A stretch of DNA of 64,000 nt from Microbacterium sp. SORGH_AS_0888 (lineage in GTDB: Bacteria; Actinomycetota; Actinomycetes; Actinomycetales; Microbacteriaceae). This document shows, in pieces, positions 1 through 64,000 of this stretch. The position numbers were made by a program, and so were the translations under genes. Position 1 is the first letter of the stretch; each line of letters starts with the position of its first letter. Below the pieces are notes generated by a model. It had not been told where the DNA came from. It ran no database searches and saw only the letters and a list, made by a program, of their open reading frames with translations. The DNA is taken from NCBI RefSeq assembly GCF_030818905.1, contig NZ_JAUTAZ010000001.1, positions 3,574,260 through 3,638,259 of the forward strand, given 5' to 3'.

Positions 1-91
1 CGATCGCCTCCATCGTGTCGCCGTGGAGGTAGTACGCCGTCGCAGCGGACAGTGCGGACGAGAGATCGCGGGGGAGGGTCGCATCGGTCAC
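1..91 (-). CDS. SorC-type sugar-binding transcriptional regulator (N-terminal fragment)
   Basis: Only the first 30 codons are inside the window; the gene runs off the left edge. Reading leftward from a GTG at 91-89 gives VTDATLPRDLSSALSAATAY followed by YLHGDTMEAI. The pattern of two aromatic residues, then a Gly, then TMEAI resembles the first helices of the winged HTH of SorC/DeoR-like sugar-binding regulators (usually 'YYxxGxTQxEIA'). It is divergent from glpD, so it probably controls glycerol or polyol use. The identification rests on about 20 residues and on context, so it is tentative. Confidence 0.5.
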   Translation of the reverse strand, partial: MTDATLPRDLSSALSAATAYYLHGDTMEAI

Positions 92-102
92 GGAGAACAG
101 TT

Positions 103-129
103 TGCACGTTCGTGCACCGGAGTTGCAAC
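103..129. promoter_or_regulatory. Putative operator between the divergent regulator and glpD
   Basis: TGCACGTTCGTGCA (103-116) is an inverted repeat of two 6-bp arms around TT. It is followed by the perfect palindrome GTTGCAAC (122-129). Both lie just upstream of the regulator start and about 65-90 nt upstream of the glpD start. This is the expected place for the divergent regulator to bind. The dyads are seen directly; the regulator that binds them is inferred. Confidence 0.5.
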
Positions 130-191
130 GATGGTCCGAGAGCGGAAACGATGTGATGACGGCGCGCTCGACGCCGACAGGAGGTAACACG

Positions 192-1913
192 ATGGATGCC
201 GCGACACGCCCCGAATGGCGAGCGCTGACCGAACGACCGCAGGCGGAGGTGCTGATCGTCGGCGGTGGCATCAACGGCGTCGCGACGTTCCGGGACCTCG
301 CCCTGCAGGGCGTCGACGTCGTGCTGGTGGAGAAGGGCGACGTCATCTCGGGCGCCTCGGCCGCATCCAGCCACATGATCCACGGCGGTGTGCGCTACCT
401 CGAGAACGGCGAGCTCCGGCTCGTGCACGAGGCCGTCGTCGAGCGCAACGACCTGCTGCGCACGGCCGCCCACTACGTGCGTCCGCTGCAGACGACCATT
501 CCGATCTTCTCGACGTTCTCCGGCATCCTCGCGGCACCCTTGCGCCTGCTCCGCCACGGATCGTCGAGGCCGCGCGAACGCGGCGCGGCGCTCATCAAGA
601 TCGGCCTCATGATCTACGACTCCTTCTCGCGCGGCGGCGGGCAGGTCCGGCCCCACGCCTTCCACGGCCGTCGTCGCTCGCTCGAGCTCCTGCCCGACCT
701 CAACGACTCGCTCCGGTACACCGCGACCTACTGGGATGCCTCGCTGCGCGAGCCCGAGCGGCTGGGGCTGGACGTGCTGCGCGACGGCATCGACGCCGGA
801 GGCGACCGTGCGCGGGCGGCGACCTACGTCGCCGCCGCCGCCGGGGCCGCGGAGGGCGGCGTCGTGCTGCGCGACGCCGAGAGCGGCGAAGAGATCGTCT
901 TCCGCGCATCCGTCGTGGTCAACGCCTCGGGACCCTGGACGGATCTCACCAACGCGGCGCTGGGCGAGCCGTCCCGCTTCATGGGCGGGACCAAGGGCTC
1001 GCACATCGTGCTCGACAACCCCGAGCTGCTGGCGGCGACGGGCGGGCGTGAGATCTTCTTCGAGCACAACGACGGCCGCATCGTCCTCGTCTACCCGCTT
1101 CACGGGCGCGTGCTGGTGGGCACGACCGACCTCGAGCACGACATGGCGGAGCCCGCCGTGTGCACCGAGGAGGAGGTCGACTACTTCTTCGACCTCATCC
1201 GCCACGTCTTCCCCACGATCGCCGTCTCGCGCGAGCAGATCGTGTACCGGTTCTCCGGCGTGCGTCCCCTCCCCGGCCACGGCGATGTGGCCCCGGGCTT
1301 CGTCTCGCGCGACTACCGGATCGAGCACCGCGAGCTGCCCGGCGGCACCGCCGTCCTCAGTCTCGTCGGCGGCAAGTGGACGACCTTCCGCGCCTCGGCC
1401 GAACGTCTCGCCGACGACGTGCTCGGCATCCTCGGCCGCGATCGCCGCCTCTCGACGCAGGGGCTCGCGATCGGCGGCGGCCGCGACTACCCGAAGACCC
1501 CGCGCCAGTTCGCCGCATGGGTGGAGGACAACGGCGCCGGGCTGCCCCGCCCGCGCGTGGCGCAGCTGCTCGAGCGATACGGCACGCGGGCGAGCCAGGT
1601 CATCGCCGCGATCACGGCGGACGCGGACGACGCCCCGCTCGCGACGGCACCGGCCTACTCCACGGCGGAGCTGCGCCACCTCGCCCACACGGAGCGCGTC
1701 GTGCACCTCGCCGACGTGCTGCTGCGCCGCACGGACCTGGCCTTCACGGGCGGTGCCGTCGCGGCCGCGGACGAGGTCGCGACCGTCATCGCGCCCGTCC
1801 TCGGCTGGGACGAGGCCCGCCGCGAGGCGGAGGTCGACGCCGGCCTCGCCGCGGTCCGCGCCGCCGAGCCCGCGAAGGCCGCCGCGACCCGTGCGCACGC
1901 CGCCGCACACTGA
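192..1913 (+). CDS. glpD: Glycerol-3-phosphate dehydrogenase (FAD-dependent)
   Basis: Oxidises sn-glycerol 3-phosphate to dihydroxyacetone phosphate and passes electrons to the respiratory quinone pool at the membrane. The 573-residue protein opens with a Rossmann FAD motif ([13 protein letters not shown] near residues 20-32), has the family segment [18 protein letters not shown], and carries a C-terminal GlpO/GlpD domain after GGKWTTFR. The ATG at 192 is preceded by AGGAGGT at 179-185 with a 6-nt spacer; the frame is open upstream but has no comparable start. glpK follows after 53 nt, so the two probably form a glycerol operon controlled by the divergent regulator. Confidence 0.93.
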
Positions 1914-1966
1914 GCCGAGATAATCGACACGCGGGCGGAGACGCCGCCCGGGAGGAGCACGACGAC

Positions 1967-3496
1967 GTGGCCGAGCATGTGATCGCCCTCGACCAGGGCA
2001 CGACGTCCACGCGCGCGATCGTGTTCGACGCGCGCGGACGGATCGTCGCGACCGCGCAGCGGGAACACGAGCAGATCTTCCCCCGCGCGGGGCGGGTCGA
2101 GCACGACGCGACCGAGATCTGGACCAATGCGGTGTGGGCGCTGGAGACCGTCCTCTCCCAGGCGCGGCTCGCGGCCGCCGACATCGCGGCCCTCGGCATC
2201 ACCAACCAGCGGGAGACCGCGATCGTCTGGGACCGGCGCACCGGTCTGCCGGTGCACAACGCCCTCGTGTGGCAGGACACGCGGACCCAGCCGGCGATCG
2301 ACCAGCTCGCCGGCGACGACGCGTGGTACGACCGCTACGCCGACGTCACGGGCCTGCCGCTGGCGACCTACTTCTCGGCCTCCAAGATCGCCTGGATCCT
2401 CGACAACGTGCCGGGCGCCCGCGCCGCGGCGGAGGCGGGGGACCTGCTGTTCGGCACGCCCGACTCCTGGCTCGTGTGGAACCTCACGAGGGGCGCGCGT
2501 CACGTCACGGACGTGACCAACGCGAGCCGCACGCTGCTCATGGACCTGTCGACCCTCGACTGGTCCGAGCGGATGCTGGACGTGTTCCGCATCCCGCGCG
2601 CGATGCTGCCCGAGATCGTGCCGTCCTCGGGCGTGGTCGCCGAGATCGCCGACCCGTCATCGCTCGCGGGCGTCCCCATCGCCGGGATCCTCGGCGACCA
2701 GCAGGCCGCGACCTTCGGGCAGGCGGCGTTCGCGGCCGGCGAGTCGAAGAACACCTACGGCACGGGGAACTTCCTGCTGGTGGGCACCGGGACCGAGATC
2801 GTGCGCTCGCAGCACGGACTGATCACGACCGTCGCCTACCAGCGCGAGGGCGAGCCGGCCCACTACGCGGTGGAGGGCTCGATCGCCGTGACCGGCTCCC
2901 TCGTGCAGTGGCTGCGCGACAACCTCGGGCTCATCTCCGACTCGAGCGACGTGCAGCGGCTGGCCGAGTCCGTCGAGGACAACGGCGGTGCCTATTTCGT
3001 GCCGGCGTTCTCCGGTCTGTTCGCCCCGTACTGGCGACCGGATGCCCGCGGCGCGCTCGTCGGCCTCACGCGCTACGTCAACAGGAGCCACATCGCTCGG
3101 GCCGCGCTCGAGGCGACCGCCTTCCAGAGCCTCGACGTGATCGAGGCGGTCGTCGCCGACACCGGGACGCCGCTCACCGAGCTGCGCGTCGACGGCGGCA
3201 TGACCCGCAACGGCCTGCTGATGCAGTTCCAGGCGGACCTGCTGGGCATCCCCGTGGTGCGTCCGGAGGTCGTCGAGACGACGGCGCTCGGCGCCGCCTA
3301 TGCGGCCGGCCTCGCGGTCGGCGTGTGGGCCGACCTCGACGAGCTGCGCACCCACTGGCGCGAGGGGGAGCGGTGGGAGCCGCGGATGGACGGCGACGAG
3401 CGCGACCGCCGCATCCGCATGTGGCGCAAGGCCGTACGTCGCTCGTTCGACTGGGTCGACGAGGACGCCCGCATCCTCATGGGCACGACGGGCTGA
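1967..3496 (+). CDS. glpK: Glycerol kinase
   Basis: Phosphorylates glycerol to glycerol 3-phosphate, the substrate of the upstream GlpD. At 509 residues it has normal length. FGGY-kinase features are present in order: N-terminal phosphate-binding [14 protein letters not shown], the segment [45 protein letters not shown], and the C-terminal [19 protein letters not shown]. The GTG at 1967 is chosen because GGAGGAG lies 9 nt upstream (1951-1957); a second GTG at 1979 would also keep the active region. It is convergent with the DNA glycosylase gene, 6 nt away, with no hairpin between them. Confidence 0.95.
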
Positions 3497-3502
3497 CGCG
3501 TC

Positions 3503-4366
3503 TCACTTCAGCAGCCGCGACAGCCGCCGGTCGGCGAGGAGCTTCCCGCCCGTCTGGCAGGTCGGGCAGTACTCCAGGCTGTTGTCGGCGAAGAAGACGC
3601 TGCGCACCTCGTCGCCGCACACGGGGCACGCCTGGCCGCGCCGTCCGTGCACGCGCATGCCGCGCCGCTTCGCGTCCTTGAGGTCGGCGGGCGGCTTTCC
3701 GGACGCCGTGGCCACCGCATCCGCGAGGGTCTCCCGCATCGCGCCGAACAGGCGGTCGACCTCCGCGTCGTCGAGTGTCGCCGCCAGCGCGTAGGGCGAC
3801 ATCCGAGCGGCGTGCAGGATCTCGTCGGAGTAGGCGTTTCCGACGCCCGCGATGATCGACTGATCGCGCAGCACGCCCTTGATCTGCGTGCGGCGTCCGG
3901 CGAGGAGTCCCGTCAGGGTCTCGCGCGTGAACGTCCCATCCAGGGGGTCCGGGCCGAGCCGGGCGATGCCGGGGACGTCCGCCGGATCCGCCGCCACGTA
4001 CACCGCGAGCGACTTCTTGGTTCCCGCCTCGGTCAGATCGAACCCCGAGCCGTCCTCGAACGCCACGCGCAGCGCGAGCGGGCTGCGGCCGGGGCGCACC
4101 GGCGTGCGCGGGGCCTCGTCGTACCAGCGCAGCCACCCGGCCTTGGCGAGGTGGAACACGAGGTGCGCACCGGCATCCGTCGCGATGTCCACGAACTTGC
4201 CGTGCCGCGCGACGGCGGCCACCCGGGCGCCCTCGAGCACCTCGATCGGCGGGGCATAGGTCTTCAGCGCCGAGATCGCGAGAACGCGTGCGCGCTCGAT
4301 GCGCAGCCCGGTGATGCGCTCGCCGAGGAAGTCGACGAGTCCCTGCACCTCCGGCATCTCAGGCAT
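3503..4366 (-). CDS. Fpg/Nei-family DNA glycosylase/AP lyase
   Basis: Base-excision repair enzyme that removes damaged bases and nicks the strand by beta/delta elimination. The 287-residue protein begins MPEMPEVQ, giving the catalytic Pro2-Glu3 pair. Lys57 sits in RHGKFVD, as in E. coli Fpg. The helix-two-turn-helix region is IIAGVGNAYSDEILHAA. A C-terminal zinc finger has Cys247, Cys250, Cys267 and Cys270. The usual arginine of the Fpg finger loop appears to be replaced (DNSLEYCPTC), so its substrate may differ from 8-oxoguanine. The ATG at 4366 keeps Pro at position 2; the next ATG inward would also give MPEV but removes conserved residues. Confidence 0.85.
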   Translation of the reverse strand: MPEMPEVQGLVDFLGERITGLRIERARVLAISALKTYAPPIEVLEGARVAAVARHGKFVDIATDAGAHLVFHLAKAGWLRWYDEAPRTPVRPGRSPLALRVAFEDGSGFDLTEAGTKKSLAVYVAADPADVPGIARLGPDPLDGTFTRETLTGLLAGRRTQIKGVLRDQSIIAGVGNAYSDEILHAARMSPYALAATLDDAEVDRLFGAMRETLADAVATASGKPPADLKDAKRRGMRVHGRRGQACPVCGDEVRSVFFADNSLEYCPTCQTGGKLLADRRLSRLLK

Positions 4367-4480
4367 GCCGACATCCTGCCACGGTGTGCCCACGCCGGGG
4401 CAGGCCCGTGGGCGAGAACAGGCGGGTCTGCGGCGCAGACATCCTGCTCCCGCGAGATGGCCTGATCCGGTGCGGGCGGC

Positions 4481-5038
4481 TCAGAGCACGGGCCACGTCA
4501 CGGGCTCCCGCGGGTCTCCGGGGAGCAGGTCGGCGATCCAGGCGTCGCTGCGCACGCCAGAGCCGTTCACGAGCGCGCGGCGCAGACCGCCGCCGTAGCG
4601 GAAGCCCAGGGAGGCCGCGACCCGCGCAGACGCCGTGTTGCCCACGACGGCGCGCCACTCGATGCGCGCGAGTCCGAGGGGACCTTCGAAGCCCCAGTCC
4701 ACGACGGCGGCCGCGGCCTCCGTCATGAGCCCCTCGCCGCGCGACCCCGGCGCCAGCCAGTACCCGATCTCTCCCGCGCCGCGGCCGAGGCCGTGCAGGC
4801 CGATCATCCCGGCGAGAACGCCGTCCCGCCGCAGCGCCCACGTCGTCTCGCTCACCTCCGCCCATCCGGCGGCCGCCTTCACGGGGAAGCCCGCGGCATC
4901 CCTGCGCGTGTACGGGTTCGGCACGGTCGTGAAACGCTGGATGCCGTCGTCCTGGCATGCGACGAAGATCGCGTCCGCGTCCGCTCCGCGCGGTATCGAG
5001 AGCTCGAGCCGATCGGTGCGCAGGGTGACGGGTTCCAT
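4481..5038 (-). CDS. GNAT N-acetyltransferase (RimJ/RimL type)
   Basis: 185-residue acetyl-CoA-dependent acyltransferase. It has the RimL-like opening LRTDRLELSIPRGADADAIF, the core strand and acetyl-CoA loop EIGYWLAPGSRGEGLMTEAA, and the RIEWRAVVGNTASARVAASL segment. The substrate cannot be told; relatives acetylate ribosomal-protein N termini, other proteins or small amines. The ATG at 5038 is preferred over the GTG at 5047 because TAGGGT lies 7 nt before it, matching the leaderless pattern seen elsewhere in the window. It stands alone between the glycosylase and lldD. Confidence 0.8.
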   Translation of the reverse strand: MEPVTLRTDRLELSIPRGADADAIFVACQDDGIQRFTTVPNPYTRRDAAGFPVKAAAGWAEVSETTWALRRDGVLAGMIGLHGLGRGAGEIGYWLAPGSRGEGLMTEAAAAVVDWGFEGPLGLARIEWRAVVGNTASARVAASLGFRYGGGLRRALVNGSGVRSDAWIADLLPGDPREPVTWPVL

Positions 5039-5045
5039 GTCCGCC

Positions 5046-5051
5046 ACCCTA
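5046..5051 (-). promoter_or_regulatory. Leaderless-type -10 hexamer for the GNAT gene
   Basis: TAGGGT ends 7 nt before the ATG at 5038. No convincing -35 element was recognised. Confidence 0.5.
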
Positions 5052-5071
5052 TGCGCCGCGTCGGCCGCGGG

Positions 5072-6328
5072 TCAGACGCGCACCGAGGCCGAGCCGCGCG
5101 GCACGAGCCGGTCCAGCTGCGTCACGTGCGCGGGGGTGAGCTCCTCGAGCGTCTGCACCTGCAGGAGCTTCATGGTGCGCACGACCTGCTCGGCGAGGAT
5201 CTGGATCGCCCGGTCGACACCCGCGCGGCCGCCCGCCATGAGGCCGTACAGATAGGCGCGGCCGATGAGCGTGAAGCGGGCCCCCATCGCGATCGAGGCG
5301 ACGATGTCGGCGCCGTCCATGATCCCGGTGTCGATCGCGATCTCGGTGTCGGCGCCGACCTCGCGCACCACCTCGGGAAGCAGGTGGAACGGCACGGGAG
5401 CCCGGTCGAGCTGGCGGCCGCCGTGGTTGGAGAGCACGATCCCGTCGACTCCCAGGTCGACGAGCCGGCGGGAGTCCTCGACGTTCTGCACTCCCTTGAT
5501 CACGATCTTCCCGGGCCACAGCGACCGGATGATCTCGAGGTCGTCGAAGGAGATCGAGGGGTCCATGGCCGAGTCGAGCAGCTCGCCGACGGTGCCGCCC
5601 GTCGAGGACAGCGAGGCGAACTCGAGCTTCGGCGTCGTGAGGAAGTCGATCCACCACCACGGCCGCGGCAGCGCGTTGATCACGGTGCCGAGGCTGAGCT
5701 GCGGCGGGATCGAGAAGCCGTTGCGCTTGTCGCGCAGGCGCGCGCCCGCGACCGGCGTGTCGACCGTGAAGAAGAGCGTGTCGAAGCCGGCCTTCGCCGC
5801 GCGCTCGACGAGGCCGTAGGAGATCTCCCGCTGACGCATGACATACAGCTGGAACCAGTTGCGTCCGTGCGGGTTCGCCGCCTTCACGTCCTCGATGGAG
5901 GTCGTGCCGAGGGTCGAGAGCGTGAAGGGGATGCCGGCTGCCCCAGCGGCGCCCGCGCCGGCGATCTCGCCTTCTGTCTGCATGAGGCGCGTGAAGCCGG
6001 TCGGAGCGATGCCGAAGGGGAGGGCGGACGGGCCGCCGAAGATCGTCGTGGAGGTGTCCACGTGCGAGACGTCGCGCAGGATCGAGGGGTGGAACTCGAT
6101 GTCGCGGAACGCCTGGCGGGCGCGGGCGAGCGAGATCTCGGCATCCGCCGCGCCGTCCGTGTAATCGAACGCGGCGGCGGGGGTGCGACGTTTGGCGATT
6201 CGGCGCAGGTCGGCGATCGTGAGCGCGGAGCTGAGCCGCCGACGGCGGGCGTTGAGGTCCGGCTTCTTGAACTGCATGAGCTCGAAGAGCTCCGCGGGGT
6301 GGGGCAGCTGACGACGGATCGGGCTCAT
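5072..6328 (-). CDS. lldD: L-lactate dehydrogenase (quinone), FMN-dependent
   Basis: Oxidises L-lactate to pyruvate, feeding electrons to the quinone pool. The 418-residue protein is a FMN-dependent alpha-hydroxy-acid dehydrogenase. It has the N-terminal [18 protein letters not shown], the FMN-binding stretches [12 protein letters not shown] and LYVMRQREI, and the active-site block SNHGGRQLD at residues 300-308 with catalytic His302. Other alpha-hydroxy-acid oxidases share these motifs, so the substrate call leans on the neighbour, a divergent FadR-type regulator of the LldR kind. The ATG at 6328 has AAGGA about 8 nt upstream. Confidence 0.85.
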
Positions 6329-6344
6329 GCGGCATCCTTAATTT

Positions 6345-6359
6345 AGTGGTCTGACCACT
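6345..6359. promoter_or_regulatory. FadR/LldR-type operator
   Basis: AGTGGTCTGACCACT is a perfect 7-bp inverted repeat around one base and contains TGGTNNNACCA, the known consensus for FadR-subfamily GntR regulators. It lies 16 nt upstream of the lldD start and 55 nt upstream of the divergent regulator, so one bound dimer could repress both. Confidence 0.8.
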
Positions 6360-6414
6360 GAGTAGGCTAGGCGTGTCGGACGGCGTCGTCAATCCGACAC
6401 GGGAGGATGGACGA

Positions 6415-7140
6415 ATGAGTGACGCAGCGATGTGGGAGCCGGTCGTGCGTGCACGGGCCCACGAGCTCGTCATCCAGGCCATCGAGGACCAGATCACCTC
6501 CGGTGCACTGCGCGTGGCCGACCCGCTGCCGCCCGAACGGGAGCTCGCCGCGCGGCTCGGCGTCAGCCGTGCGGGCGTGCGAGAAGCCGTGCGGGTCCTC
6601 GAGGGTCAGGGCGTGCTGCGATCCCGCGTCGGCTCGGGCGCCGAGGCCGGCACGTTCGTGGCCGCGCTGCCCGACGCGGCGCTGACCCGGTTCCTACGGC
6701 TCCACGTGGCGCTCGCGAACTTCCCCATGTCCGATGTGATCGCCGCGCGGATCGCCCTGGAACGCACGTCGGCCGCGCTCGCCGCCGCGCACGCCACGGA
6801 GGCGGCGCTCGACGGCATCGCCGCTCTGGTCGAGCGGATGGACGACCCGGCGCTCGACCGAGCCGCGTTCAACGCCGCGGACGCGGAGCTCCACATCGCG
6901 ATCGCGCAGGCCAGCGGCAACCGGCTGGTCGCTTCCCTGGCGGTCGCCATCCGCGGTGCGCTGCGCGACCCGTTGCTGCGGGCGATCGAGTCCGCCGGGG
7001 GCTGGGATGAGACGGCGGCCGACCTGCAGCGGCAGCATCACGGCATCCTCGATGCCCTTCGCGGCGGTGACGGGGCGCGCGCCGCCGACCTCATGGAGCA
7101 GCACATCCGGTATGCGGAGGCGGCGCTCGCGCTCGCCTGA
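6415..7140 (+). CDS. lldR: GntR/FadR-family regulator, probable lactate-responsive LldR
   Basis: 241-residue repressor. An N-terminal winged HTH (about residues 18-78) has PLPPERELAARLGVSRAGVR, followed by an all-helical FCD domain with the metal-ligand histidines in ELHIAIAQASGN, RQHHGILDAL and QHIRYAEAA. The ATG at 6415 is taken because GGGAGGA lies 7 nt upstream. It is divergent from lldD with the perfect operator between them, so it most likely senses L-lactate and represses lldD and itself. The ligand is inferred from context; other FadR-type proteins respond to different organic acids. Confidence 0.8.
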   Translation: MSDAAMWEPVVRARAHELVIQAIEDQITSGALRVADPLPPERELAARLGVSRAGVREAVRVLEGQGVLRSRVGSGAEAGTFVAALPDAALTRFLRLHVALANFPMSDVIAARIALERTSAALAAAHATEAALDGIAALVERMDDPALDRAAFNAADAELHIAIAQASGNRLVASLAVAIRGALRDPLLRAIESAGGWDETAADLQRQHHGILDALRGGDGARAADLMEQHIRYAEAALALA

Positions 7141-7205
7141 CCGCCCCGCCCGCCAACCCCGCGCCCCCGCTCTGACCCCACCCCTCTCGCTCGCCCCGCG
7201 CCCCG

Positions 7206-7211
7206 GCTAGC
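7206..7211. repeat. Target-site duplication GCTAGC, left copy (partner 8279-8284)
   Basis: Six-base direct repeat on both sides of the IS481-like element. GCTAGC is itself a palindrome. On the minus strand the copy at 7206-7211 provides the last serine codon bases and the TAG stop of the transposase. Confidence 0.9.
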
Positions 7212-8188
7212 TGTATTGACCTCGACCGTTGTTGATTCGGTCGATGGGGATGCCGCCGATGCCGAGGTGGTGTCTGTCTAGGTTGTAGTGATCGAGCCAG
7301 GTGGGCAAGGCTGCGGTGCGGTCGGTGTTCGAGTTCCATGGTCGGGCGTAGGCCCACTCGGTCGCGAGGGTTCGGTTGAGGCGTTCCACTTTCCCGTTGG
7401 TCCAGGGGCAGTGCGGGCGGATGAACTTCTGAGTGATTCCGTGCGCGTTGATCACGCCGCGGAATGCGGTGGAGTGACGGTAGGCGAACGCGTTGTCGCT
7501 GATGACCCGCTCGACCCTCACTCCGAGGGCGGCGTAGAACGCGACAGCGCGATCTAAGAACCCCGCGGCGGTGACACCCTTCTCGTCGTCGTGGACCTCG
7601 GCGTAAGCGACCCGGGAATGGTCATCGATGGCGGTGTGGACGTAGTCGTATCCGATCTTCAGATGCGACGTCCGATGAACAGCGACGGTCTGGGTCGGAT
7701 CCGCGCGCCACCCGCCGCCGTCCGGGATCCTGCCGAGCTTCTTCACGTCGACATGGATCAGCGAGCCGGGGTGGTCGTGCTCGTAGCGCGCCGCAGTGGC
7801 CCGCCTCGCGCGGATGATTCTGCCCGTGACGGGATCCAGCTCGCGAATCAACGGGACTCGGTGGCGGTGCAGCACCCGCCCCACCGTCGACGCGTGCATG
7901 CCGAGTCTGCCCGCGATGAACACCGGGCCACGACGGCTGAGATGCCGAATGATCAACACCCGCGTCTCCACACATGGGGCCGTGCGACGAGGATGCGACG
8001 CGGCCACGCTGGACCGATCGATCAGCCCCGCCGGTCCGTCCTCCCGGAAGCGGCGCCCACCACCGCCACGCCGCCGTGCGAGAGATCCCCATCTCCGCCG
8101 CAACATGCGAGACCGGGCGCCCAGATTGGATGCGCTGGACCATGATCAACCTGCCAGCCGGCGTCAGCCGGGCGTTAGCGTGGGACAC
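7207..8188 (-). pseudogene. IS481-family transposase, one frameshift
   Basis: DDE transposase split over two frames. Frame 1 starts at a GTG (8188) and gives the HTH region SHANARLTPAGRLIMVQRIQ through ISRTAAWRWW. After one surplus base in the CCC run at 8056-8058, frame 2 continues RRFREDGPAGLIDRSS and runs to the stop. The catalytic core is complete: first Asp in LIHVDVKKLG, second in ERVISDNAF, Glu in TNGKVERLNRTL. Skipping one base restores one continuous reading frame. No slippery site typical of IS programmed frameshifting is present, so decay or a sequencing indel is likelier. The stop codon lies in the target duplication. Confidence 0.85.
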
Positions 8189-8278
8189 GAGAGACCTCCG
8201 TGGACTCGAGGGAACCTAGACAACTCCAACTCGACCCCGGAGGTCTCTCCTACGTCAACAACGATCCGGGTCAGTACA
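7212..8278 (-). mobile_element. IS481-family insertion sequence, 1067 bp
   Basis: Terminal inverted repeats begin TGTA(T/C)TGACC at 7212-7235 and, inverted, at 8255-8278; 20 of the first 24 positions agree. GCTAGC is repeated directly outside both ends (7206-7211 and 8279-8284). That is a 6-bp target duplication of the NCTAGN type known for IS481. The length is close to the 1053 bp of IS481. It sits in a C-rich intergenic stretch downstream of the lactate regulator. Intact ends and duplication suggest a recent insertion, although the transposase frame is broken. Confidence 0.93.
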
Positions 8279-8347
8279 GCTAGCCCCTCTCGCCCTTCGC
8301 GCCCCGGCTCGCCCTCGCGTTCCGCCCCGCCCTTCGCGCCCCGGCCA

Positions 8348-8426
8348 CTGCGCATAACTCAGGCAGAAGCGCTCTCGAGCAGTCCGCGGACCCCTGCGCG
8401 GCCGATTCTGCCTGAGTTATGCGCAG
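8348..8426. repeat. Palindromic element A, copy 1
   Basis: Perfect 21-bp inverted arms at 8348-8368 and 8406-8426 (core CAGGCAGAA / TTCTGCCTG) enclose a 37-nt loop. The same arms recur at 9419-9493, so the element is a repeat and not a one-off terminator. The two copies bracket the DUF559-type gene. The C-rich segment between the insertion sequence and this element also holds an 18-bp direct repeat (8291-8308 and 8328-8345). Confidence 0.85.
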
Positions 8427-8522
8427 GCATCGGCTCCTCCCCAGCCGCCCCGGCGGCGCGGGATGTCCACATCTGCGCCCGGCAAGCGCCAGCGCGGATG
8501 TCGGCAAGCCACGGTGGAGGGC

Positions 8523-9380
8523 ATGACACATCCCGAGCGGAGCGACGGTGTGCTCCGCCGGGCTGATCTGCTCGCCGCGGGGTATCGTCCCCGACGCATC
8601 ACCCGTGCCGTGCGGGACGGTGAGCTGATACGTCTGCGACGGGACCGCTACATGCGAGCGCCGCAGCACGGGATCGACCAGGCGGTGCGGATCGGCGGTC
8701 GCCTCGCCTGCGTGTCACTGCTGGCGGTGCTCGGAGTGTTCGTCCTGGATACGAGCAGGCTCCATGTGCACCTCGAACGGACGATGTCGCGGCTTCGCTC
8801 CCCGGACGACCGCTCACGGCGCTTCAGTCGGGCCGACACGACCCGCGCGCGGCTGCATTGGTGGCCCTTGTCCGACGTGCCGGCCCTCGGCGTGGTCGCT
8901 CTCGCCGACGCCCTGGCTCAGGCGGTGCGCTGCCAGACGGCGAGAGCGGCGGTCGCCACGGTCGACAGCATCCTCCATCTCGGGCTGATGACGCACGCGG
9001 AGGTGCAGGATGTCTTCGCGTCGCTGCCGCGGCGGTACGCGGTGATCCTCTCGCTTGCGGACGCCTCGGCCGAATCGGGCGCCGAGACGCTCATGCGGCT
9101 CGTGCTGCGGCAGCTGGGGCTGCGCTACCAGGCGCAGGTGCGGATCCGCGGCGTCGGACGAGTCGACTTCCTCGTCGAGGGATGGCTCGTGATCGAGTGC
9201 GACAGCCGCGCCCATCATGAGGGGTGGGCGAAGCAGCGCGAGGATCGGCGCCGCGATCTCGCCGCCGCCGCGCGGGGTCTGACGACACTCCGTCCGCTCG
9301 CCGAGGACCTGTTCTTCGAGCGTGAGCACGTCGTCGCCGCGGTGCGCGGGCTCGTCGCGGCCCGTCGTCGTCGCGGTTGA
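8523..9380 (+). CDS. AbiEi-like HTH plus DUF559 (PD-(D/E)XK-like) protein
   Basis: 285-residue protein of unknown cellular role. The N-terminal 60 residues (GVLRRADLLAAGYRPRRITR through LIRLRRDRYM) resemble the winged helix found in type IV antitoxins of the AbiEi kind. The C-terminal part has a restriction-endonuclease-like fold signature: Glu in ESGAETLMR, Asp in GVGRVDFLVEG, and IECDSRAHHEGW. The pattern fits DUF559, common in multiple copies in actinobacteria. No partner toxin gene is adjacent. The ATG at 8523 follows GGTGGAGG; an ATG at 8463 would add 20 unlike residues. It is flanked on both sides by palindrome A, suggesting it is accessory. Confidence 0.75.
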   Translation: MTHPERSDGVLRRADLLAAGYRPRRITRAVRDGELIRLRRDRYMRAPQHGIDQAVRIGGRLACVSLLAVLGVFVLDTSRLHVHLERTMSRLRSPDDRSRRFSRADTTRARLHWWPLSDVPALGVVALADALAQAVRCQTARAAVATVDSILHLGLMTHAEVQDVFASLPRRYAVILSLADASAESGAETLMRLVLRQLGLRYQAQVRIRGVGRVDFLVEGWLVIECDSRAHHEGWAKQREDRRRDLAAAARGLTTLRPLAEDLFFEREHVVAAVRGLVAARRRRG

Positions 9381-9418
9381 CAGGCGCCGGTGCACGACCC
9401 GTGAACGAGACCGCACCT

Positions 9419-9493
9419 GCGCGTAACTCAGGCAGAACTGCCGCCGCTGGGCCGAGAACGGCCCGAGAGGCAGGTTCTGCCTGAGTTATGCGC
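9419..9493. repeat. Palindromic element A, copy 2
   Basis: 20-nt arms at 9419-9438 and 9474-9493 match copy 1, with one G/A difference that still pairs as G-U in RNA. The loop differs from copy 1 and contains its own hairpin (GGGCC GAGAAC GGCCC). It lies between the DUF559-type gene and the convergent trpS, where it could also act as a bidirectional terminator. Confidence 0.85.
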
Positions 9494-9506
9494 GTTGGCG
9501 CTCGGG

Positions 9507-10523
<1,017 letters not shown>

Positions 10524-10551
10524 GGGAACCGTGACGACGGACCCCGTGGGC

Positions 10552-11400
10552 TCAGACGCCGACGCGGTAGTCGACGATCACCGGTGCGTGGTCGCTCCAT
10601 CGCTCCGCGTAGGCGGCGGCGCGCGCGACACGATAGTCGACGACGCGTTCCGCCAGCGTCGGCGTGACGAGGTGGTAGTCGATGCGCCAGCCGGTGTCGT
10701 TGTCGAACGCCTGGCCGCGGTTCGACCACCACGTGTAGGGGCCGTCGACCTCGCCGGCGAATCGGCGCCCCACGTCGACCCAGCCCAGACCGGTCCCGGT
10801 CGAGCCGTCGACACCGACGATCTCGGCGCCTTCGTCGCCGAGGAATCGGTCGAAGTAGGCGCGTTCGCGGGGGAGGAACCCCGCCTTCTTGACATTGCCG
10901 CGCCAGTTCTTGATGTCGAGCGGTCGGTGGCCGACGTTGAGGTCGCCCATGACGGCCGCGAGCGCGCCGTCCGACGCGAGCTCGGGCAGGCGCACGGTCA
11001 TCGCGTCGAGGAAGCCGTACTTGGCGTCCTGTTTGGGGGTGCCGTCCTCTCCGGAGTGCACATAGGCGCTCACGACGGTCAAGCGCTCCCCGTCGACGTC
11101 GAAATCGGCCTCGAGCCAGCGGCCCTGCGAGTCGACCGTGTCGTCGCCGAGCTCGGTCCGCGACGCGAGGATCGGCAGGCGGCTCGCGACGGCGACGCCG
11201 GAGCGGCCCTTGGTGTGCGACTCGTCGTGGACAAGCTCCCACCCGGGCAGCGCCGTCTCGAGGTGGACGCGCTCGGCGCGCACCTCTTGCAGCGCGAGGA
11301 TGTCGACATCCGCAGCATCGAGCCATCCGGCCATGCCGTTGCGCACGGCGGCGCGGATTCCGTTGACGTTGACGGTGGCGATGCGGAGGTCTCTGGGCAC
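10552..11400 (-). CDS. xth: Exodeoxyribonuclease III (AP endonuclease)
   Basis: 282-residue metal-dependent nuclease of the EEP family that cleaves 5' to abasic sites and digests 3' ends in base-excision repair. It has the N-terminal Asn in VNVNGIRAA, Glu in LALQEVRAE, GDLNVGHRPLDIKNW, the WWSNRGQAF segment, and the C-terminal catalytic SDHAPV. The start is a GTG at 11400 with TAGGCT 6 nt upstream; that hexamer overlaps the stop codon of the upstream yihY-type gene. Confidence 0.92.
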   Translation of the reverse strand: MPRDLRIATVNVNGIRAAVRNGMAGWLDAADVDILALQEVRAERVHLETALPGWELVHDESHTKGRSGVAVASRLPILASRTELGDDTVDSQGRWLEADFDVDGERLTVVSAYVHSGEDGTPKQDAKYGFLDAMTVRLPELASDGALAAVMGDLNVGHRPLDIKNWRGNVKKAGFLPRERAYFDRFLGDEGAEIVGVDGSTGTGLGWVDVGRRFAGEVDGPYTWWSNRGQAFDNDTGWRIDYHLVTPTLAERVVDYRVARAAAYAERWSDHAPVIVDYRVGV

Positions 11401-11406
11401 GGATCA

Positions 11407-11412
11407 AGCCTA
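11407..11412 (-). promoter_or_regulatory. Leaderless-type -10 hexamer for xth, overlapping the yihY stop codon
   Basis: TAGGCT lies 6 nt before the xth GTG. Its first three bases (11412-11410) are the TAG stop of the preceding gene. Confidence 0.6.
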
Positions 11413-12586
11413 GGATGAGCCACCGACATCGTCGGTCGGGTGCTCGTAGAGGCGCCGTGGCGACTCCGGCAGCGCCGCCTCCACGCGGGCGAGGTCCGCC
11501 GCCGCGGCGCGCACCCGGGCTCGAGCCCGCGGACGCTCCCACCAGCGGGCGTGGGTGCGGGCGTCCCGGGCCTCGCGCAGACGCACCTGCGCGGCGATGT
11601 GCAGCGCCTCCCGTTCGCGGCGTCTCCGCTCCTGCTCGGAGATGGCCACCAGCGGCAGGTCGCGGTCGGCCGTCGCGACCGCGATCCAGGCCGCCGCGAC
11701 GAGCATCACGATCCCGTTGAGGCGGAACCACAGCAGGAAGCCGATGAAGATCGCGAAGGTCGCCAGCAGCGGGTTGCTGGGGGAGTAGAGCAGCAGCACG
11801 CCCGCGCCCAGCTGGAGCACCGCGAGCGCCGCACCGCCGAGGAGGGAGCCGGGCCAGATGCGCCGCCAGCGCAAGGAGGTTCCGGTGAGGAATCGGAACA
11901 GGAGCGCGAGGGCGAGCGCGTTGATCGCGAAGGCGACGAGGAGCGTCAGCACGCGCACCGTGACGGCCGACCAGGTGCTGTCGGTGTTCCAGCCGATCAG
12001 GGTGAACATCACGTCGAGTGCCCAGAGCGTGATCTGCACGAGCGCCCAGCCGACGAGCAGCGAGACCCCGAACAGTGCCGCCGCCAGCAGATCGCGCGCC
12101 TTGAGCACCACATAGCTGCGGTCGTCGTAGGGCAGCCCGAACGTGTCCCGCACGGCGCGGCGGGTGTAGGTCACGAAGCCGATCGCGGTCCAGACGACCA
12201 CGATGAGGGCGATGAGCCCGGTGATGGTGGCCAGGCTCCCGCCGCTTCTGGCGGCGACCTCCTGCACCGTGTCCGGGTGGATCAGACCGTGCTCGCTGAC
12301 GAGATTGGGGATGTAGGAGTTGACGATGTCGATGAGGCCTGCGACGGCCTGTTCGTCGCCGCCGAGCCAGAGGCCCACGCCGGCGGCAGCGAGATAGATG
12401 CCGGAGAAGATCGTGAACAACGACTGGTAGCTGATGCCCGCCGCGAGGAGGAAGCCGTTGTGCTGGAGGAAGTGGCGCCAGACGCGGATCGGGAACCAGG
12501 CCAGCGTGCGTCGCGTGAGGTCGGTGGCTCGCTCGATCGGCTCATCGAGCCGCTCCGCGCAGCAGCTGCCACCGGTCGTCCGTCAC
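11410..12586 (-). CDS. YihY/BrkB-family membrane protein, apparent frameshift near the 5' end
   Basis: Polytopic inner-membrane protein of the YihY/virulence factor BrkB family; the molecular role is unsettled. The conserved start FLQHNGFLLAAGISYQS is followed by about six hydrophobic helices and a charged C-terminal tail rich in Arg and Ala. The conserved N-terminal segment is coded from about 12555 down, but that frame has no ATG, GTG or TTG until a TTG at 12420, which would cut off the first helix. A GTG at 12586 with TAGGGT 6 nt upstream opens another frame, which joins the conserved one if one base of CC at 12555-12556 is surplus. I therefore place the true start at 12586. Confidence 0.75.
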
Positions 12587-12592
12587 GCTCAC

Positions 12593-12598
12593 ACCCTA
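12593..12598 (-). promoter_or_regulatory. Leaderless-type -10 hexamer for the yihY-type gene
   Basis: TAGGGT lies 6 nt before the GTG at 12586 and supports that start over the in-frame TTG at 12420. Confidence 0.5.
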
Positions 12599-12604
12599 CC
12601 CATG

Positions 12605-12679
12605 ACCGCGAGACCAGTCCTGCGCGCCGAGACCGGCGAGAAAACCGCCGGTCTCGGCGCCGCGGACTGGTCTCGCGGT
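12605..12679. repeat. Palindromic element B, copy 1 (75 bp)
   Basis: 34-nt inverted arms at 12605-12638 and 12646-12679 with three internal mismatches, and a 7-nt loop AGAAAAC. The same 75 bp recurs without change at 14799-14873. The two copies bracket the pair of HTH-DUF2690 genes. As RNA either strand would fold into a very stable hairpin, but there is no T tract. Confidence 0.9.
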
Positions 12680-12692
12680 GAGGGAGGGGAGA

Positions 12693-13520
12693 TCAGGCGC
12701 AGAGCGGAGGACCGAGCTCGACGGGGACACCTGCGTCGCTCATCGACACGAGGGCGCAGATCTCGCTTCCCGCAGCGACGTCGAGCAGCAGGCCCGTGCG
12801 CACGGATGTCGCATCCGTCGAGGTTCGCGGCTTGCCCCGACCGCCGTAGCGGTCGCCCTGGCGGTACACCTCGATCGTGAGCGGCTCGCCGCGTGTGGTG
12901 TCGTCCTCCCGCGTGACCTCCGCCCAGGCCGCCCCGCAGGAGCGGGATGAGAACAGCGTGAGCACGAGCGCTCCGTCGAGACGCGGCGCGACGGCGCGGG
13001 CTTGCGCATCCTCACGGCACACCGTCTGCATCGGATCCGAGGCGGGGACCACCGGCAGCGTGGACGCCCCCGCACGCGCGGGGGCGCGACGCGAATCGGA
13101 TGCGGACCGGATGTCGGGAGCCCACCAGACCGCGGTGCTCGCGGCGACGGCGGCCACGAGCGCGACGGCCGTCGCTGCGACGATCAGCCGTCGCCGTGTC
13201 CCGTCCCTCGTGGGAGCCGGCGTCCTCGGGACGTGGGCCCGAGCGGGACGCGGGCTCTCGCGGGCGCGCAACGCGGACAGCCTCCGCTGCCATCCCTCGG
13301 CCTCGCCGCCCAGTGCCGTCACCAGGCGTTCGGTCGTGTTCGGGGTGGGAGGATGCCGTCCTGCGAACGCGGAGGAGAGCACGCTCTTGGAGATGTACGT
13401 CCGGGCGGCGAGCGCCTGGAGGGTGGGGTTCCCGGCGGCGTATCGCAGCTCGCGCAGGTCTGCCGCGAAGGCGCGCACATCGTCCGCCCGATCGCCCGCC
13501 CCGTCGTCTGCCCCCGGCAT
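12693..13520 (-). CDS. Membrane-anchored HTH protein with DUF2690 domain (paralogue 1)
   Basis: 275 residues in three parts. An N-terminal XRE-like HTH (about residues 15-75) has LQALAARTYISKSVLSSAF. One membrane helix lies near 110-130 (LIVAATAVALVAAVAAS). The outer domain begins DPMQTVCREDA and includes SSRSCGAAWAEV; the Cys-rich layout matches DUF2690 of actinobacteria. This suggests a one-component sensor that links an extracytoplasmic domain to DNA or to partner proteins in the cytoplasm. The signal is unknown. The ATG at 13520 has GAGGA 8 nt upstream and follows its paralogue by 16 nt, so the two are co-transcribed. Confidence 0.75.
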   Translation of the reverse strand: MPGADDGAGDRADDVRAFAADLRELRYAAGNPTLQALAARTYISKSVLSSAFAGRHPPTPNTTERLVTALGGEAEGWQRRLSALRARESPRPARAHVPRTPAPTRDGTRRRLIVAATAVALVAAVAASTAVWWAPDIRSASDSRRAPARAGASTLPVVPASDPMQTVCREDAQARAVAPRLDGALVLTLFSSRSCGAAWAEVTREDDTTRGEPLTIEVYRQGDRYGGRGKPRTSTDATSVRTGLLLDVAAGSEICALVSMSDAGVPVELGPPLCA

Positions 13521-13536
13521 CCGCTGTCCTCAGGGG

Positions 13537-14394
13537 TCAGATGCAGACCGGCGTGGATGTCGTGGCCACGCCGTCCACGGTCACGGTGGCCACTCCGCAC
13601 ACGCGGGCGTTGACGTCGGGCTCGATCATCAGGGTGGTGTACAGGGACTGCACGTCCGTGTCCGTGCGTTCTTGGTCGCGTGAGCTCTCCGGGTCCGATC
13701 GCGGGTAGATGCGCACCGACAGGGTGTTGCCGGATCCCTTGCCGTCGTAGCGGGTGACACGGCCCCAGACCGCCATGCACCGGTTGGAGTACATCATCTC
13801 GATCAGCGCCTGCCCGTCGAGGAACTTGTCGCCGCCGGCGAGCACCGCATCCTCCCGGCAGACGGTCTGCATCGGGTCGACGCCGTCGGCGTAGGGGAGG
13901 TAGCTGGGCTCCGCGGACGCCGCGACCGCGGGCTCGGCCGGAGCCGTGCGCGCAGACCAGCCGATGAGCGTGGAACAGGCGATCGAGACGATCGCCGTCG
14001 CGGCGATGCCCAGGAGGAACACGCCGAGCGACACCGGACGCGCCAGCGCCGACGGTCGCGCCGAAGCCGCGCCTTCGCGCGGGACTCCCCGCGGCGGGTC
14101 GTCCGCGGCCGGTGCCGCGCTGCGCGGATCCAGGGCCAGGCGTCGGGTGACCCACTCCGCGTGGTCTGCCCCCAGCGCTTCGGTGAGCCGCCGCACGGTG
14201 TTCTCCGTCGGCAGTCGGCGCGCGGCGAAGGCATCGGAGAGGACGCTCTTGGAGACACCGGTGGTTCCCGCCAGGGTGTCGAGCGTCGGGCTTCCGGCGG
14301 AGCGCCGCAGCTCGGCGAGGTCGAGCGCGAACGCGGAGACGGAGTCGCCGCGGGAGGGCGCGTTCTCGGGCTGCGGAGGCGGCTTCTGCGTCAT
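13537..14394 (-). CDS. Membrane-anchored HTH protein with DUF2690 domain (paralogue 2)
   Basis: 285-residue relative of the downstream gene with the same architecture. The XRE-like HTH has LDTLAGTTGVSKSVLSDAFA, one membrane helix is LGVFLLGIAATAIVSIAC, and the outer domain is again introduced by VDPMQTVCREDA with YSNRCMAVWGRV. The paired Cys residues could form disulfides outside the cell. It is the first gene of the two-gene unit. The ATG at 14394 is chosen because MTQKPPPQPE leads into the HTH and the open frame upstream has no family resemblance. A candidate -10 (CATAAT) lies about 90 nt upstream. Confidence 0.75.
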   Translation of the reverse strand: MTQKPPPQPENAPSRGDSVSAFALDLAELRRSAGSPTLDTLAGTTGVSKSVLSDAFAARRLPTENTVRRLTEALGADHAEWVTRRLALDPRSAAPAADDPPRGVPREGAASARPSALARPVSLGVFLLGIAATAIVSIACSTLIGWSARTAPAEPAVAASAEPSYLPYADGVDPMQTVCREDAVLAGGDKFLDGQALIEMMYSNRCMAVWGRVTRYDGKGSGNTLSVRIYPRSDPESSRDQERTDTDVQSLYTTLMIEPDVNARVCGVATVTVDGVATTSTPVCI

Positions 14395-14798
14395 GCGATG
14401 TCTGACCTTCGGGTCAATGGTCCGGACTCGGTGCGAACCGGCTGCGGGACCCCACGCCCGCCGGTCGGCGTCGGGTCCATTATGCAAACACCGGGCCTGT
14501 CCTGCCGCATCGGCCCGGAGTCGGAATGGTCTCGTGACCTGGGGGTGTCCGGATATTCCTAGTCCGCGCACGGCCGGAGCGGAACATGCGCCGGCTCGAC
14601 GGACCGGTGTGGGAATTCCGGATGTCGACCGAACGCTCGAGGCTCCGCCCGACCATCCGCTGTGATGTCCGTACGCGGGGGACGAGGTGTCCGCATCCCG
14701 GGGACGGCGCCGTGGATGTTGGGGGCGTCGTCGTCTCCGGGAAGGCACACCGGAGGCCGATGCGCCGGACCTGCCCGTGTCACTCGGCGGTCGCTGAA
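14395..14798. other. 404-bp intergenic region without a recognisable gene
   Basis: Lies upstream of the HTH-DUF2690 pair. On the minus strand CATAAT (14484-14479) is a plausible -10 without a clear -35. Open frames on both strands lack starts with ribosome sites and show no family resemblance. Nothing else was recognised. Confidence 0.5.
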
Positions 14799-14873
14799 AC
14801 CGCGAGACCAGTCCTGCGCGCCGAGACCGGCGAGAAAACCGCCGGTCTCGGCGCCGCGGACTGGTCTCGCGGT
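14799..14873. repeat. Palindromic element B, copy 2 (75 bp)
   Basis: Arms 14799-14832 and 14840-14873, loop 14833-14839. Identical to 12605-12679 at every base I compared. It lies 13 nt beyond the 3' end of sdhB, so it may also serve as terminator of the sdh operon. Confidence 0.9.
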
Positions 14874-14886
14874 CAGGGACGGGGGG

Positions 14887-15657
14887 TCAGGCGCCGCGCA
14901 GGACGGCCTGCTTCACCTCGGCGATCGCCTTGGTGACCTGGATGCCGCGGGGGCACGCCTCGGTGCAGTTGAAGGTCGTGCGGCACCGCCACACGCCTTC
15001 CTTGTCGTTCAGGATGTCGAGCCGCACATCGCCCGCGTCGTCGCGCGAGTCGAAGATGAACCGGTGCGCGTTGACGATCGCGGCCGGGCCGAAGTACTGG
15101 CCGTCGGTCCAGAACACCGGGCACGACGACGTGCACGCCGCGCACAGGATGCACTTGGTCGTGTCGTCGAAGCGCTCACGGTCGGCGATCGACTGGATGC
15201 GCTCCTTGCCGGGCTCGGCGGCCGTCTTGGCGACGAGGAACGGCTGCACCTCGCGGTACGACGCGAAGAACGGCTCCATGTCGACGACGAGGTCCTTCTC
15301 GAGCGGCAGACCCTTGATCGCCTCGACGTAGATCGGCTTCGAGATGTCGAGGTCCTTGATCAGCGTCTTGCAGGCGAGCCGGTTGCGCCCGTTGATGCGC
15401 ATCGCGTCCGAGCCGCAGATGCCGTGCGCGCACGAGCGACGGAACGTGAGCGAGCCGTCGACCTCCCACTTGATCTTGTGCAGTGCGTCGAGCACGCGGT
15501 CGGTGGGGTACATCTCGACGTCGTAGTCGACCCAGCGAGGCTCGGCATCCACCTCGGGGTCGAAGCGCCGGACGATGAAGGTCACCAGGTACGACTGGAT
15601 CGGGGCCTCGCCTGCCGCTTCTGCGACGGTGTCCTGTTCGACGACAGCGGTCGACAT
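14887..15657 (-). CDS. sdhB: Succinate dehydrogenase iron-sulfur subunit
   Basis: 256-residue electron-transfer subunit of respiratory complex II. Cysteines for three clusters are in place: [2Fe-2S] in CAHGICGSDAMRINGRNRLA plus the next Cys, then CILCAACTSSCP for [4Fe-4S], and CRTTFNCTEACPRGI for [3Fe-4S]. It is the last gene of sdhCDAB; its ATG overlaps the sdhA stop by one base (TGATG), implying translational coupling. Palindrome B lies just downstream. Confidence 0.97.
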   Translation of the reverse strand: MSTAVVEQDTVAEAAGEAPIQSYLVTFIVRRFDPEVDAEPRWVDYDVEMYPTDRVLDALHKIKWEVDGSLTFRRSCAHGICGSDAMRINGRNRLACKTLIKDLDISKPIYVEAIKGLPLEKDLVVDMEPFFASYREVQPFLVAKTAAEPGKERIQSIADRERFDDTTKCILCAACTSSCPVFWTDGQYFGPAAIVNAHRFIFDSRDDAGDVRLDILNDKEGVWRCRTTFNCTEACPRGIQVTKAIAEVKQAVLRGA

Positions 15658-17486
15658 CAGTACTTCCTCTCCATCGGCGGGTAGTTGAGCTCGCCCTTCT
15701 CGTTCTTGGTGAAGACCACGGGTTTCCAGTCGAGCCGGATGTGGTCCTCCGGGTCAGGGGAGTGCGGATCGCCCGTGAGGTAGGCCATCGTGTGCTGCAT
15801 GTAGTTCACGTCGTCGCGGTCGGGGTAGTCCTCGCGCATGTGGCCGCCGCGGCTCTCCTTGCGGTTGCGGGCGGCGTAGGCGACGATCTCGGCGAGGTCC
15901 AGGAGGAACCCGAGCTCGACGGCCTCGAGCAGGTCGGTGTTGTAGCGGGTGCCCTTGTCGTCGACGTGCACGTTCTTGTAACGCTGGCGCAGGTCGTGGA
16001 TCGTGCCCATCACGTTGGTGAGGGTCTCCTCGGTGCGGAAGACCTGGGCGTTGGCGTCCATCTCCTCCTGCAGCTTCTTGCGCAGCACCGCCACGCGCTC
16101 CGTTCCGGTGTTGGCGCGCAGGCCCTCGAGCATCTCGCGCACCTCCTGCGCCGGGTTCTCCGGCAGCGGCACGAATTCGGCCGTCTTCACGTACTCGACG
16201 GCGTTGCGGCCGCTGCGCTTGCCGAAGACGTTGATGTCCAGCAGCGAGTTCGTGCCGAGACGGTTCGAGCCGTGCACGGACACGCACGCGCACTCGCCCG
16301 CGGCGTACAGACCCGGCACGACCGTCGTGTTGTCGGCCAGCACCTCGCCGTTGTTGTTGGTCGGGATGCCGCCCATCGCGTAGTGCGCGGTCGGCATGAC
16401 CGGGACCGGCTCGGTCACGGGGTCGACGCCGAGATAGGTGCGGGCGAACTCCGTGATGTCGGGGAGCTTGGTCTCCAGCACCTCCGCACCCAGGTGCGTG
16501 CAGTCCAGGTAGACGTAGTCCTTGTGGGGGCCGGCGCCGCGGCCCTCGAGCACCTCTTTGACCATGCAGCGCGCGACGATGTCGCGGGGGGCGAGGTCTT
16601 TGATCGTGGGGGCGTAGCGCTCCATGAACCGCTCGCCGGAGGCGTTACGGAGGATCGCGCCCTCGCCTCGGGCGCCCTCGGTCAGGAGGATGCCGAGGCC
16701 CGCGAGGCCGGTCGGGTGGAACTGGAAGAACTCGATGTCCTCCAGCGGCAGACCCTTGCGCCAGATGATGCCGACGCCGTCGCCCGTGAGGGTGTGGGCG
16801 TTGGAGGTGGTCTTGTAGATCTTGCCGAAGCCGCCGGTCGCGAAGATCACGGCCTTGGAGTGGAAGACGTGGAGGTCGCCGGTGGCGAGCTCGTACGCCA
16901 CGACGCCCGCGATCTGCGTGTTGCCGTCCGCGTCCTTCACCGTGATGAGGTCGAGCGCGTAGAACTCGTTGAAGAAGTTGATGCCGAGCTTGACGCAGTT
17001 CTGGAAGAGCGTCTGCAGGATCATGTGGCCGGTGCGGTCGGCGGCGTAGCACGCGCGGCGCACGGGCGTCTTGCCGTGATCGGCGGTGTGGCCGCCGAAC
17101 CGGCGCTGGTCGATCTTGCCCTCGGGGGTGCGGTTGAAGGGCAGGCCCATGTTCTCCAGGTCGATGACCGCGTCGATGGCCTCCTTCGCGAGGATCTCCG
17201 CCGCATCCTGGTCGACGAGGTAGTCGCCGCCCTTGACGGTGTCGAAGGTGTGCCACTCCCACGAGTCCTCTTCGACGTTGGCGAGCGCCGCAGCCATCCC
17301 GCCCTGCGCCGCGCCCGTGTGGGAGCGGGTGGGGTAGAGCTTGGTGATGACGGCCGTCCTGGCGCCGGGGCCCGCCTCGATCGCGGCGCGCATGCCGGCT
17401 CCGCCGGCACCGACGATCACGATGTCGAACTGGTGGTAGTAGACGCCGTCCTTGACGACGGTGTCCGCGCTGGAGTGGGTGCTCAC
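15657..17486 (-). CDS. sdhA: Succinate dehydrogenase flavoprotein subunit
   Basis: 609-residue catalytic subunit of complex II that oxidises succinate to fumarate on covalently bound FAD. Features are the dinucleotide fold [18 protein letters not shown], the FAD-linking histidine in [16 protein letters not shown], the active-site region [23 protein letters not shown], and [16 protein letters not shown]. The start is a GTG at 17486 with AGAGG 6-10 nt upstream. It lies between sdhD (34 nt upstream) and sdhB (overlap) in one operon. Confidence 0.97.
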
Positions 17487-17520
17487 GAATGCCTCTTGTC
17501 GTTGTGTCGTGCGGACGTGC

Positions 17521-17964
17521 TTACTTGCACAGCTCCCAGAGCGAGCTGTCGCTGGTCACGCCCAGGCACGGATCGAAGGTGAAGACCACGAGCGTGCCGA
17601 GCGCGATGAGGAACGCTGCGACGATCCAGATGGCCCACACGAGCACGCGGCGCGTGGCCGAGTGCGTGACGTAGTCGTTCACGATGGTGCGCATGCCGTT
17701 GCCGCCGTGGATGAGGGCGAGCCACAGCATGAGCACGTCCCACCACTGCCAGAACGGGCTGGCGAGCTTGCCGGCCACGAAGGCGAAGTCGATCTGGTGG
17801 ATGCCTTCGCCCGTCATGAGGTTCACGAACAGGTGGCCGAAGATCAGCACCACGAGCAGCACGCCGGAGGCGCGCATGTACACCCAGCCCCACTTCTCGA
17901 GGTTGGGGCCGCGGCGGCGGGGGGCCGAGAAGGGCGAGCGCGGGTCGGCGATGGCCTGGGACAT
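17521..17964 (-). CDS. sdhD: Succinate dehydrogenase membrane anchor subunit
   Basis: 147-residue hydrophobic anchor of complex II with three predicted helices: [17 protein letters not shown] with a candidate haem or quinone-site His, [17 protein letters not shown], and [21 protein letters not shown] basic N-terminal tail precedes the first helix. Its ATG overlaps the sdhC stop by one base. Identity follows from operon position and membrane pattern, since anchors are poorly conserved. Confidence 0.9.
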
Positions 17965-18398
17965 CAGTGACCGCCTCCCGTCGCGGCGAAGACGTTCATG
18001 AGGTGACGGGGCGCGAAGCCGAGCATCGTCACGACCCAGACGCCGAGGACGATCCACCACAGCTGACGCTGGTACTTCGCCCCCTTCGCCCAGAAGTCGA
18101 CGAGGATGATGCGCAGTCCGTTGAAGGCGTGGTACGCGATCGCGGCGACCAGGAAGACCTCGCCGATGCCCATGACGGGGTTCTTGTAGGTGCCGATCAC
18201 CGCGTCGTAGGCCTCGGGCGAGACCCGGATCAGGGCGGTGTCCAGGATGTGCACCAGCAGGAAGAAGAAGATGGCCACGCCCGTGATGCGGTGGAGCACC
18301 CATGACCACATGCCCTCGTTGCCGCGGTAGAGCGTGCCCCGTGGAACCTTCGAAGTGGTCTGGGCGAGCGTTGGCGTGACCCGTGCTGGTGCTGACAC
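17964..18398 (-). CDS. sdhC: Succinate dehydrogenase cytochrome b556 subunit
   Basis: 144-residue membrane subunit that binds haem b and quinone with SdhD. The typical opening GTLYRGNEGMWSWVLHRITG gives the SxxHRxTG-like motif, followed by helix VAIFFFLLVHILDTALI with the likely haem-ligand His. Two more helices are near EVFLVAAIAYHAFNGLRIIL and WWIVLGVWVVTMLGF. The start is a GTG at 18398 with GGGAGGA 6 nt upstream. It is the first gene of sdhCDAB. Confidence 0.94.
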   Translation of the reverse strand: MSAPARVTPTLAQTTSKVPRGTLYRGNEGMWSWVLHRITGVAIFFFLLVHILDTALIRVSPEAYDAVIGTYKNPVMGIGEVFLVAAIAYHAFNGLRIILVDFWAKGAKYQRQLWWIVLGVWVVTMLGFAPRHLMNVFAATGGGH

Positions 18399-18513
18399 AG
18401 TCGTCCTCCCTGATCGAACACGTGCGGAGTTGACGACGCCTCCTCCGGGAGACGGACTCCTGCGTCACTCGGGCGCTGTGAGCCATCATATTCCCGGGCA
18501 TTCCGCAGGCGCC

Positions 18514-18531
18514 GTTTAGGAGACCCTAAAC
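18514..18531. promoter_or_regulatory. Dyad between sdhC and the divergent manC-like gene
   Basis: GTTTAGG-AGAC-CCTAAAC is a perfect 7-bp inverted repeat with a 4-nt centre, about 116 nt upstream of sdhC and 64 nt upstream of manC. It is too closely spaced for a DtxR/IdeR box. Its position suggests an operator for the sdh operon; the protein is unknown. Confidence 0.45.
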
Positions 18532-18582
18532 ATCTCGGTGTCGAGACATCCCGTCCGTCATTTCCCGGCAACCTGAGGCCGC

Positions 18583-18588
18583 TAGCGT
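18583..18588 (+). promoter_or_regulatory. Leaderless-type -10 hexamer for manC
   Basis: TAGCGT lies 6 nt before the ATG at 18595; no ribosome-binding site is present. Confidence 0.6.
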
Positions 18589-18594
18589 GGGGGC

Positions 18595-19710
18595 ATGGCG
18601 AACCCTATCGACGGCTTCTACGCCGTGATCCCCGCCGGCGGCGTCGGCAGCCGGCTCTGGCCGCTCTCCCGCGCCGAGGCGCCGAAATTCCTGCACGACC
18701 TGACCGGGTCCGGTCAGACGCTGCTGCGCGACACGTGGGATCGGCTCGAGCCGCTCGCCGGTCACGACCGGATCGCCGTCGTCACCGGGCGCGCGCACCG
18801 AGCCGCCGTGGAGCGGGAGCTGCCGGGCATCCCCGATGTCAACGTCTTCCTCGAGTCGGAGCCCCGCGACTCGACCGCCGCGATCGGGCTCGCCGCTGCC
18901 GTGCTCGTCCGTCGCGAGCCGGATGTCGTCATCGGCTCGTTCGCGGCGGACCACGTGATCCGTGGGCCGCGCGTGTTCGACTTCGCCGTGCGTCAGGCGG
19001 TGGCCGTCGCCCGCGCCGGATACATCTGCACGATCGGCATCCAGCCCGCAGAGGCCTCCACCGGCTTCGGCTACATCAAGCGGGCCGGCGAGCTCGAGGT
19101 CGAGGGGGCGCCCGAGGCGGCGCTCGTGGAGCGCTTCGTGGAGAAGCCGGATCTCGAGACGGCGCGCAGCTACTTCGCCGACCGCGCCTACTCCTGGAAC
19201 GCGGGCATGTTCATCTCGCGCGCCGACGTGCTGCTGGCTGAGATCGAGGCCAACGAGCCGGAGCTGCACGCGGGGCTGATCGAGCTCGCCGAGGCCTGGG
19301 ACGACCGCGAGCGCCGCGGGCCGGCGGTGGACCGCATCTGGCCGGAGCTGAAGAAGATCGCCATCGACTACACGGTCGCCGAGCCCGCCGCGGCCAAGGG
19401 TCGGCTGGCAGTCGTGCCGGGGCACTTCGAGTGGGACGACGTCGGCGACTTCGCCAGCCTCACCAAGCTCATGTCGAACGGGCGCAAGAACGATCTGGCG
19501 ATCCTCGGCGAGAACGCCCGCATCCTCTCCGACGCCGCGAGCGGCATCGTGGTCTCGCAGACCAAGCGCGTCATCTCGCTCATCGGCGTGCAGGACATCG
19601 TCGTCGTCGACACCGACGACGCGCTGCTGGTCACGACGAGCGAGCACGCGCAGCGGGTCAAGCAGGTCGTCGATGCGCTCAAGGTGACCGGCCGCGGCGA
19701 CGTGCTCTGA
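18595..19710 (+). CDS. manC: Mannose-1-phosphate guanylyltransferase
   Basis: 371-residue nucleotidyltransferase that makes GDP-mannose from mannose 1-phosphate and GTP for cell-wall mannosylation. It has the signature AGGVGSRLWPLSR at 14-26, the PKFLHDLTG lysine region, SFAADHVI, FVEKPDLETA and YSWNAGMFI. The length matches the single-domain actinobacterial form; the isomerase domain of bifunctional ManC proteins is absent. It is monocistronic and divergent from sdhC, with no partner sugar gene nearby. The phosphohexomutase at 43489-45153 may supply its substrate. Confidence 0.9.
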   Translation: MANPIDGFYAVIPAGGVGSRLWPLSRAEAPKFLHDLTGSGQTLLRDTWDRLEPLAGHDRIAVVTGRAHRAAVERELPGIPDVNVFLESEPRDSTAAIGLAAAVLVRREPDVVIGSFAADHVIRGPRVFDFAVRQAVAVARAGYICTIGIQPAEASTGFGYIKRAGELEVEGAPEAALVERFVEKPDLETARSYFADRAYSWNAGMFISRADVLLAEIEANEPELHAGLIELAEAWDDRERRGPAVDRIWPELKKIAIDYTVAEPAAAKGRLAVVPGHFEWDDVGDFASLTKLMSNGRKNDLAILGENARILSDAASGIVVSQTKRVISLIGVQDIVVVDTDDALLVTTSEHAQRVKQVVDALKVTGRGDVL

Positions 19711-19815
19711 GCGCCTGGCTGATACCGGGTCGCGGACGCGGTGGCACCGGGTGCCGGAAAGTGCACGGGTTTGTAACCATTGGGTTGCGTCCTGTGCATA
19801 GACGTCTCCTCCCGT

Positions 19816-19837
19816 CGTCACACTGTGTAACGTGACG
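19816..19837. promoter_or_regulatory. Dyad upstream of the nucleoside-uptake operon
   Basis: CGTCAC (19816-19821) and GTGACG (19832-19837) form a 6-bp inverted repeat with a 10-nt centre, 54 nt upstream of the lipoprotein start. TAACGT inside it could be a -10. The call as operator is tentative. Confidence 0.35.
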
Positions 19838-19890
19838 GAGTCCCTGCCCCGGAATCCCCCGGGGTGGCCACGTCTTTGCTTGGAGGACTC

Positions 19891-21015
19891 ATGAAGAAGA
19901 CGATGACCAAGGCGCTGATCTCCGGCCTCGCGATCGCGGGCACCGCCGCGATCCTCGCCGGCTGCGGCGCCGCTCCCACCACCACCGCGTCCAGCGGCGG
20001 CTCTGCGGATGTCGCGGCGGGCTTCAAGCCCTGCCTCATCTCGGACGACGGCGGCTGGAACGACAAGTCGTTCAACCAGTCGGCCAAGGCCGGCATGGAC
20101 AAGGCCGCCGACGAGCTCGGCGTGAAGAGCCTCGAGCTCGAGTCGACGTCCGAGAACGACTACGCACCGAACATGCAGCAGGCCGTGTCCGAGGGCTGCA
20201 GCCTCATCATCTCCGTCGGCTACAAGCTGGCCGCGGCGACCGTCGAGGCCGCCACCGCGAACCCGACCCTCGAGTTCGCGATCATCGACGACTACGCCGA
20301 TGTCGACCAGGACGGCAAGACCGACGCGCCCAACATCAAGCCGCTCGTGTTCGACACGGCGCAGGCGGCCTACCTCGGCGGCTACGCCGCGGCGGCGTGG
20401 TCCGCCAAGGACGGCGTCAACAAGGTCGGCACCTTCGGCGGCATCCAGATCCCCTCGGTCGCGGTCTTCATGGACGGCTTCCAGATGGGCGTCGAGAAGT
20501 ACAACACCGACAAGGGCGCCAACGTCCAGGTCTTCGGATGGGACACCGCGACGCAGTCCGGCTCCTTCACCGGCGGCTTCGCCGCGAACGACACCGCCAA
20601 GCAGACCGCGCAGGGCGTGCTCGACCAGGGTGTCGACGTCATCCTGCCCGTCGGCGGTCCGATCTACCAGAGCGCCGCGGCGGCGATCGCCGACAGCGGC
20701 AAGAACACGGTCATGATCGGTGTCGACAGCGACCTCGCGGTCGCCGACTCGAGCGTCGCCGACATCACGCTGGTCTCGATCATGAAGGCGCTCGACGTCG
20801 CCGTGCACGACACCACGATGTCGGCCGCGAAGGGCCAGTTCGACGTCACGCCCTACGTCGGCACGCTGAAGAACGACGGCGTGAAGCTCTCGAGCTTCCA
20901 CGACTTCGAGTCGAAGCTGCCGTCGGGCCTGACCGACGAGCTCTCGGCGCTGCAGGAGAAGATCGTGTCGGGCGAGATCACGGTGACCTCGCCGAACTCG
21001 CCGAAGGCGCAGTGA
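19891..21015 (+). CDS. BMP-family nucleoside-binding lipoprotein of an ABC importer
   Basis: 374-residue substrate-binding lipoprotein. A signal peptide with lipobox LAGC (lipidated Cys25) is followed by a low-complexity linker and a BMP/PnrA-type binding domain: DDGGWNDKSFNQSAKAGMDK, VGYKLAAATVEAA, GTFGGIQIPSVAVFMDGF and ILPVGGPIY. BMP proteins bind purine or pyrimidine nucleosides. Downstream genes for ATPase, two permeases, cytidine deaminase, thymidine phosphorylase and adenosine deaminase support nucleoside as substrate. The ATG at 19891 has TGGAGGA just upstream and gives a proper signal peptide; an upstream start would spoil it. Confidence 0.93.
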   Translation: MKKTMTKALISGLAIAGTAAILAGCGAAPTTTASSGGSADVAAGFKPCLISDDGGWNDKSFNQSAKAGMDKAADELGVKSLELESTSENDYAPNMQQAVSEGCSLIISVGYKLAAATVEAATANPTLEFAIIDDYADVDQDGKTDAPNIKPLVFDTAQAAYLGGYAAAAWSAKDGVNKVGTFGGIQIPSVAVFMDGFQMGVEKYNTDKGANVQVFGWDTATQSGSFTGGFAANDTAKQTAQGVLDQGVDVILPVGGPIYQSAAAAIADSGKNTVMIGVDSDLAVADSSVADITLVSIMKALDVAVHDTTMSAAKGQFDVTPYVGTLKNDGVKLSSFHDFESKLPSGLTDELSALQEKIVSGEITVTSPNSPKAQ

Positions 21016-21027
21016 TCTGATCGGATC

Positions 21028-21062
21028 TCGGGGCGGGCAGCGGAATCCGTTGCTCGCCCCGA
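21028..21062 (+). terminator. Intercistronic hairpin after the lipoprotein gene
   Basis: TCGGGGCG (21028-21035) pairs with CGCCCCGA (21055-21062), with partial pairing inside. There is no T run. A hairpin here would let the binding-protein mRNA outnumber the transporter mRNA. Confidence 0.6.
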
Positions 21063-21113
21063 GTCCGTTCCCCTGGCCGTGTACAGCCCCTCCGTCAGCG
21101 ACGGGGCACTGGA

Positions 21114-21119
21114 TAAGGT
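21114..21119 (+). promoter_or_regulatory. Possible -10 hexamer for the importer ATPase
   Basis: TAAGGT lies 7 nt before the ATG at 21127; the overlapping AAGGTG could instead act as a ribosome-binding site. Confidence 0.4.
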
Positions 21120-21126
21120 GCAACGT

Positions 21127-22641
21127 ATGAAGCTCGAACTCCGAGGGATCACGAAGCGATTCGGGTCCCTCGTCGCCAACGATCACATCGATCTCACGGT
21201 CGAGCCCGGTGAGATCCACGCACTGCTCGGGGAGAACGGCGCGGGCAAGTCGACGTTGATGAACGTCCTCTACGGCCTGTACCAGGCCGACGAGGGAGAG
21301 ATCCTCCTCGACGATCGCGCCCAGCGCTTCCGGGGCCCCGGTGACGCGATGGCCGCCGGCATCGGGATGGTGCACCAGCACTTCATGCTCGTCCCGGTCT
21401 TCACGGTCGCCGAGAACGTCATGCTCGGCCACGAGGAGACGAAGGGGCTCGGCCGGCTCGACCTGGCCAAGGCGCGGCGCCACGTGCGCGCGGTCGCCGA
21501 TCGCTTCGGCTTCCACATCGACCCCGACGCCGTCGTGGGCGACCTGCCGGTCGGCGTGCAGCAGCGGGTCGAGATCATCAAGGCGCTCTCGCGCGACGCG
21601 CGCGTGCTCGTGTTCGACGAGCCGACCGCGGTCCTGACCCCGCAGGAGACCGACGAGCTCATGGCGATCATGCGCCGGCTGGCTGCCGAGGGCACCTCCA
21701 TCGTCTTCATCACCCACAAGCTGCGCGAGGTCCGCGAGGTCGCCGACCGCATCACCGTCATCCGACTGGGTCGCGTCGTGGGGGAGGCCTCGCCGACCGC
21801 GAGCAACGCGGAGCTCGCCTCGATGATGGTCGGGCGCGCCGTCGAGCTCACCGTGCAGAAGGAGCCGCCGCGACTGGGGGAGGGCGGCCTCGAGGTCCGA
21901 GATCTGCGCGTCCTGACCACCGCGGGCGTCGTCGTGGTGGACGACGTCTCGTTCGACGTCCGCCCGGGCGAGGTGCTCGCCGTCGCCGGCGTCCAGGGCA
22001 ACGGCCAGACCGAGCTGGTCGACGCGATCGTCGGGCTCGCCGACCGCGTGGAGGGCTCGATCCGCCTCGGCGGCGCGGAGCTCGTCGGCAAGAGCGTGCA
22101 CGCCATCCTCGGAGAAGGGGTGGGGTTCGTCCCCGAGGACAGACAGGAGGACGGTCTCGTCGGCGGATTCAGCGTCGCGGAGAACCTCGTGCTGGACCGT
22201 TCGGACGACGCTCGGTTCGTGCGCGCGGGGACCCTCCGCCGCGCCGAGCTGGAGCGCTTCGCGCGCGACCGCATCGCCGAGTACGACATCCGTGCCCAAG
22301 GGCCTCATACGGCGGCGGGCACTCTGTCCGGCGGCAACCAGCAGAAGGTCGTGATCGCGCGCGAGATGAGCCGCGAGCTCCGCCTGCTGGTCGCGGCGCA
22401 GCCGACCCGAGGCGTCGACGTCGGCTCGATCGAGTTCATCCACAAACGCATCATCGAGACGCGGGATGCCGGCATCCCGGTCGTCGTCGTCTCCACCGAG
22501 CTCGACGAGGTCACCGCCCTCGCCGACCGCATCGCGGTGATGTACCGCGGCGCCATCGTCGGCATCGTCCCCGGCGACACGTCCCGCGAGGCGCTCGGCC
22601 TCATGATGGCGGGTGCCGCCGAGCCGGAGGCCGCCGCATGA
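21127..22641 (+). CDS. Nucleoside ABC importer ATPase (two ATP-binding domains)
   Basis: 504 residues with two tandem ABC domains, as in RbsA/NupA-type importers. Domain 1 has Walker A GENGAGKST, Q-loop VHQHFMLVPVFTV and Walker B VLVFDEPTAVLTP. Domain 2 has a degenerate Walker A (GVQGNGQTEL, Gln for Lys), a signature LSGGNQQKVVIAREMS and AAQPTRGVDVGS. Loss of the second Walker lysine is normal in this family. It overlaps permease 1 by 4 nt (ATGA). The ATG at 21127 opens directly into the first ABC strand. Confidence 0.93.
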   Translation: MKLELRGITKRFGSLVANDHIDLTVEPGEIHALLGENGAGKSTLMNVLYGLYQADEGEILLDDRAQRFRGPGDAMAAGIGMVHQHFMLVPVFTVAENVMLGHEETKGLGRLDLAKARRHVRAVADRFGFHIDPDAVVGDLPVGVQQRVEIIKALSRDARVLVFDEPTAVLTPQETDELMAIMRRLAAEGTSIVFITHKLREVREVADRITVIRLGRVVGEASPTASNAELASMMVGRAVELTVQKEPPRLGEGGLEVRDLRVLTTAGVVVVDDVSFDVRPGEVLAVAGVQGNGQTELVDAIVGLADRVEGSIRLGGAELVGKSVHAILGEGVGFVPEDRQEDGLVGGFSVAENLVLDRSDDARFVRAGTLRRAELERFARDRIAEYDIRAQGPHTAAGTLSGGNQQKVVIAREMSRELRLLVAAQPTRGVDVGSIEFIHKRIIETRDAGIPVVVVSTELDEVTALADRIAVMYRGAIVGIVPGDTSREALGLMMAGAAEPEAAA

Positions 22642-23967
22642 GCACCGACCAGACGCCGGGAACCGGCGACAGCAAGGGAGCGACGGAGGGACTGCCCCCC
22701 GTCTCGGGCCCGCTGACGGGGAAGGAGACGCCAGCGACGCCGGAGCCGCATCCCGCGCCGCGCTCGAGCATCTTCCTGCGCGAGCTGCTGCGCGGCAGCG
22801 CCGTGACCACGATCCTGGCGATCGTGCTCGCGATGGTCGCGGGCGGCGTCCTCATCGCCGTCACCAACGAGGACGTGCAGGCAGCGTCCGGCTACTTCTT
22901 CGCCCGCCCCGGCGACACGCTCGCCGCCATCTGGAGCGCGGTCTACAACGGCTACGAGGCGCTGTTCCGCGGGGCGGTGTTCAACTCGCGCGTTCCGGAC
23001 TTCGCGGCGCAGATCCGACCGCTCACCAACTCGCTCGGCTTCGCCGCACCGCTCATCGCGGCAGGTCTCGGCGTCGCCCTCGCGTTCCGCGTGGGGCTGT
23101 TCAACATCGGCGCACGCGGCCAGATGCTGATCGGCGCGATGTTCGCCGGCCTCTTCGCGTTCAACCTGCAGCTGCCGATGTGGCTGCACCTGCCGCTCAC
23201 GCTGATCGCGGGCATCGTCGGCGGTGCGCTGTGGGGCGGCATCGTCGGGCTGCTGAAGGCCCGCACCGGCGCGCACGAGGTCATCCTCACGATCATGCTC
23301 AACTACGTGGCGTTCTACCTGCTGCTGTGGATGATCCGTACCCCCGGTCTCCTGCAGAAGCCGGGCGGCAACCAGCCCATCACGCAGGCCACGCCCGCGA
23401 CGGCCCAGTTCCCGGATCTGCTCGGTCCGCTCTTCCCGCAGCTGGACTGGGGCTTCGTCATCGTGATCGCCGCGACGGCGCTGGTGTGGTGGGTCATCGA
23501 GCGATCGAGCCTCGGCCTCCGGATGCGGGCGGTGGGCGAGAACCCGCACGCCGCACGGGGCCGCCGGGATCAGCGTGCAGCGCATCTACGTGTACGCGAT
23601 GCTGTTCGCGGGCGGGCTGGCGGGACTCGCGGCCATGAACCAGATCCAGGGCAACGTCACGACCGGGTTCACGGCCAGCATCGATGCGGGCATCGGGTTC
23701 GACGCCATCACGGTGGCGCTGCTGGGCCGGAGTCGGGCGTGGGGAACTTTCGCCGCCGGCATCCTGTTCGGTGCGCTCAAGGCCGGCTCGTTCTCGATGC
23801 AGGCACAGGGCATCCCCGTCGACATCGTGCTGGTCGTGCAGTCGCTCATCGTGCTGTTCATCGCCGCCCCGCCGCTGCTGCGCGCCGTCTTCTTCCTCCC
23901 CAAGACGGATGCCGAGAAAGCCGCCAGGGCGAGAGCCAAGGCCGCGAAGAAGGCGGTGACGGCATGA
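22638..23967 (+). CDS. Nucleoside ABC importer permease 1, apparent single-base frameshift
   Basis: BPD_transp_2-family permease. A Pro/Gly-rich N-terminal tail of about 45 residues precedes helices such as VTTILAIVLAMVAGGVLIAV, the FRVGLFNIGARGQ loop and EVILTIMLNYVAFYLLLWMI. After AVGENPHAAR the frame is lost; removing one G from GGGG at 23557-23560 gives AAGISVQRIYVYAMLFAG and runs on to the 3' end (GFDAITVALLGRSRAWGTF and KTDAEKAARARAKAAKK). The repaired protein is 442 residues. All other operon genes are intact, so an assembly indel is at least as likely as real inactivation. It overlaps permease 2 by ATGA. Confidence 0.88.
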
Positions 23968-25241
23968 CGCTCACCCGCGCCGCTGACACCGCGGTCCCGC
24001 TCGCCGTCGTCACGCGCCGACGGTTCAAGGTGCCGATCACGCTCGCGATCGCCACGCTCCTGCTCGCGGCGCTGTTCCTCTTCTCGCCTCGCGACGGTGT
24101 GTCGACCTTCAAGCTGGGCGAGCCCGACGCCGCGCTCTCGCTCGCCGACATCGGGGTCCCGACGGCCGCCACGTGCTGGATCGTGCTGGCGGTGCTCGCG
24201 CTTCTCACCCTCTGGGCCTTCTGGGATGCGTGGTCCTTCCGGCCGGCGCGGCTCTGGCTGACGATCCCGTTCGCGGTCCTGGGCGTGTTCGCCTTCCTCG
24301 TGTGGGCGGGCGCGGGCGGACTCGTGCCCGTTCCGAGCCTGCTCGTGGGCGCGGTCTCGCTCTCCGTGCCGCTCGTGTTCGGCGCGCTCGGCGGTGTGAT
24401 CGGCGAACGCGTCGGCGTCGTCAACGTCGCGATCGAGGGGCAGCTGCTGCTCGGCGCGTTCTCGGCGGCCGTCCTCTCGAGCCTGACGCAGAACCCCTTC
24501 GTGGGTCTCCTGGGCGCGATGGTCGGCGGCGTGCTGGTGTCGTTCGTGCTCGCCGCCTTCGCGATCAAGTACCTCGTCGACCAGGTGATCGTCGGCGTCG
24601 TGCTGAACGTGCTGGTGACGGGGCTGACGGGCTTCCTCTACGGCGCGCTCCTCGTGCCGAACGAGGCCACGCTCAACGATCCCGCTCGATTCGGCCGGGT
24701 GCCGATCCCGTTCCTCAGCGAGATCCCGGTCATCGGGCCGGTGCTGTTCGATCAGACCTTCATCGTCTACCTCATGTTCGTGACGGTCGTCATCGTGTCG
24801 TGGGCGCTCTACCGCACCAGGTGGGGTCTCCGGCTGCGCGCGGTGGGCGAGCACCCCCAGGCCGCCGACACGGTCGGCATCCGGGTCAACCCGACGAGGT
24901 TCTGGAACGTCTCGCTCGCCGGGGCGATCGCGGGCATCGGCGGCGCCTACTTCACCCTCGTGTCGGTGCCCCAGTTCGGCAAGGAGATGACGGCTGGTCT
25001 CGGGTTCATCGCGCTCGCGGCCGTGATCTTCGGCCGATGGGACCCGATCCGCGCGACCCTGGCGGCCCTGCTGTTCGGCTTCGCGACGAACCTGCAGAAC
25101 CTGCTCACGGTTCTGAAGACGCCGATCCCGAGCGAGTTCATGCTCATGCTGCCGTACGTCGTCACGATCCTCGCGGTCGCCGGCTTCGCCGGTCAGATCC
25201 GGGGACCCGCCGCATCCGGCAAGCCGTACATCAAGGGATAG
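23964..25241 (+). CDS. Nucleoside ABC importer permease 2
   Basis: 425-residue BPD_transp_2-family permease, partner of permease 1. About ten hydrophobic helices; family segments are LGGVIGERVGVVNVAIEGQL, LRLRAVGEHPQAADTVGIRV, and FIALAAVIFGRWDPIRATLA. The N-terminal 120 residues hold extra helices before the conserved core, as is usual for the second permease of BMP systems. The ATG overlaps the permease 1 stop. cdd follows after 7 nt. Confidence 0.92.
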   Translation: MTLTRAADTAVPLAVVTRRRFKVPITLAIATLLLAALFLFSPRDGVSTFKLGEPDAALSLADIGVPTAATCWIVLAVLALLTLWAFWDAWSFRPARLWLTIPFAVLGVFAFLVWAGAGGLVPVPSLLVGAVSLSVPLVFGALGGVIGERVGVVNVAIEGQLLLGAFSAAVLSSLTQNPFVGLLGAMVGGVLVSFVLAAFAIKYLVDQVIVGVVLNVLVTGLTGFLYGALLVPNEATLNDPARFGRVPIPFLSEIPVIGPVLFDQTFIVYLMFVTVVIVSWALYRTRWGLRLRAVGEHPQAADTVGIRVNPTRFWNVSLAGAIAGIGGAYFTLVSVPQFGKEMTAGLGFIALAAVIFGRWDPIRATLAALLFGFATNLQNLLTVLKTPIPSEFMLMLPYVVTILAVAGFAGQIRGPAASGKPYIKG

Positions 25242-25248
25242 GAGCACC

Positions 25249-25650
25249 GTGACCGACATCGACTGGGCAGCACTGCGGGCGGCCGCCGTGGACGCGATGA
25301 CCCACGCGTACGCGCCGTACTCGAACTACAGCGTCGGGGCGGCCGCGCTCACCGACGACGGCCGGATCGTGTCGGGCTGCAACGTCGAGAACGCCTCGTA
25401 CGGCGTCGGCCTGTGCGCGGAGTGCGCGCTCGTCGGAGACCTGAGGATGTCGGGCGGCGGCCTCCTGGTCGCCTTCGTCTGCGTGAACGGCGCCGCCGAG
25501 ACGATCATGCCGTGCGGACGCTGCCGTCAGGTGCTGTACGAGTTCTCCGCACCCGGCATGCTGCTGGAGACCGTGTCCGGCATCCGCACGATGGACGAGG
25601 TGCTGCCGGACGCGTTCGGTCCCCGCGATCTGGAGGAGTATCGCGCATGA
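25249..25650 (+). CDS. cdd: Cytidine deaminase
   Basis: 133-residue zinc enzyme converting (deoxy)cytidine to (deoxy)uridine. The zinc site is Cys56-Ala-Glu58 in VGLCAECA, plus Cys89 and Cys92 in MPCGRCRQ; Glu58 is the proton shuttle. The length is that of the small homotetrameric type. The start is a GTG at 25249 with GGAG 4 nt upstream. It is the first catabolic gene behind the importer. The 3' end GCATGA repeats the context of the next gene's start, with palindrome C between them. Confidence 0.95.
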   Translation: MTDIDWAALRAAAVDAMTHAYAPYSNYSVGAAALTDDGRIVSGCNVENASYGVGLCAECALVGDLRMSGGGLLVAFVCVNGAAETIMPCGRCRQVLYEFSAPGMLLETVSGIRTMDEVLPDAFGPRDLEEYRA

Positions 25651-25651
25651 C

Positions 25652-25728
25652 CATGTCCCACTTCCGACCGGTGCGTGTCCCGCTTTGCGCCGTTCGCCGG
25701 CGCGACGAGCGGTCCGAACTGGGACATG
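25652..25728. repeat. Palindromic element C, copy 1
   Basis: 19-nt arms at 25652-25670 (CATGTCCCACTTCCGACCG) and 25710-25728 pair with two mismatches. The 39-nt centre holds a smaller GC hairpin. A related, expanded copy lies at 59401-59537. Here the element separates cdd from deoA within one operon. Confidence 0.8.
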
Positions 25729-25747
25729 CAGGGCGGAGGGATGCCGC

Positions 25748-27040
25748 ATGAGCGCGGTGGAGCCGTTCGACGCGGTCGACGTCATCCGCGCCAAGCGCGA
25801 CGGGGGAGAGGTTCCCGAGGACGCGCTGCGGTGGATGGTGGATGCGTACACCCGCGAATACGTCTCCGACGCCCAGATGGCGGCGTTCGCCATGGCGGTG
25901 CTGCTCAACGGCATGCAGCGCGAGGAGATCCGCGTCCTGACCGACGCCATGATCGCCTCCGGGGAGCGGATGAGCTTCGCGAGTCTCGGCAAGGCCACGG
26001 TCGACAAGCACTCCACCGGCGGCGTGGGCGACAAGATCACGCTGCCGCTCGCTCCTCTCGTGGCCTCGTTCGGGGTCGCGGTGCCGCAGCTGTCAGGCCG
26101 TGGGCTCGGCCACACCGGCGGCACGCTCGACAAGCTCGAGTCGATCCCGGGATGGCGCGCCTCGCTCTCCAACGACGAGATGCTCGCCCAGCTCGCGTCG
26201 GTCGGCGCCGTCGTCTGCGCGGCCGGCGCCGGGCTCGCGCCCGCCGACAAGCGCCTCTACGCGCTCCGTGACGTCACCGGGACCGTCGAGGCGATCCCGC
26301 TGATCGCCTCGAGCATCATGTCGAAGAAGATCGCCGAGGGCACCGCCGCGCTGGTCCTGGACGTGAAGTTCGGCTCGGGCGCGTTCATGCAGGACCTCGA
26401 GCGCGCCCGCGAGCTCGCGCGCACGATGGTCGCGCTCGGCACCGACTCCGGCGTCGCGACGACGGCCCTGCTCACCGACATGAACACGCCGCTCGGGCGG
26501 GCGATCGGCAACGCGAACGAGGTGCGGGAGTCGGTCGAGGTGCTCGCCGGCGGCGGGCCCGCCGATGTCGTCGAGCTCACCCTGGCCCTCGCGCGCGAGA
26601 TGCTCGCGCTCGCGGGGCTCCCCGACGCCGACGTCGCCGAGGCGCTGCGCGACGGCCGGGCGATGGACACGTGGCGCGCCATGATCCGCGCCCAGGGCGG
26701 CGATCCGGATGCGGCGCTCCCGGTCGCGCGCGAGACGCACACCGTCACGGCGGGCCGATCGGGCGTCGTCTCCCGCATCGACGCGCTTCCCTTCGGCGTC
26801 GCCGCGTGGCGGCTCGGCGCGGGGCGCGCCCGTGCCAGCGACGCCGTGGTCCACGCCGCCGGCATCGACCTGCACGTCGGACTCGGGGAGCGCGTCGCAC
26901 AAGGTCAGCCGTTGTTCACCCTCTCGGCGGATGATGGAGCCCGGTTCGAGCGGGCGCTGGCGGCGGTCGACGGTGCCTGGGAGATCTCGGACACCGAGCC
27001 GGCCGCATCCCCGCGCGTACTCGAACGTCTCACCGCCTGA
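25748..27040 (+). CDS. deoA: Thymidine (pyrimidine-nucleoside) phosphorylase
   Basis: Splits thymidine/deoxyuridine (and perhaps uridine) into base and (deoxy)ribose 1-phosphate. The 430-residue protein has the phosphate-binding DKHSTGGVGDKITL, the conserved GRGLGHTGGTLDKLESIPG, SSIMSKKIAEG and a C-terminal domain with AVVHAAGIDLHVGLGERV. The ATG at 25748 follows GGAGGG at a good distance. deoA and pyrimidine phosphorylase (pdp) are hard to separate by eye. It takes the product of cdd, consistent with nucleoside catabolism. Confidence 0.93.
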   Translation: MSAVEPFDAVDVIRAKRDGGEVPEDALRWMVDAYTREYVSDAQMAAFAMAVLLNGMQREEIRVLTDAMIASGERMSFASLGKATVDKHSTGGVGDKITLPLAPLVASFGVAVPQLSGRGLGHTGGTLDKLESIPGWRASLSNDEMLAQLASVGAVVCAAGAGLAPADKRLYALRDVTGTVEAIPLIASSIMSKKIAEGTAALVLDVKFGSGAFMQDLERARELARTMVALGTDSGVATTALLTDMNTPLGRAIGNANEVRESVEVLAGGGPADVVELTLALAREMLALAGLPDADVAEALRDGRAMDTWRAMIRAQGGDPDAALPVARETHTVTAGRSGVVSRIDALPFGVAAWRLGAGRARASDAVVHAAGIDLHVGLGERVAQGQPLFTLSADDGARFERALAAVDGAWEISDTEPAASPRVLERLTA

Positions 27041-27060
27041 CCCGAACCGAGGAGAACCCC

Positions 27061-28176
27061 ATGCCGATCGACCAGTACGGAGACGCCCGCCTCGACGGTG
27101 TGTCGATCCGGAGCCTTCCCAAGGTGTCGTTGCACGATCACCTGGACGGCGCCGTGCGCCCCGACACGATCGTGGAGCTCGCCGACGAGATGGGCGTGAC
27201 CCTGCCGGTGGCGGACGCCGACGATCTGGGCGACTGGATCGGAGAGCAGGCCGACAGCGGCTCGCTCGTCGACTTCCTCAAGCCGTTCGAGGTCGTGACG
27301 CAGGTGATGCAGACCCGCGAGGGGCTGCGTCGCATCGCGCGCGAGTTCGTCGAGGATCTCGCGGCCGACGGCGTCATCTACGGCGAGACGCGCTGGGCGC
27401 CGGAGAACCACGTCGCGGGCGGGCTCAGCATGGCCGAGGCGGTGGAGGCCGTGCAGGAGGGCATCGAGGAGGGCGAGGACGCCGCCGCCGACGCGGGCCG
27501 CGACATCCGCGTCGGGCAGATCCTCGCGGCGATGCGGCAGAACGGTCGTTCCGCCGAGGTCGCGCGCCTGGCGATCGATCTGCGCGAACGCGGGGTCGTG
27601 GGCTTCGACCTGGCAGGCCCGGAGGAGGGCTTCCCCGTTTCGCAGCACCGTCCGGCCCTCACGATGCTGGCGGACGCGTTCTTCCCCGTGACCCTGCATG
27701 CCGGCGAGGCCGACGGACTCGCCTCGATCCGCTCGGCGCTCCTGGACGGCAGGGCGCTCCGGCTCGGCCACGGTGTGCGCATCGCGCAGGACATCGAGGT
27801 CGTCTCGCGCTCGGGTGAGACGGTCGAGGTCGTGCTCGGCGACCTCGCCCGCTGGATCCGCGACCGCGAGATACCGCTCGAGCTGTCGGTGACCTCGAAT
27901 CTGCAGACCGGGGCGATCGCGGCCTGGGGCGAAGAGGTCGAGGACCACCCCTTCGACCTGCTGTATCAGCTGGGGTTCTCGGTGACGGTCAACGTCGACG
28001 ACCGCACGATGTGCCGTACCTCCCTCACGCGCGAGCTCGCACTGCTGGCGGAGACGTTCGACTACGGTCTCGACGACCTGGAGCGGTTCCAGCTCAACGC
28101 CGCGGCCGGGGCGTTCCTGCCCGTGGAGGAGCGCGAGGAGCTCATCGACCTCATCTCCGACGGCTTCGCCTCCTAG
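27061..28176 (+). CDS. add: Adenosine deaminase
   Basis: 371-residue zinc-dependent amidohydrolase turning (deoxy)adenosine into (deoxy)inosine. Metal and catalytic motifs are His25 and His27 in LHDHLDG, LHAGEAD, RLGHGVRI and VNVDDRTM. GAGGAG lies 6 nt before the ATG. It is the last gene of the nucleoside operon. Its product inosine would be split by the purine nucleoside phosphorylase at 45150-45974. Confidence 0.94.
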   Translation: MPIDQYGDARLDGVSIRSLPKVSLHDHLDGAVRPDTIVELADEMGVTLPVADADDLGDWIGEQADSGSLVDFLKPFEVVTQVMQTREGLRRIAREFVEDLAADGVIYGETRWAPENHVAGGLSMAEAVEAVQEGIEEGEDAAADAGRDIRVGQILAAMRQNGRSAEVARLAIDLRERGVVGFDLAGPEEGFPVSQHRPALTMLADAFFPVTLHAGEADGLASIRSALLDGRALRLGHGVRIAQDIEVVSRSGETVEVVLGDLARWIRDREIPLELSVTSNLQTGAIAAWGEEVEDHPFDLLYQLGFSVTVNVDDRTMCRTSLTRELALLAETFDYGLDDLERFQLNAAAGAFLPVEEREELIDLISDGFAS

Positions 28177-28206
28177 CCCGTGTCCCCTCCGCGCGAGCGC
28201 GGAACA

Positions 28207-28244
28207 CCCGCCGTCCGGCTGCGATCCCGCCGCCGGACGGCGGG
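28207..28244. terminator. Hairpin between convergent add and mtlD
   Basis: Perfect 13-bp arms at 28207-28219 and 28232-28244 with a 12-nt loop. Outer arms GTGTCCCC (28180-28187) and GGGGACAC (28242-28249) offer an alternative longer fold. It probably terminates from both sides. Confidence 0.75.
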
Positions 28245-28261
28245 GACACCCGCGGGCGGGG

Positions 28262-29410
28262 CTACAGGGCGGACTGGCGCGCGGAGACGGCCGCGGCGAC
28301 GGGCGCGAACAGCGGATGCGCGGGGTCGAGGCCCGTCACCTGCTCGGTGAAGGATGCGGCGTCGCGCTCGCGCAGCAGCCGTTGCAGCTCGACCGCCTCC
28401 GGGTCCGCCGGAGCGGCGAACTCGAGCGCCGCGGCGATCGTCGCCACGAGCGCCGTGGTGGACAGGCCGCGCTCCGCGGCCTCCGCCGCCGGACCGATGA
28501 AGCGCTCGTGCCGTGAGAGCTTGCGCAGCGGCTGACGTCCCACTCGCCAGACCGTGTCCGGCAGCCGGGGGTTGCGGAAGCGGCCGATGATCGTCTCGCG
28601 GTAGCGCGCCAGCTCGTCCGGCGCGAACTCGTGCTTCGCGACGAGCGCGGCCGAGGTCTCGGCCAGAGTCGCAGAGACCGCCTCGGCGATCTCGGCGACC
28701 GCCAGGGCGTCGGAGATCCGCTCGATGCCGGCCCGCGCTCCGAAGTAGGCCGTGGCCGCGTGGCCCGTGTTGACCGTGAAGAGCTTGCGCTCGATGTAGG
28801 GGGTCAGCTCGTCGACGAAGTGCGCGCCCGGGATGCTCGGCAGCCGGTCGCCGAAGGGCGCGCGCTCGATCGCCCACTCGAAGTACGGCTCGACGACGAC
28901 ATCCACTCCGATGCCCTCCGGCTGGCCCGGGACGATGCGGTCGACCGCGGTGTTCGCGAACACGGCGCGGGTGGCCAGCTCGGGCCAGTCCGCGCCGGCC
29001 GACTCCGCTGCGAGCGCGCGCAGGGTGTCGGTCGCGCCGATCGCGTTCTCGCACGCCATGACCTGCAGCGGGGGGAGTGCGCTCGACCGGGCCCGCAGAC
29101 CCGCAACGAGCGTGGGGGCCACGAAGCGCAGCACGTTCGGGCCGACCGCCGTGGTCAGGACGTCCGCCGTGGCGATCTCGTCGACGGCGGCCTGCGGATC
29201 GCGTCCGCTGTCGACCGCGCGGAAACCGGTCACCTCGACGTCGACGCCACCGTCGCCGATCTCGTGCACCGTGTAGGAGTCGACGGCGTTGATCGCATCG
29301 ACCAGCGCGGTCGCGACGTCGGAGAACACGACCTCGTAGCCGCCCTCGTGCAGCAGCAGGCCCACGAAGCCGCGGCCGATGTTGCCGGCGCCGACCTGGA
29401 CGGCCTTCAT
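28262..29410 (-). CDS. mtlD: Mannitol-1-phosphate 5-dehydrogenase
   Basis: Oxidises mannitol 1-phosphate to fructose 6-phosphate with NAD. The 382-residue protein has the Rossmann motif GAGNIGRGFVG at 8-18, ACENAIGATDTLR, FANTAVDRIVP and the catalytic-Lys region ERKLFTVNTGHAATAYFGA. The ATG overlaps the mtlF stop (ATGA). It is the last gene of the mannitol PTS operon. Confidence 0.95.
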   Translation of the reverse strand: MKAVQVGAGNIGRGFVGLLLHEGGYEVVFSDVATALVDAINAVDSYTVHEIGDGGVDVEVTGFRAVDSGRDPQAAVDEIATADVLTTAVGPNVLRFVAPTLVAGLRARSSALPPLQVMACENAIGATDTLRALAAESAGADWPELATRAVFANTAVDRIVPGQPEGIGVDVVVEPYFEWAIERAPFGDRLPSIPGAHFVDELTPYIERKLFTVNTGHAATAYFGARAGIERISDALAVAEIAEAVSATLAETSAALVAKHEFAPDELARYRETIIGRFRNPRLPDTVWRVGRQPLRKLSRHERFIGPAAEAAERGLSTTALVATIAAALEFAAPADPEAVELQRLLRERDAASFTEQVTGLDPAHPLFAPVAAAVSARQSAL

Positions 29411-29844
29411 TCGTTCACCATGGACAGTTCCTGGAACAGCGCTTCGGGGGTCCGGGTCGCCTTCAGCCGCTCGACGTCGTCCTCGTCCGAGAACAGGATC
29501 GCGATCTGCGACAGGATCTCGAGGTGCTCGTCGCCGCGGCCCGCGATCCCGATGACGAACCGGACCGGGTTGCCGTCCCAGTCGACGCCGCCGTCGTAGC
29601 GGATCACCGCGAGGGCCGAGGAGAGGATCGCGTCCTTCGTCTCGTTCGTGCCGTGGGGGATCGCCAGCTCGTTGCCCATATAGGTCGAGACGGTCTCCTC
29701 CCGCTGCAGCATGGCGTCGAAGTACGCGGGCGTCACCGCGCCGGCGGCTTCGAGCATGTCGGCGGCCTCGCGGATCGCCTCGTCCCGGCTCGCCGAGCCC
29801 GGATGGATGCGTACCTGCCCGATGTTGAGAACCTCGCCCGCCAT
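29407..29844 (-). CDS. mtlF: PTS mannitol-specific EIIA
   Basis: 145-residue cytoplasmic phosphocarrier that passes phosphate from HPr to the MtlA EIIB domain. The phospho-accepting His64 is in ELAIPHGT, followed by the typical VRFVIGIAGRGDEHLEILSQ. The ATG at 29844 has GGAAGGA 6 nt upstream. It lies between mtlA (109 nt upstream, with a hairpin) and mtlD (overlap). Confidence 0.94.
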   Translation of the reverse strand: MAGEVLNIGQVRIHPGSASRDEAIREAADMLEAAGAVTPAYFDAMLQREETVSTYMGNELAIPHGTNETKDAILSSALAVIRYDGGVDWDGNPVRFVIGIAGRGDEHLEILSQIAILFSDEDDVERLKATRTPEALFQELSMVNE

Positions 29845-29885
29845 GATCCGTCCTTCCGTGTTTCTGTCTGCGCTGTGGGGGTTCC

Positions 29886-29947
29886 GGCCGGTCCGACCGG
29901 CCGTGTGGTCGAAGGGAGAAGGGGGAGCCGGATACCGCGGCTCCCCC
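29886..29947 (-). terminator. Intercistronic hairpins between mtlA and mtlF
   Basis: GGGGGAGCC (29921-29929) pairs with GGCTCCCCC (29939-29947), 7 nt beyond the mtlA stop. A second near-palindrome (CGGCCGGTC / GACCGGCCG region, 29886-29904) follows. These could act as an attenuator or protect the upstream mRNA. Confidence 0.55.
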
Positions 29948-29953
29948 TGGTCC

Positions 29954-31505
29954 TCACTCTGCCTTCTGCTGGGCCACCCTGTCCACGACCTCGTCATACC
30001 GCGGCGAGTTCATGAAGTTGTCGACCGAGACGTGGATGGCGTCGGGCGCCTGCTGGCGGGGCGCGATCGGTCAGCTGGTTCTGCGTGATGACCAGATCCG
30101 CGGAGTCGTCAAGGTTCGCGATCGCCTTGTTGGTGACCGTGACGCCCTCGACGCCCGCCTTCTTGATCTTGTTGCGGAGGACGCTCGCCCCCATGGCGGA
30201 GGAGCCCATGCCGGCATCGCAGGCGAACACGATGTTCGTGATCGGACGCTCGACCGTCGTGGCGGAGGCGGCACCGTCGTCCGCCTGGGTCGTCGCCCTA
30301 CCACGAAGATTCTCCAGGTGGTCGCTGGACTTGCCCTTGGACGCCTCGGTCTGCGTGATCGCCGCGCCGAAGGCGTCGTCGGTGGCCGCGAGGGCGGCGA
30401 GGTCCCGCTTGCGGGAGGCTCGCAGGATAGCCGCCGCGATGAGGAACGTCACGGCGGCCGAAAGGACCACCGATAGGATGACCGCCGCATAGGCGCCGGG
30501 CGCGGTCTGCAGCAGCACCGCGAGGATGCTCCCTGGCGCCGCGGGTGCGCGCAAGGCGCCGCCGAGCAGCATGTTCGTCGTGACCCCGGTCATGCCACCG
30601 GCGATGAGGGCCACGATCAGCACGGGCTTCATCAGTGCGAACGGGAAGTACACCTCGTGGATGCCGCCGAGGAACTGGATGATCGCGGCGCCCGGCGCCG
30701 AGGCGCGCGCCGCGCCGATGCCGAAGAACGCGAACGCCAGCAGCAGGCCGAGACCAGGGCCGGGGTTCGCCTCCAAGAGGAACAAGATCGACTTGCCGGA
30801 CTCCGACGCCTGCTGCGTGCCGAGCGGCGTCAGCACGCCGTGGTTGATCGCGTTGTTGAGGAAGAAGACCTTCGCGGGTTCGATGAGGATGCTCGTGAGG
30901 GGCAGGAGGTTGTTCTGAACGAGCCAGTTGACCGCCGTGCTGAGCGCCTCCATCAGGCCGTTCACGAGCCACGCGATGGGGTAGAAACCCGCGATCGCCA
31001 TGATGAAGCCCCAGATGCCGGCCGAGAACATGTTCACGAGCATCTCGAACCCGGCGCGGATCCTGCCCTCCCACAGCCCGTCGAGGAGCTTCATCGTGTA
31101 CGCCGACAACGGCCCCATGATCATCGCCCCGATGAACATGTGGATCTCGCCCAACTGGTTGTCGGCGGGCTGTGTGAGGTTGAACTGCGCGATCAGATAG
31201 TCGGAGCCCGCGATCGCGCCGAACGTCCCGATCGCGCCGACGACGCCGCCGCGGATGCCGTAGACCATGCTCCCGCCGGTGTAGGCGATGATGATCGGCA
31301 GCAGATAGTGGATGAAGGGGCCGACCAAGGTCGCGAGCGCCGGGTTGGGGGTCCACCCCACCTGGATGAAGAACGCCGTGAAGATGCCCCAGGCGATCAA
31401 CGCCGGGATGTTCGGCATGATCATGCCGGACAGGAACGTGCCGAATCGCTGGATCCCGACGCGTGCGCGGTTGCCGCCACCCGTGGTGGCTGACGTCGTT
31501 GTCAT
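29954..31505 (-). CDS. mtlA: PTS mannitol permease EIICB, apparent frameshift near the 3' end
   Basis: Takes up and phosphorylates mannitol. The EIIC membrane domain (about residues 15-360) has FGTFLSGMIMPNIPALIAWG and the GGIHE motif at 280-284. The EIIB domain has phosphocysteine Cys429 in FACDAGMGSSAMGAS. After LVITQNQLTDRA the frame changes; dropping one base of the GGGG run (plus strand 30058-30061) restores RQQAPDAIHVSVDNFMNSP and ends at a TGA at 29956-29954, giving 516 residues. Left as read, the last part of EIIB is replaced by a short unrelated tail. The ATG at 31505 lies 29 nt behind ptsI. Confidence 0.88.
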
Positions 31506-31534
31506 ATCCGTCTCTTTCTGTGTGGTGGTGCGTG

Positions 31535-33214
31535 TTACAAGGAGCTGGTGGCCGCCACCGCCCGTGCCGCCGCGCGCGCGGAGTCCGCATCCTCCGCCTC
31601 GAGAGCGGCCTGTGCGATGCGGCGCGCGTCGTCGAGACCGTGCTGCGCGAGGGAAGCGCGCACGTCCGCGAGCGCCGCGGGCGCCATGGAGAGGGAGGTC
31701 GCGCCCAAGCCGACGAGGACGACCGCGAGCAGCGGGTCGGCTGCGGCCTCGCCGCAGATGCCGACGGGCTTGCCGTGCGCCGCACCGGCCGTGCCGACCT
31801 CGCGGATCAGGCGCAGCACGGCGGGGTGCCACGGGTCCTGATAGCTCGCGACGGAGCCGAGCAGACGGTCGGCCGCCAGGGTGTACTGGGTCAGGTCGTT
31901 CGTTCCGATCGAGGCGAAGTCGGCCACGCGCATGACGTGGTCGGCCAGCAGCGCGGAGGAGGGGACCTCCACCATCACCCCGGCGGTGCGGATCCCGAAC
32001 TCCCGCGCGAGCGTCGTGAAGTAGCGCGTCTCCTCCACGGTGGCCACCATGGGCGCCATGACCCACAGATCGGCGGCCTCACCCGTCGCGGCGACCGCGG
32101 CGTCCGCCTCGGCGAGCGCCGTCAGCTGCTCGCGGAGGATGTCCTCGCTCGCGCGGAGCGCGCGCAGCCCGCGCAGCCCCAGGGCCGGGTTCTCCTCGTG
32201 CGCGTCGTTGAGGAACGCGAGCGGCTTGTCCGCGCCCGCGTCGAGGGCACGGACCACGACCTTGCGGCCGCGGAAGGCCTCGAGGAGTCGCTGATACGCG
32301 TCGCGCTGCTCGGCGACCGTGGGGGCGTCGGCGGAGCTGAGGAACAGGAACTCCGTACGGAACAGGCCGACGCCCTCCGCGCCGAGCTCGATCGCCTCGG
32401 TGGCCCCTGCGGGGCTCCCCAGGTTGGCGAGCAGCGGCACAGCGGTGCCGTCCGCGAGCGCGCCGGGCGTGAGGGGAGCCGTCGCCGCGGCGGCGCGCTC
32501 CGCCGCACGTCGGTGCGCATCGGCGACCTCGGCGTCGGAGGGGTCCTGCACGACGGCGCCGGCGGCGGCATCCACCACGACCGTCTCGCCGTCGCGGAGG
32601 CCGGCCGCCTGGGCCGCGCCGACGACCGCGACGATGCCCTTCTCGCGGGCCAGGATCGCGGTGTGCGAGGTCGGGCCGCCGTCGCTCGTGACGAGTGCAA
32701 GCACCTGGTCGAGGTCGAGGAGAGCCGTGTCGGCGGGCGCCAGGTCGGTCGCGACGAGAACGAAGGGATGGCCGGGGTCGGGCACTCCCGGGGCGGGGAC
32801 CCCGCGCAGTCGGGCGATCACGCGCTGCGCCACGTCGTCGAGGTCGGCGGCGCGCTCGCCGAGATAGCCGCCGACCGCGGTGAGCTGGTCGCGGAAGGTG
32901 GCGAAGGCGTCCGCGACGGCCCACTCCGCGGTCTTGCCCTGCTCCAGCCGCGTGGTGATCTCGGACTCGAGCGTCGGGTCCTCGGCCATCATGGCCTGCG
33001 CCTCGAGGACGTCCTGCGCGGCGCCGCCCGCCTGCGCTCCTCGTGCCTCCAGCTCACGGGCGACAGCGTGCACGGCCTCGCGGGCGCGGGCAGCCTCCGC
33101 CTCGGCACCGATCGTGCTCGGCTCGTCGGCGGGGGCGGGCAGGGGAGCGGCCATGCGGGCGACGGGGCCTGCGGCCACGCCCAGTCCGATTCCGACACCG
33201 TGGATCTGCGTCAT
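31535..33214 (-). CDS. ptsI: Phosphoenolpyruvate-protein phosphotransferase (PTS Enzyme I)
   Basis: 559-residue first enzyme of the PTS; takes phosphate from PEP and gives it to HPr. The phospho-His is His184 in GGPTSHTAILAREKGI. The C-terminal PEP-binding barrel has GVGLFRTEFLFLSS, VRALDAGADKPL, GVMVEVPSSALL, ASIGTNDLTQYTLAADR and the Cys of KPVGICGEAA. It is unusual to find it inside a substrate-specific operon; no HPr gene is seen in this window. The ATG at 33214 follows the EIIB-like gene by 17 nt. Confidence 0.95.
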   Translation of the reverse strand: MTQIHGVGIGLGVAAGPVARMAAPLPAPADEPSTIGAEAEAARAREAVHAVARELEARGAQAGGAAQDVLEAQAMMAEDPTLESEITTRLEQGKTAEWAVADAFATFRDQLTAVGGYLGERAADLDDVAQRVIARLRGVPAPGVPDPGHPFVLVATDLAPADTALLDLDQVLALVTSDGGPTSHTAILAREKGIVAVVGAAQAAGLRDGETVVVDAAAGAVVQDPSDAEVADAHRRAAERAAAATAPLTPGALADGTAVPLLANLGSPAGATEAIELGAEGVGLFRTEFLFLSSADAPTVAEQRDAYQRLLEAFRGRKVVVRALDAGADKPLAFLNDAHEENPALGLRGLRALRASEDILREQLTALAEADAAVAATGEAADLWVMAPMVATVEETRYFTTLAREFGIRTAGVMVEVPSSALLADHVMRVADFASIGTNDLTQYTLAADRLLGSVASYQDPWHPAVLRLIREVGTAGAAHGKPVGICGEAAADPLLAVVLVGLGATSLSMAPAALADVRASLAQHGLDDARRIAQAALEAEDADSARAAARAVAATSSL

Positions 33215-33231
33215 GTTCTGGTGTTCCTTCG

Positions 33232-33528
33232 TCAGCGGAGGGTGGAGAGGAGTTCGAGAGTGCGGGAGCCGTCGCGGTCCGTGAAGACATCGGCGGGAAG
33301 GACGAGCGCGCGCACGCCCAGGCGCGCGGCAGCCGCCTCGACGTCGGCCGCATCCGGCAGATGCGGTCCGATCAGCACCGCATCTGCGCTCGTGAGCCGT
33401 GCATCGAGAGCCGTCCGCGACACCGCCGACGCATCGACGTCCATGCCCGCCGCGCTCGCCGCCGACCGCAGTCGTTGCGCGACGAAGGTGCTCGACGCCC
33501 CAGCGCCGCACACCACGAGGATCTGCAC
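33232..33528 (-). CDS. PTS EIIB-like protein (lactose/cellobiose type fold)
   Basis: 98-residue protein with the EIIB phosphate loop at the very start, VQILVVCGAGASSTFVAQRL; the Cys at position 7 is the likely phospho-acceptor. The second half (ADAVLIGPHLP, LGVRALVLPADVF) has the alternating strand/helix pattern of the fold. MtlA already carries its own EIIB, so this stand-alone unit may be regulatory or serve another permease. The start is a GTG at 33528 with GGAGG 7 nt upstream. It is the first gene of the mannitol PTS operon. Confidence 0.8.
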   Translation of the reverse strand: MQILVVCGAGASSTFVAQRLRSAASAAGMDVDASAVSRTALDARLTSADAVLIGPHLPDAADVEAAAARLGVRALVLPADVFTDRDGSRTLELLSTLR

Positions 33529-33650
33529 CGACCCGCCTCCTTCCTCTCCATCCTGGGAAACCGCCCACAAGGCTTCAACCAGATGTTCTTCCGCCCCCGA
33601 GGAAAGCGGGCTCCGGGGCGTGATGGAATGGGAGGGAAGCGGAGGAACCG

Positions 33651-35558
33651 GTGACGAGAGCGAGACAGGACCGCGTGCTGGCGCTGCTCGTCCGCGAGCA
33701 CGACTGGATGACGGCGGCGGCCCTCGCGGACGCCCTGGGCGTGACACCCCGCAGCATCCGCAGCTACGTCACGGCCCTCAACGCACGCGCGGCGGGCGCG
33801 ATCGAGTCGGGACCGCAGGGGTACCGGGCCGGAAGCGAGGCGCCGGCGGCGCTGCAGGAGACCTCGGATGCGGCGACCCCGCGCGACCGCCTCCACGCGA
33901 TCGTCCGGGCGCTGCTGGACGTGCCCGAGGGCATCGACGTGTTCGAGACCGCGGACCGCCTCTTCGTGAGCTCCGCGACGATCGAGGCCGATCTCTCCCG
34001 GATCCGCGGTCTGCTCTCGGGCACCGAGCTGACGCTCGAGCGGTCCGCCTCGCGCGCCCGGCTCACCGGTGCCGAGATGGGCACGCGGCGACTGCTCTCC
34101 CGGCTCGTGCACGACGAGATGGATGCCGGATCCTTCGACCTCGTGGCGTTGCGGCGCACGCTCGGCGAGGGATCCGTCGCCCCCCGCGCGTTCGGCCCGT
34201 TCAAGACGGCGCTCGTGGCCGGGCTCACCGATCTCGGCTACTTCGTCAACGAGTACGGCATCGCGGACGTCATCACCCACATCGGCATCGCGGCCGACCG
34301 GGTCGCCGCCGGGCGACCCCTCGAGGAGGGCGTCGGCGTCGCCACGCCCGCCCAGCGGGCCGTCGCGCAGCTGCTGGAGCGGCTCATCGGGGAGCACATG
34401 GACGTCGTGCTCGGCGCCGGGGACCTCCTCCACCTGGCGACGCTCGTGCTCACCCGTGTCGTCGCGCCGGGCGCGGCCGCCGAGGCCCGGGCGCCCCTGG
34501 ACCCCGAGGTCGAGCAGGTCGTGCGGGAGGTCGTGGCGGAGGCGGCCGCCGAGTTCCTCGTCGAGATCGCCGCCCCCGACTTCGTCCAGCGTCTGGGGCT
34601 GCACGTGCAGAACCTGCGTGCCCGGGCGCGCGAGCAGGCGTGGAGCCGCAACCCGCTGACGAAGTCGCTCAAGGCGACCTACCCGATGATCTTCGAGGTC
34701 GCCGTGTACATCGCGAGCCGATTGCACGAGCGCCTCGACATCCCGCTGCTGGATGACGAGATCGCCTACATCGCGATGCACGTCGGCGGACAGCTGGAGC
34801 GCAGCCGCCGCGCCGATCAGCTCCTGTCGGCGACGATCGTGTGCCCCGGCTACTACGAGCTGCACGAGCTCCTGCGCTCGAGCATCGACCGCTCGCTCGG
34901 CCAGGCGATCGAGGTCGTCGAGGTGACGACGCGCGTCGATCCGGACTGGGCCTCGATCGACACCGATCTCGTGCTCACCACGATCGATCCGCCCATCGCG
35001 GGGGACCGGTTCGTGCACATCCAGCCGTTCCTCACCCCCGCGGACGTCGAACGGGTGCAGGCCGTGGCGGGCCGCATCCGCCGCGGCAAGCGCCTCGCCC
35101 GGCTCCGCGCGGAGCTGGAGCGGTACTTCGATCCGGCGGCGTTCCTGCGCGGGCTGCCCGCCGACGGCGACGAGGAGAGCGTCATCCGCCGGCTGGGCGG
35201 GATGCTGGTCGCCCGCGGCGCGATCGACGAGGACTACCTCGACCGGGCGGTCGAGCGGGAGCGGCTCTCCTCGACCGCGTTCACCGACGCCCTGGCGGTC
35301 CCGCACGCGCTGGGGATGACGGCGTCCCGCACCGCGATCGCGATCGGGATCGCGGACCAGCCGCGGCCATGGGGGAGCGGACGGGTGCAGGTCGTGGCGT
35401 TCGCCGCGTTCTCGGAGGGCGATCGGGAGGCGTTCCAGACCGTCTTCGAGCAGTTCGTGGAGGTGTTCAGCGAGTGGGAGTCGGTGCAGCGGATCGTGCG
35501 TCGCGGCACCGACTTCTCCGCCTTCCTCGACGAGCTGGTCGCCGTCATCGACGGATGA
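33651..35558 (+). CDS. mtlR: PRD-containing PTS transcriptional activator (MtlR/BglG type)
   Basis: 635-residue regulator divergent from the mannitol operon. Order of domains: N-terminal HTH (RVLALLVREHDWMTAAALAD, LGVTPRSIRSYV), a second HTH-like part near 85-130, two PTS regulation domains (GYFVNEYGIADVITHIGIAA and PLLDDEIAYIAMHVGGQLER hold the phospho-histidines), an EIIB-like domain starting SATIVCPGYYELHELLRSSI, and a C-terminal EIIA-like domain with TDALAVPHALGM. Phosphorylation by PTS proteins would set its activity. The GTG at 33651 has GGAGGA 4 nt upstream. Confidence 0.88.
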   Translation: MTRARQDRVLALLVREHDWMTAAALADALGVTPRSIRSYVTALNARAAGAIESGPQGYRAGSEAPAALQETSDAATPRDRLHAIVRALLDVPEGIDVFETADRLFVSSATIEADLSRIRGLLSGTELTLERSASRARLTGAEMGTRRLLSRLVHDEMDAGSFDLVALRRTLGEGSVAPRAFGPFKTALVAGLTDLGYFVNEYGIADVITHIGIAADRVAAGRPLEEGVGVATPAQRAVAQLLERLIGEHMDVVLGAGDLLHLATLVLTRVVAPGAAAEARAPLDPEVEQVVREVVAEAAAEFLVEIAAPDFVQRLGLHVQNLRARAREQAWSRNPLTKSLKATYPMIFEVAVYIASRLHERLDIPLLDDEIAYIAMHVGGQLERSRRADQLLSATIVCPGYYELHELLRSSIDRSLGQAIEVVEVTTRVDPDWASIDTDLVLTTIDPPIAGDRFVHIQPFLTPADVERVQAVAGRIRRGKRLARLRAELERYFDPAAFLRGLPADGDEESVIRRLGGMLVARGAIDEDYLDRAVERERLSSTAFTDALAVPHALGMTASRTAIAIGIADQPRPWGSGRVQVVAFAAFSEGDREAFQTVFEQFVEVFSEWESVQRIVRRGTDFSAFLDELVAVIDG

Positions 35559-35586
35559 CGATCCCCGCTCCGCCCGCGAGGTGCGC

Positions 35587-36732
35587 TCAGGCCGCCGCGG
35601 GGCGGCGCTGCGTGACGCCCAGGAGCGTCTCGATGGCGTCGGCGGCCCGCACCGCCGCCCGGCCATCGCCGTAGAGCTCCACGGCGCGGGACATCGAGGC
35701 GTGCACGGCGTCGTCGTCGAGGACCGAGGCCAGTGCCGCCGAGACGTTCGCACGGTCGGTCCCCACGAGCCGCGCCGCACCGGCCGCAAGCCCTTCGCCG
35801 CGCTCGGTCCGGTCCCGGGCCACGAGCACGGGGACCCCGAGCGCCGGCGCCTCCTCCTGCACGCCGCCGGAGTCCGTCACCACGCAGTGCGCACGGGCGA
35901 GCAGCCGCCCGAACTGCGCGTAGGGGAGGGCGTCGCACAGGACGACGCGCGGAGCACCCGCCACGGCTGCGCCGACCTCGCCGCGCACGAGCGGGTTCGG
36001 ATGCAGCGGGATCACGGCGACGGTGTCGGTGCGGGAGGCGATCGTGTCGGCGACGCCGCGGGTGACCTCGGCGAGCCCGCCGCCCCAGGACTCGCGCCGG
36101 TGCATCGTGACCAGGACGAGGCGCGGGTAGTGCTCGAGGGCGAGCTCGATCGCCGGGTCGTCGAACGGCTGCGGGTGCGCGCGCTGACGGTACAGGGCGT
36201 CGATCCCGGTGTTGCCGGTGACGACGACGTTCTCCGCCGGCACGCCTTCGGCCAACAGGTTGCCCGCCGCGAGATCCGTCGGGGCGAGGTGCAGCGAGGC
36301 GAGCGAGGTGATGAGCCGGCGGTTGCCCTCTTCCGGGAACGGCGAGAAGAGATCGCCCGATCGCAAGCCCGCCTCGAGGTGGATGACGAGCGCCTTGGCG
36401 TAGTGCGCCGCCACCGCGGCCAGCGCCGCGCTCGCCGTGTCGCCCTGGACGACGACGGCGTCCGGGGCGTCCCGGCTCCACCGCTCGGACAGCGCGGCGA
36501 AGATGCGCGGCGCCGTCTGGGCGAGGGTGCTGTCCGCACGGAACACGTCGAGGTCCGCGTCGGGACGGATGGCGAAGTAGTCGTTGACCTCATCCGTCAT
36601 GGCCCTGTGCTGACCCGTCACCGTGACGATCGTGTCGACCCCCTCGCGCGCGATCAGCTCCGCGACCAGCGGCGCGCACTTCACGGCCTCCGGACGGGTG
36701 CCGTAGACGATCTCGATCCGTGGGCGTGTCAC
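35587..36732 (-). CDS. wecB: UDP-N-acetylglucosamine 2-epimerase
   Basis: 381-residue non-hydrolysing epimerase that interconverts UDP-GlcNAc and UDP-ManNAc. Family segments are IVYGTRPEAVKCAPL, VTGQHRAM, VVVQGDTASA, HLEAGLRSGDL, FPEEGNRRL, LVTMHRRESWG, and VTDSGGVQEEAPALGVPVLV. It is the last gene of the exosortase locus and its GTG overlaps the exosortase stop by 4 nt. It probably supplies an activated amino sugar to the neighbouring glycosyltransferase. No UDP-ManNAc dehydrogenase is nearby. Confidence 0.92.
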   Translation of the reverse strand: MTRPRIEIVYGTRPEAVKCAPLVAELIAREGVDTIVTVTGQHRAMTDEVNDYFAIRPDADLDVFRADSTLAQTAPRIFAALSERWSRDAPDAVVVQGDTASAALAAVAAHYAKALVIHLEAGLRSGDLFSPFPEEGNRRLITSLASLHLAPTDLAAGNLLAEGVPAENVVVTGNTGIDALYRQRAHPQPFDDPAIELALEHYPRLVLVTMHRRESWGGGLAEVTRGVADTIASRTDTVAVIPLHPNPLVRGEVGAAVAGAPRVVLCDALPYAQFGRLLARAHCVVTDSGGVQEEAPALGVPVLVARDRTERGEGLAAGAARLVGTDRANVSAALASVLDDDAVHASMSRAVELYGDGRAAVRAADAIETLLGVTQRRPAAA

Positions 36733-37394
36733 CGTCGGGGTCTCCTTCCCTTGTCGTGGTGTGCTCGGCGTCCCTCGCGAGCGTGCAGGTCTCGGCGCAG
36801 CGCTCCCGGGGCGAGCTGAGGCGCCGGCGCGTCCGTGGCGCGGCGCTGCGCGCGGCGCGAGCGCGGCTCGCGGAGCGAGACCCGCAGGAACAGCACGATC
36901 GCGGCGATGAAGCCCGCGATGACGAAGAGCGAGCCGATGTAGCGGTGGACCAGGTCGAATCCGTCCATCCCGAACGCGGCGTACGCCCAGGCGGCGCCGG
37001 CGAACCGGATCACGTTGCAGGTCACCGCGAGTGCCAGCGCTCCCGCGAGCCCGGCGATGATCCGCGGCTGCGCCGTCCGGGCGAGCCCGGCCACCACGGC
37101 CGCGATGAGCAGCAGCGGCAGGATGAGCACCGTGGTCGAGCACATCGTCGTGATCGACAGGCCCGTCACCTCGCCGGTCCCGATGCCGAAGTAGACGATG
37201 GGGCCGGCGGCGCTCGCGCGACCCGGGGTGATCAGCCCGATGAGCAGGCGGGCGAGCTGGGCCTCGCCGTCGCGGACGCGCTCCTGGGCGAGCGCGAGCA
37301 GTCCGGCCGTCGCGAGCAGGGACAGGGACAGGGGGAGCCGCGATACGCCGCCCACACGGGTGCGGCGTATCGGCGCACCCGCGAGGACCGTCAT
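36729..37394 (-). CDS. Exosortase/archaeosortase-like membrane protease-transpeptidase
   Basis: 221-residue polytopic membrane protein with the exosortase order of conserved residues: Cys85 in TTMCSTTVLILPLLL, Arg130 in CNVIRFAGAAW, and His150 in DLVHRYIGSLFVIAGF, each at the start of a membrane helix. Exosortases cut C-terminal anchors of surface proteins and are thought to transfer them to another molecule. The tail of about 50 residues is basic and unlike the family. The ATG overlaps the glycosyltransferase stop (ATGA). The putative substrate is encoded at the start of the same operon. Family membership is clear in motif order but distant; the subclass cannot be given. Confidence 0.75.
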   Translation of the reverse strand: MTVLAGAPIRRTRVGGVSRLPLSLSLLATAGLLALAQERVRDGEAQLARLLIGLITPGRASAAGPIVYFGIGTGEVTGLSITTMCSTTVLILPLLLIAAVVAGLARTAQPRIIAGLAGALALAVTCNVIRFAGAAWAYAAFGMDGFDLVHRYIGSLFVIAGFIAAIVLFLRVSLREPRSRRAQRRATDAPAPQLAPGALRRDLHAREGRRAHHDKGRRPRR

Positions 37395-38749
37395 GTCTCC
37401 ACCGCCAGCAGCCGGCCGCCCACCTCGCCGTTGCGGCGGGTCTTCGCCCAGCCCCGCCGGCCCGCCAGCATACGGGCGAACGCCCTGACCACGCAGACGT
37501 AGCTCTGGTACATGTACAGCCAGTACCCCATTCCCCACAGCGCCGCCCTGCCCAGCGAATGACGCTCCTCTCGCCGCGCGTAGACGATCGGCCAGAGCGC
37601 GAACGGCACGATCCCGGTGAGCAGCCAGAGAGGGATCACCCACGCGGACGTCTCCATCCAGGCCATCAGGCTCCCGGTGGCGATGATCCCGTTCGTCAGC
37701 ACCGCGATGGCGACGGTCGGCCAGACGACGAGCCCGATCAGCTGGATGTAGGGGATCGCGAGGAAGTAGCAGGCCTCCAGCGCGCCCGCGTTGGTGAAGG
37801 TGCGGGATGTGAAGATCCGCGGCAGATAGCGCACGCACTGCAGGCCGCCCTGACACCACCTCGTGCGTTGCGTGAGCAGCCGTCGCGCCGACGGGAGCGC
37901 CTCCTGCGAGACGTGGGTGTCATGCGTGTAGACGGTGCGATACCCCGCGAGCATGATCCGCAGCCCCACCTCGTAGTCCTCGAGCAGGGCGTTCCCCCAG
38001 GGGGCGCTGCGCTCGGCGGAGGCGGCCTGCAGAGCGCTCAGCCGCGTGAACTGGCCGTTGCCGCCGAGCCCGACCGACACGGTCCGCATCCGCAGGCTCT
38101 GCATGGCCGCGATCGTGGTGCGGAACTCGATGTCCTGCATCCGCACGAGGTACCGCGCCCAGGCTCGGGCGACGCGACCGCGGCCCGGAAGGGGGTCCTC
38201 CGTGTTCGTCATCCGTACGGCGACCTGGACCGCGCCCACGTGCGGTGCGCCGAACGCCATCGGCCCGGCGGCCTGAGCCAGCGCGTTCGGCGCGAGGCTG
38301 CCGTCCGCGTCGAGGACGATCACGACCGTGCGATCGTCCTCGCGGCATGCCGTGCCCTTCTCGGCACGCCATCGCAGCAGTGCCGCGTATGCGGCGTTCA
38401 GTGCGGCGCCCTTTCCCTGCCGCGCCTCGGGCAGCCGCCGCAGGACCGCGTGGACGGAGGGATCCGCCGCGGCGATCTGCTCGACGATCCGTGCCGTGCC
38501 GTCCGTGCTGGCGTCGTCGATCACCCAGAGGTGCACACCGGGAAAGCGTGCCCGGGTGCGCGTCAGGGTGTCGTGCACGACGGCGGCCTCGTCGCGGCAC
38601 GGAATGAAGGCGTGCCACTCGAAGGCGCTCGCGTCCCCTTCCTCCGCCGGACGTCGGCGGAGGAAGGGGACGACGATGAGCGTCGTGTAGCACAGGAAGA
38701 GCACGAGCAGCACGAAGGAGAAGGAGAACAGCGGGTCGAGCGCGCTCAT
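37391..38749 (-). CDS. Processive family-2 glycosyltransferase (membrane)
   Basis: 452-residue GT2 enzyme with an N-terminal helix (FSFSFVLLVLFLCYTTLIVV), then a GT-A domain: HAFIPCRDEAAVVHDTL, VIDDASTDGT, VIVLDADGS, a catalytic Asp in ALLEDYEVGLR, and QRTRW (Q-x-x-R-W), which marks processive enzymes such as hyaluronan, chitin and cellulose synthases. Three to four C-terminal helices follow. It probably builds a beta-linked polymer or oligosaccharide from UDP-sugars at the membrane. The ATG at 38749 overlaps the small upstream gene and the stop overlaps the exosortase start. Confidence 0.87.
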   Translation of the reverse strand: MSALDPLFSFSFVLLVLFLCYTTLIVVPFLRRRPAEEGDASAFEWHAFIPCRDEAAVVHDTLTRTRARFPGVHLWVIDDASTDGTARIVEQIAAADPSVHAVLRRLPEARQGKGAALNAAYAALLRWRAEKGTACREDDRTVVIVLDADGSLAPNALAQAAGPMAFGAPHVGAVQVAVRMTNTEDPLPGRGRVARAWARYLVRMQDIEFRTTIAAMQSLRMRTVSVGLGGNGQFTRLSALQAASAERSAPWGNALLEDYEVGLRIMLAGYRTVYTHDTHVSQEALPSARRLLTQRTRWCQGGLQCVRYLPRIFTSRTFTNAGALEACYFLAIPYIQLIGLVVWPTVAIAVLTNGIIATGSLMAWMETSAWVIPLWLLTGIVPFALWPIVYARREERHSLGRAALWGMGYWLYMYQSYVCVVRAFARMLAGRRGWAKTRRNGEVGGRLLAVET

Positions 38750-38940
38750 CGCTCGACTCCTCCCGCCCCCGCGGGCTTCCGCGGCTCGACGCAGCGCCGG
38801 ACGTGGAGGGAGCGCCATACCATGAGCGCCCCGACGAACGCGGCGGCGACGCCGACGGTCACGATGGTGCCCACCGGTTCCGCGATGCCCGTCACCGCCA
38901 GTCCGCCGGCGACGCCGATCGCTCCTCCCGTTCGGTACAT
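38746..38940 (-). CDS. Small membrane protein of the exosortase locus (64 aa)
   Basis: MYRTGGAIGVAGGLAVTGIA leads a 64-residue protein with two closely spaced hydrophobic stretches (about 4-22 and 25-42) and a basic C-terminal tail. No family is recognised. It is tied tightly into the operon: the ATG is 4 nt after the stop of the anchored-protein gene, and its stop overlaps the glycosyltransferase ATG by ATGA. It may be a partner of the glycosyltransferase or of the exosortase. Confidence 0.65.
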   Translation of the reverse strand: MYRTGGAIGVAGGLAVTGIAEPVGTIVTVGVAAAFVGALMVWRSLHVRRCVEPRKPAGAGGVER

Positions 38941-38944
38941 GGAA

Positions 38945-40249
38945 TCAGCCCCGTGCCGTGCCGACGGTCCGAGCGCGGCGCCCACGCGCGACGAGGGCGG
39001 CGAGCACGAGCCCTGCCAGGACGACGAACCCGCCGATGAGGACGGCGGACTCGGGGCCGGCGATCGGCACGGCCAGCTGTCCGGCGTTCGGTCCGACCGT
39101 CGCGCTGGCGAGGTTCACGGCGGCGAGCGAACCCGACGGGCCGAGACCCACACGGAGCGCCGTCTGCGTGAACGACCCGTCCGATCCGGTCGACTGCACG
39201 TTGACCTGCAGCTGGGCGAGCGTTGTCAGCGCGTTCCCGAGCGGCGTCACCACCGTGCTGGTCAGCCCGTTGAGCACCGGCACGATGGTCGCGTTCGCGG
39301 TGGCGACGGCAGTCTCGAGGGCGACACCGGCGGCGAGGGTCAGGACGTTCTGCTTGAGCTGCGTGGCAAAGGCGCTCGCGGCGTTCAGCACCTGCTGCAC
39401 CTGCGCGGTGATCTTCTGCGCGATCGCGGTGGGCACGTAGGAGAGGAGGTCGGTTCCCGGTGGCAGGTCGTTGACGCTGGCGACGCCGGCCACGGCCGTG
39501 AGGTCATCGAGGGACAGCTCCACGGCTCCGCTGGCGAACGGGTTCGTCAGCCCGGCGCCGCTCGCGTTGGCGAGCGTGATCAGCGTGTTCAGCGCGGGGT
39601 TGATGACCCCGAGCGCGCCGGACACGATCGTCCCGTCGACGGTGAACCCGGCGTCGGAGAGCACGTACTGACCGGTCTGCGTGCCATCGGCGGCCTGCTG
39701 CGCCGATGCGGCGAGCACGCCCAGGTCCACCCGAAGACCCACGAGGTCGCTCGACGAGCCGAGTGCGAGGGAGGCGGTGTCTCCCGCGGTGGGCGATCCC
39801 ACGGAGGAGCCGGTCACGCTCGTGCCCACTCCGAGCAGGCTCGGCGCCGCCGAGACCGCGCCCGAGAACGCGGAGGAGCTCCCGTCGTCGCGGGCCTGGG
39901 CGTACTGACCGACCGCGCCCAGGCGGATGATCCCGTTGTCGCCGAAGAGGGCGGTGGATCCCGCGCTCAGCCCGATGAGGCCGGCGATCGCGGAGGCGTC
40001 CAGGGGCTGATCGACCGTGACATCGCCGCTGGCGTCCGGGTTGACCGCGACGGCGCCGCGCAGCGCGACGAGCGTGTCGAGCACGTTGGAGCTGAGCAGC
40101 GACGTCTCCACGAGGCGGCCCGTGCCCTGGGACACCACGGTCGCGGCGGAGGCGGACGCCGCCGGCACGATGAGGGCGGCCACGATCGCGGTGGCCGCGG
40201 CCGTCGAGGCAAGAGGGTGAGAGCGAGGGCGACTGATCTGTTTGGGCAC
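38945..40249 (-). CDS. Secreted choice-of-anchor G-type surface protein, probable exosortase substrate
   Basis: 434-residue exported protein. A signal peptide (PLASTAAATAIVAALIVPAA, cleavage after ASASA) is followed by a long Ala/Thr/Ser/Gly-rich ectodomain with almost no Cys. The C-terminal 40 residues start PIAGPESAVLIGG, then one membrane helix (FVVLAGLVLAALVA) and the basic tail RGRRARTVGTARG. That three-part end is a cell-surface sorting signal without LPxTG. The domain resembles the actinobacterial 'choice-of-anchor G' family. The GTG at 40249 (MPKQISRPRS) gives the signal peptide. It is the first gene of a five-gene unit with an exosortase-like gene. Confidence 0.78.
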   Translation of the reverse strand: MPKQISRPRSHPLASTAAATAIVAALIVPAASASAATVVSQGTGRLVETSLLSSNVLDTLVALRGAVAVNPDASGDVTVDQPLDASAIAGLIGLSAGSTALFGDNGIIRLGAVGQYAQARDDGSSSAFSGAVSAAPSLLGVGTSVTGSSVGSPTAGDTASLALGSSSDLVGLRVDLGVLAASAQQAADGTQTGQYVLSDAGFTVDGTIVSGALGVINPALNTLITLANASGAGLTNPFASGAVELSLDDLTAVAGVASVNDLPPGTDLLSYVPTAIAQKITAQVQQVLNAASAFATQLKQNVLTLAAGVALETAVATANATIVPVLNGLTSTVVTPLGNALTTLAQLQVNVQSTGSDGSFTQTALRVGLGPSGSLAAVNLASATVGPNAGQLAVPIAGPESAVLIGGFVVLAGLVLAALVARGRRARTVGTARG

Positions 40250-40350
40250 GGGAGCACCTGATTCCTGTCGGAGTGGATGCCCTGGCGTCGACCATGCGGC
40301 ACCGGGGCGCGGGTTTGGGGGGAACCATAGGAGCGGCGACGCGAGCACGG

Positions 40351-40371
40351 CATCCGTACGCGTTACGGATG
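40351..40371. promoter_or_regulatory. Dyad in the divergent promoter of the exosortase locus
   Basis: CATCCGTA (40351-40358) and TACGGATG (40364-40371) are perfect 8-bp arms around CGCGT. It lies 102 nt upstream of the surface-protein gene and 144 nt upstream of the LuxR-type gene. Related pieces (GTTACG, CCGTAA) recur at about 40387 and 40420. It is a likely binding site of the neighbouring LuxR-type regulator. Confidence 0.55.
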
Positions 40372-40514
40372 TTTCCCGCAAAGAGGGTTACGTAGCGGGT
40401 GAAGAACACTGATCTCTCTCCGTAATCGGGATCCACCCACCCGGACTGTGTTAGAGAAATGGATGCAGCTTGTTCGGAGCGACCACGATGCTTCACGGGC
40501 GAGGGGGGTTTGGG

Positions 40515-42890
40515 ATGTTTGCTTCTCCGATAGTCGGGCGCGGAGAAGAGGTCTCTCGAGCGCGCGGCGCGCTTGCGCTCGGACGCGACGTGGTGGTGGT
40601 CAGCGCGCGCGGAATCGGGCGTTCGCGCCTTCTCGACGCCGTGTTCTCTTCGCTCGCCGACCCCGCGCTCCTGCTGCGGCCGGACATGCTCCGAGGGTTC
40701 TCCCTGAAGGGGAACGGCGCGTTCCCCGTAGGTCCCCTCGAAGCCACGGACCCCGTCGCCTCGATCATCCGCGACGACACGCGGGTGCGTGTCCTCGCCA
40801 TCGACGACGCCGATGGCGTGCCGCCGTCGACGCTCCAGGAGTCGATCGAGGCCGCCCGTTACGCCGGCCTGACGGTCATCGCGACGGCGCCTTCTCCGCT
40901 GGTGCCGGAGTCGGTGTTCGGTCCGTGGCGATGCGTCCTTCCCTCAGTGCTCGACGGTGCGGCACCGACTCTGATCTCGCTGGAGCCCCTCGGGCTCGCC
41001 GCGACCACGGCGATGGCGGCGAGCGTGCGATCGAGGCAGAACGACGGCACGGGGCCGGGCGATGACGCATGGTCTCTCGCGCTGCACCGACTGAGCGGAG
41101 GAAGCCCCGCACTCATCCACGAGCTGGTCGGCATCGCCGAGCTCAACACCGACGTGGATGCACTGATGCCGCTCGATCTGCGCCTGGACGCCCTCTCGCC
41201 GCGGCTCATCGAGATCTCGCACGCCATGCTCGCGCCGCTGACGGCCGCGCAGCGCTGCGTCGTCGCGGTCCTCGGCGAGCTGGGGCCCGTGCCGGCGTCG
41301 TACCTGCACCAGCTGATCGGAGCCGAAGACGTGGCGCGGATCAAAGCGTGCGGGCTCCTCTCGCCCTCGACCGACCCCGGGGTGGTGCACACGAGCGAGG
41401 TCGTGGCCCACGTCGCCCGTGCCAACGCGGACGAGGAAGCGCTCGGTCTCACGCGGGCGATCGTCGCCGAACGCCTCATCGCCGTCCGTGCGCAGGGCGC
41501 GCGGCTCAGTCCGGTCCTGACGGCGTTCTGCGCGCGCCGCGCGCGCCGCCTGGACATCGAGTCCTTCCGCTCCGCGATCCCGGACGCCATGCTGACGCTG
41601 GCGCGGTCCTCACAGCCGGCCGAGGCGATCCGAGTCGCGCAGGCACTCACCACGGAGGAGCGGGACGTGCGGGCCGTCACCGCCCTGGTGATGGCTCACC
41701 ACGCGATCGGCCGGCCCGAGAAGGCGGAGGAGGCCTTCCGCGACATGCCCTCGCCACGCGATCGGGCCGAGGCCGATCTCGTGATCGAGGCCTCGATGAC
41801 GCACCTCCTCTCGTTGGAGTCCGGCGGGGATCGCGCACGTGCCCATCTGACGGAGATCTCCGAACGGTTCGCGGACGACGCATCGCTGCAGGAACGCATC
41901 GACGGGGGCTTCCGGGTCTTCTCACGGATCGGCGGCCAGCCCGGTGTGCTCTCGCCGCCGGAGCAGGACGGCGTGTCCGAGGAGACACGCGCGTTGCGCG
42001 ACGCGGCGGATGCGCTCATCGCCGCGTTGAGCGGACAGGGGACGGCGGCTCTGCGCCTGCTCGAGCCGCGTGCGTCGACCCATGGCCTGGAGATCGAGCC
42101 GGAGACCGACATCTTCCTCCGCCACGCGTTCGTGCACGTGCTGCTGGGACACCAGACATCCCAGGTGCGCCGGGCGACCCGGCGCCGTCTGCTGGCGGCC
42201 AGGTGGGAGGACCGCCAGGACGTGCTGCGGGATCTCGCTCTGCTGTACGCGACCCTGCACGCCATGGACGGGTCGGGGCGGGGCGTCTTCGCTACCCTGG
42301 GCCTCCTGGACGTCGTGCCGCACGAGACCACGCGCATCTGGTTCGACGTGCTGCGTGCGGGCGCCTATGCGCAGACGGGCGATCTGCTGCACTGCTCCTC
42401 TCTCCTCTCGCAGCTCGACCGTGTCCCTGCGCCCTGGGCGCGCGGACTGTTCGGTGTCACGCGGGCGCTCGTGCGGGCTGTGTTCAACGAACGTGACGGC
42501 CGCCCGAAGGACGCGGTCGACGCCGTCACCTCGGTCCTCCCGGACGCGGAGTCGCACGCACCCTTCCTGCTTCCCACGCTCTTGCGCGTGGCGTGGCAGG
42601 CCGGCATGCCGACTCCGGAGGTGCTCGCCCGCGCCTCGGGCTACGAGTCGCGCCTGGACCTCACGAGTCTGACGAAGCTCATGGCCGATCTGCGCTCGGC
42701 CTTGGACGGGAAGGCCCCGCTGGCGCTCGCGAGCCTCACCCGGCGGGAGCGCGAGATCGTGTTGATGGTGATGTCGGGGATGTCGAACGCGGCGATCGCG
42801 GGGCGGCTGCATCTGTCGATCCGCACGGTCGAGTCCCACCTCCACCATGCAAGGACGCGCCTGGGCATGGAACGCAGCCAGCGCTTCTGA
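40515..42890 (+). CDS. Large LuxR-family transcriptional regulator (LAL/MalT-like)
   Basis: 791 residues. The N-terminal part looks like an ATPase of the LAL/MalT kind but with a degenerate Walker A (SARGIGRSRLLDAV, no Lys) and a Walker B-like VLAIDDADG. The middle is helical, TPR-like (HHAIGRPEKAEEAFRDMP and later repeats). The C-terminal HTH is LTRREREIVLMVMSGMSNAA then RTVESHLHHARTRLGM. Nucleotide binding may therefore be lost. The ATG at 40515 follows GAGGGGGG. Divergent position and the shared dyad suggest it controls the exosortase operon. Confidence 0.82.
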   Translation: MFASPIVGRGEEVSRARGALALGRDVVVVSARGIGRSRLLDAVFSSLADPALLLRPDMLRGFSLKGNGAFPVGPLEATDPVASIIRDDTRVRVLAIDDADGVPPSTLQESIEAARYAGLTVIATAPSPLVPESVFGPWRCVLPSVLDGAAPTLISLEPLGLAATTAMAASVRSRQNDGTGPGDDAWSLALHRLSGGSPALIHELVGIAELNTDVDALMPLDLRLDALSPRLIEISHAMLAPLTAAQRCVVAVLGELGPVPASYLHQLIGAEDVARIKACGLLSPSTDPGVVHTSEVVAHVARANADEEALGLTRAIVAERLIAVRAQGARLSPVLTAFCARRARRLDIESFRSAIPDAMLTLARSSQPAEAIRVAQALTTEERDVRAVTALVMAHHAIGRPEKAEEAFRDMPSPRDRAEADLVIEASMTHLLSLESGGDRARAHLTEISERFADDASLQERIDGGFRVFSRIGGQPGVLSPPEQDGVSEETRALRDAADALIAALSGQGTAALRLLEPRASTHGLEIEPETDIFLRHAFVHVLLGHQTSQVRRATRRRLLAARWEDRQDVLRDLALLYATLHAMDGSGRGVFATLGLLDVVPHETTRIWFDVLRAGAYAQTGDLLHCSSLLSQLDRVPAPWARGLFGVTRALVRAVFNERDGRPKDAVDAVTSVLPDAESHAPFLLPTLLRVAWQAGMPTPEVLARASGYESRLDLTSLTKLMADLRSALDGKAPLALASLTRREREIVLMVMSGMSNAAIAGRLHLSIRTVESHLHHARTRLGMERSQRF

Positions 42891-42895
42891 GCGCG

Positions 42896-43492
42896 TCAGC
42901 GGATGCGGAGCCGGTGCTCCAGCCCCGAACGCACGGCGGGCCACTCGCCCTCGATGACCGAGAACACGACCGTGTCTCGCAGCGTGCCGTCGGGCATCAC
43001 CGTGTGGTTGCGCAGCACGCCGTCCTGCTTCGCGCCGAGACGTGCGATCGCCGCGCGCGACTGGTGGTTGTGCCAGTGCGTGCGGAACTCGACCGCCACG
43101 CACCCGAGCTCCTCGAACGCGCGCTCCAACAGCAGGAGCTTGGCGGCGGGGTTGATCCCGGTGCCCTGTGCGGACACTCCGAGCCAGGTCGAGCCGATCT
43201 CGAGCCGTCGGTTGTCGGGATCGAGGTTCATGTAGGTCGTCATGCCCACGGCTCGGCCCGAGCTCGGGTCGATCACGGCCCATGCCGCCATGCGCCCGGC
43301 GTCCTGCAGCGCTCGTCGCCGCTCGATCTCGGCAGGCATGCCGTCGGGAGAGGGGATGCGCGTGTACCACGTGCGCCACAGCTCGTGCTCGGCGACCGCT
43401 GTCGCAAGCTCCTCGGCGTGCTCGGGCGCCAGGGCGACGAGCCGTACCCGGTCGTTCGCGAGCACCGGGGTCGCGGCGTAGGGCGTGCTCAT
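42896..43492 (-). CDS. GNAT N-acetyltransferase (RimJ/RimL type)
   Basis: 198-residue acetyltransferase with NDRVRLVALAPEHAEELATA at the start, GMTTYMNLDPDNRRLEIGST, the acetyl-CoA loop VSAQGTGINPAAKLLLLERA and RTHWHNHQSRAAIARLGAKQ near the end. Similar proteins acetylate protein N termini or small amines; the substrate is unknown. Its ATG overlaps the stop of the phosphohexomutase gene (ATGA), so it is translated as part of that operon. Confidence 0.85.
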   Translation of the reverse strand: MSTPYAATPVLANDRVRLVALAPEHAEELATAVAEHELWRTWYTRIPSPDGMPAEIERRRALQDAGRMAAWAVIDPSSGRAVGMTTYMNLDPDNRRLEIGSTWLGVSAQGTGINPAAKLLLLERAFEELGCVAVEFRTHWHNHQSRAAIARLGAKQDGVLRNHTVMPDGTLRDTVVFSVIEGEWPAVRSGLEHRLRIR

Positions 43493-45153
43493 GCCAGACG
43501 CTCGAGCATGGCCTGCGCGCCCTCGTGCAGCACGGCGAGCCGGGATGCGGCATCCGCGGGGTCGTCACCGCGCACGTCGAGATACAGCTTGAGCTTCGGC
43601 TCGGTGCCGCTCGGGCGCACGATGACCCGTGAGCCGTCGGCCAGCCAGAGGCGCAGCACATCCCCGGGCGGCAGGTCTTCGAACCCGTTCAGGAGGTCGT
43701 CCACGCGCTGGACGGCGACCGTGCCGATCGTCTCGGGGTGCTGTGCCCGCAGTGCCCGCATGATCTGCGCGATCGTGCCGACGTCCTCGACGCGCACCGA
43801 GATCTGGTCGCTGGCGAACGAGCCGAAGGTGCGGTCGAACTCGTCGAGGAGGTCCTGCAGGCTCCTGCCCTCGCCGCGAGCCTCGGACACGAGACCGAGC
43901 ATCGCGGCGGCGGCCGAGATGCCGTCCTTGTCGCGCACCGTCTCGGGGTTCACGAGGTAGCCGAGCGCCTCCTCGAACCCGTAGACGAGGCCGGGGGCGC
44001 GCGAGATCCACTTGAAGCCCGTCAGGGTCGCCGTGAAGCCGAGACCGTAGTGCTCTGCGATCGCGGCCAGCCCGGGGGAGGAGACGAGCGAGCAGGCGAG
44101 CGTCGCCGTGGCGCCGGCCCCGGATGCCGCCGCATGCCTTGCCGCGCGCCATCCGAGCAGCAGACCGATCTGGTTCCCCGTCAGGCGGCGCCAGCCGCCG
44201 GGGGCGTCGGCATCCGGAACCGCGACCGCGAGTCGGTCGGCGTCGGGGTCGTTCGCGAGCACGAGCTCGGCCCGCGCCTCCCGTGCGGTCTCGAACGCGA
44301 GGTCCATCGCCCCGGGCTCCTCGGGATTGGGGAAGGAGACCGTCGGGAAGGCCGCATCGGGGTGCAGCTGCGCGTCGACCGTGACCGGCGCGGGATACCC
44401 GGCCGCGGCCAGGATCCGGGAGAGCGTCTCCCACCCGACGCCGTGCATCGCGGTGTACACCCAGCGCAGCCCCGCCGCTCCGGCGGGGGCGGGCGCGACC
44501 GCGCTCGTCTGGGCGACATAGGCGGTCACGACCGACTCCGGGGCGATCTCATACCCGGTCACCCGGGGCAGATCACGGATGTCGCCCGCGGCCACCCGGT
44601 CGATGCAGGCCGCGATCCGGCCGTCCGCGGGGGAGACGATCTGCGATCCGCCGTCGGCGTCGCCCAGGTAGACCTTGTAGCCGTTGTCGTTCGGCGGGTT
44701 GTGGCTGGCCGTGACCATGACCCCTGCGGCCGCGTCGAGGTGCCGCACGGCGAAGGCGAGCACCGGGGTCGGCAGGGTGCGGGGCAGCAGGACGGCGCGC
44801 AGCCCCGCGCCGGCGAAGATCTCCGCCGAGTCGCGCGCGAACACCTCGGAGTTGCGGCGTCCGTCGTAGCCCACGACGACCGTGGGCGTCTCTCCGCCGG
44901 CCCGCTCGGCGAGGTACGCCGCCAGGCCCGCGGCGGCCTGCGTCACGAGCACGCGGTTCATGCGGTTCGGTCCGGCGCCCAGCTCGCCGCGCAGCCCCGC
45001 CGTGCCGAACGCCAGCCGCGCGGCGAACCGGTCCGCGAGCGGGGCGGGCTCGCCGGCCTCGGCCCGCGCGATGAGGGCGTCGAGCTCGGCGCGGGTCTCC
45101 GCATCCGGGTCCTGGTCGCGCCACGCCCGGGCGGCGTCGAGAAGCGTGGTCAC
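43489..45153 (-). CDS. Phosphohexomutase/phosphopentomutase (alpha-D-phosphohexomutase family)
   Basis: 554-residue enzyme moving phosphate between C1 and C6 (or C5) of sugar phosphates. The phosphoserine loop is VMVTASHNPPNDNGYKVYL, the metal loop is NDPDADRLAV, the sugar loop is GFEEALGYLVNPETVRDKDG, and the phosphate-binding tail is RPSGTEPKLKLYL. N-terminal FGTAGLRGELGAGPNRMN marks the PgcA/PGM2-like branch. Next to a purine nucleoside phosphorylase it may act on (deoxy)ribose 1-phosphate as well as glucose or mannose phosphate. Its GTG overlaps the PNP stop (GTGA). Confidence 0.88.
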   Translation of the reverse strand: MTTLLDAARAWRDQDPDAETRAELDALIARAEAGEPAPLADRFAARLAFGTAGLRGELGAGPNRMNRVLVTQAAAGLAAYLAERAGGETPTVVVGYDGRRNSEVFARDSAEIFAGAGLRAVLLPRTLPTPVLAFAVRHLDAAAGVMVTASHNPPNDNGYKVYLGDADGGSQIVSPADGRIAACIDRVAAGDIRDLPRVTGYEIAPESVVTAYVAQTSAVAPAPAGAAGLRWVYTAMHGVGWETLSRILAAAGYPAPVTVDAQLHPDAAFPTVSFPNPEEPGAMDLAFETAREARAELVLANDPDADRLAVAVPDADAPGGWRRLTGNQIGLLLGWRAARHAAASGAGATATLACSLVSSPGLAAIAEHYGLGFTATLTGFKWISRAPGLVYGFEEALGYLVNPETVRDKDGISAAAAMLGLVSEARGEGRSLQDLLDEFDRTFGSFASDQISVRVEDVGTIAQIMRALRAQHPETIGTVAVQRVDDLLNGFEDLPPGDVLRLWLADGSRVIVRPSGTEPKLKLYLDVRGDDPADAASRLAVLHEGAQAMLERLA

Positions 45154-45974
45154 AGCGCCTCGATCACGCGGGCCAGCAGCGCCGAGATCACCGGCTCCGC
45201 CTCGCGTCCCGCCTCGATGACCTCGGCATGGCTGAGCGGGGTTGGGGAGATCCCCGCCGCGAGGTTCGTGATGAGCGAGAAGCCCAGCACCTCCATGCCC
45301 GCCTGGCGGGCCGCGATCGCCTCGAGCGCGGTCGACATGCCGACGATGTGGCCGCCGATCGCCTTCGCCATCTGCACCTCGGCCGGCGTCTCGTACTGCG
45401 GGCCGCGGAACTGGCAGTAGACGCCCTCGTCCAGGGTCGGGTCGATCGTGCGGGCGATGTCGCGCAGCCGCCTCGCGTACAGGTCCGTGAGGTCGATGAA
45501 GGTGGCGCCCTCGAGCGGCGAGTCGCCCGTGAGGTTGATGTGGTCGCTGATGAGCACGGGCTGGCCGGGCTTCCACGTGGGCGTGATGCCGCCTGCGCCG
45601 TTGGTGAGCACCATGATGCGGGCGCCGGTCGCGGCGGCGGTGCGCACGCTGTGCACGACGCGCCGCGGTCCGTGACCCTCGTAGTAGTGCGTGCGCGCCC
45701 CGATCACGAGCACCCGGGTGCCGTTGGGGGCGAGGATGCTGCGGATCGTGCCCACGTGGCCCTCGAGGGCCGGCTTGCTGAACCCGGTTATCGCGGTGGC
45801 CGGGACCGTGGCCACGGTCTCGCCCACGAGCTCGGCGGCCTTGCCCCAGCCGCTGCCGAGCGTCAGGGCGATGTCGTGCCGGTCGACCCCGGTCTCCCGG
45901 GCGATGTCGTCGGCGGCGGCGCGCGCGATCTCGAAGGGGTCTGCCGTGGGGTCGTCGAGCGGGTTCGCGGTCAT
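45150..45974 (-). CDS. Purine nucleoside phosphorylase
   Basis: 274-residue trimeric-type PNP cleaving inosine and guanosine to base and ribose 1-phosphate. It has the phosphate loop LTLGSGWGKAAELV, RTHYYEGHGPRRVVHSVRTA, TNGAGGITP, the base-site region YCQFRGPQYETPAEVQM, and GMSTALEAIAARQAGMEVLG. Downstream phosphohexomutase is translationally coupled, which fits ribose-1-phosphate disposal. TAGAGT 7 nt before the ATG suggests a leaderless mRNA. Confidence 0.93.
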   Translation of the reverse strand: MTANPLDDPTADPFEIARAAADDIARETGVDRHDIALTLGSGWGKAAELVGETVATVPATAITGFSKPALEGHVGTIRSILAPNGTRVLVIGARTHYYEGHGPRRVVHSVRTAAATGARIMVLTNGAGGITPTWKPGQPVLISDHINLTGDSPLEGATFIDLTDLYARRLRDIARTIDPTLDEGVYCQFRGPQYETPAEVQMAKAIGGHIVGMSTALEAIAARQAGMEVLGFSLITNLAAGISPTPLSHAEVIEAGREAEPVISALLARVIEAL

Positions 45975-45981
45975 AGGCACC

Positions 45982-45987
45982 ACTCTA
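45982..45987 (-). promoter_or_regulatory. Leaderless-type -10 hexamer for the PNP gene
   Basis: TAGAGT lies 7 nt before the ATG at 45974. Confidence 0.55.
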
Positions 45988-46030
45988 AATCTCACCCCGC
46001 GCGTGCATCGTGCGCGTTTCACGCCCGGGT

Positions 46031-46154
46031 GTGGCGGCGTCCGGCCGGCCGGACGCGGCATCCGCACCTGCGGGGATCCTGCGGGGCGCGCCGTCGATCG
46101 CCCGCCGTGCGCGGCGTGTCGGACACGATCCCCGCACGTGCGGAGAGCCGCCAC
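46031..46154. repeat. Nested dyad-symmetric element between two divergent genes
   Basis: Outer arms GTGGCGGC (46031-46038) and GCCGCCAC (46147-46154); inner 17-nt arms at 46062-46078 and 46127-46143 with one mismatch; a perfect 20-nt palindrome at 46037-46056; and a small GTGTCGGACAC hairpin inside. It lies between the divergent PNP and quinone-reductase genes, so it is not a normal terminator. Confidence 0.7.
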
Positions 46155-46211
46155 CGCCGCGCGGGCGGACCCCTGTGCGCGGGCACCCGGATCGCACGGA
46201 AGAATGGAGGC

Positions 46212-47663
46212 ATGTCCCTGAGCTTCGAGCATGCGCAGAGCGTCGCCATCATCGGCGGCGGACCCGGTGGATACGAGGCGGCGCTGGCCGCCGCTCAGCT
46301 CGGGGCGGAGGTGACCCTCGTCGAGCGCGCGGGCGTCGGAGGCGCGGCCGTCATCACGGATGTCGTCCCCTCCAAGTCGCTCATCGCCACGGCGGATGCG
46401 GCGGTGGCCATCGCCGCGTCGGGCGACCTCGGCGTGCAGCTGTTCGCGCGCGGCGCCGACGGCAAGCCGCTGACGCCCGAGATCGCGATCAACCTCAGCG
46501 CGGTCAACAAGCGGCTGCTCTCCCTCGCTCGGCAGCAGTCCGACGACATGCGCTCCTCGCTCGTGGAGGCGGGCGTGCGCATCGTCTCCGGTCACGGACG
46601 TCTCGAGGGCCGTGACGCCGTCGTGGTCTCCACCGGTCCCGGCGGCACCGACTTCGACCGGATCGAGGCCGACACGCTCGTCGTCTCGGTGGGCGCCTCG
46701 CCGCGGGAGCTCCCGAGCGCGAAGCCCGACGGCGACCGCATCCTCACCTGGACCCAGCTCTACGACATGAAGAGCCTGCCCGAGCACCTCATCGTCGTGG
46801 GATCGGGTGTCACGGGCGCCGAGTTCGCCTCGGCCTACATGAACCTCGGCGCCAAGGTCACGCTCGTCTCCAGCCGCGACCAGGTGCTCCCGGGCGAGGA
46901 CCCGGACGCGGCGGCCGTGCTCGAGAAGGTGTTCAAGCGCGGGGGGATGACGCTGCTCTCGAAGGCCCGCGCGGACAGCGTGGTGCGCACCGATGCGGGG
47001 GTTCTCGTGACCCTCGCCGACGGCCGCACGGTCGAGGGGAGCCACTGCCTGCTCGCGGTGGGATCGATCCCCAACACGCGCGGCATCGGTCTGGAGGAGG
47101 CGGGCGTCGAGCTCACCGACTCCGGGCACATCCGTGTGAACCGGGTCGCACGCACCTCGGTGCCCAACATCTACGCGGCCGGCGACTGCACGACCTTCGT
47201 GCCCCTGGCCTCGGTCGCCGCGATGCAGGGGCGCACGGCGATCTTCCACGCGCTGGGGGATGTCGTCATCCCGCTGGAGCAGCGCCGCATCACCGCGAAC
47301 ATCTTCACGGCGCCGGAGATCGCGACGGTCGGACTGCAGGAGAAGGACATCGCGGCGGGGGCGGTCAACGGCGTCGTGCACAAGCTGCCGCTGTCCGCGA
47401 ACCCCCGGGCGAAGATGATCGGCATCAAGGACGGCTTCGTCAAGATCATCGCCCGTGCCGGCAGTGGAACGATCATCGGCGGCGTGATCGTCGGCCCGCG
47501 CGCCTCGGACATGATCTACCCGATCGCGATCGCCGTCGAGCGGCGCCTCACGGTCGACCAGCTCTCGCGCGTCTTCGCGGTGTACCCCTCCCTCTCGGGC
47601 AGCATCACCGACGCCGTCCGCGCCATGCACCTCGTCGAGCGCACGGAGGGCGAGGAGAACTGA
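46212..47663 (+). CDS. NAD(P)H-quinone dehydrogenase, LpdA-like flavoprotein
   Basis: 483-residue protein with the pyridine-nucleotide disulfide oxidoreductase fold: FAD motif VAIIGGGPGGYEAALAAAQ, NAD motif VVGSGVTGAEFASAYMNLGA, IYAAGDCT, and a dimerisation domain. The redox pair expected in GGTCLNxGCIPSK is absent: here GVGGAAVITDVVPSKSLI has no Cys, so it cannot act as a lipoamide dehydrogenase. M. tuberculosis LpdA (Rv3303c), a quinone reductase, similarly lacks a working disulfide. The ATG at 46212 follows GGAGG closely. It is divergent from PNP and convergent with the carboxylase gene. Confidence 0.85.
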   Translation: MSLSFEHAQSVAIIGGGPGGYEAALAAAQLGAEVTLVERAGVGGAAVITDVVPSKSLIATADAAVAIAASGDLGVQLFARGADGKPLTPEIAINLSAVNKRLLSLARQQSDDMRSSLVEAGVRIVSGHGRLEGRDAVVVSTGPGGTDFDRIEADTLVVSVGASPRELPSAKPDGDRILTWTQLYDMKSLPEHLIVVGSGVTGAEFASAYMNLGAKVTLVSSRDQVLPGEDPDAAAVLEKVFKRGGMTLLSKARADSVVRTDAGVLVTLADGRTVEGSHCLLAVGSIPNTRGIGLEEAGVELTDSGHIRVNRVARTSVPNIYAAGDCTTFVPLASVAAMQGRTAIFHALGDVVIPLEQRRITANIFTAPEIATVGLQEKDIAAGAVNGVVHKLPLSANPRAKMIGIKDGFVKIIARAGSGTIIGGVIVGPRASDMIYPIAIAVERRLTVDQLSRVFAVYPSLSGSITDAVRAMHLVERTEGEEN

Positions 47664-47668
47664 CGGCA

Positions 47669-47708
47669 GCCGGCCCGGCGCGTCCGAGGGGACGTGCGCC
47701 GGACCGGC
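47669..47708. terminator. Hairpin between convergent quinone reductase and carboxylase genes
   Basis: Arms 47669-47685 and 47690-47708 (GCCGG..CGGCGCGTCC with GGACGTGCGCCG..CCGGC) form a long GC stem with small mismatches, just 6 nt after the quinone reductase stop. Confidence 0.65.
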
Positions 47709-47732
47709 GAGGGGATGTCGTGGGGGCAGCCG

Positions 47733-49499
47733 TCAGCTGATCGTGAGCAGCTGGTGTCCCGCGGAGACGGTCGAGCCCGGGCTCGCGTCGATCGCGCCGA
47801 TGACGCCGTCCTTGTGCGCCTGGATGGGCTGTTCCATCTTCATCGCCTCGAGCACGACCACGAGGTCGCCCTTGAGCACCTGCTGGCCCTGCTCGACCGC
47901 CACCTTGACGACGGTCGCCTGCATCGGGGAGGTGACGGCGTCGCCCGACGCGCCGGCCATGCCGGTGCGCTGGTGCGAGCGGCGCGAGGGCGGCACGGCG
48001 GCGGGTCGTCCGGGCGCGATCGGAGAGGCGGCGATCCGGTCGGGCAGGCTGACCTCGAGGCGCTTGCCCCCGACCTCGACGACGACCGTGTGACGCGCCT
48101 CGGCGGGTGCCGGGTCGCCGAGCTCGCCGTCCCAGGCGGGGATGTCGTTGACGAACTCGGTCTCGATCCACCGCGTGTACACGCCGAAGTGGCCGTCCTC
48201 CGCCGTGAAGGCGGGGTCGCGCACGACCTTGCGGTGGAAGGGCAGCACGGTGGGCAGCCCGGCGACCTCGAACTCGTCGAGCGCGCGTCGGGCGCGCTCG
48301 AGGGCTTCCTCGCGGTCGCGGCCGGTGATGATGATCTTGGCGAGCAGCGAGTCGAAGGCGCCCGAGACGGTGTCGCCGGCGGTCACGCCGGAGTCGAGCC
48401 GGAGGCCGGGACCGCCGAACGTCTTGAAGACGTGGATGGGGCCGGGCTGCGGCAGGAACCCGCGGCCCGGGTCCTCGCCGTTGATGCGGAACTCGATCGA
48501 GTGCCCGATCGGCTCCGGATCGACGTCCTCGAGCGTGCCGCCCTCGGCGATGCGGAACTGCTCGCGCACGAGGTCGATCCCGGTGACCTCCTCCGAGACC
48601 GGGTGCTCGACCTGGAGTCGCGTGTTGACCTCGAGGAAGGAGATCGTGCCGTCGGCGCCGATCAGGAACTCGCACGTGCCGGCGCCCACGTAGCCGACCT
48701 CGCGGAGGATCGCCTTGGAGGCCTCGTACAGCGTGCGGTTCTGCGCGTCGCTGAGGAACGGCGCGGGAGCCTCCTCCACGAGCTTCTGGTGACGGCGCTG
48801 CAGCGAGCAGTCGCGGGTGGAGACGATGACGACCGTGCCCTCGGCATCCGCCAGGCACTGGGTCTCGACGTGACGCGGGCGGTCGAGGTACTTCTCGACG
48901 AAGCACTCGCCGCGGCCGAACGCCGTGACCGCCTCGCGGGTGGCGGACTCGAACAGCTCCTCGATCTCGTCGAGCTCACGGGCGACCTTGAGGCCGCGCC
49001 CGCCGCCGCCGTAGGCCGCCTTGATCGCGATCGGCAGTCCGACCTCGCGCGCGAACGCCGTGACCTCGGAGGCGTCGGCCACCGGTCCCGGTGTGCCGGG
49101 TGCGAGCGGGGCGCCGACCTTCTCCGCGACGCGGCGGGCGGTGACCTTGTCGCCCAGCGCCTCGATCGCCTCGGGCGGGGGGCCGATCCACACGAGACCG
49201 GCGGCGATCACGGCGCGGGCGAAGTCGGCGTTCTCGGCGAGGAAGCCGTAGCCGGGGTGCACGGCGTCCGCGCCCGATCGGCGGGCGACCGAGAGGATCT
49301 TCTCGATCGAGAGGTAGGTGTCGGCGCTCGTCGCGCCGTCGAGGGCGTAGGCCTCGTCGGCCAGTCGGACGTGCAGGGCGTCGCGGTCCTGATCGGCGTA
49401 CACGGCGACGGCGGCGCGTCCGGAGTCGCGTGCGGCACGGATGATGCGGACGGCGATCTCGCCGCGGTTCGCGATGAGGACCTTGGCGATTTCTGGCAT
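47733..49499 (-). CDS. accA3: Acyl-CoA carboxylase alpha subunit (biotin carboxylase + BCCP)
   Basis: 588 residues combining a biotin carboxylase and a biotin carrier domain, as in actinobacterial AccA3/AccA. The biotin carboxylase part has [46 protein letters not shown], and [14 protein letters not shown]. The C-terminal biotinyl domain has the EAMKM site at 551-555 with Lys554 as biotin acceptor. It carboxylates biotin for acetyl- or propionyl-CoA carboxylation with AccD (54962-56551) and AccE. TAGGCT 7 nt upstream of the ATG suggests leaderless expression. Confidence 0.93.
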
Positions 49500-49506
49500 G
49501 ACTGTC

Positions 49507-49512
49507 AGCCTA
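49507..49512 (-). promoter_or_regulatory. Leaderless-type -10 hexamer for accA3
   Basis: TAGGCT lies 7 nt before the ATG at 49499. Confidence 0.55.
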
Positions 49513-49577
49513 CAGAGGCGATCCGCCCATATTTTGCAAGCACCCTACAAGGTCGCGGGTGGATCGTGTGGGGTTCT

Positions 49578-50216
49578 CTACGAACGGTTCCAGAGGTCGG
49601 GCCAGGACACTCCCAGCTCCGCGACGAGTCGGCGGAGCGTGGACAGCGACATCCCCACGACGGTCGAGGGGTCGCCCTCGACGCGCGTGATGAAGGCGCC
49701 GCCCAGGCTGTCCACCGTGAACGCCCCCGCCACCAGCAGCGGCTCGCCGGTCGCGACGTAGGCGTCGATCTCCGCGTCGGTGACGTCGTCCGCGAAGGTG
49801 ACGGACGCGGCGGCCACGGCGTGCGCCTCGCCGGGCGCCGCCCCGGGACTCAGCCGCACGACGCAGTGGCCGGAGTGCAGGGTGCCCGTCCGCCCGCGCA
49901 TGTCGTGCCACCGCGCCGTCGCCGCCTCGGGGGTGTAGGGCTTGCCGAGGATCTCGCCGCCGAGCTCGAACATCGAGTCGCCGCCGATCACGAGCCCCTC
50001 GAAGCCGGGGTCGAGGGTCGCCGCGACCGCGGCGGCCTTGCGGCGGGCGAGCAGCAGCACGTGCTCGTCGGGGGAGAGGGTGCGGGCCTCCGCATGCTCG
50101 ACCGCCGCGATCACGGCCTCCTCGTCGACGTCCGGGGCCGCCGTCTCCGGCTCGATGCCCGCCTGCCGCAGGAGCATGAGCCGGGCGGGGGAGGTGGAGG
50201 CGAGCAGGACGCGCAT
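49578..50216 (-). CDS. maf: Maf-family nucleoside triphosphate pyrophosphatase
   Basis: 212-residue house-cleaning enzyme that hydrolyses modified or canonical nucleoside triphosphates (dTTP/UTP type) to monophosphates. It has the N-terminal LASTSPARLMLLRQAGI, DVDEEAV, GGDSMFELGGEILGKP and GAFTVDSLGGAFITRVEGDP. In many actinobacteria maf sits beside the acyl-CoA carboxylase genes, as here. TAGCGT is 6 nt upstream of the ATG. Confidence 0.92.
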   Translation of the reverse strand: MRVLLASTSPARLMLLRQAGIEPETAAPDVDEEAVIAAVEHAEARTLSPDEHVLLLARRKAAAVAATLDPGFEGLVIGGDSMFELGGEILGKPYTPEAATARWHDMRGRTGTLHSGHCVVRLSPGAAPGEAHAVAAASVTFADDVTDAEIDAYVATGEPLLVAGAFTVDSLGGAFITRVEGDPSTVVGMSLSTLRRLVAELGVSWPDLWNRS

Positions 50217-50222
50217 GCGCCC

Positions 50223-50228
50223 ACGCTA
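50223..50228 (-). promoter_or_regulatory. Leaderless-type -10 hexamer for maf
   Basis: TAGCGT lies 6 nt before the ATG at 50216. Confidence 0.6.
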
Positions 50229-50271
50229 CCGGCCGCGGACCGGCGCCCGTGATGTGTGCGAGGCTCGGAGG

Positions 50272-51561
50272 ATGGATGCGGGTGAGCACATCGATCTCGA
50301 GATCACCGGGGTCGCGCACGGCGGCGTGTTCGTCGGCCGGCACGAGGGGCGCGTCGTGTTCGTGCCGGACACGCTCCCGGGCGAGCGGGTGCGGGTGCGT
50401 CTGACCGAGACGCGCAAGAAGAGCTTCTGGCGCGGCGAGGTGGCAGAGGTCCTCACGGCCTCGCCCGACCGCCGGCCGCACGTGTGGGCGCAGGCGGGGC
50501 TGGACCACCCCGCACCCGAGCGGCCGGGCGGAGCCGATTTCGGCCACATCGAGCTCGAACGGCAGCGTTCGCTCAAACGGGACGTCGTGCGCGACGCGCT
50601 CGCGCGGATCGGGCGACTCGACGTGCCGGTGGAGATCGAGGGCGCCCGGCCTCGGGTGGACGCGAACGGCGAGGTCACCGCGACCGAGAGCGCGGACGGG
50701 ACCGGCTGGCGGACCCGTGTCAGCCTGCACGTCGACGAGGACGGTCGCGTCGGCCCCTACGCGGCGCGCAGTCACACCGTCGTGCCGGTGTCCGAGCTGC
50801 CGCTCGCGACTGCGGCCGTCGCACGCGCCGCCGCACGACTTCGGGGGACGAAGCCCGGTCGCATCGACCTGGTCCAGCCCGCCGACGGGCGCGTGCGCGT
50901 GCTGCCGCGGCCGGCCGGGGCGCCGGCCGACCCGCTCGTGCGCGAGACGGTCGTGGAGACGGCCGGCGATCGGGAGTTCCGCCTCGATGCGGGCGGCTTC
51001 TGGCAGGTGCACCGGCTGGCCGCATCCACCCTGCACGCCATGGTCACCGAGAGCCTGGCCGGACTGGGCGGGCTCGACGGGGACGCCCGGCACCTCGACC
51101 TCTACGGCGGCGTCGGCCTGTTCGCCGCGGCGATCGGGGCCCTCATCGGGCCCGGCGCGAAGGTCACGACCGTCGAGTCCGACGAGCGCGCCACGGAGCA
51201 CGCGGGCGCCAACCTCGCCGACTGGGTCGGGGCGCGCGCCGAGACCGCCCGCGTCGAGCGCTGGCTCGCCCAGCTCCAGGCGACCGCGAGCCCCGCCGAG
51301 CGCGCCCGCATCTCGGACGGGGTCGTCGTTCTCGACCCGCCCCGCTCGGGGGCCGGGATCGAGGTGACCCGTGCGGTGGCCCGGCTGACGCCGCGCGCCG
51401 TCGTCTACGTCGCCTGCGATCCGGTGGCGCTCGCCCGAGACCTCGCGGTGTTCGCCGAGGCGGGGTATCGGGCGGACGAGGTCCGCGCCGTCGATCTGTT
51501 CCCGCACTCGCACCACATCGAGGCGGTCACGACGCTCATCCCCGTCGACCGGCGCGGCTAG
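50272..51561 (+). CDS. TRAM-domain RNA (uracil-5-)-methyltransferase family protein
   Basis: 429-residue SAM-dependent methyltransferase of the RumA/TrmA group. The N-terminal TRAM domain covers about residues 1-60 (LEITGVAHGGVFVGRHEGRV). The catalytic domain has DLYGGVGLFAAAIGALIG (SAM site), VVLDPPRSGAG and the nucleophile Cys in VYVACDPVALARDL. The four iron-sulfur cysteines of E. coli RumA are not seen. It likely makes m5U in rRNA or tRNA; which position cannot be told. The ATG at 50272 directly follows GGAGG, an unusually short spacing. Its TAG stop is also the start of the next gene's -10. Confidence 0.86.
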   Translation: MDAGEHIDLEITGVAHGGVFVGRHEGRVVFVPDTLPGERVRVRLTETRKKSFWRGEVAEVLTASPDRRPHVWAQAGLDHPAPERPGGADFGHIELERQRSLKRDVVRDALARIGRLDVPVEIEGARPRVDANGEVTATESADGTGWRTRVSLHVDEDGRVGPYAARSHTVVPVSELPLATAAVARAAARLRGTKPGRIDLVQPADGRVRVLPRPAGAPADPLVRETVVETAGDREFRLDAGGFWQVHRLAASTLHAMVTESLAGLGGLDGDARHLDLYGGVGLFAAAIGALIGPGAKVTTVESDERATEHAGANLADWVGARAETARVERWLAQLQATASPAERARISDGVVVLDPPRSGAGIEVTRAVARLTPRAVVYVACDPVALARDLAVFAEAGYRADEVRAVDLFPHSHHIEAVTTLIPVDRRG

Positions 51562-51564
51562 CAT
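51559..51564 (+). promoter_or_regulatory. Leaderless-type -10 hexamer for the response regulator, overlapping the upstream stop codon
   Basis: TAGCAT lies 6 nt before the ATG at 51571. Its TAG is the stop codon of the methyltransferase gene. Confidence 0.55.
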
Positions 51565-51570
51565 GTGGCC

Positions 51571-52233
51571 ATGACGCGCGTCGCCTTCATCGACGACCAC
51601 GAGTCGGTGCGCCTCGGGGTCGAAGCCGCGTGCCTGCGCGCGGGCGGCACGGACATCGTGTTCTCGGGAGCGTCCGTCACCCACTACCTCGCCTGGCGGC
51701 ATCGCGAGGGGGCACCGCCCGCCGACGTCGTCGTGCTCGATCTGACCCTCGGCGACGGCACGACCGTGACCGAGAACGTCACCCGCGTCACCGAGGACGG
51801 CTCGAGCGTCATCATCTACAGCGTCGCCGACCGCCCCGCCGCGGTGCGCGAGGCGCTGGCCGCGGGGGCGGTGGGCGTCGTGGGGAAGTCGTCGCCCATC
51901 GAGGACGTCGTGGCGGCGATCGCGGCCGTCGGGAGGGGAGACGTGCTCACGGGCGTCGAGTGGGCGAGCGCCGTCGACGGCGACCGCGAGTTCGCCGCAG
52001 CCCAGCTGTCGGCCCGGGAGCGCGAGGTCCTGCGTCTGTACGCGGCGGGGCTGCCGCTGAAGATCGTCGCCGACCGACTCGGGATCGCGTTCTCGACCGC
52101 CAAGGAGAACATCACCCGGATCCGGCTCAAGTACACGGATGTCGGTCGTCCGGCTCCCACGAAGGTCGACCTCCACCGGCGCGCCCTCGAGGACGGCATC
52201 CTCTCCGACGAGGTCGCCGGTCGTGCCCGCTAA
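51571..52233 (+). CDS. NarL/FixJ-family response regulator
   Basis: 220-residue regulator. The receiver domain has acidic Asp8-Asp9 (FIDDHESVRLG), phospho-acceptor Asp57 in VVVLDLTLGDG and Lys in VGVVGKSS. The C-terminal LuxR-type HTH is LSAREREVLRLYAAGLPLKI followed by IAFSTAKENITRIRLKY. The ATG at 51571 is chosen over the GTG at 51565 because it sits 6 nt behind TAGCAT. It overlaps the histidine kinase gene by 11 nt, so the two are a coupled pair. The target genes are not evident. Confidence 0.9.
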   Translation: MTRVAFIDDHESVRLGVEAACLRAGGTDIVFSGASVTHYLAWRHREGAPPADVVVLDLTLGDGTTVTENVTRVTEDGSSVIIYSVADRPAAVREALAAGAVGVVGKSSPIEDVVAAIAAVGRGDVLTGVEWASAVDGDREFAAAQLSAREREVLRLYAAGLPLKIVADRLGIAFSTAKENITRIRLKYTDVGRPAPTKVDLHRRALEDGILSDEVAGRAR

Positions 52234-53458
52234 GGCGCGCGAGGCCATGGCCGCGGCCGACGCCTCCGGGCTGATGCCCGCGGTCGAGGTCGCCTCGTTC
52301 ACCCGTGCACGGGTCGAACGCGTCATGACCGTCTCGGTCGCGCTGGGATGCGCCGTGCTCGGCGGTCAGGCGCTCGTCGGCGCGATCGGCGACACCGCGG
52401 TCAGCGGACCCGCGAACCTCGCCCTCATGATCCTCTCCTTCGCGCCGCTCGCGGTGATGCTGGTGGCGTTCTTCGCCGGTCGCTTCGAGCGATCGGCCGC
52501 GTCGCTGTTCATCGGCGCCTACGTCCTCGTGCTCCTGCTCTGGCCGTTCGCACCCTCCGCCGCCTCGACGGATGTGAACGCCCAGCCGTGGGTGTACTTC
52601 CTCATCAACGTCGCCACGGTGCCCGCCGTGCTCGTGATGCCGATGGCGCTGCAGATCGCCGTCACCGTCGGGCTGCCGCTGCTCTACGGGATCGTGCGCC
52701 TGGTCGAGCTCTGCTTCGCCGCCACGGCATGGTGGCCTGTCCTCCTCGACGTCTCGTTCTCGCTCATCTTCGGCTCGGTGCTCCTCACCCTCGGCTGGAC
52801 GTTCCGCGCCGCCGCGTCCGACGTCGACGAGCGGCGGCTCCACGCCGTCAGCTCCTACGCGCGCGCCGCCGCCGTGTCGGCGTCGGAACGCGAGCGGGTC
52901 GCCGTCGCCGCGCTCATGCACGACAGCGTCCTGGCCGCGCTCATCGCCGCCGAGCGCGCCGACAGTCCGCGAGAGCGCGACCTCGCCGTCTCGATGGCGC
53001 GCGAGGCGCTGACCCGACTGGCCAACACGGACCGCGACGTCGGGGAAGGCAGCGACGCGCCCGTGCCGCCCACGGCGGTCGTGGACGGCCTCGTCGACGC
53101 GCTCACCGGGACGGATGCGGACGTCTCGGTCGATCTCGCCCCCGGCACGCCCGAGGTCCCCGGACGCGTGGCTCGCGCGCTCGTGCTCGCGGCGACGCAG
53201 GCGATCTCCAACGCCGTGCAGCACGCCGACGGCCGGGATCTGGCCGTCTCGGTGATCGGCACCGTCGACCCGGCGGGCCTGATCGTGCGGGTCAGCGACG
53301 GCGGTCCGGGCTTCGACGTGGACGCGGTGCCCGCCGATCGACTGGGGATCCGTGCCTCGATCCTGGCGCGTGTCACGGCGTTCGGCGGTCGCGCGCACGT
53401 CGACTCCGGGGATCAGGGCACGGTCGTCACCCTCGTCTGGCGGAGGGCGGAGCAGTGA
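52223..53458 (+). CDS. Sensor histidine kinase (NarX-like HisKA_3/HATPase)
   Basis: 411-residue partner of the response regulator. The N-terminal half holds five to six membrane helices (VSVALGCAVLGGQALVGAI, LALMILSFAPLAVMLVAFFA and others) with only short loops, so the signal is probably sensed in or near the membrane. The phospho-His is His233 in ALMHDSVLAAL. The ATPase domain has AATQAISNAVQHADG and VRVSDGGPGFD. The GTG at 52223 has GAGGT upstream; an ATG at 52247 is also possible. Its stop overlaps the next gene (GTGA). Confidence 0.85.
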   Translation: MPAKAREAMAAADASGLMPAVEVASFTRARVERVMTVSVALGCAVLGGQALVGAIGDTAVSGPANLALMILSFAPLAVMLVAFFAGRFERSAASLFIGAYVLVLLLWPFAPSAASTDVNAQPWVYFLINVATVPAVLVMPMALQIAVTVGLPLLYGIVRLVELCFAATAWWPVLLDVSFSLIFGSVLLTLGWTFRAAASDVDERRLHAVSSYARAAAVSASERERVAVAALMHDSVLAALIAAERADSPRERDLAVSMAREALTRLANTDRDVGEGSDAPVPPTAVVDGLVDALTGTDADVSVDLAPGTPEVPGRVARALVLAATQAISNAVQHADGRDLAVSVIGTVDPAGLIVRVSDGGPGFDVDAVPADRLGIRASILARVTAFGGRAHVDSGDQGTVVTLVWRRAEQ

Positions 53459-54513
53459 TCAGCGTCCGCTTCGTGCTCACCGTGCTCGCCCTCGCCTTCA
53501 CGGGGTACCTCGTGGGCCGGGGGCTGTTCTGGACGGCTCCGGTGCCGCATCCGGTCGTGTTCGTGCTCGCGATGGCGCTGTACCTGGCGGTCACGTGGCT
53601 GTGCGTGCTGTGGGGCTACCCGACCCGGCGGCCGGCGCCGGCGCAGGAGGGCACGGTCGGACGGGGCGGCGACCAGCTCCCGCTGTGGATCTGCGCGCTC
53701 GCGCTGGCGACCGCGCTCGTGCTCCCTCCCGCGATCGCCTACGGAGTCGGGCCGGATGCGGTCGACAAGCCCTACTCGGCGTGGTTCATCGGCGCGCTCG
53801 GGGCGCTCATGGTGGTGCTCGTCGTGCGACGGCGCCCCTGGCCCGCCTGGAGCGGGACCGCGGTCATGGCGGGGTGGGCCGCGGTCCTCCTCGGCCTGGT
53901 TCCGGCGCTCGGTCTCGGGCTCGTGGGATCGGTCATGTGGGTCACGGCCGCGCAGTTCTTCGTCTATGCGCTGGACCGCGCCGACCGCGACACGCAGCGG
54001 CTCGGGGAGATCCAGCGCAGCGCGTCGGCCGTGCACGCCGCGCAGGGCAGCCAGCAGCGCGAACGCCGCATCCAGGTGCAACGGGCGCTCGCGGTTGCGG
54101 GGCCCATCCTGGCGCGCACGATCGCGACCGGCGGCGATCTGGGTCCCGACGGACGGGTGGAGGCGCGGATCGCGGAGGGGCGGTTGCGCGATGAGCTGCG
54201 CGGGCCGCGCCTGCTGGACGAGGCCGTCCGCGAGGCGCTGGATGCGACGCGTCGCCGCGGCGCGATCGTCACCCTGCTCGACGAGGGCGGGCTCGAGGGC
54301 CTGGCGGACGAGCAGCTGCGCGACATCCGTGCCGAGCTCGCGGCGACGCTCCGCGACGCGCACTCCGACCGTCTGTTCGTGCGGACCTCGCCCGACGCCC
54401 GGGTGGCGGTGACGGTCGTCGGCCGGGCGTCGTCGACGCTCGGCCTCTCGGACGAGGACAGCGTCGACCTGTGGCGCGAGATCGAGCGACCCGCCGCATC
54501 CTCCGCCCGCTGA
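53455..54513 (+). CDS. Membrane protein of unknown function coupled to the two-component system
   Basis: 352 residues, not recognised. The first half has about five or six membrane helices (FVLTVLALAFTGYLVGR, FVLAMALYLAVTWLCVLW, LWICALALATALVLPPAIAY, AWFIGALGALMVVLVV and a long stretch near 136-173). The second half is a charged, helical cytoplasmic domain (QQRERRIQVQRALAVAGPIL through VAVTVVGRAS) with no known motif. GTG overlaps the kinase stop by 4 nt, so it is translated with the kinase. It may be a sensory or output partner of the system. Confidence 0.7.
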   Translation: MISVRFVLTVLALAFTGYLVGRGLFWTAPVPHPVVFVLAMALYLAVTWLCVLWGYPTRRPAPAQEGTVGRGGDQLPLWICALALATALVLPPAIAYGVGPDAVDKPYSAWFIGALGALMVVLVVRRRPWPAWSGTAVMAGWAAVLLGLVPALGLGLVGSVMWVTAAQFFVYALDRADRDTQRLGEIQRSASAVHAAQGSQQRERRIQVQRALAVAGPILARTIATGGDLGPDGRVEARIAEGRLRDELRGPRLLDEAVREALDATRRRGAIVTLLDEGGLEGLADEQLRDIRAELAATLRDAHSDRLFVRTSPDARVAVTVVGRASSTLGLSDEDSVDLWREIERPAASSAR

Positions 54514-54537
54514 GCGAGCGGAGCGCGGATGAGAAAG

Positions 54538-54567
54538 GGCGAGGGGCGGAAGACTCCGCCCCTCGCC
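54538..54567. terminator. Strong hairpin after the two-component operon
   Basis: Perfect 13-bp arms 54538-54550 and 54555-54567 with loop AGAC. A second stem follows (GCAGACG 54569-54575 with CGTCTGC 54589-54595). The rest of 54514-54731 has no gene; it contains a small GACGC AAGA GCGTC-type hairpin near 54637 and no recognised RNA family. Confidence 0.75.
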
Positions 54568-54731
54568 GGCAGACGATTACCCGAAAACCGTCTGCGGGGC
54601 CGAAACCCGGGGGAACCCTGGTAACCCTGGGTCGGCCGGACGCAAGAAGCGTCCTAGCGATATCAGTATCCGCCGGGGAGCCGGGCCCCGTCTGTAGGCA
54701 TTTTGGGGGACACGGGCCGAGGCCCCGGGGC

Positions 54732-54965
54732 TCACCGTCCGGCGAAGCGTCCCCACGGGATGTCGCGTCGCAGCGGCTGCCGCAGCCCGCGTGCCGACAC
54801 CTGCCAGGCATCGGGACGCCGCGCCTCGGCGGCCGTGGCGGCATCCGCCTCCTGCGCGTAGGCAGCTCCCACCACGGCGATGACCGCCGCGACCTCCTCG
54901 TCGGTCGGGTTGCCGCGACGGATGTCGACGCGCAGCGCGTCGTGGGGCTCGGCTGCCTCGCTCAC
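54732..54965 (-). CDS. accE: Acyl-CoA carboxylase epsilon subunit
   Basis: 77-residue small subunit that stabilises the AccA3-AccD complex in actinobacteria. The recognisable elements are [20 protein letters not shown] near the start and the C-terminal [20 protein letters not shown], typical of PccE/AccE. The start is a GTG at 54965 overlapping the accD stop (GTGA). The gene order accD-accE is the usual one. Confidence 0.88.
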
Positions 54966-56551
54966 AGCGGGATGTTCCCGTGCTTCTTCGGCGGCAGGCT
55001 CGCGCGCTTCCCGCGGAGCGAGCGCAGGGCCTTGGCGATCGAGACCCGCGTCTGCGCGGGCTCGATGATGCCGTCGAGCTCGCCGCGCTCGGCGGCGAGG
55101 AAGGGGGAGGTCACGTTGTACGTGTACTCGGTGGCCAGGCGTGTGCGCACCGCCGCGACATCCTCGCCGGCCTCCTCGGCGCGCTTGAGCTCGCCCCGGT
55201 AGAGGATGTTGACGGCGCCCTGCCCGCCCATGACGGCGATCTCCGCGGTCGGCCAGGCGAGGTTGATGTCGGCCCCCAGCTGCTTGGAGCCCATGACGAT
55301 GTAGGCGCCGCCGTAGGCCTTGCGCAGGATGACGGTGACCAGCGGCACGGTCGCCTCGGCGTAGGCGTACAGCAGCTTCGCGCCGCGACGGATGACGCCG
55401 GTCCACTCCTGGTCCGTGCCCGGGAGATAGCCGGGGACGTCGACGAGCGTCACGATCGGGATCGAGAACGCGTCGCAGAAGCGCACGAACCGGGACGCCT
55501 TCTCGCCGGCGTCGATGTTGAGCGTGCCCGCCATCTGCGACGGCTGGTTCGCGATGATGCCGACCGAGCGCCCCTCCACGCGGCCGAAGCCGATGACGAT
55601 GTTGGGCGCGAACAGCGGCTGGACCTCGAGGAAGTCTCCCGCGTCGACGACGTGCTCGATGACCTGGTGGATGTCGTACGGCTGGTTGGGCGAGTCGGGG
55701 ATGACGGAGTTGAGGACACGGTCGGAGTCCGTGGTCTCGAACTCGAAGCTGCTCTCGTACGCCGGGATCTCGGCCATGTTGTTGTCGGGCAGGAAGCCCA
55801 GCAGCGTGCGGGCGTAGTCGATCGCGTCGTCCTCGTCCTCGGCGAGGTAGTGCGCGACGCCCGAACGCGTGTTGTGGGTGTGCGCTCCGCCGAGCTCCTC
55901 CATGCCGACGTCCTCGCCGGTGACGGTCTTGATGACGTCGGGGCCCGTGACGAACATCTGGCTCGTCTTGTCGACCATGATGACGAAGTCGGTGAGGGCC
56001 GGTCCGTAGACGGCGCCGCCCGCCGCCGGTCCCATGATGATCGAGATCTGCGGGATGACGCCCGAGGAGGCGGTGTTCAGGCGGAAGATCTCGCCGTACT
56101 TGCCGAGGGCGACGACGCCCTCCTGGATGCGGGCGCCGCCGGAGTCGAGGATGCCGATGATCGGCATGCCGCCACGGAGGGCGAACTCCATCATCTTGAT
56201 GATCTTGTCGCCGGCGACCTCGCCGAGCGAGCCGCCGAAGGTGGAGAAGTCCTGCGAGTAGACGGCCACCGTGCGGCCGTGGATCGTGCCGACGCCGGTC
56301 ACGACGGAATCGCCGTAGGGGCGGGACTTGTCCATCCCGAACGCGGTGGTGCGGTGGCGGACGTACTCGTCCATCTCGACGAAGGAGCCGTGGTCGACCA
56401 GCAGCTCGATGCGTTCGCGGGCGGTCAGCTTGCCCTTCGCGCTCTGCTTCGCGTGCGCCGTCTTCTCCGCATCGAGGACGGCCTCCTGATACCGGGCGCG
56501 CAGGTCGGCGATCTTGCCGGCGGTCGTGGAGAAATCGGGCTGATCGGTCAC
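54962..56551 (-). CDS. accD: Acyl-CoA carboxylase beta (carboxyltransferase) subunit
   Basis: 529-residue carboxyltransferase of propionyl/acetyl-CoA carboxylase (AccD5/PccB type). Crotonase-fold halves are both present: [76 protein letters not shown], then [20 protein letters not shown] and [18 protein letters not shown]. It works with AccA3 and AccE. The start is a GTG at 56551 with TAGGGT 7 nt upstream. It is divergent from the biotin ligase gene that would biotinylate AccA3. Confidence 0.95.
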
Positions 56552-56558
56552 GCGTTCC

Positions 56559-56564
56559 ACCCTA
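56559..56564 (-). promoter_or_regulatory. Leaderless-type -10 hexamer for accD
   Basis: TAGGGT lies 7 nt before the GTG at 56551. Confidence 0.6.
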
Positions 56565-56701
56565 TCGGCGTGTCTCGCGGCGGCGTTGGAGGATGTGCAC
56601 AGCGCCGCGTCGCATCCGTTGTGCCGAGCGGCCGGGACACGGGGCTCCCTACCGAGATGTCGCCGGCTCCGCCAGCGGTTCCCTCCGCCGGACGCGCGAA
56701 T

Positions 56702-56707
56702 TAGGGT
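56702..56707 (+). promoter_or_regulatory. Leaderless-type -10 hexamer for birA
   Basis: TAGGGT lies 7 nt before the ATG at 56715; the same hexamer and spacing as divergent accD. Confidence 0.6.
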
Positions 56708-56714
56708 GGGCGCC

Positions 56715-57509
56715 ATGACGACGCCAGAATCCGGTTACCCCCGCGCCGCCGCGATCAGCCCCAGGGTGCAGATCGCCGAGACGACCGACTCCACCAACGC
56801 CGATGCGGTCGCGGCGGTCCAGGCGGAGCCGGAGGCGTGGCCGCACCTCGCGCTCGTGGTCACGACCGATCAGCGTCACGGACGTGGACGGCTCGACCGG
56901 ACCTGGACGGCGCCGGCGGGAACGGCGGTCGCGGTCTCGGTCGTCGTGCGGGTGCCGGAGCTCCCCGTCGCGGCACGGGGCTGGATCCCGCTCATCGCGG
57001 GCTACGCCATGGCCGGCGCCGTGGGCGAGCAGCTCGGCGAGGGCGGGCACACCGTCGCGGTGAAGTGGCCGAACGACGTGCTCGTCGACGGCGGCAAGAT
57101 CTGCGGCATCCTCGCCGAGGCGGTCCCGGGGCACGCGGATGCCGTCGTGATCGGGGCCGGGGTGAACACCCGCATGACGGCGGCCGATCTGCCCGTTCCG
57201 ACCGCGACCTCGTTCGCAGCGCTCGGCCGGGAGGTCGACGAGGACCGGCTGCTGGCCGACTACCTGCGGGTGCTCGACGAGCAGCTCGCCGCGCTGGCCG
57301 CCGCGGGCGGCGATGCGGAGGCGTCGGGGCTGCGTCACCGCATCCAGGAGCGATGCGCGACCGTGGGCGCGCGGGTCATGGTGTCGATGCCCGACGGCTC
57401 GGTGCTCACGGGCAGGGCGGACCGGCTCGACCCCGAGGGGCGGCTCGTCGTGGCGGAGGGTGCGCTCGAGACCGCGGTCGGTGCCGGCGACGTCACGCAC
57501 GTCCGTTAG
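56715..57509 (+). CDS. birA: Biotin--[acetyl-CoA carboxylase] ligase
   Basis: 264-residue group I biotin protein ligase that attaches biotin to Lys554 of AccA3. It has the substrate loop [10 protein letters not shown], the biotinyl-AMP loop [35 protein letters not shown] and GAGVNTRM. The DNA-binding HTH of E. coli BirA is absent, so it is not expected to be a repressor. It is divergent from accD, with matching leaderless promoters. Confidence 0.94.
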
Positions 57510-57627
57510 GGACGACGCCGCGTGTGCCGGGCGGGCGTCGACCGCGAGCCCGGATCCGGGGGGCGAGGTCGCGGCGTTTGCGGAGTTGCGACCCGGCTTC
57601 TGCGCCTGGCTCCCGCACAATTGACCC

Positions 57628-58185
57628 ATGACCTCGTCGACCTCCGTCGGACGGCCTCTGACGCCGGCCCCCGGCGTCCCCGACCCCGAGCGCCGCATCG
57701 TGCGGCTGCGCGGGCACGCGCGGCGGCTCTTCTGGTCGGCGATCCTGCTCATCGCCGTGGCGGGCGCGGTCGGCTACTTCACGGGAAATCTGCCCGCCCC
57801 GTTCCAGGACTGGATGCTGTGGTCCGCCGCCGGGCTCGTCGTCCTGCTGCTCGTGCTCCTGCCGTATCTGGTGTGGCTCTCGCACACGTACACGATCACG
57901 ACCCGTCGGGTCATCGAGCGCAGCGGGCTGTTCGGCCGCACGCAGCGGGAGCTGTCGCACGTGCGCGGCTACGCGATCACGATGCGGCGCGGACCGCTGC
58001 AGCGGATGTGGCGCACGGGAACGCTGCGGCTCGAGGACGGCGTCGAGGGCAGGCTCGTGCTGCGCAACATCCCGCAGGTGCAGCTCGTGCACGAGACGCT
58101 CGTCGACCAGGTCGAGGTCAACCAGATCCTCGCCCACCGCGACGCGCAGTCGCAGCCGGTGCCGCCGCCGCTGCCCGGCGCCTGA
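57628..58185 (+). CDS. PH-domain (DUF304-type) membrane protein
   Basis: 185-residue protein with two membrane helices (LFWSAILLIAVAGAVGYF and LWSAAGLVVLLLVLLPYLVW) followed by a bacterial pleckstrin-like domain: YTITTRRVIERSGLFGRTQR and HVRGYAITMRRGPLQRMWRT. Its function is unknown in general. It has a Pro-rich C-terminal end. The gene lies between birA and purK, a common neighbourhood in actinobacteria. CACAAT 6 nt before the ATG is a weaker leaderless-type hexamer. Confidence 0.85.
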   Translation: MTSSTSVGRPLTPAPGVPDPERRIVRLRGHARRLFWSAILLIAVAGAVGYFTGNLPAPFQDWMLWSAAGLVVLLLVLLPYLVWLSHTYTITTRRVIERSGLFGRTQRELSHVRGYAITMRRGPLQRMWRTGTLRLEDGVEGRLVLRNIPQVQLVHETLVDQVEVNQILAHRDAQSQPVPPPLPGA

Positions 58186-58264
58186 ACGACCCTCCGGAGG
58201 TCGAGCCCGGGGGAGGCGGCCGTCGCTCGTATCCGGAAGAATGGCCGTGGCGAAGGGAGCCGGA

Positions 58265-59398
58265 ATGACGGTGCGCGTCGGAGTGGTCGGCGGAGGGCAG
58301 CTGGCACGGATGATGATCGCCCCGGCGGTCGAGCTCGGGCTCGACATCCGGGTGCTGGCCGAGGAGCCCGGGATGTCCGCGTCGCTCGCGGCGACGGCGA
58401 CGGGGGACTACCGCGATCTCGAGACCGTGCGTGCCTTCGCGCGCGAGGTGGATGTCGTCACCTTCGACCACGAGCACGTTCCGCAGCCGGTCCTCCGGGC
58501 GCTCGTCGCCGACGGCGTCGCCGTGCACCCGGGTCCGGATGCGCTGCAGTTCGCGCAGGACAAGCTGCTCATGCGCGCCCGCCTCGCCGAGCTCGGACTG
58601 CCGCAGCCGGACTGGGCCGCCGTCCGCAACGCGGAGGAGCTACAGGCCTTCCTCGACGACCACGGCGGCCGCGCCGTCGTCAAGACGCCGCGCGGCGGCT
58701 ACGACGGCAAGGGCGTGCGGGTCGTCTCCGCCGGCGTGGACGCCGCCGACTGGTTCGCGGCGCTCGCCGAGGACGCCCACGGCGGTGCCCTGCTCGCGGA
58801 GGAGCTCGTGGACTTCACCCGGGAGCTGGCGCAGCAGGTCGCGCGGAGGCCGGGCGGCGAGCTCGCCGTCTACCCCGTCGTCGAGACCGTGCAGCGTGAG
58901 GGCGTGTGCGCCGAGGTGGTGGCGCCGGCGCCGCGCTCGAGCGGACGGGTCGCCGCGGAGGCGGGCCGCATCGGCGTCGAGGTCGCGGAGGGGCTCGGGG
59001 TGACGGGGATGCTCGCGGTCGAGCTGTTCGAGACGAGCGACGAGCGGGTGCTCGTGAACGAGCTGGCGATGCGCCCCCACAACAGCGGCCACTGGACGCA
59101 GGACGGTGCCGTGACGAGTCAGTTCGAGCAGCACCTGAGGGCGGTCGCCGATCTGCCGCTGGGGTCGACCGAGCCGCTCCAGCCCTGGTCGGTCATGATC
59201 AACATCCTCGGCGGTCCGGCGCACGCGGCCATGAGCGACCGGTTCGAGCCTGCGCTCGCCGAGCACCCGCGGGCCCGGCTGCACACCTACGGCAAGGCGC
59301 CGCGTCCGGGGCGCAAGGTCGGCCACGTGACGGTGACCGGCGCCGACCTCGAGGACGTCGCGTACGAGGCGCGGGCCGCCGCATCCGCCTTCGACTGA
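58265..59398 (+). CDS. purK: N5-carboxyaminoimidazole ribonucleotide synthase
   Basis: 377-residue ATP-grasp enzyme of purine synthesis that carboxylates AIR to N5-CAIR. It has the N-terminal VGVVGGGQLARMMIAPAVEL, VVTFDHEHVP, KTPRGGYDGKGVRVV, AVYPVVETVQREGVCAEVV, and NELAMRPHNSGHWT. The ATG at 58265 is chosen because GAAGGGAG lies 5 nt upstream; an ATG at 58241 would add eight unlike residues. purE, the next enzyme, follows after a 215-bp gap filled by repeat C. Confidence 0.94.
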   Translation: MTVRVGVVGGGQLARMMIAPAVELGLDIRVLAEEPGMSASLAATATGDYRDLETVRAFAREVDVVTFDHEHVPQPVLRALVADGVAVHPGPDALQFAQDKLLMRARLAELGLPQPDWAAVRNAEELQAFLDDHGGRAVVKTPRGGYDGKGVRVVSAGVDAADWFAALAEDAHGGALLAEELVDFTRELAQQVARRPGGELAVYPVVETVQREGVCAEVVAPAPRSSGRVAAEAGRIGVEVAEGLGVTGMLAVELFETSDERVLVNELAMRPHNSGHWTQDGAVTSQFEQHLRAVADLPLGSTEPLQPWSVMINILGGPAHAAMSDRFEPALAEHPRARLHTYGKAPRPGRKVGHVTVTGADLEDVAYEARAAASAFD

Positions 59399-59400
59399 CG

Positions 59401-59537
59401 CACGTCCCCCTTTCGACCGGGCGATGTGATCATGTCCCCCTTTCGACCCGGTGGCGTGATGATGTCCCACTTCCGACCGGGTGATGTCCCACTTCCGACC
59501 GCCTGAGGCTGCGCCCAGCGGTCAAAAGCGGGACATG
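59401..59537. repeat. Repeat element C, copy 2: tandem 30-bp units plus an inverted unit
   Basis: Four copies of a 19-20 nt unit (A/G)TGTCCC(C/A)(T/C)TTCGACC-like start at 59401, 59431, 59461 and 59483; the first three are spaced exactly 30 bp. One inverted copy lies at 59519-59537 (CGGTCAAAAGCGGGACATG), so the last direct copy and it form a hairpin. The unit is the arm of palindrome C at 25652. The element begins 3 nt after the purK stop. Confidence 0.82.
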
Positions 59538-59601
59538 GTGGGGGGAGAAGCGGGGCGGATGCGGGCGCGTGCCGTTGCGGCGGTTCTCCAGCCGCACGAC
59601 G

Positions 59602-59607
59602 TAGCCT
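59602..59607 (+). promoter_or_regulatory. Leaderless-type -10 hexamer for purE
   Basis: TAGCCT lies 6 nt before the GTG at 59614. Confidence 0.6.
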
Positions 59608-59613
59608 GTCGGG

Positions 59614-60129
59614 GTGACACGGCCGCTGCATTCTTCCGAGGCGCCGTCGGTCGGCGTCGTCATGGGCTCCGACTCCGACTGGCGGGTGATGGCTGCGGCA
59701 TCGCAGACGCTCACCGACTTCGGCGTGCCCCACGAGGTCGAGGTGGTGTCCGCGCACCGCACACCCGACAAGCTCGTCCGCTACGGCCGTGAGGCCCGCG
59801 CCCGTGGCCTGAAGGTCGTCATCGCCGGCGCCGGGGGAGCGGCGCACCTCCCGGGCATGCTGGCCTCCGTGACGGCACTGCCCGTGATCGGCGTGCCGGT
59901 GCCGCTGGCGACCCTCGACGGCATGGACTCGCTGCTGAGCATCGTGCAGATGCCCACGGGCATCCCGGTCGCGACCGTGTCGATCGGCGGGGCCGCGAAC
60001 GCGGGGCTGCTCGCGGTCCGCATCCTCGGGGCGTCGGATGCCGACCTCGGCGACCGCGTCGAGGCCTATGCGCGCGACCTCGAGGCCGCGGTGGAGGAGA
60101 AGAACCGTCGACTGAAGGACTCGCTGTGA
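59614..60129 (+). CDS. purE: N5-carboxyaminoimidazole ribonucleotide mutase
   Basis: 171-residue class I PurE that converts N5-CAIR to CAIR. It has [48 protein letters not shown], the conserved [20 protein letters not shown] and [20 protein letters not shown]. The start is a GTG with TAGCCT 6 nt upstream, so it seems to have a promoter separate from purK. The stop overlaps the LCP gene start (GTGA). Confidence 0.96.
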
Positions 60130-61565
60130 CGACGGCCGCGCCGGCGAGGCCGCGCGGCGGACGTGCGGAGCCGGTCGTCAACCCGTATCCGTTGCGCTAC
60201 CCCGAGGCATCGTCGCCCACGGTGATGGGTCGCCGTGCGTGGTGGCTCGTGGTCCTGAACTTCCTCATCCCGGGCTCGGCGCAGGTGCTGGCGGGCAATC
60301 GCCGGCTCGGACGGATCGGGCTCGGCGCGACTCTGTTCATGTGGCTCGTGCTGGTGCTCGTCGTGCTGTCCGCGCTGCTGTGGCGCTCGGCGCTCGTGTC
60401 GGTCGGCACGAACTGGTTCGCGCTGCTCGTCGCTCAGATCCTCCTGTACGCCTACGCCGCGCTCTGGGTCCTGCTCACGATCGACACGGTGCGACTCGCG
60501 CGACTCGTCCGGGTCGCGCCGCTGGCGCGCATCGGCGTCCTGCTGCTCGCGGTCGTGCTCGCGTTCTTCTCGGGCAGCAGCGCGGTGGCCGCCGCCAACA
60601 TCGCCGGGAGCACCCGCAGCGCGATCACGACGATCTTCGGCGCCTCCGCGGCTCTCGTGCCGCCATCGGACGGGTACTACAACATCCTGCTGCTGGGCGC
60701 TGACTCCGGTGACGGCCGCGACTCGATGCGCTTCGACAGCATCTCGGTCGTCTCGGTCAACGCCGACAGCGGCGCCGTGACGATCTTCGGCCTGCCGCGC
60801 GACATGCCCCACGCGCCGTTCCCCGCCGACAGTCCGATGCACGAGCGGTATCCGGACGGTTTCGAGGGACACGAGTCCGACACCTGCGGCTGGGGATCGG
60901 GACTGAACCAGCTCACGAACGCGGTCGAGCAGTGCTCGGACGACAAGGGCGTCAGCCTGTATCCGGATGCCGCCGCCAAGGGCTCGCGCCCGTCGATCGA
61001 GGCGACGAAGGATGCGGCCGAGGGGATTCTCGGCATCTCCATCCCGTACTACGCGTTCGCCGACATGAACGGCTTCGCCGACCTCATCGACGCGCTCGGC
61101 GGGATCGACATCAACGTGACCGAGCGGCTGCCGAAGGGCTACGGCCCGCTGGGCGACGAGCCCGCAGAGGTGTGGGCCAAGGGCTGGATCGAACCGGGCC
61201 AGCAGCACATGGACGGCGACACCGCGCAGTGGTACGCACGCTCCCGGTACACGACGAGCGACTGGGATCGCATGCAGCGTCAGCGGCAGCTGCAGGAGGC
61301 GATCCTCGCTCAGTTCTCGCCGACGAACGTGCTGACGCACTTCCAGCAGGTCGCCGCGGCCAGCTCGGACCTGGTGACGACCGACATCCCGCAGCAGCTT
61401 CTCCCGACGCTCGTGGATCTCGCGGTGAAGGCGAAGGGACAGCCGGTGACGACGCTGGATCTGACGCCGGCGAACGGGGTCGACGACCAGAACCCGGACT
61501 TCGCGGAGATCCCGCCGATGGTGCAGCAGATGCTGCATCCGCCGTCTCCGTCGCCGGCAGGGTGA
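60126..61565 (+). CDS. LytR-CpsA-Psr (LCP) family cell-wall ligase
   Basis: 479-residue membrane protein. Four helices in the first 160 residues ([19 protein letters not shown] and following) precede an extracellular LCP domain: [60 protein letters not shown] and [21 protein letters not shown] proteins transfer wall teichoic acid-like or other polymers from lipid carriers to peptidoglycan. The DxR and conserved Arg residues of the active site are present. It overlaps purE by 4 nt. Neighbouring glycosyltransferase and polysaccharide exporter genes fit a wall-polymer role. Confidence 0.92.
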
Positions 61566-61607
61566 CGCCGGGGGGTCGGCTCCGGGGTTCACACAGACGT
61601 CCCTTAC

Positions 61608-61613
61608 TAGTCT
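61608..61613 (+). promoter_or_regulatory. Leaderless-type -10 hexamer for the GT4 glycosyltransferase
   Basis: TAGTCT lies 6 nt before the ATG at 61620. Confidence 0.6.
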
Positions 61614-61619
61614 CAATGC

Positions 61620-62723
61620 ATGGCTGTTTCGCTTCGCATCGTTCTGGACCAGTTGACCGAGGTGGTCGACGCGGATCTCGCCGAGGCCGAGCGGGAGATC
61701 GCGCGTGCGCTCGTGGACTCGGCGCCGAAGGGGTGCGACGTGACGGCGATCGTGCCGGCGGGGGATGAGGATGAGGCCGCCGCCGTGCCGGGCCTCGCGG
61801 GATCGACGCGCGCCCCGCTCGGCCGCGCCCGGCTGCTCGCGTCGTGGCAGATGGGGATCGCCCCAGGCATCGGAGGCGGACTCATCCACGCGCCGTCGCT
61901 GGTCGCGCCGCTCGTGCGTCACGACCGGGTGAACGAGAACGATCAGACCGTCGTCTCGTTGTGGGATCTGTGTGCGTGGGAGAAGCCCGACGGGATGTCG
62001 CGCCTCGCGGTCGCGGGTCAGCGGGCTCTCCTCAAGCGCGCCGAGAAGCACGCCGATGCCGTCGTCGTGCCCTCGCACGCCATGGCGGACCGGCTGGGGG
62101 AGACGACCCGTCTGGGCGGCCGGCTGCGTGTGATCCCGGGCGCTGCGCCGACCGGGTTCGCGGCTCCGACGGATGCCGTGGGCCGCCGTCGAGCGCTGGG
62201 CGTGCCGGAGGGCGTGGTGGCCCTCGCCGGCGCCTTCTGCGACGACGACGCGCTCGCCGCGGGGCTGTCGGCGGTCGCCTCGCTCGCGGACGCACCCGAG
62301 GTCGTGGTGCTCGACATCTCCGACGCGCGTGCCCCGCGCGTGCGCGAGCTGGCGACGGCGGCGGGGATCGCGGACTCCGCGCTGCACGTGCAGGGGCACG
62401 TCGAGGCGCCGGATCGGGCCGCGGTGTTGGCCGGCGCGGTCGTGCTCCTCGCACCGTCGACGCTCAGCGCGTTCCCGTGGCGCGTGGTCGAGGCGCTGGC
62501 GCTCGGACTCCCGGTCGTGGCCTCGGCGTCCGACGTGCACCGCGAGGTGCTGGTCGACGGCGGCCTGTTCGTGCCGTCCGGCGAGCTCGGCGACGCGCTT
62601 CGGCTGGTCGCCGAGTCGGAGGACGCGCGGAAGCGTTTCGCTGTCCGCGCGCTCGACCGCGGCAAGGCGTTCTCGTGGCGCGACCACGCGGAGCGCGTGT
62701 GGGCGCTGCACGCCGAGCTGTGA
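61620..62723 (+). CDS. GT4-type glycosyltransferase
   Basis: 367-residue GT-B enzyme. The C-terminal domain shows the glycosyltransferase group 1 pattern: VVVPSHAMADRLGE, RLRVIPGAAPTGFAAP, HVQGHVEAPDRAAVLAGAVV, and the E-x7-E region FPWRVVEALALGLPVVASAS. The N-terminal acceptor domain includes GGGLIHAPSLVAPLVRHDR and VVSLWDLCAWEKPD. The sugar and acceptor are unknown; mannose transfer is possible because a GDP-mannose synthase is in the window. It is convergent with the ABC exporter genes. Confidence 0.85.
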   Translation: MAVSLRIVLDQLTEVVDADLAEAEREIARALVDSAPKGCDVTAIVPAGDEDEAAAVPGLAGSTRAPLGRARLLASWQMGIAPGIGGGLIHAPSLVAPLVRHDRVNENDQTVVSLWDLCAWEKPDGMSRLAVAGQRALLKRAEKHADAVVVPSHAMADRLGETTRLGGRLRVIPGAAPTGFAAPTDAVGRRRALGVPEGVVALAGAFCDDDALAAGLSAVASLADAPEVVVLDISDARAPRVRELATAAGIADSALHVQGHVEAPDRAAVLAGAVVLLAPSTLSAFPWRVVEALALGLPVVASASDVHREVLVDGGLFVPSGELGDALRLVAESEDARKRFAVRALDRGKAFSWRDHAERVWALHAEL

Positions 62724-62836
62724 CGTGTTGCGGCGTTGCGCTGCCGCGGACCTACCGGCCGTCAACCTAAGCGGCGCTCTGCTTCGCATGACATGGCAGG
62801 TGCGTGGCGTTCGGCTACGCGAAGGAGAGTCGTCGC

Positions 62837-63571
62837 CTACGCGCGGAGCGTGCCCACCGCCTCTGCACTCGGGCCGTCGAAGACCATGCGGCCTTCCCTG
62901 AGGACGATCCCTCGTTGGCACAGGGCTGCGACCATGTCGAGGTCGTGAGAGACCACGACCAGCGTCTTTCCCTCGGTGTGAAGCTCGCGGATACGCGCGA
63001 GGCACTTCTTCTGGAACGGTTCGTCGCCCACCGACAGAATCTCGTCGATGAGAAGGACGTCGACCTCCGTGTGGATGGCCACGGAGAACGCTAGTCGGAG
63101 GAACATCCCGGAGGAGTAGTGCTTCACCTCTGTGTCGATGAAGCGCTCGATCTCGCTGAAAGCGACGATGTCGTCGAAACGTGACTCCGTCTCTCGGCGC
63201 GACATCCCGAGGATCGCCGCGTTCAAGAAGATGTTCTCCCGGCCCGACAGGTCCGGATGGAAGCCCGCGCCGACCTCGATCAGTCCGGCGACGCGACCTC
63301 GGGTGAGGACGTGACCCGAGTCGGGCCGTAGGACGCCAGAGATCATCTTCAGCGTCGTGGACTTTCCCGAGCCGTTGTAACCGAGCAGCGCAACGGCTTC
63401 GCCTTGCTCGATGTCGAAGCTTACTCCGTCAAGGGCATGGAAGTCCGTCGTGAGCTGCTTCCGGCGCAGTGCAGCGACGGCGGTCTCTTTGATCGAATGA
63501 GTGTGACGAAGACGGAATCGCTTGCTTACCGCATCCACGCGGACGGCGACGTTGTCAGAGGTCTTGGGCAA
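62837..63571 (-). CDS. Polysaccharide/teichoic acid ABC exporter ATPase (Wzt/TagH type)
   Basis: 244-residue ATPase without the C-terminal glycan-binding extension. Features are VSKRFRLRHTHSIKETAVAA at the start, Walker A LLGYNGSGKST, GLIEVGAGFHPDLSGRENIF (a marker of the polysaccharide export subfamily), signature HYSSGMFLRLAFS and Walker B VLLIDEILSVGD. The start is a TTG at 63571 with GGAGG 6 nt upstream, overlapping the permease gene by 17 nt. It exports a wall polymer or O-antigen-like glycan across the membrane. Confidence 0.92.
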   Translation of the reverse strand: MPKTSDNVAVRVDAVSKRFRLRHTHSIKETAVAALRRKQLTTDFHALDGVSFDIEQGEAVALLGYNGSGKSTTLKMISGVLRPDSGHVLTRGRVAGLIEVGAGFHPDLSGRENIFLNAAILGMSRRETESRFDDIVAFSEIERFIDTEVKHYSSGMFLRLAFSVAIHTEVDVLLIDEILSVGDEPFQKKCLARIRELHTEGKTLVVVSHDLDMVAALCQRGIVLREGRMVFDGPSAEAVGTLRA

Positions 63572-64000
63572 AGCGCCCCTCCAGACGGCGGAAAACGGTC
63601 TGCCCGAGCAACAACACGAGCAGCGAGACGATGACGGCTATCCCTGCGAACGTCCAGAGATCGGGTATCGGTTCCATACGATCGGAGGTCAGCGGCTCCC
63701 ACGCTCCGCGATGGAAGAGTTCAACGGCGACGGTGAGAGGATTCAGGCGATATACAACGAACGCCCACGACGGGAGTGAAGAAGCGACCGCCTGCCACTG
63801 ATACATCACAGGCGAGGCCCAGATCGCGCACATGACGATGATCTCTACGAAGCTTTGCGCATCGCGGAACGTCACGTTGATCGATCCGAAGAGCAGCCCC
63901 AGGCCGGTGGCGAGCAAAGCGACGATCACAAGGGCGAGCAAGAGCGCGCCGATGCCCGCGACGCTCGGTGTCCAGCCGAGTGCGATCGCGATCACCAGGA
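63555..64000 (-). CDS. Polysaccharide ABC exporter permease (Wzm/TagG type), 5' end outside window
   Basis: C-terminal 147 codons or so; the frame is open to the right edge. Helices are ALLLALVIVALLATGLGLLF, IVMCAIWASPVMYQW and FAGIAVIVSLLVLLLGQTVF. The segment NVTFRDAQSFVEIIVMCAIW is typical of ABC-2 polysaccharide permeases, as is the short tail RRLEGRFAQDL. It is co-translated with the ATPase. Base composition here is about 60% G+C (144 of 240 at 63601-63840), lower than most of the window. Confidence 0.9.
   Translation of the reverse strand, partial: LVIAIALGWTPSVAGIGALLLALVIVALLATGLGLLFGSINVTFRDAQSFVEIIVMCAIWASPVMYQWQAVASSLPSWAFVVYRLNPLTVAVELFHRGAWEPLTSDRMEPIPDLWTFAGIAVIVSLLVLLLGQTVFRRLEGRFAQDL

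Follow-up and report, generated by a model that had tools for sequence, protein, structure and literature searches.

An exosortase S cassette of Microbacterium with a single putative substrate and a small protein that recurs beside actinobacterial exosortases

Exosortases, their relatives and the curated families

Among the relatives of the exosortases, archaeosortase A has been studied best; the C-terminal signal that it processes is tripartite, and a lipid is attached (PMC7157517). For the bacterial PEP-CTERM system, a correlation with exopolysaccharide genes has been described (PMC1569441), and class E sortases of Actinobacteria recognise LAXTG (PMC5148588). Regarding the actinobacterial side, our literature search has returned no study on exosortases S, R or P among the titles listed, and none of an actinobacterial exosortase or its acceptor. 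To this extent, and judged by title, the preliminary description of the present DNA was justified in calling the system poorly described; the exosortase, substrate and GT2 glycosyltransferase families, on the other hand, are already curated in NCBIfam. As the corresponding models are matched over their cut-offs (see below), the cassette is a member of a curated kind, and its enzyme and substrate do not differ from exosortase S (NF033767) and the choice-of-anchor G proteins (NF033766). The compact catalytic domain is common to exosortases R (NF012138) and P (NF012139), but the enzyme described here stays far under their cut-offs (69.5 against 150 for R and 58.5 against 200 for P). Similarly, its neighbouring GT2 has the QxxRW in common with the PgaC/IcaA poly-GlcNAc synthases (TIGR03937), whereas it reaches only 52 bits at a cut-off of 422.3.

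The cassette and its presumed substrate

The window, i.e., the whole analysed stretch of 64,000 nucleotides, represents the final 64 kb of a 3.64-Mb single-contig genome. Its positions 35587-40249 are filled by five minus-strand genes, all of them verified as open reading frames (Table 1), which we abbreviate as ANC (choice-of-anchor G protein gene), SML (64-aa gene), GT (GT2), XRT (exosortase) and EPI (WecB epimerase). The tight same-strand packing proposed in the preliminary description has been confirmed, as 4-nt overlaps are found at the SML/GT2, GT2/exosortase and exosortase/epimerase junctions and ANC and SML are separated by a gap of 4 nt. A scan of the cassette for promoters and terminators has given nothing over chance level.

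Table 1. Genes of the cassette and the adjoining regulator gene (positions in the window).
Feature	Position	Strand	Basis
ANC, secreted choice-of-anchor G protein, 434 aa, presumed sole substrate	38945..40249	-	NF033766
SML, membrane protein of 64 aa with MY..GG..LAVTG, followed by a single helix and a basic tail	38746..38940	-	ORF, alignment A1
GT2 glycosyltransferase with QxxRW, "XrtP-associated glycosyltransferase"	37391..38749	-	NF053846, PF13641
Exosortase S, 221 aa, Cys85/Arg130/His150	36729..37394	-	NF033767
WecB, non-hydrolysing UDP-GlcNAc 2-epimerase	35587..36732	-	TIGR00236
Divergent LuxR-type regulator that may control the cassette	40470..42890	+	GerE domain, homologues beside cassette in relatives

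The identity of the exosortase, first suggested from motifs, is supported by both PF09721 (28.9 bits, cut-off 25.7) and the exosortase S model NF033767 (191.4 bits, cut-off 145). Cys85, Arg130 and His150, like the GT2 motif (QRTRW), lie at the residues originally given, and the three exosortase residues, on whose conservation the earlier proposal depended, are invariant in 22 of 22 aligned sequences. The predicted structure of the enzyme has a mean pLDDT of 72.1, with values below 50 in the stretch preceding Cys85, and a sequence search for solved structures has retrieved no relative of the exosortase and none of the GT2. Exosortase S exceeds its cut-off in 15 of 366 Microbacterium genomes, the window's own included, and in 6 of 398 genomes of a family-wide sample; matches have been obtained in 41 of the former (at E 0.001) and in 15 of the latter.

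The assignment of ANC to the choice-of-anchor G proteins has been borne out with 132.8 bits at a cut-off of 45 (NF033766); the Pfam scan has placed no family at cut-off on either ANC or SML, and the predicted ANC structure has a mean pLDDT of 49.7. In an alignment of 16 signal sequences, the C-terminus of ANC consists of a VGPNAG...VP signal, a helix and an RR basic tail, with VGPNAG, the proline of VP and a single Arg being invariant. Of the tail formerly read as PIAGPE, helix and RGRR, the tripartite architecture thus exists, but the GPE of PIAGPE is unconserved in these 16 sequences. PVV-CTERM (NF051874) has been rejected as a name for this signal, since it scores 20.3 bits at a cut-off of 27. 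When the genome was searched with the ANC signal, a single match of 66.9 bits was obtained, namely ANC, followed by a runner-up of 14.6 bits (E 0.15). With one exosortase, one anchor-G protein and one tail-signal match in the host genome, the postulated restriction to a single dedicated substrate agrees with the genome content, and it is probable that the exosortase acts on the C-terminal tail of this one surface protein.

The GT2, a putative polymerase in the preliminary description, scores 579.7 bits with the XrtP-associated glycosyltransferase model (NF053846, cut-off 520) and is also matched by PF13641, while the epimerase reaches 352.8 bits with WecB (TIGR00236, cut-off 210.15) and represents the only WecB match in the genome. 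Pfam concurs on both assignments.

In order to define how the cassette compares among relatives, each of the 14 Microbacterium relatives exceeding the exosortase S cut-off has been examined, together with 7 loci from other genera, two of the latter (L060, L061) with 142-144 bits, slightly under the cut-off of 145; the XrtS-matched genus genomes G497, G517, G590 and G747 were left out of this survey. As a comparison set, 27 loci of more distant exosortases have been taken (20 from Microbacterium, 7 from other genera), for two of which phmmer found no exosortase (L093) or only 21 bits (L094). The complete order ANC-SML-GT-XRT-EPI is identical in 13 of the 14 Microbacterium relatives, the contig of the 14th (L074) ending before ANC, and ANC-SML-GT-XRT is kept in all 7 loci of other genera, of which one (L057) has WecB adjoining the exosortase. 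The five-gene order is beyond chance, and the conservation anticipated for it is found. Anchor-G matches occur in none of the 27 loci of other exosortases, and the anchor-G substrate accordingly goes with exosortase S. The chromosomal site is shared as well: a PRD/PTS-EIIA regulator gene flanks the cassette on one side in 13 of 13 Microbacterium relatives, and a phosphomannomutase gene flanks the other side in 12, with the contig of the remaining one (L071) ending before that gene is reached. The LuxR-type regulator has a homologue next to the cassette in 12 of 13, and one of these 12 is incomplete where its contig ends. The idea of a mobile island has been rejected in view of this common site and of a search of plasmid records, in which no exosortase relative was met at E 1e-5.

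A small protein beside several kinds of exosortase

The SML recurs beside several kinds of actinobacterial exosortase. An ORF of 54-65 aa precedes the GT2 in the window and in its 21 XrtS relatives, i.e., in 22 of 22 exosortase S loci, and an SML is further present in 22 of the 27 loci of other exosortases, the five without a detected one being L063, L066, L068, L093 and L094. With a GT2 homologue in all 21 relatives' loci with ANC and in 26 of these 27, the GT2 accompanies exosortases no less constantly than the SML. The family layout comprises MY, a Gly-rich linker, LAxTG, one helix and Arg. All 30 representative SMLs of an alignment (A1) share M1 and, behind the helix, R43; Y2, L14, A15, T17 and G18 reach 90%, the linker and helix being variable. 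Of 49 members (44 from exosortase loci and 5 from the class sample below), 46 carry [LIV][AP]xTG; in two members, LPQTG and LPYTG take the place of LAxTG. An MY start is found in 47 of the 49, a share that is partly given by construction, because SMLs near other exosortases were selected by a pattern demanding M[YFWS] and a TG motif and those of the XrtS loci by a rule accepting few start words only; for comparison, Y occupies position 2 in 3 of 126 rough gene calls. For L149 and L152, where the frame can be extended to a GTG further upstream, the MY start is assigned rather than proven. The selection pattern has given 0 hits on reversed, uncomplemented sequence (454,407 bases), and five pattern ORFs (L068 2290, L081 2356, L082 591 and 15751, and L089 15419) were discarded by eye as unrelated. 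The SML lies on the strand of the exosortase in 43 of 43 loci and on that of the GT2 in 42 of 43.

According to the positive-inside rule, positively charged residues mark the inner side of a membrane protein. In the 46 motif-bearing members, 18 Lys and Arg residues are found ahead of the motif versus 259 past the helix, and an N-out orientation is therefore suggested for the SML. Signal peptides are lacking, and only 4-18 residues extend from position 2 to the motif. By none of the libraries searched is the SML named, and at E 0.1 any Pfam family matches at most 4 of the 30 A1 rows. The closest likeness is to the LAXTG small protein (NF058583) and to class E sortase LAXTG signals, with which LAxTG, helix and basic tail are held in common, and NF058583 matches 16 of the 30 rows at E 0.1; yet its cut-off of 65 is reached by 0 of 10 scanned SMLs, the best at 31 bits, and SMLs differ from LAXTG sorting signals by the missing signal peptide and the short stretch before the motif. 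The LPXTG anchor model TIGR01167 matches 13 of 30 rows at E 0.1, and 2 of 10 scanned SMLs are over the LPXTG_anchor cut-off, whereas the window SML matches neither this model nor NF058583 at E 1. In its sequence, the SML resembles the sorting signal of a class E sortase substrate from which the signal peptide is missing, and looks like a bare wall-anchoring tag.

The association has also been followed in a class-wide sample of 236 genomes, the window's included, which is independent of the A1 rows and was searched with both A1 and the general exosortase model TIGR04178. Among the other 235 genomes, an exosortase is found in 8 and an SML match at E 1e-6 in 5, and four of these five (G939, G813, G790, G931) are exosortase genomes (hypergeometric P 2.8e-6), in each of which the SML match shares the strand of the exosortase and immediately precedes it. 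The A1 match crosses a stop codon in G790 and G931, with the ORFs intact and starting with MY; the fifth match (G811) is weak, contains a stop and comes from a genome without exosortase. No SML has been found in the exosortase genomes G765, G787 and G794. In G899, an SML-like segment with LPYTG is fused in frame to the exosortase, possibly by an assembly error, as this genome is 68% complete. Within the genus, all 34 genomes with an SML match of at least 49 bits are over the TIGR04178 cut-off, scores that are inflated because the A1 rows derive from those genomes. In total 36 genomes exceed this cut-off, the remaining two being G635, whose SML is truncated where the contig stops, and G610, in which no SML was found. 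The next-best matches are an additional copy in G681, an exosortase genome, with 41 bits, and one of 39.4 bits in G608, which has no exosortase; weak A1 matches are common (317 of 366 genus genomes at E 0.01), and no SML match above 34 bits has been obtained in G605, G517, G591, G590 and G747, where exosortase S is matched only weakly (22-38 bits). Another GT2 also has an SML-like protein as its neighbour, with LAATG or LAMTG, in G601, G476 and G608, all three without an exosortase match, and in G681, where this protein is the second copy. The neighbouring GT2 of G601 has 62.9 bits with PgaC_IcaA, below cut-off, that of G476 is a GT2 by match, and those of G608 and the G681 second copy have been judged by eye from a similar C-terminus. 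The SML may consequently be tied to GT2 systems no less than to exosortases.

Candidate acceptors and the role of the SML

Taking these observations together, we favour, at a probability of roughly 0.6, a dedicated single-substrate exosortase S cassette in which ANC would be transferred to an acceptor, GT2 and WecB may contribute a glycan and the SML may act as a partner. By what is known of the enzyme family, Cys85 would attack the C-terminal signal of secreted ANC near VP, the helix and basic tail would be released, and the protein would be passed to an acceptor on the outer side of the cytoplasmic membrane. With less certainty, the GT2, supplied by the genome's only WecB, may contribute a glycan or a glycolipid to this surface structure, and the SML may reside N-out in the membrane as partner of exosortase and GT2. 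Candidate acceptors would be the GT2-made glycolipid or glycan, a lipid alone, or the SML. Weighing against this favoured reading, WecB is adjacent in only 1 of 7 other-genus loci and, being the sole copy, may serve other pathways, SML-like proteins stand beside other GT2 in exosortase-free genomes, and SML is absent from 5 of 27 other-exosortase loci and 3 of 8 class genomes.

Regarding the SML, a companion subunit appears the likeliest role. PgaC/IcaA synthases have small partners, and the SML could in the same manner be a structural subunit of the GT2 or the exosortase, its TG motif serving helix packing without any sortase action, for which we see slightly less than an even chance. That it shares a strand with the GT2 in 42 of 43 loci and often touches it, that it occurs beside PgaC-like GT2 without exosortase, and that the window SML matches no LPXTG model at E 1 are all consistent with a subunit. 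The pattern of conservation, in which the ends and the TG motif are kept while linker and helix vary, is nevertheless more substrate- than subunit-like, the LPQTG/LPYTG swaps in two members resemble those in sortase signals, and 2 of 10 SMLs exceed the LPXTG_anchor cut-off.

The more specific proposal of the preliminary description, that the GT2 uses UDP-GlcNAc or UDP-ManNAc to build a glycan or glycolipid and the exosortase attaches the new C-terminus of its substrate to it, is tentative and in our view rather doubtful. The near-constant GT2 homologue counts in its favour, as do the lipid attached by archaeosortase A and the exopolysaccharide genes accompanying PEP-CTERM systems (PMC7157517; PMC1569441), and the epimerase, which does not always adjoin the exosortase, counts against it. 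It is unlikely that the surface polysaccharide of GT2 and WecB is a separate product, with which exosortase and substrate are only co-expressed. Such a reading is favoured by a WecB that is the sole genome copy and non-adjacent in 6 of 7 other-genus loci, and disfavoured by the 4-nt overlaps between SML, GT2 and exosortase and the GT2 adjacency kept across genera.

Within the favoured cassette reading, a bolder role for the SML may be considered. Its LAxTG-like motif makes it a possible substrate of a class E sortase, one of which is encoded in the window's genome (227.5 bits, cut-off 160). A free N-terminus, a flexible linker and a LAxTG-like signal would make the SML a natural bridge in a relay of two transpeptidases, where ANC would be joined by exosortase S to the MY end, which would serve as nucleophile, and the LAxTG end subsequently to a cell-wall precursor by the class E sortase. 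We hold such a relay to be quite improbable, though it would explain both the conserved SML ends and a linker of 4 to 18 residues.

The window thus contains a minimal system of one enzyme, one substrate, one small protein and one GT2. The SML, which had been passed over in the earlier reading, is a recurrent exosortase companion with a sortase-like motif, and it makes the question of the ANC acceptor testable, and cheaply so. The relay, if true, would explain by which route proteins handled by an exosortase become anchored to the Gram-positive wall.

Regulator and second sortase domain

The LuxR-type regulator beside the cassette has a homologue in the equivalent position in 12 of 13 Microbacterium relatives. 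In the window's genome, a second sortase-domain match carries MTARGG at the site where the catalytic Cys is to be expected, and owing to this replacement the protein may be inactive.

Small proteins in other contexts

Small proteins resembling that of the cassette have been found adjoining another glycosyltransferase (GT2) in four genomes, in three of which an exosortase match is absent. In the 68%-complete genome G899, for which an assembly error is possible, one reading frame comprises a small-protein segment and an exosortase.

Coordinates of the features (L, stretches around loci; L161, the window's own genome)
Feature	Location	Strand	Remark
LuxR-type regulator, 806 aa	window 40470-42890	+	divergent from adjoining cassette
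Second sortase-domain match	L161:5420-5671	-	36.7 bits
MYN[DN]..LA[AM]TG small protein adjoining another GT2	L154:8264-8431
Same	L155:7962-8132
Same	L156:8343-8516
Same	L158:6829-6999
Exosortase with in-frame small-protein segment MY..LPYTG	L150:6614-7315	+	G899, class member

Exosortases outside S, R and P

The exosortases of L062, L075, L080, L086 and L151 score 84-97 bits with the exosortase S model and, since they remain under all cut-offs for S, R and P, constitute at least one group without a name. Long proteins near non-S exosortases (L075-L078, L081, L084, L087-L089) end in LAxTG-type sortase signals, e.g., LAQTGGT and LASTGGE. Non-S exosortases at L077, L084, L087, L088 and L089 are adjoined by ORFs of 217-262 aa with the C-terminus PxVP[VL].D...-helix-RRR, which are candidate substrates of these enzymes.
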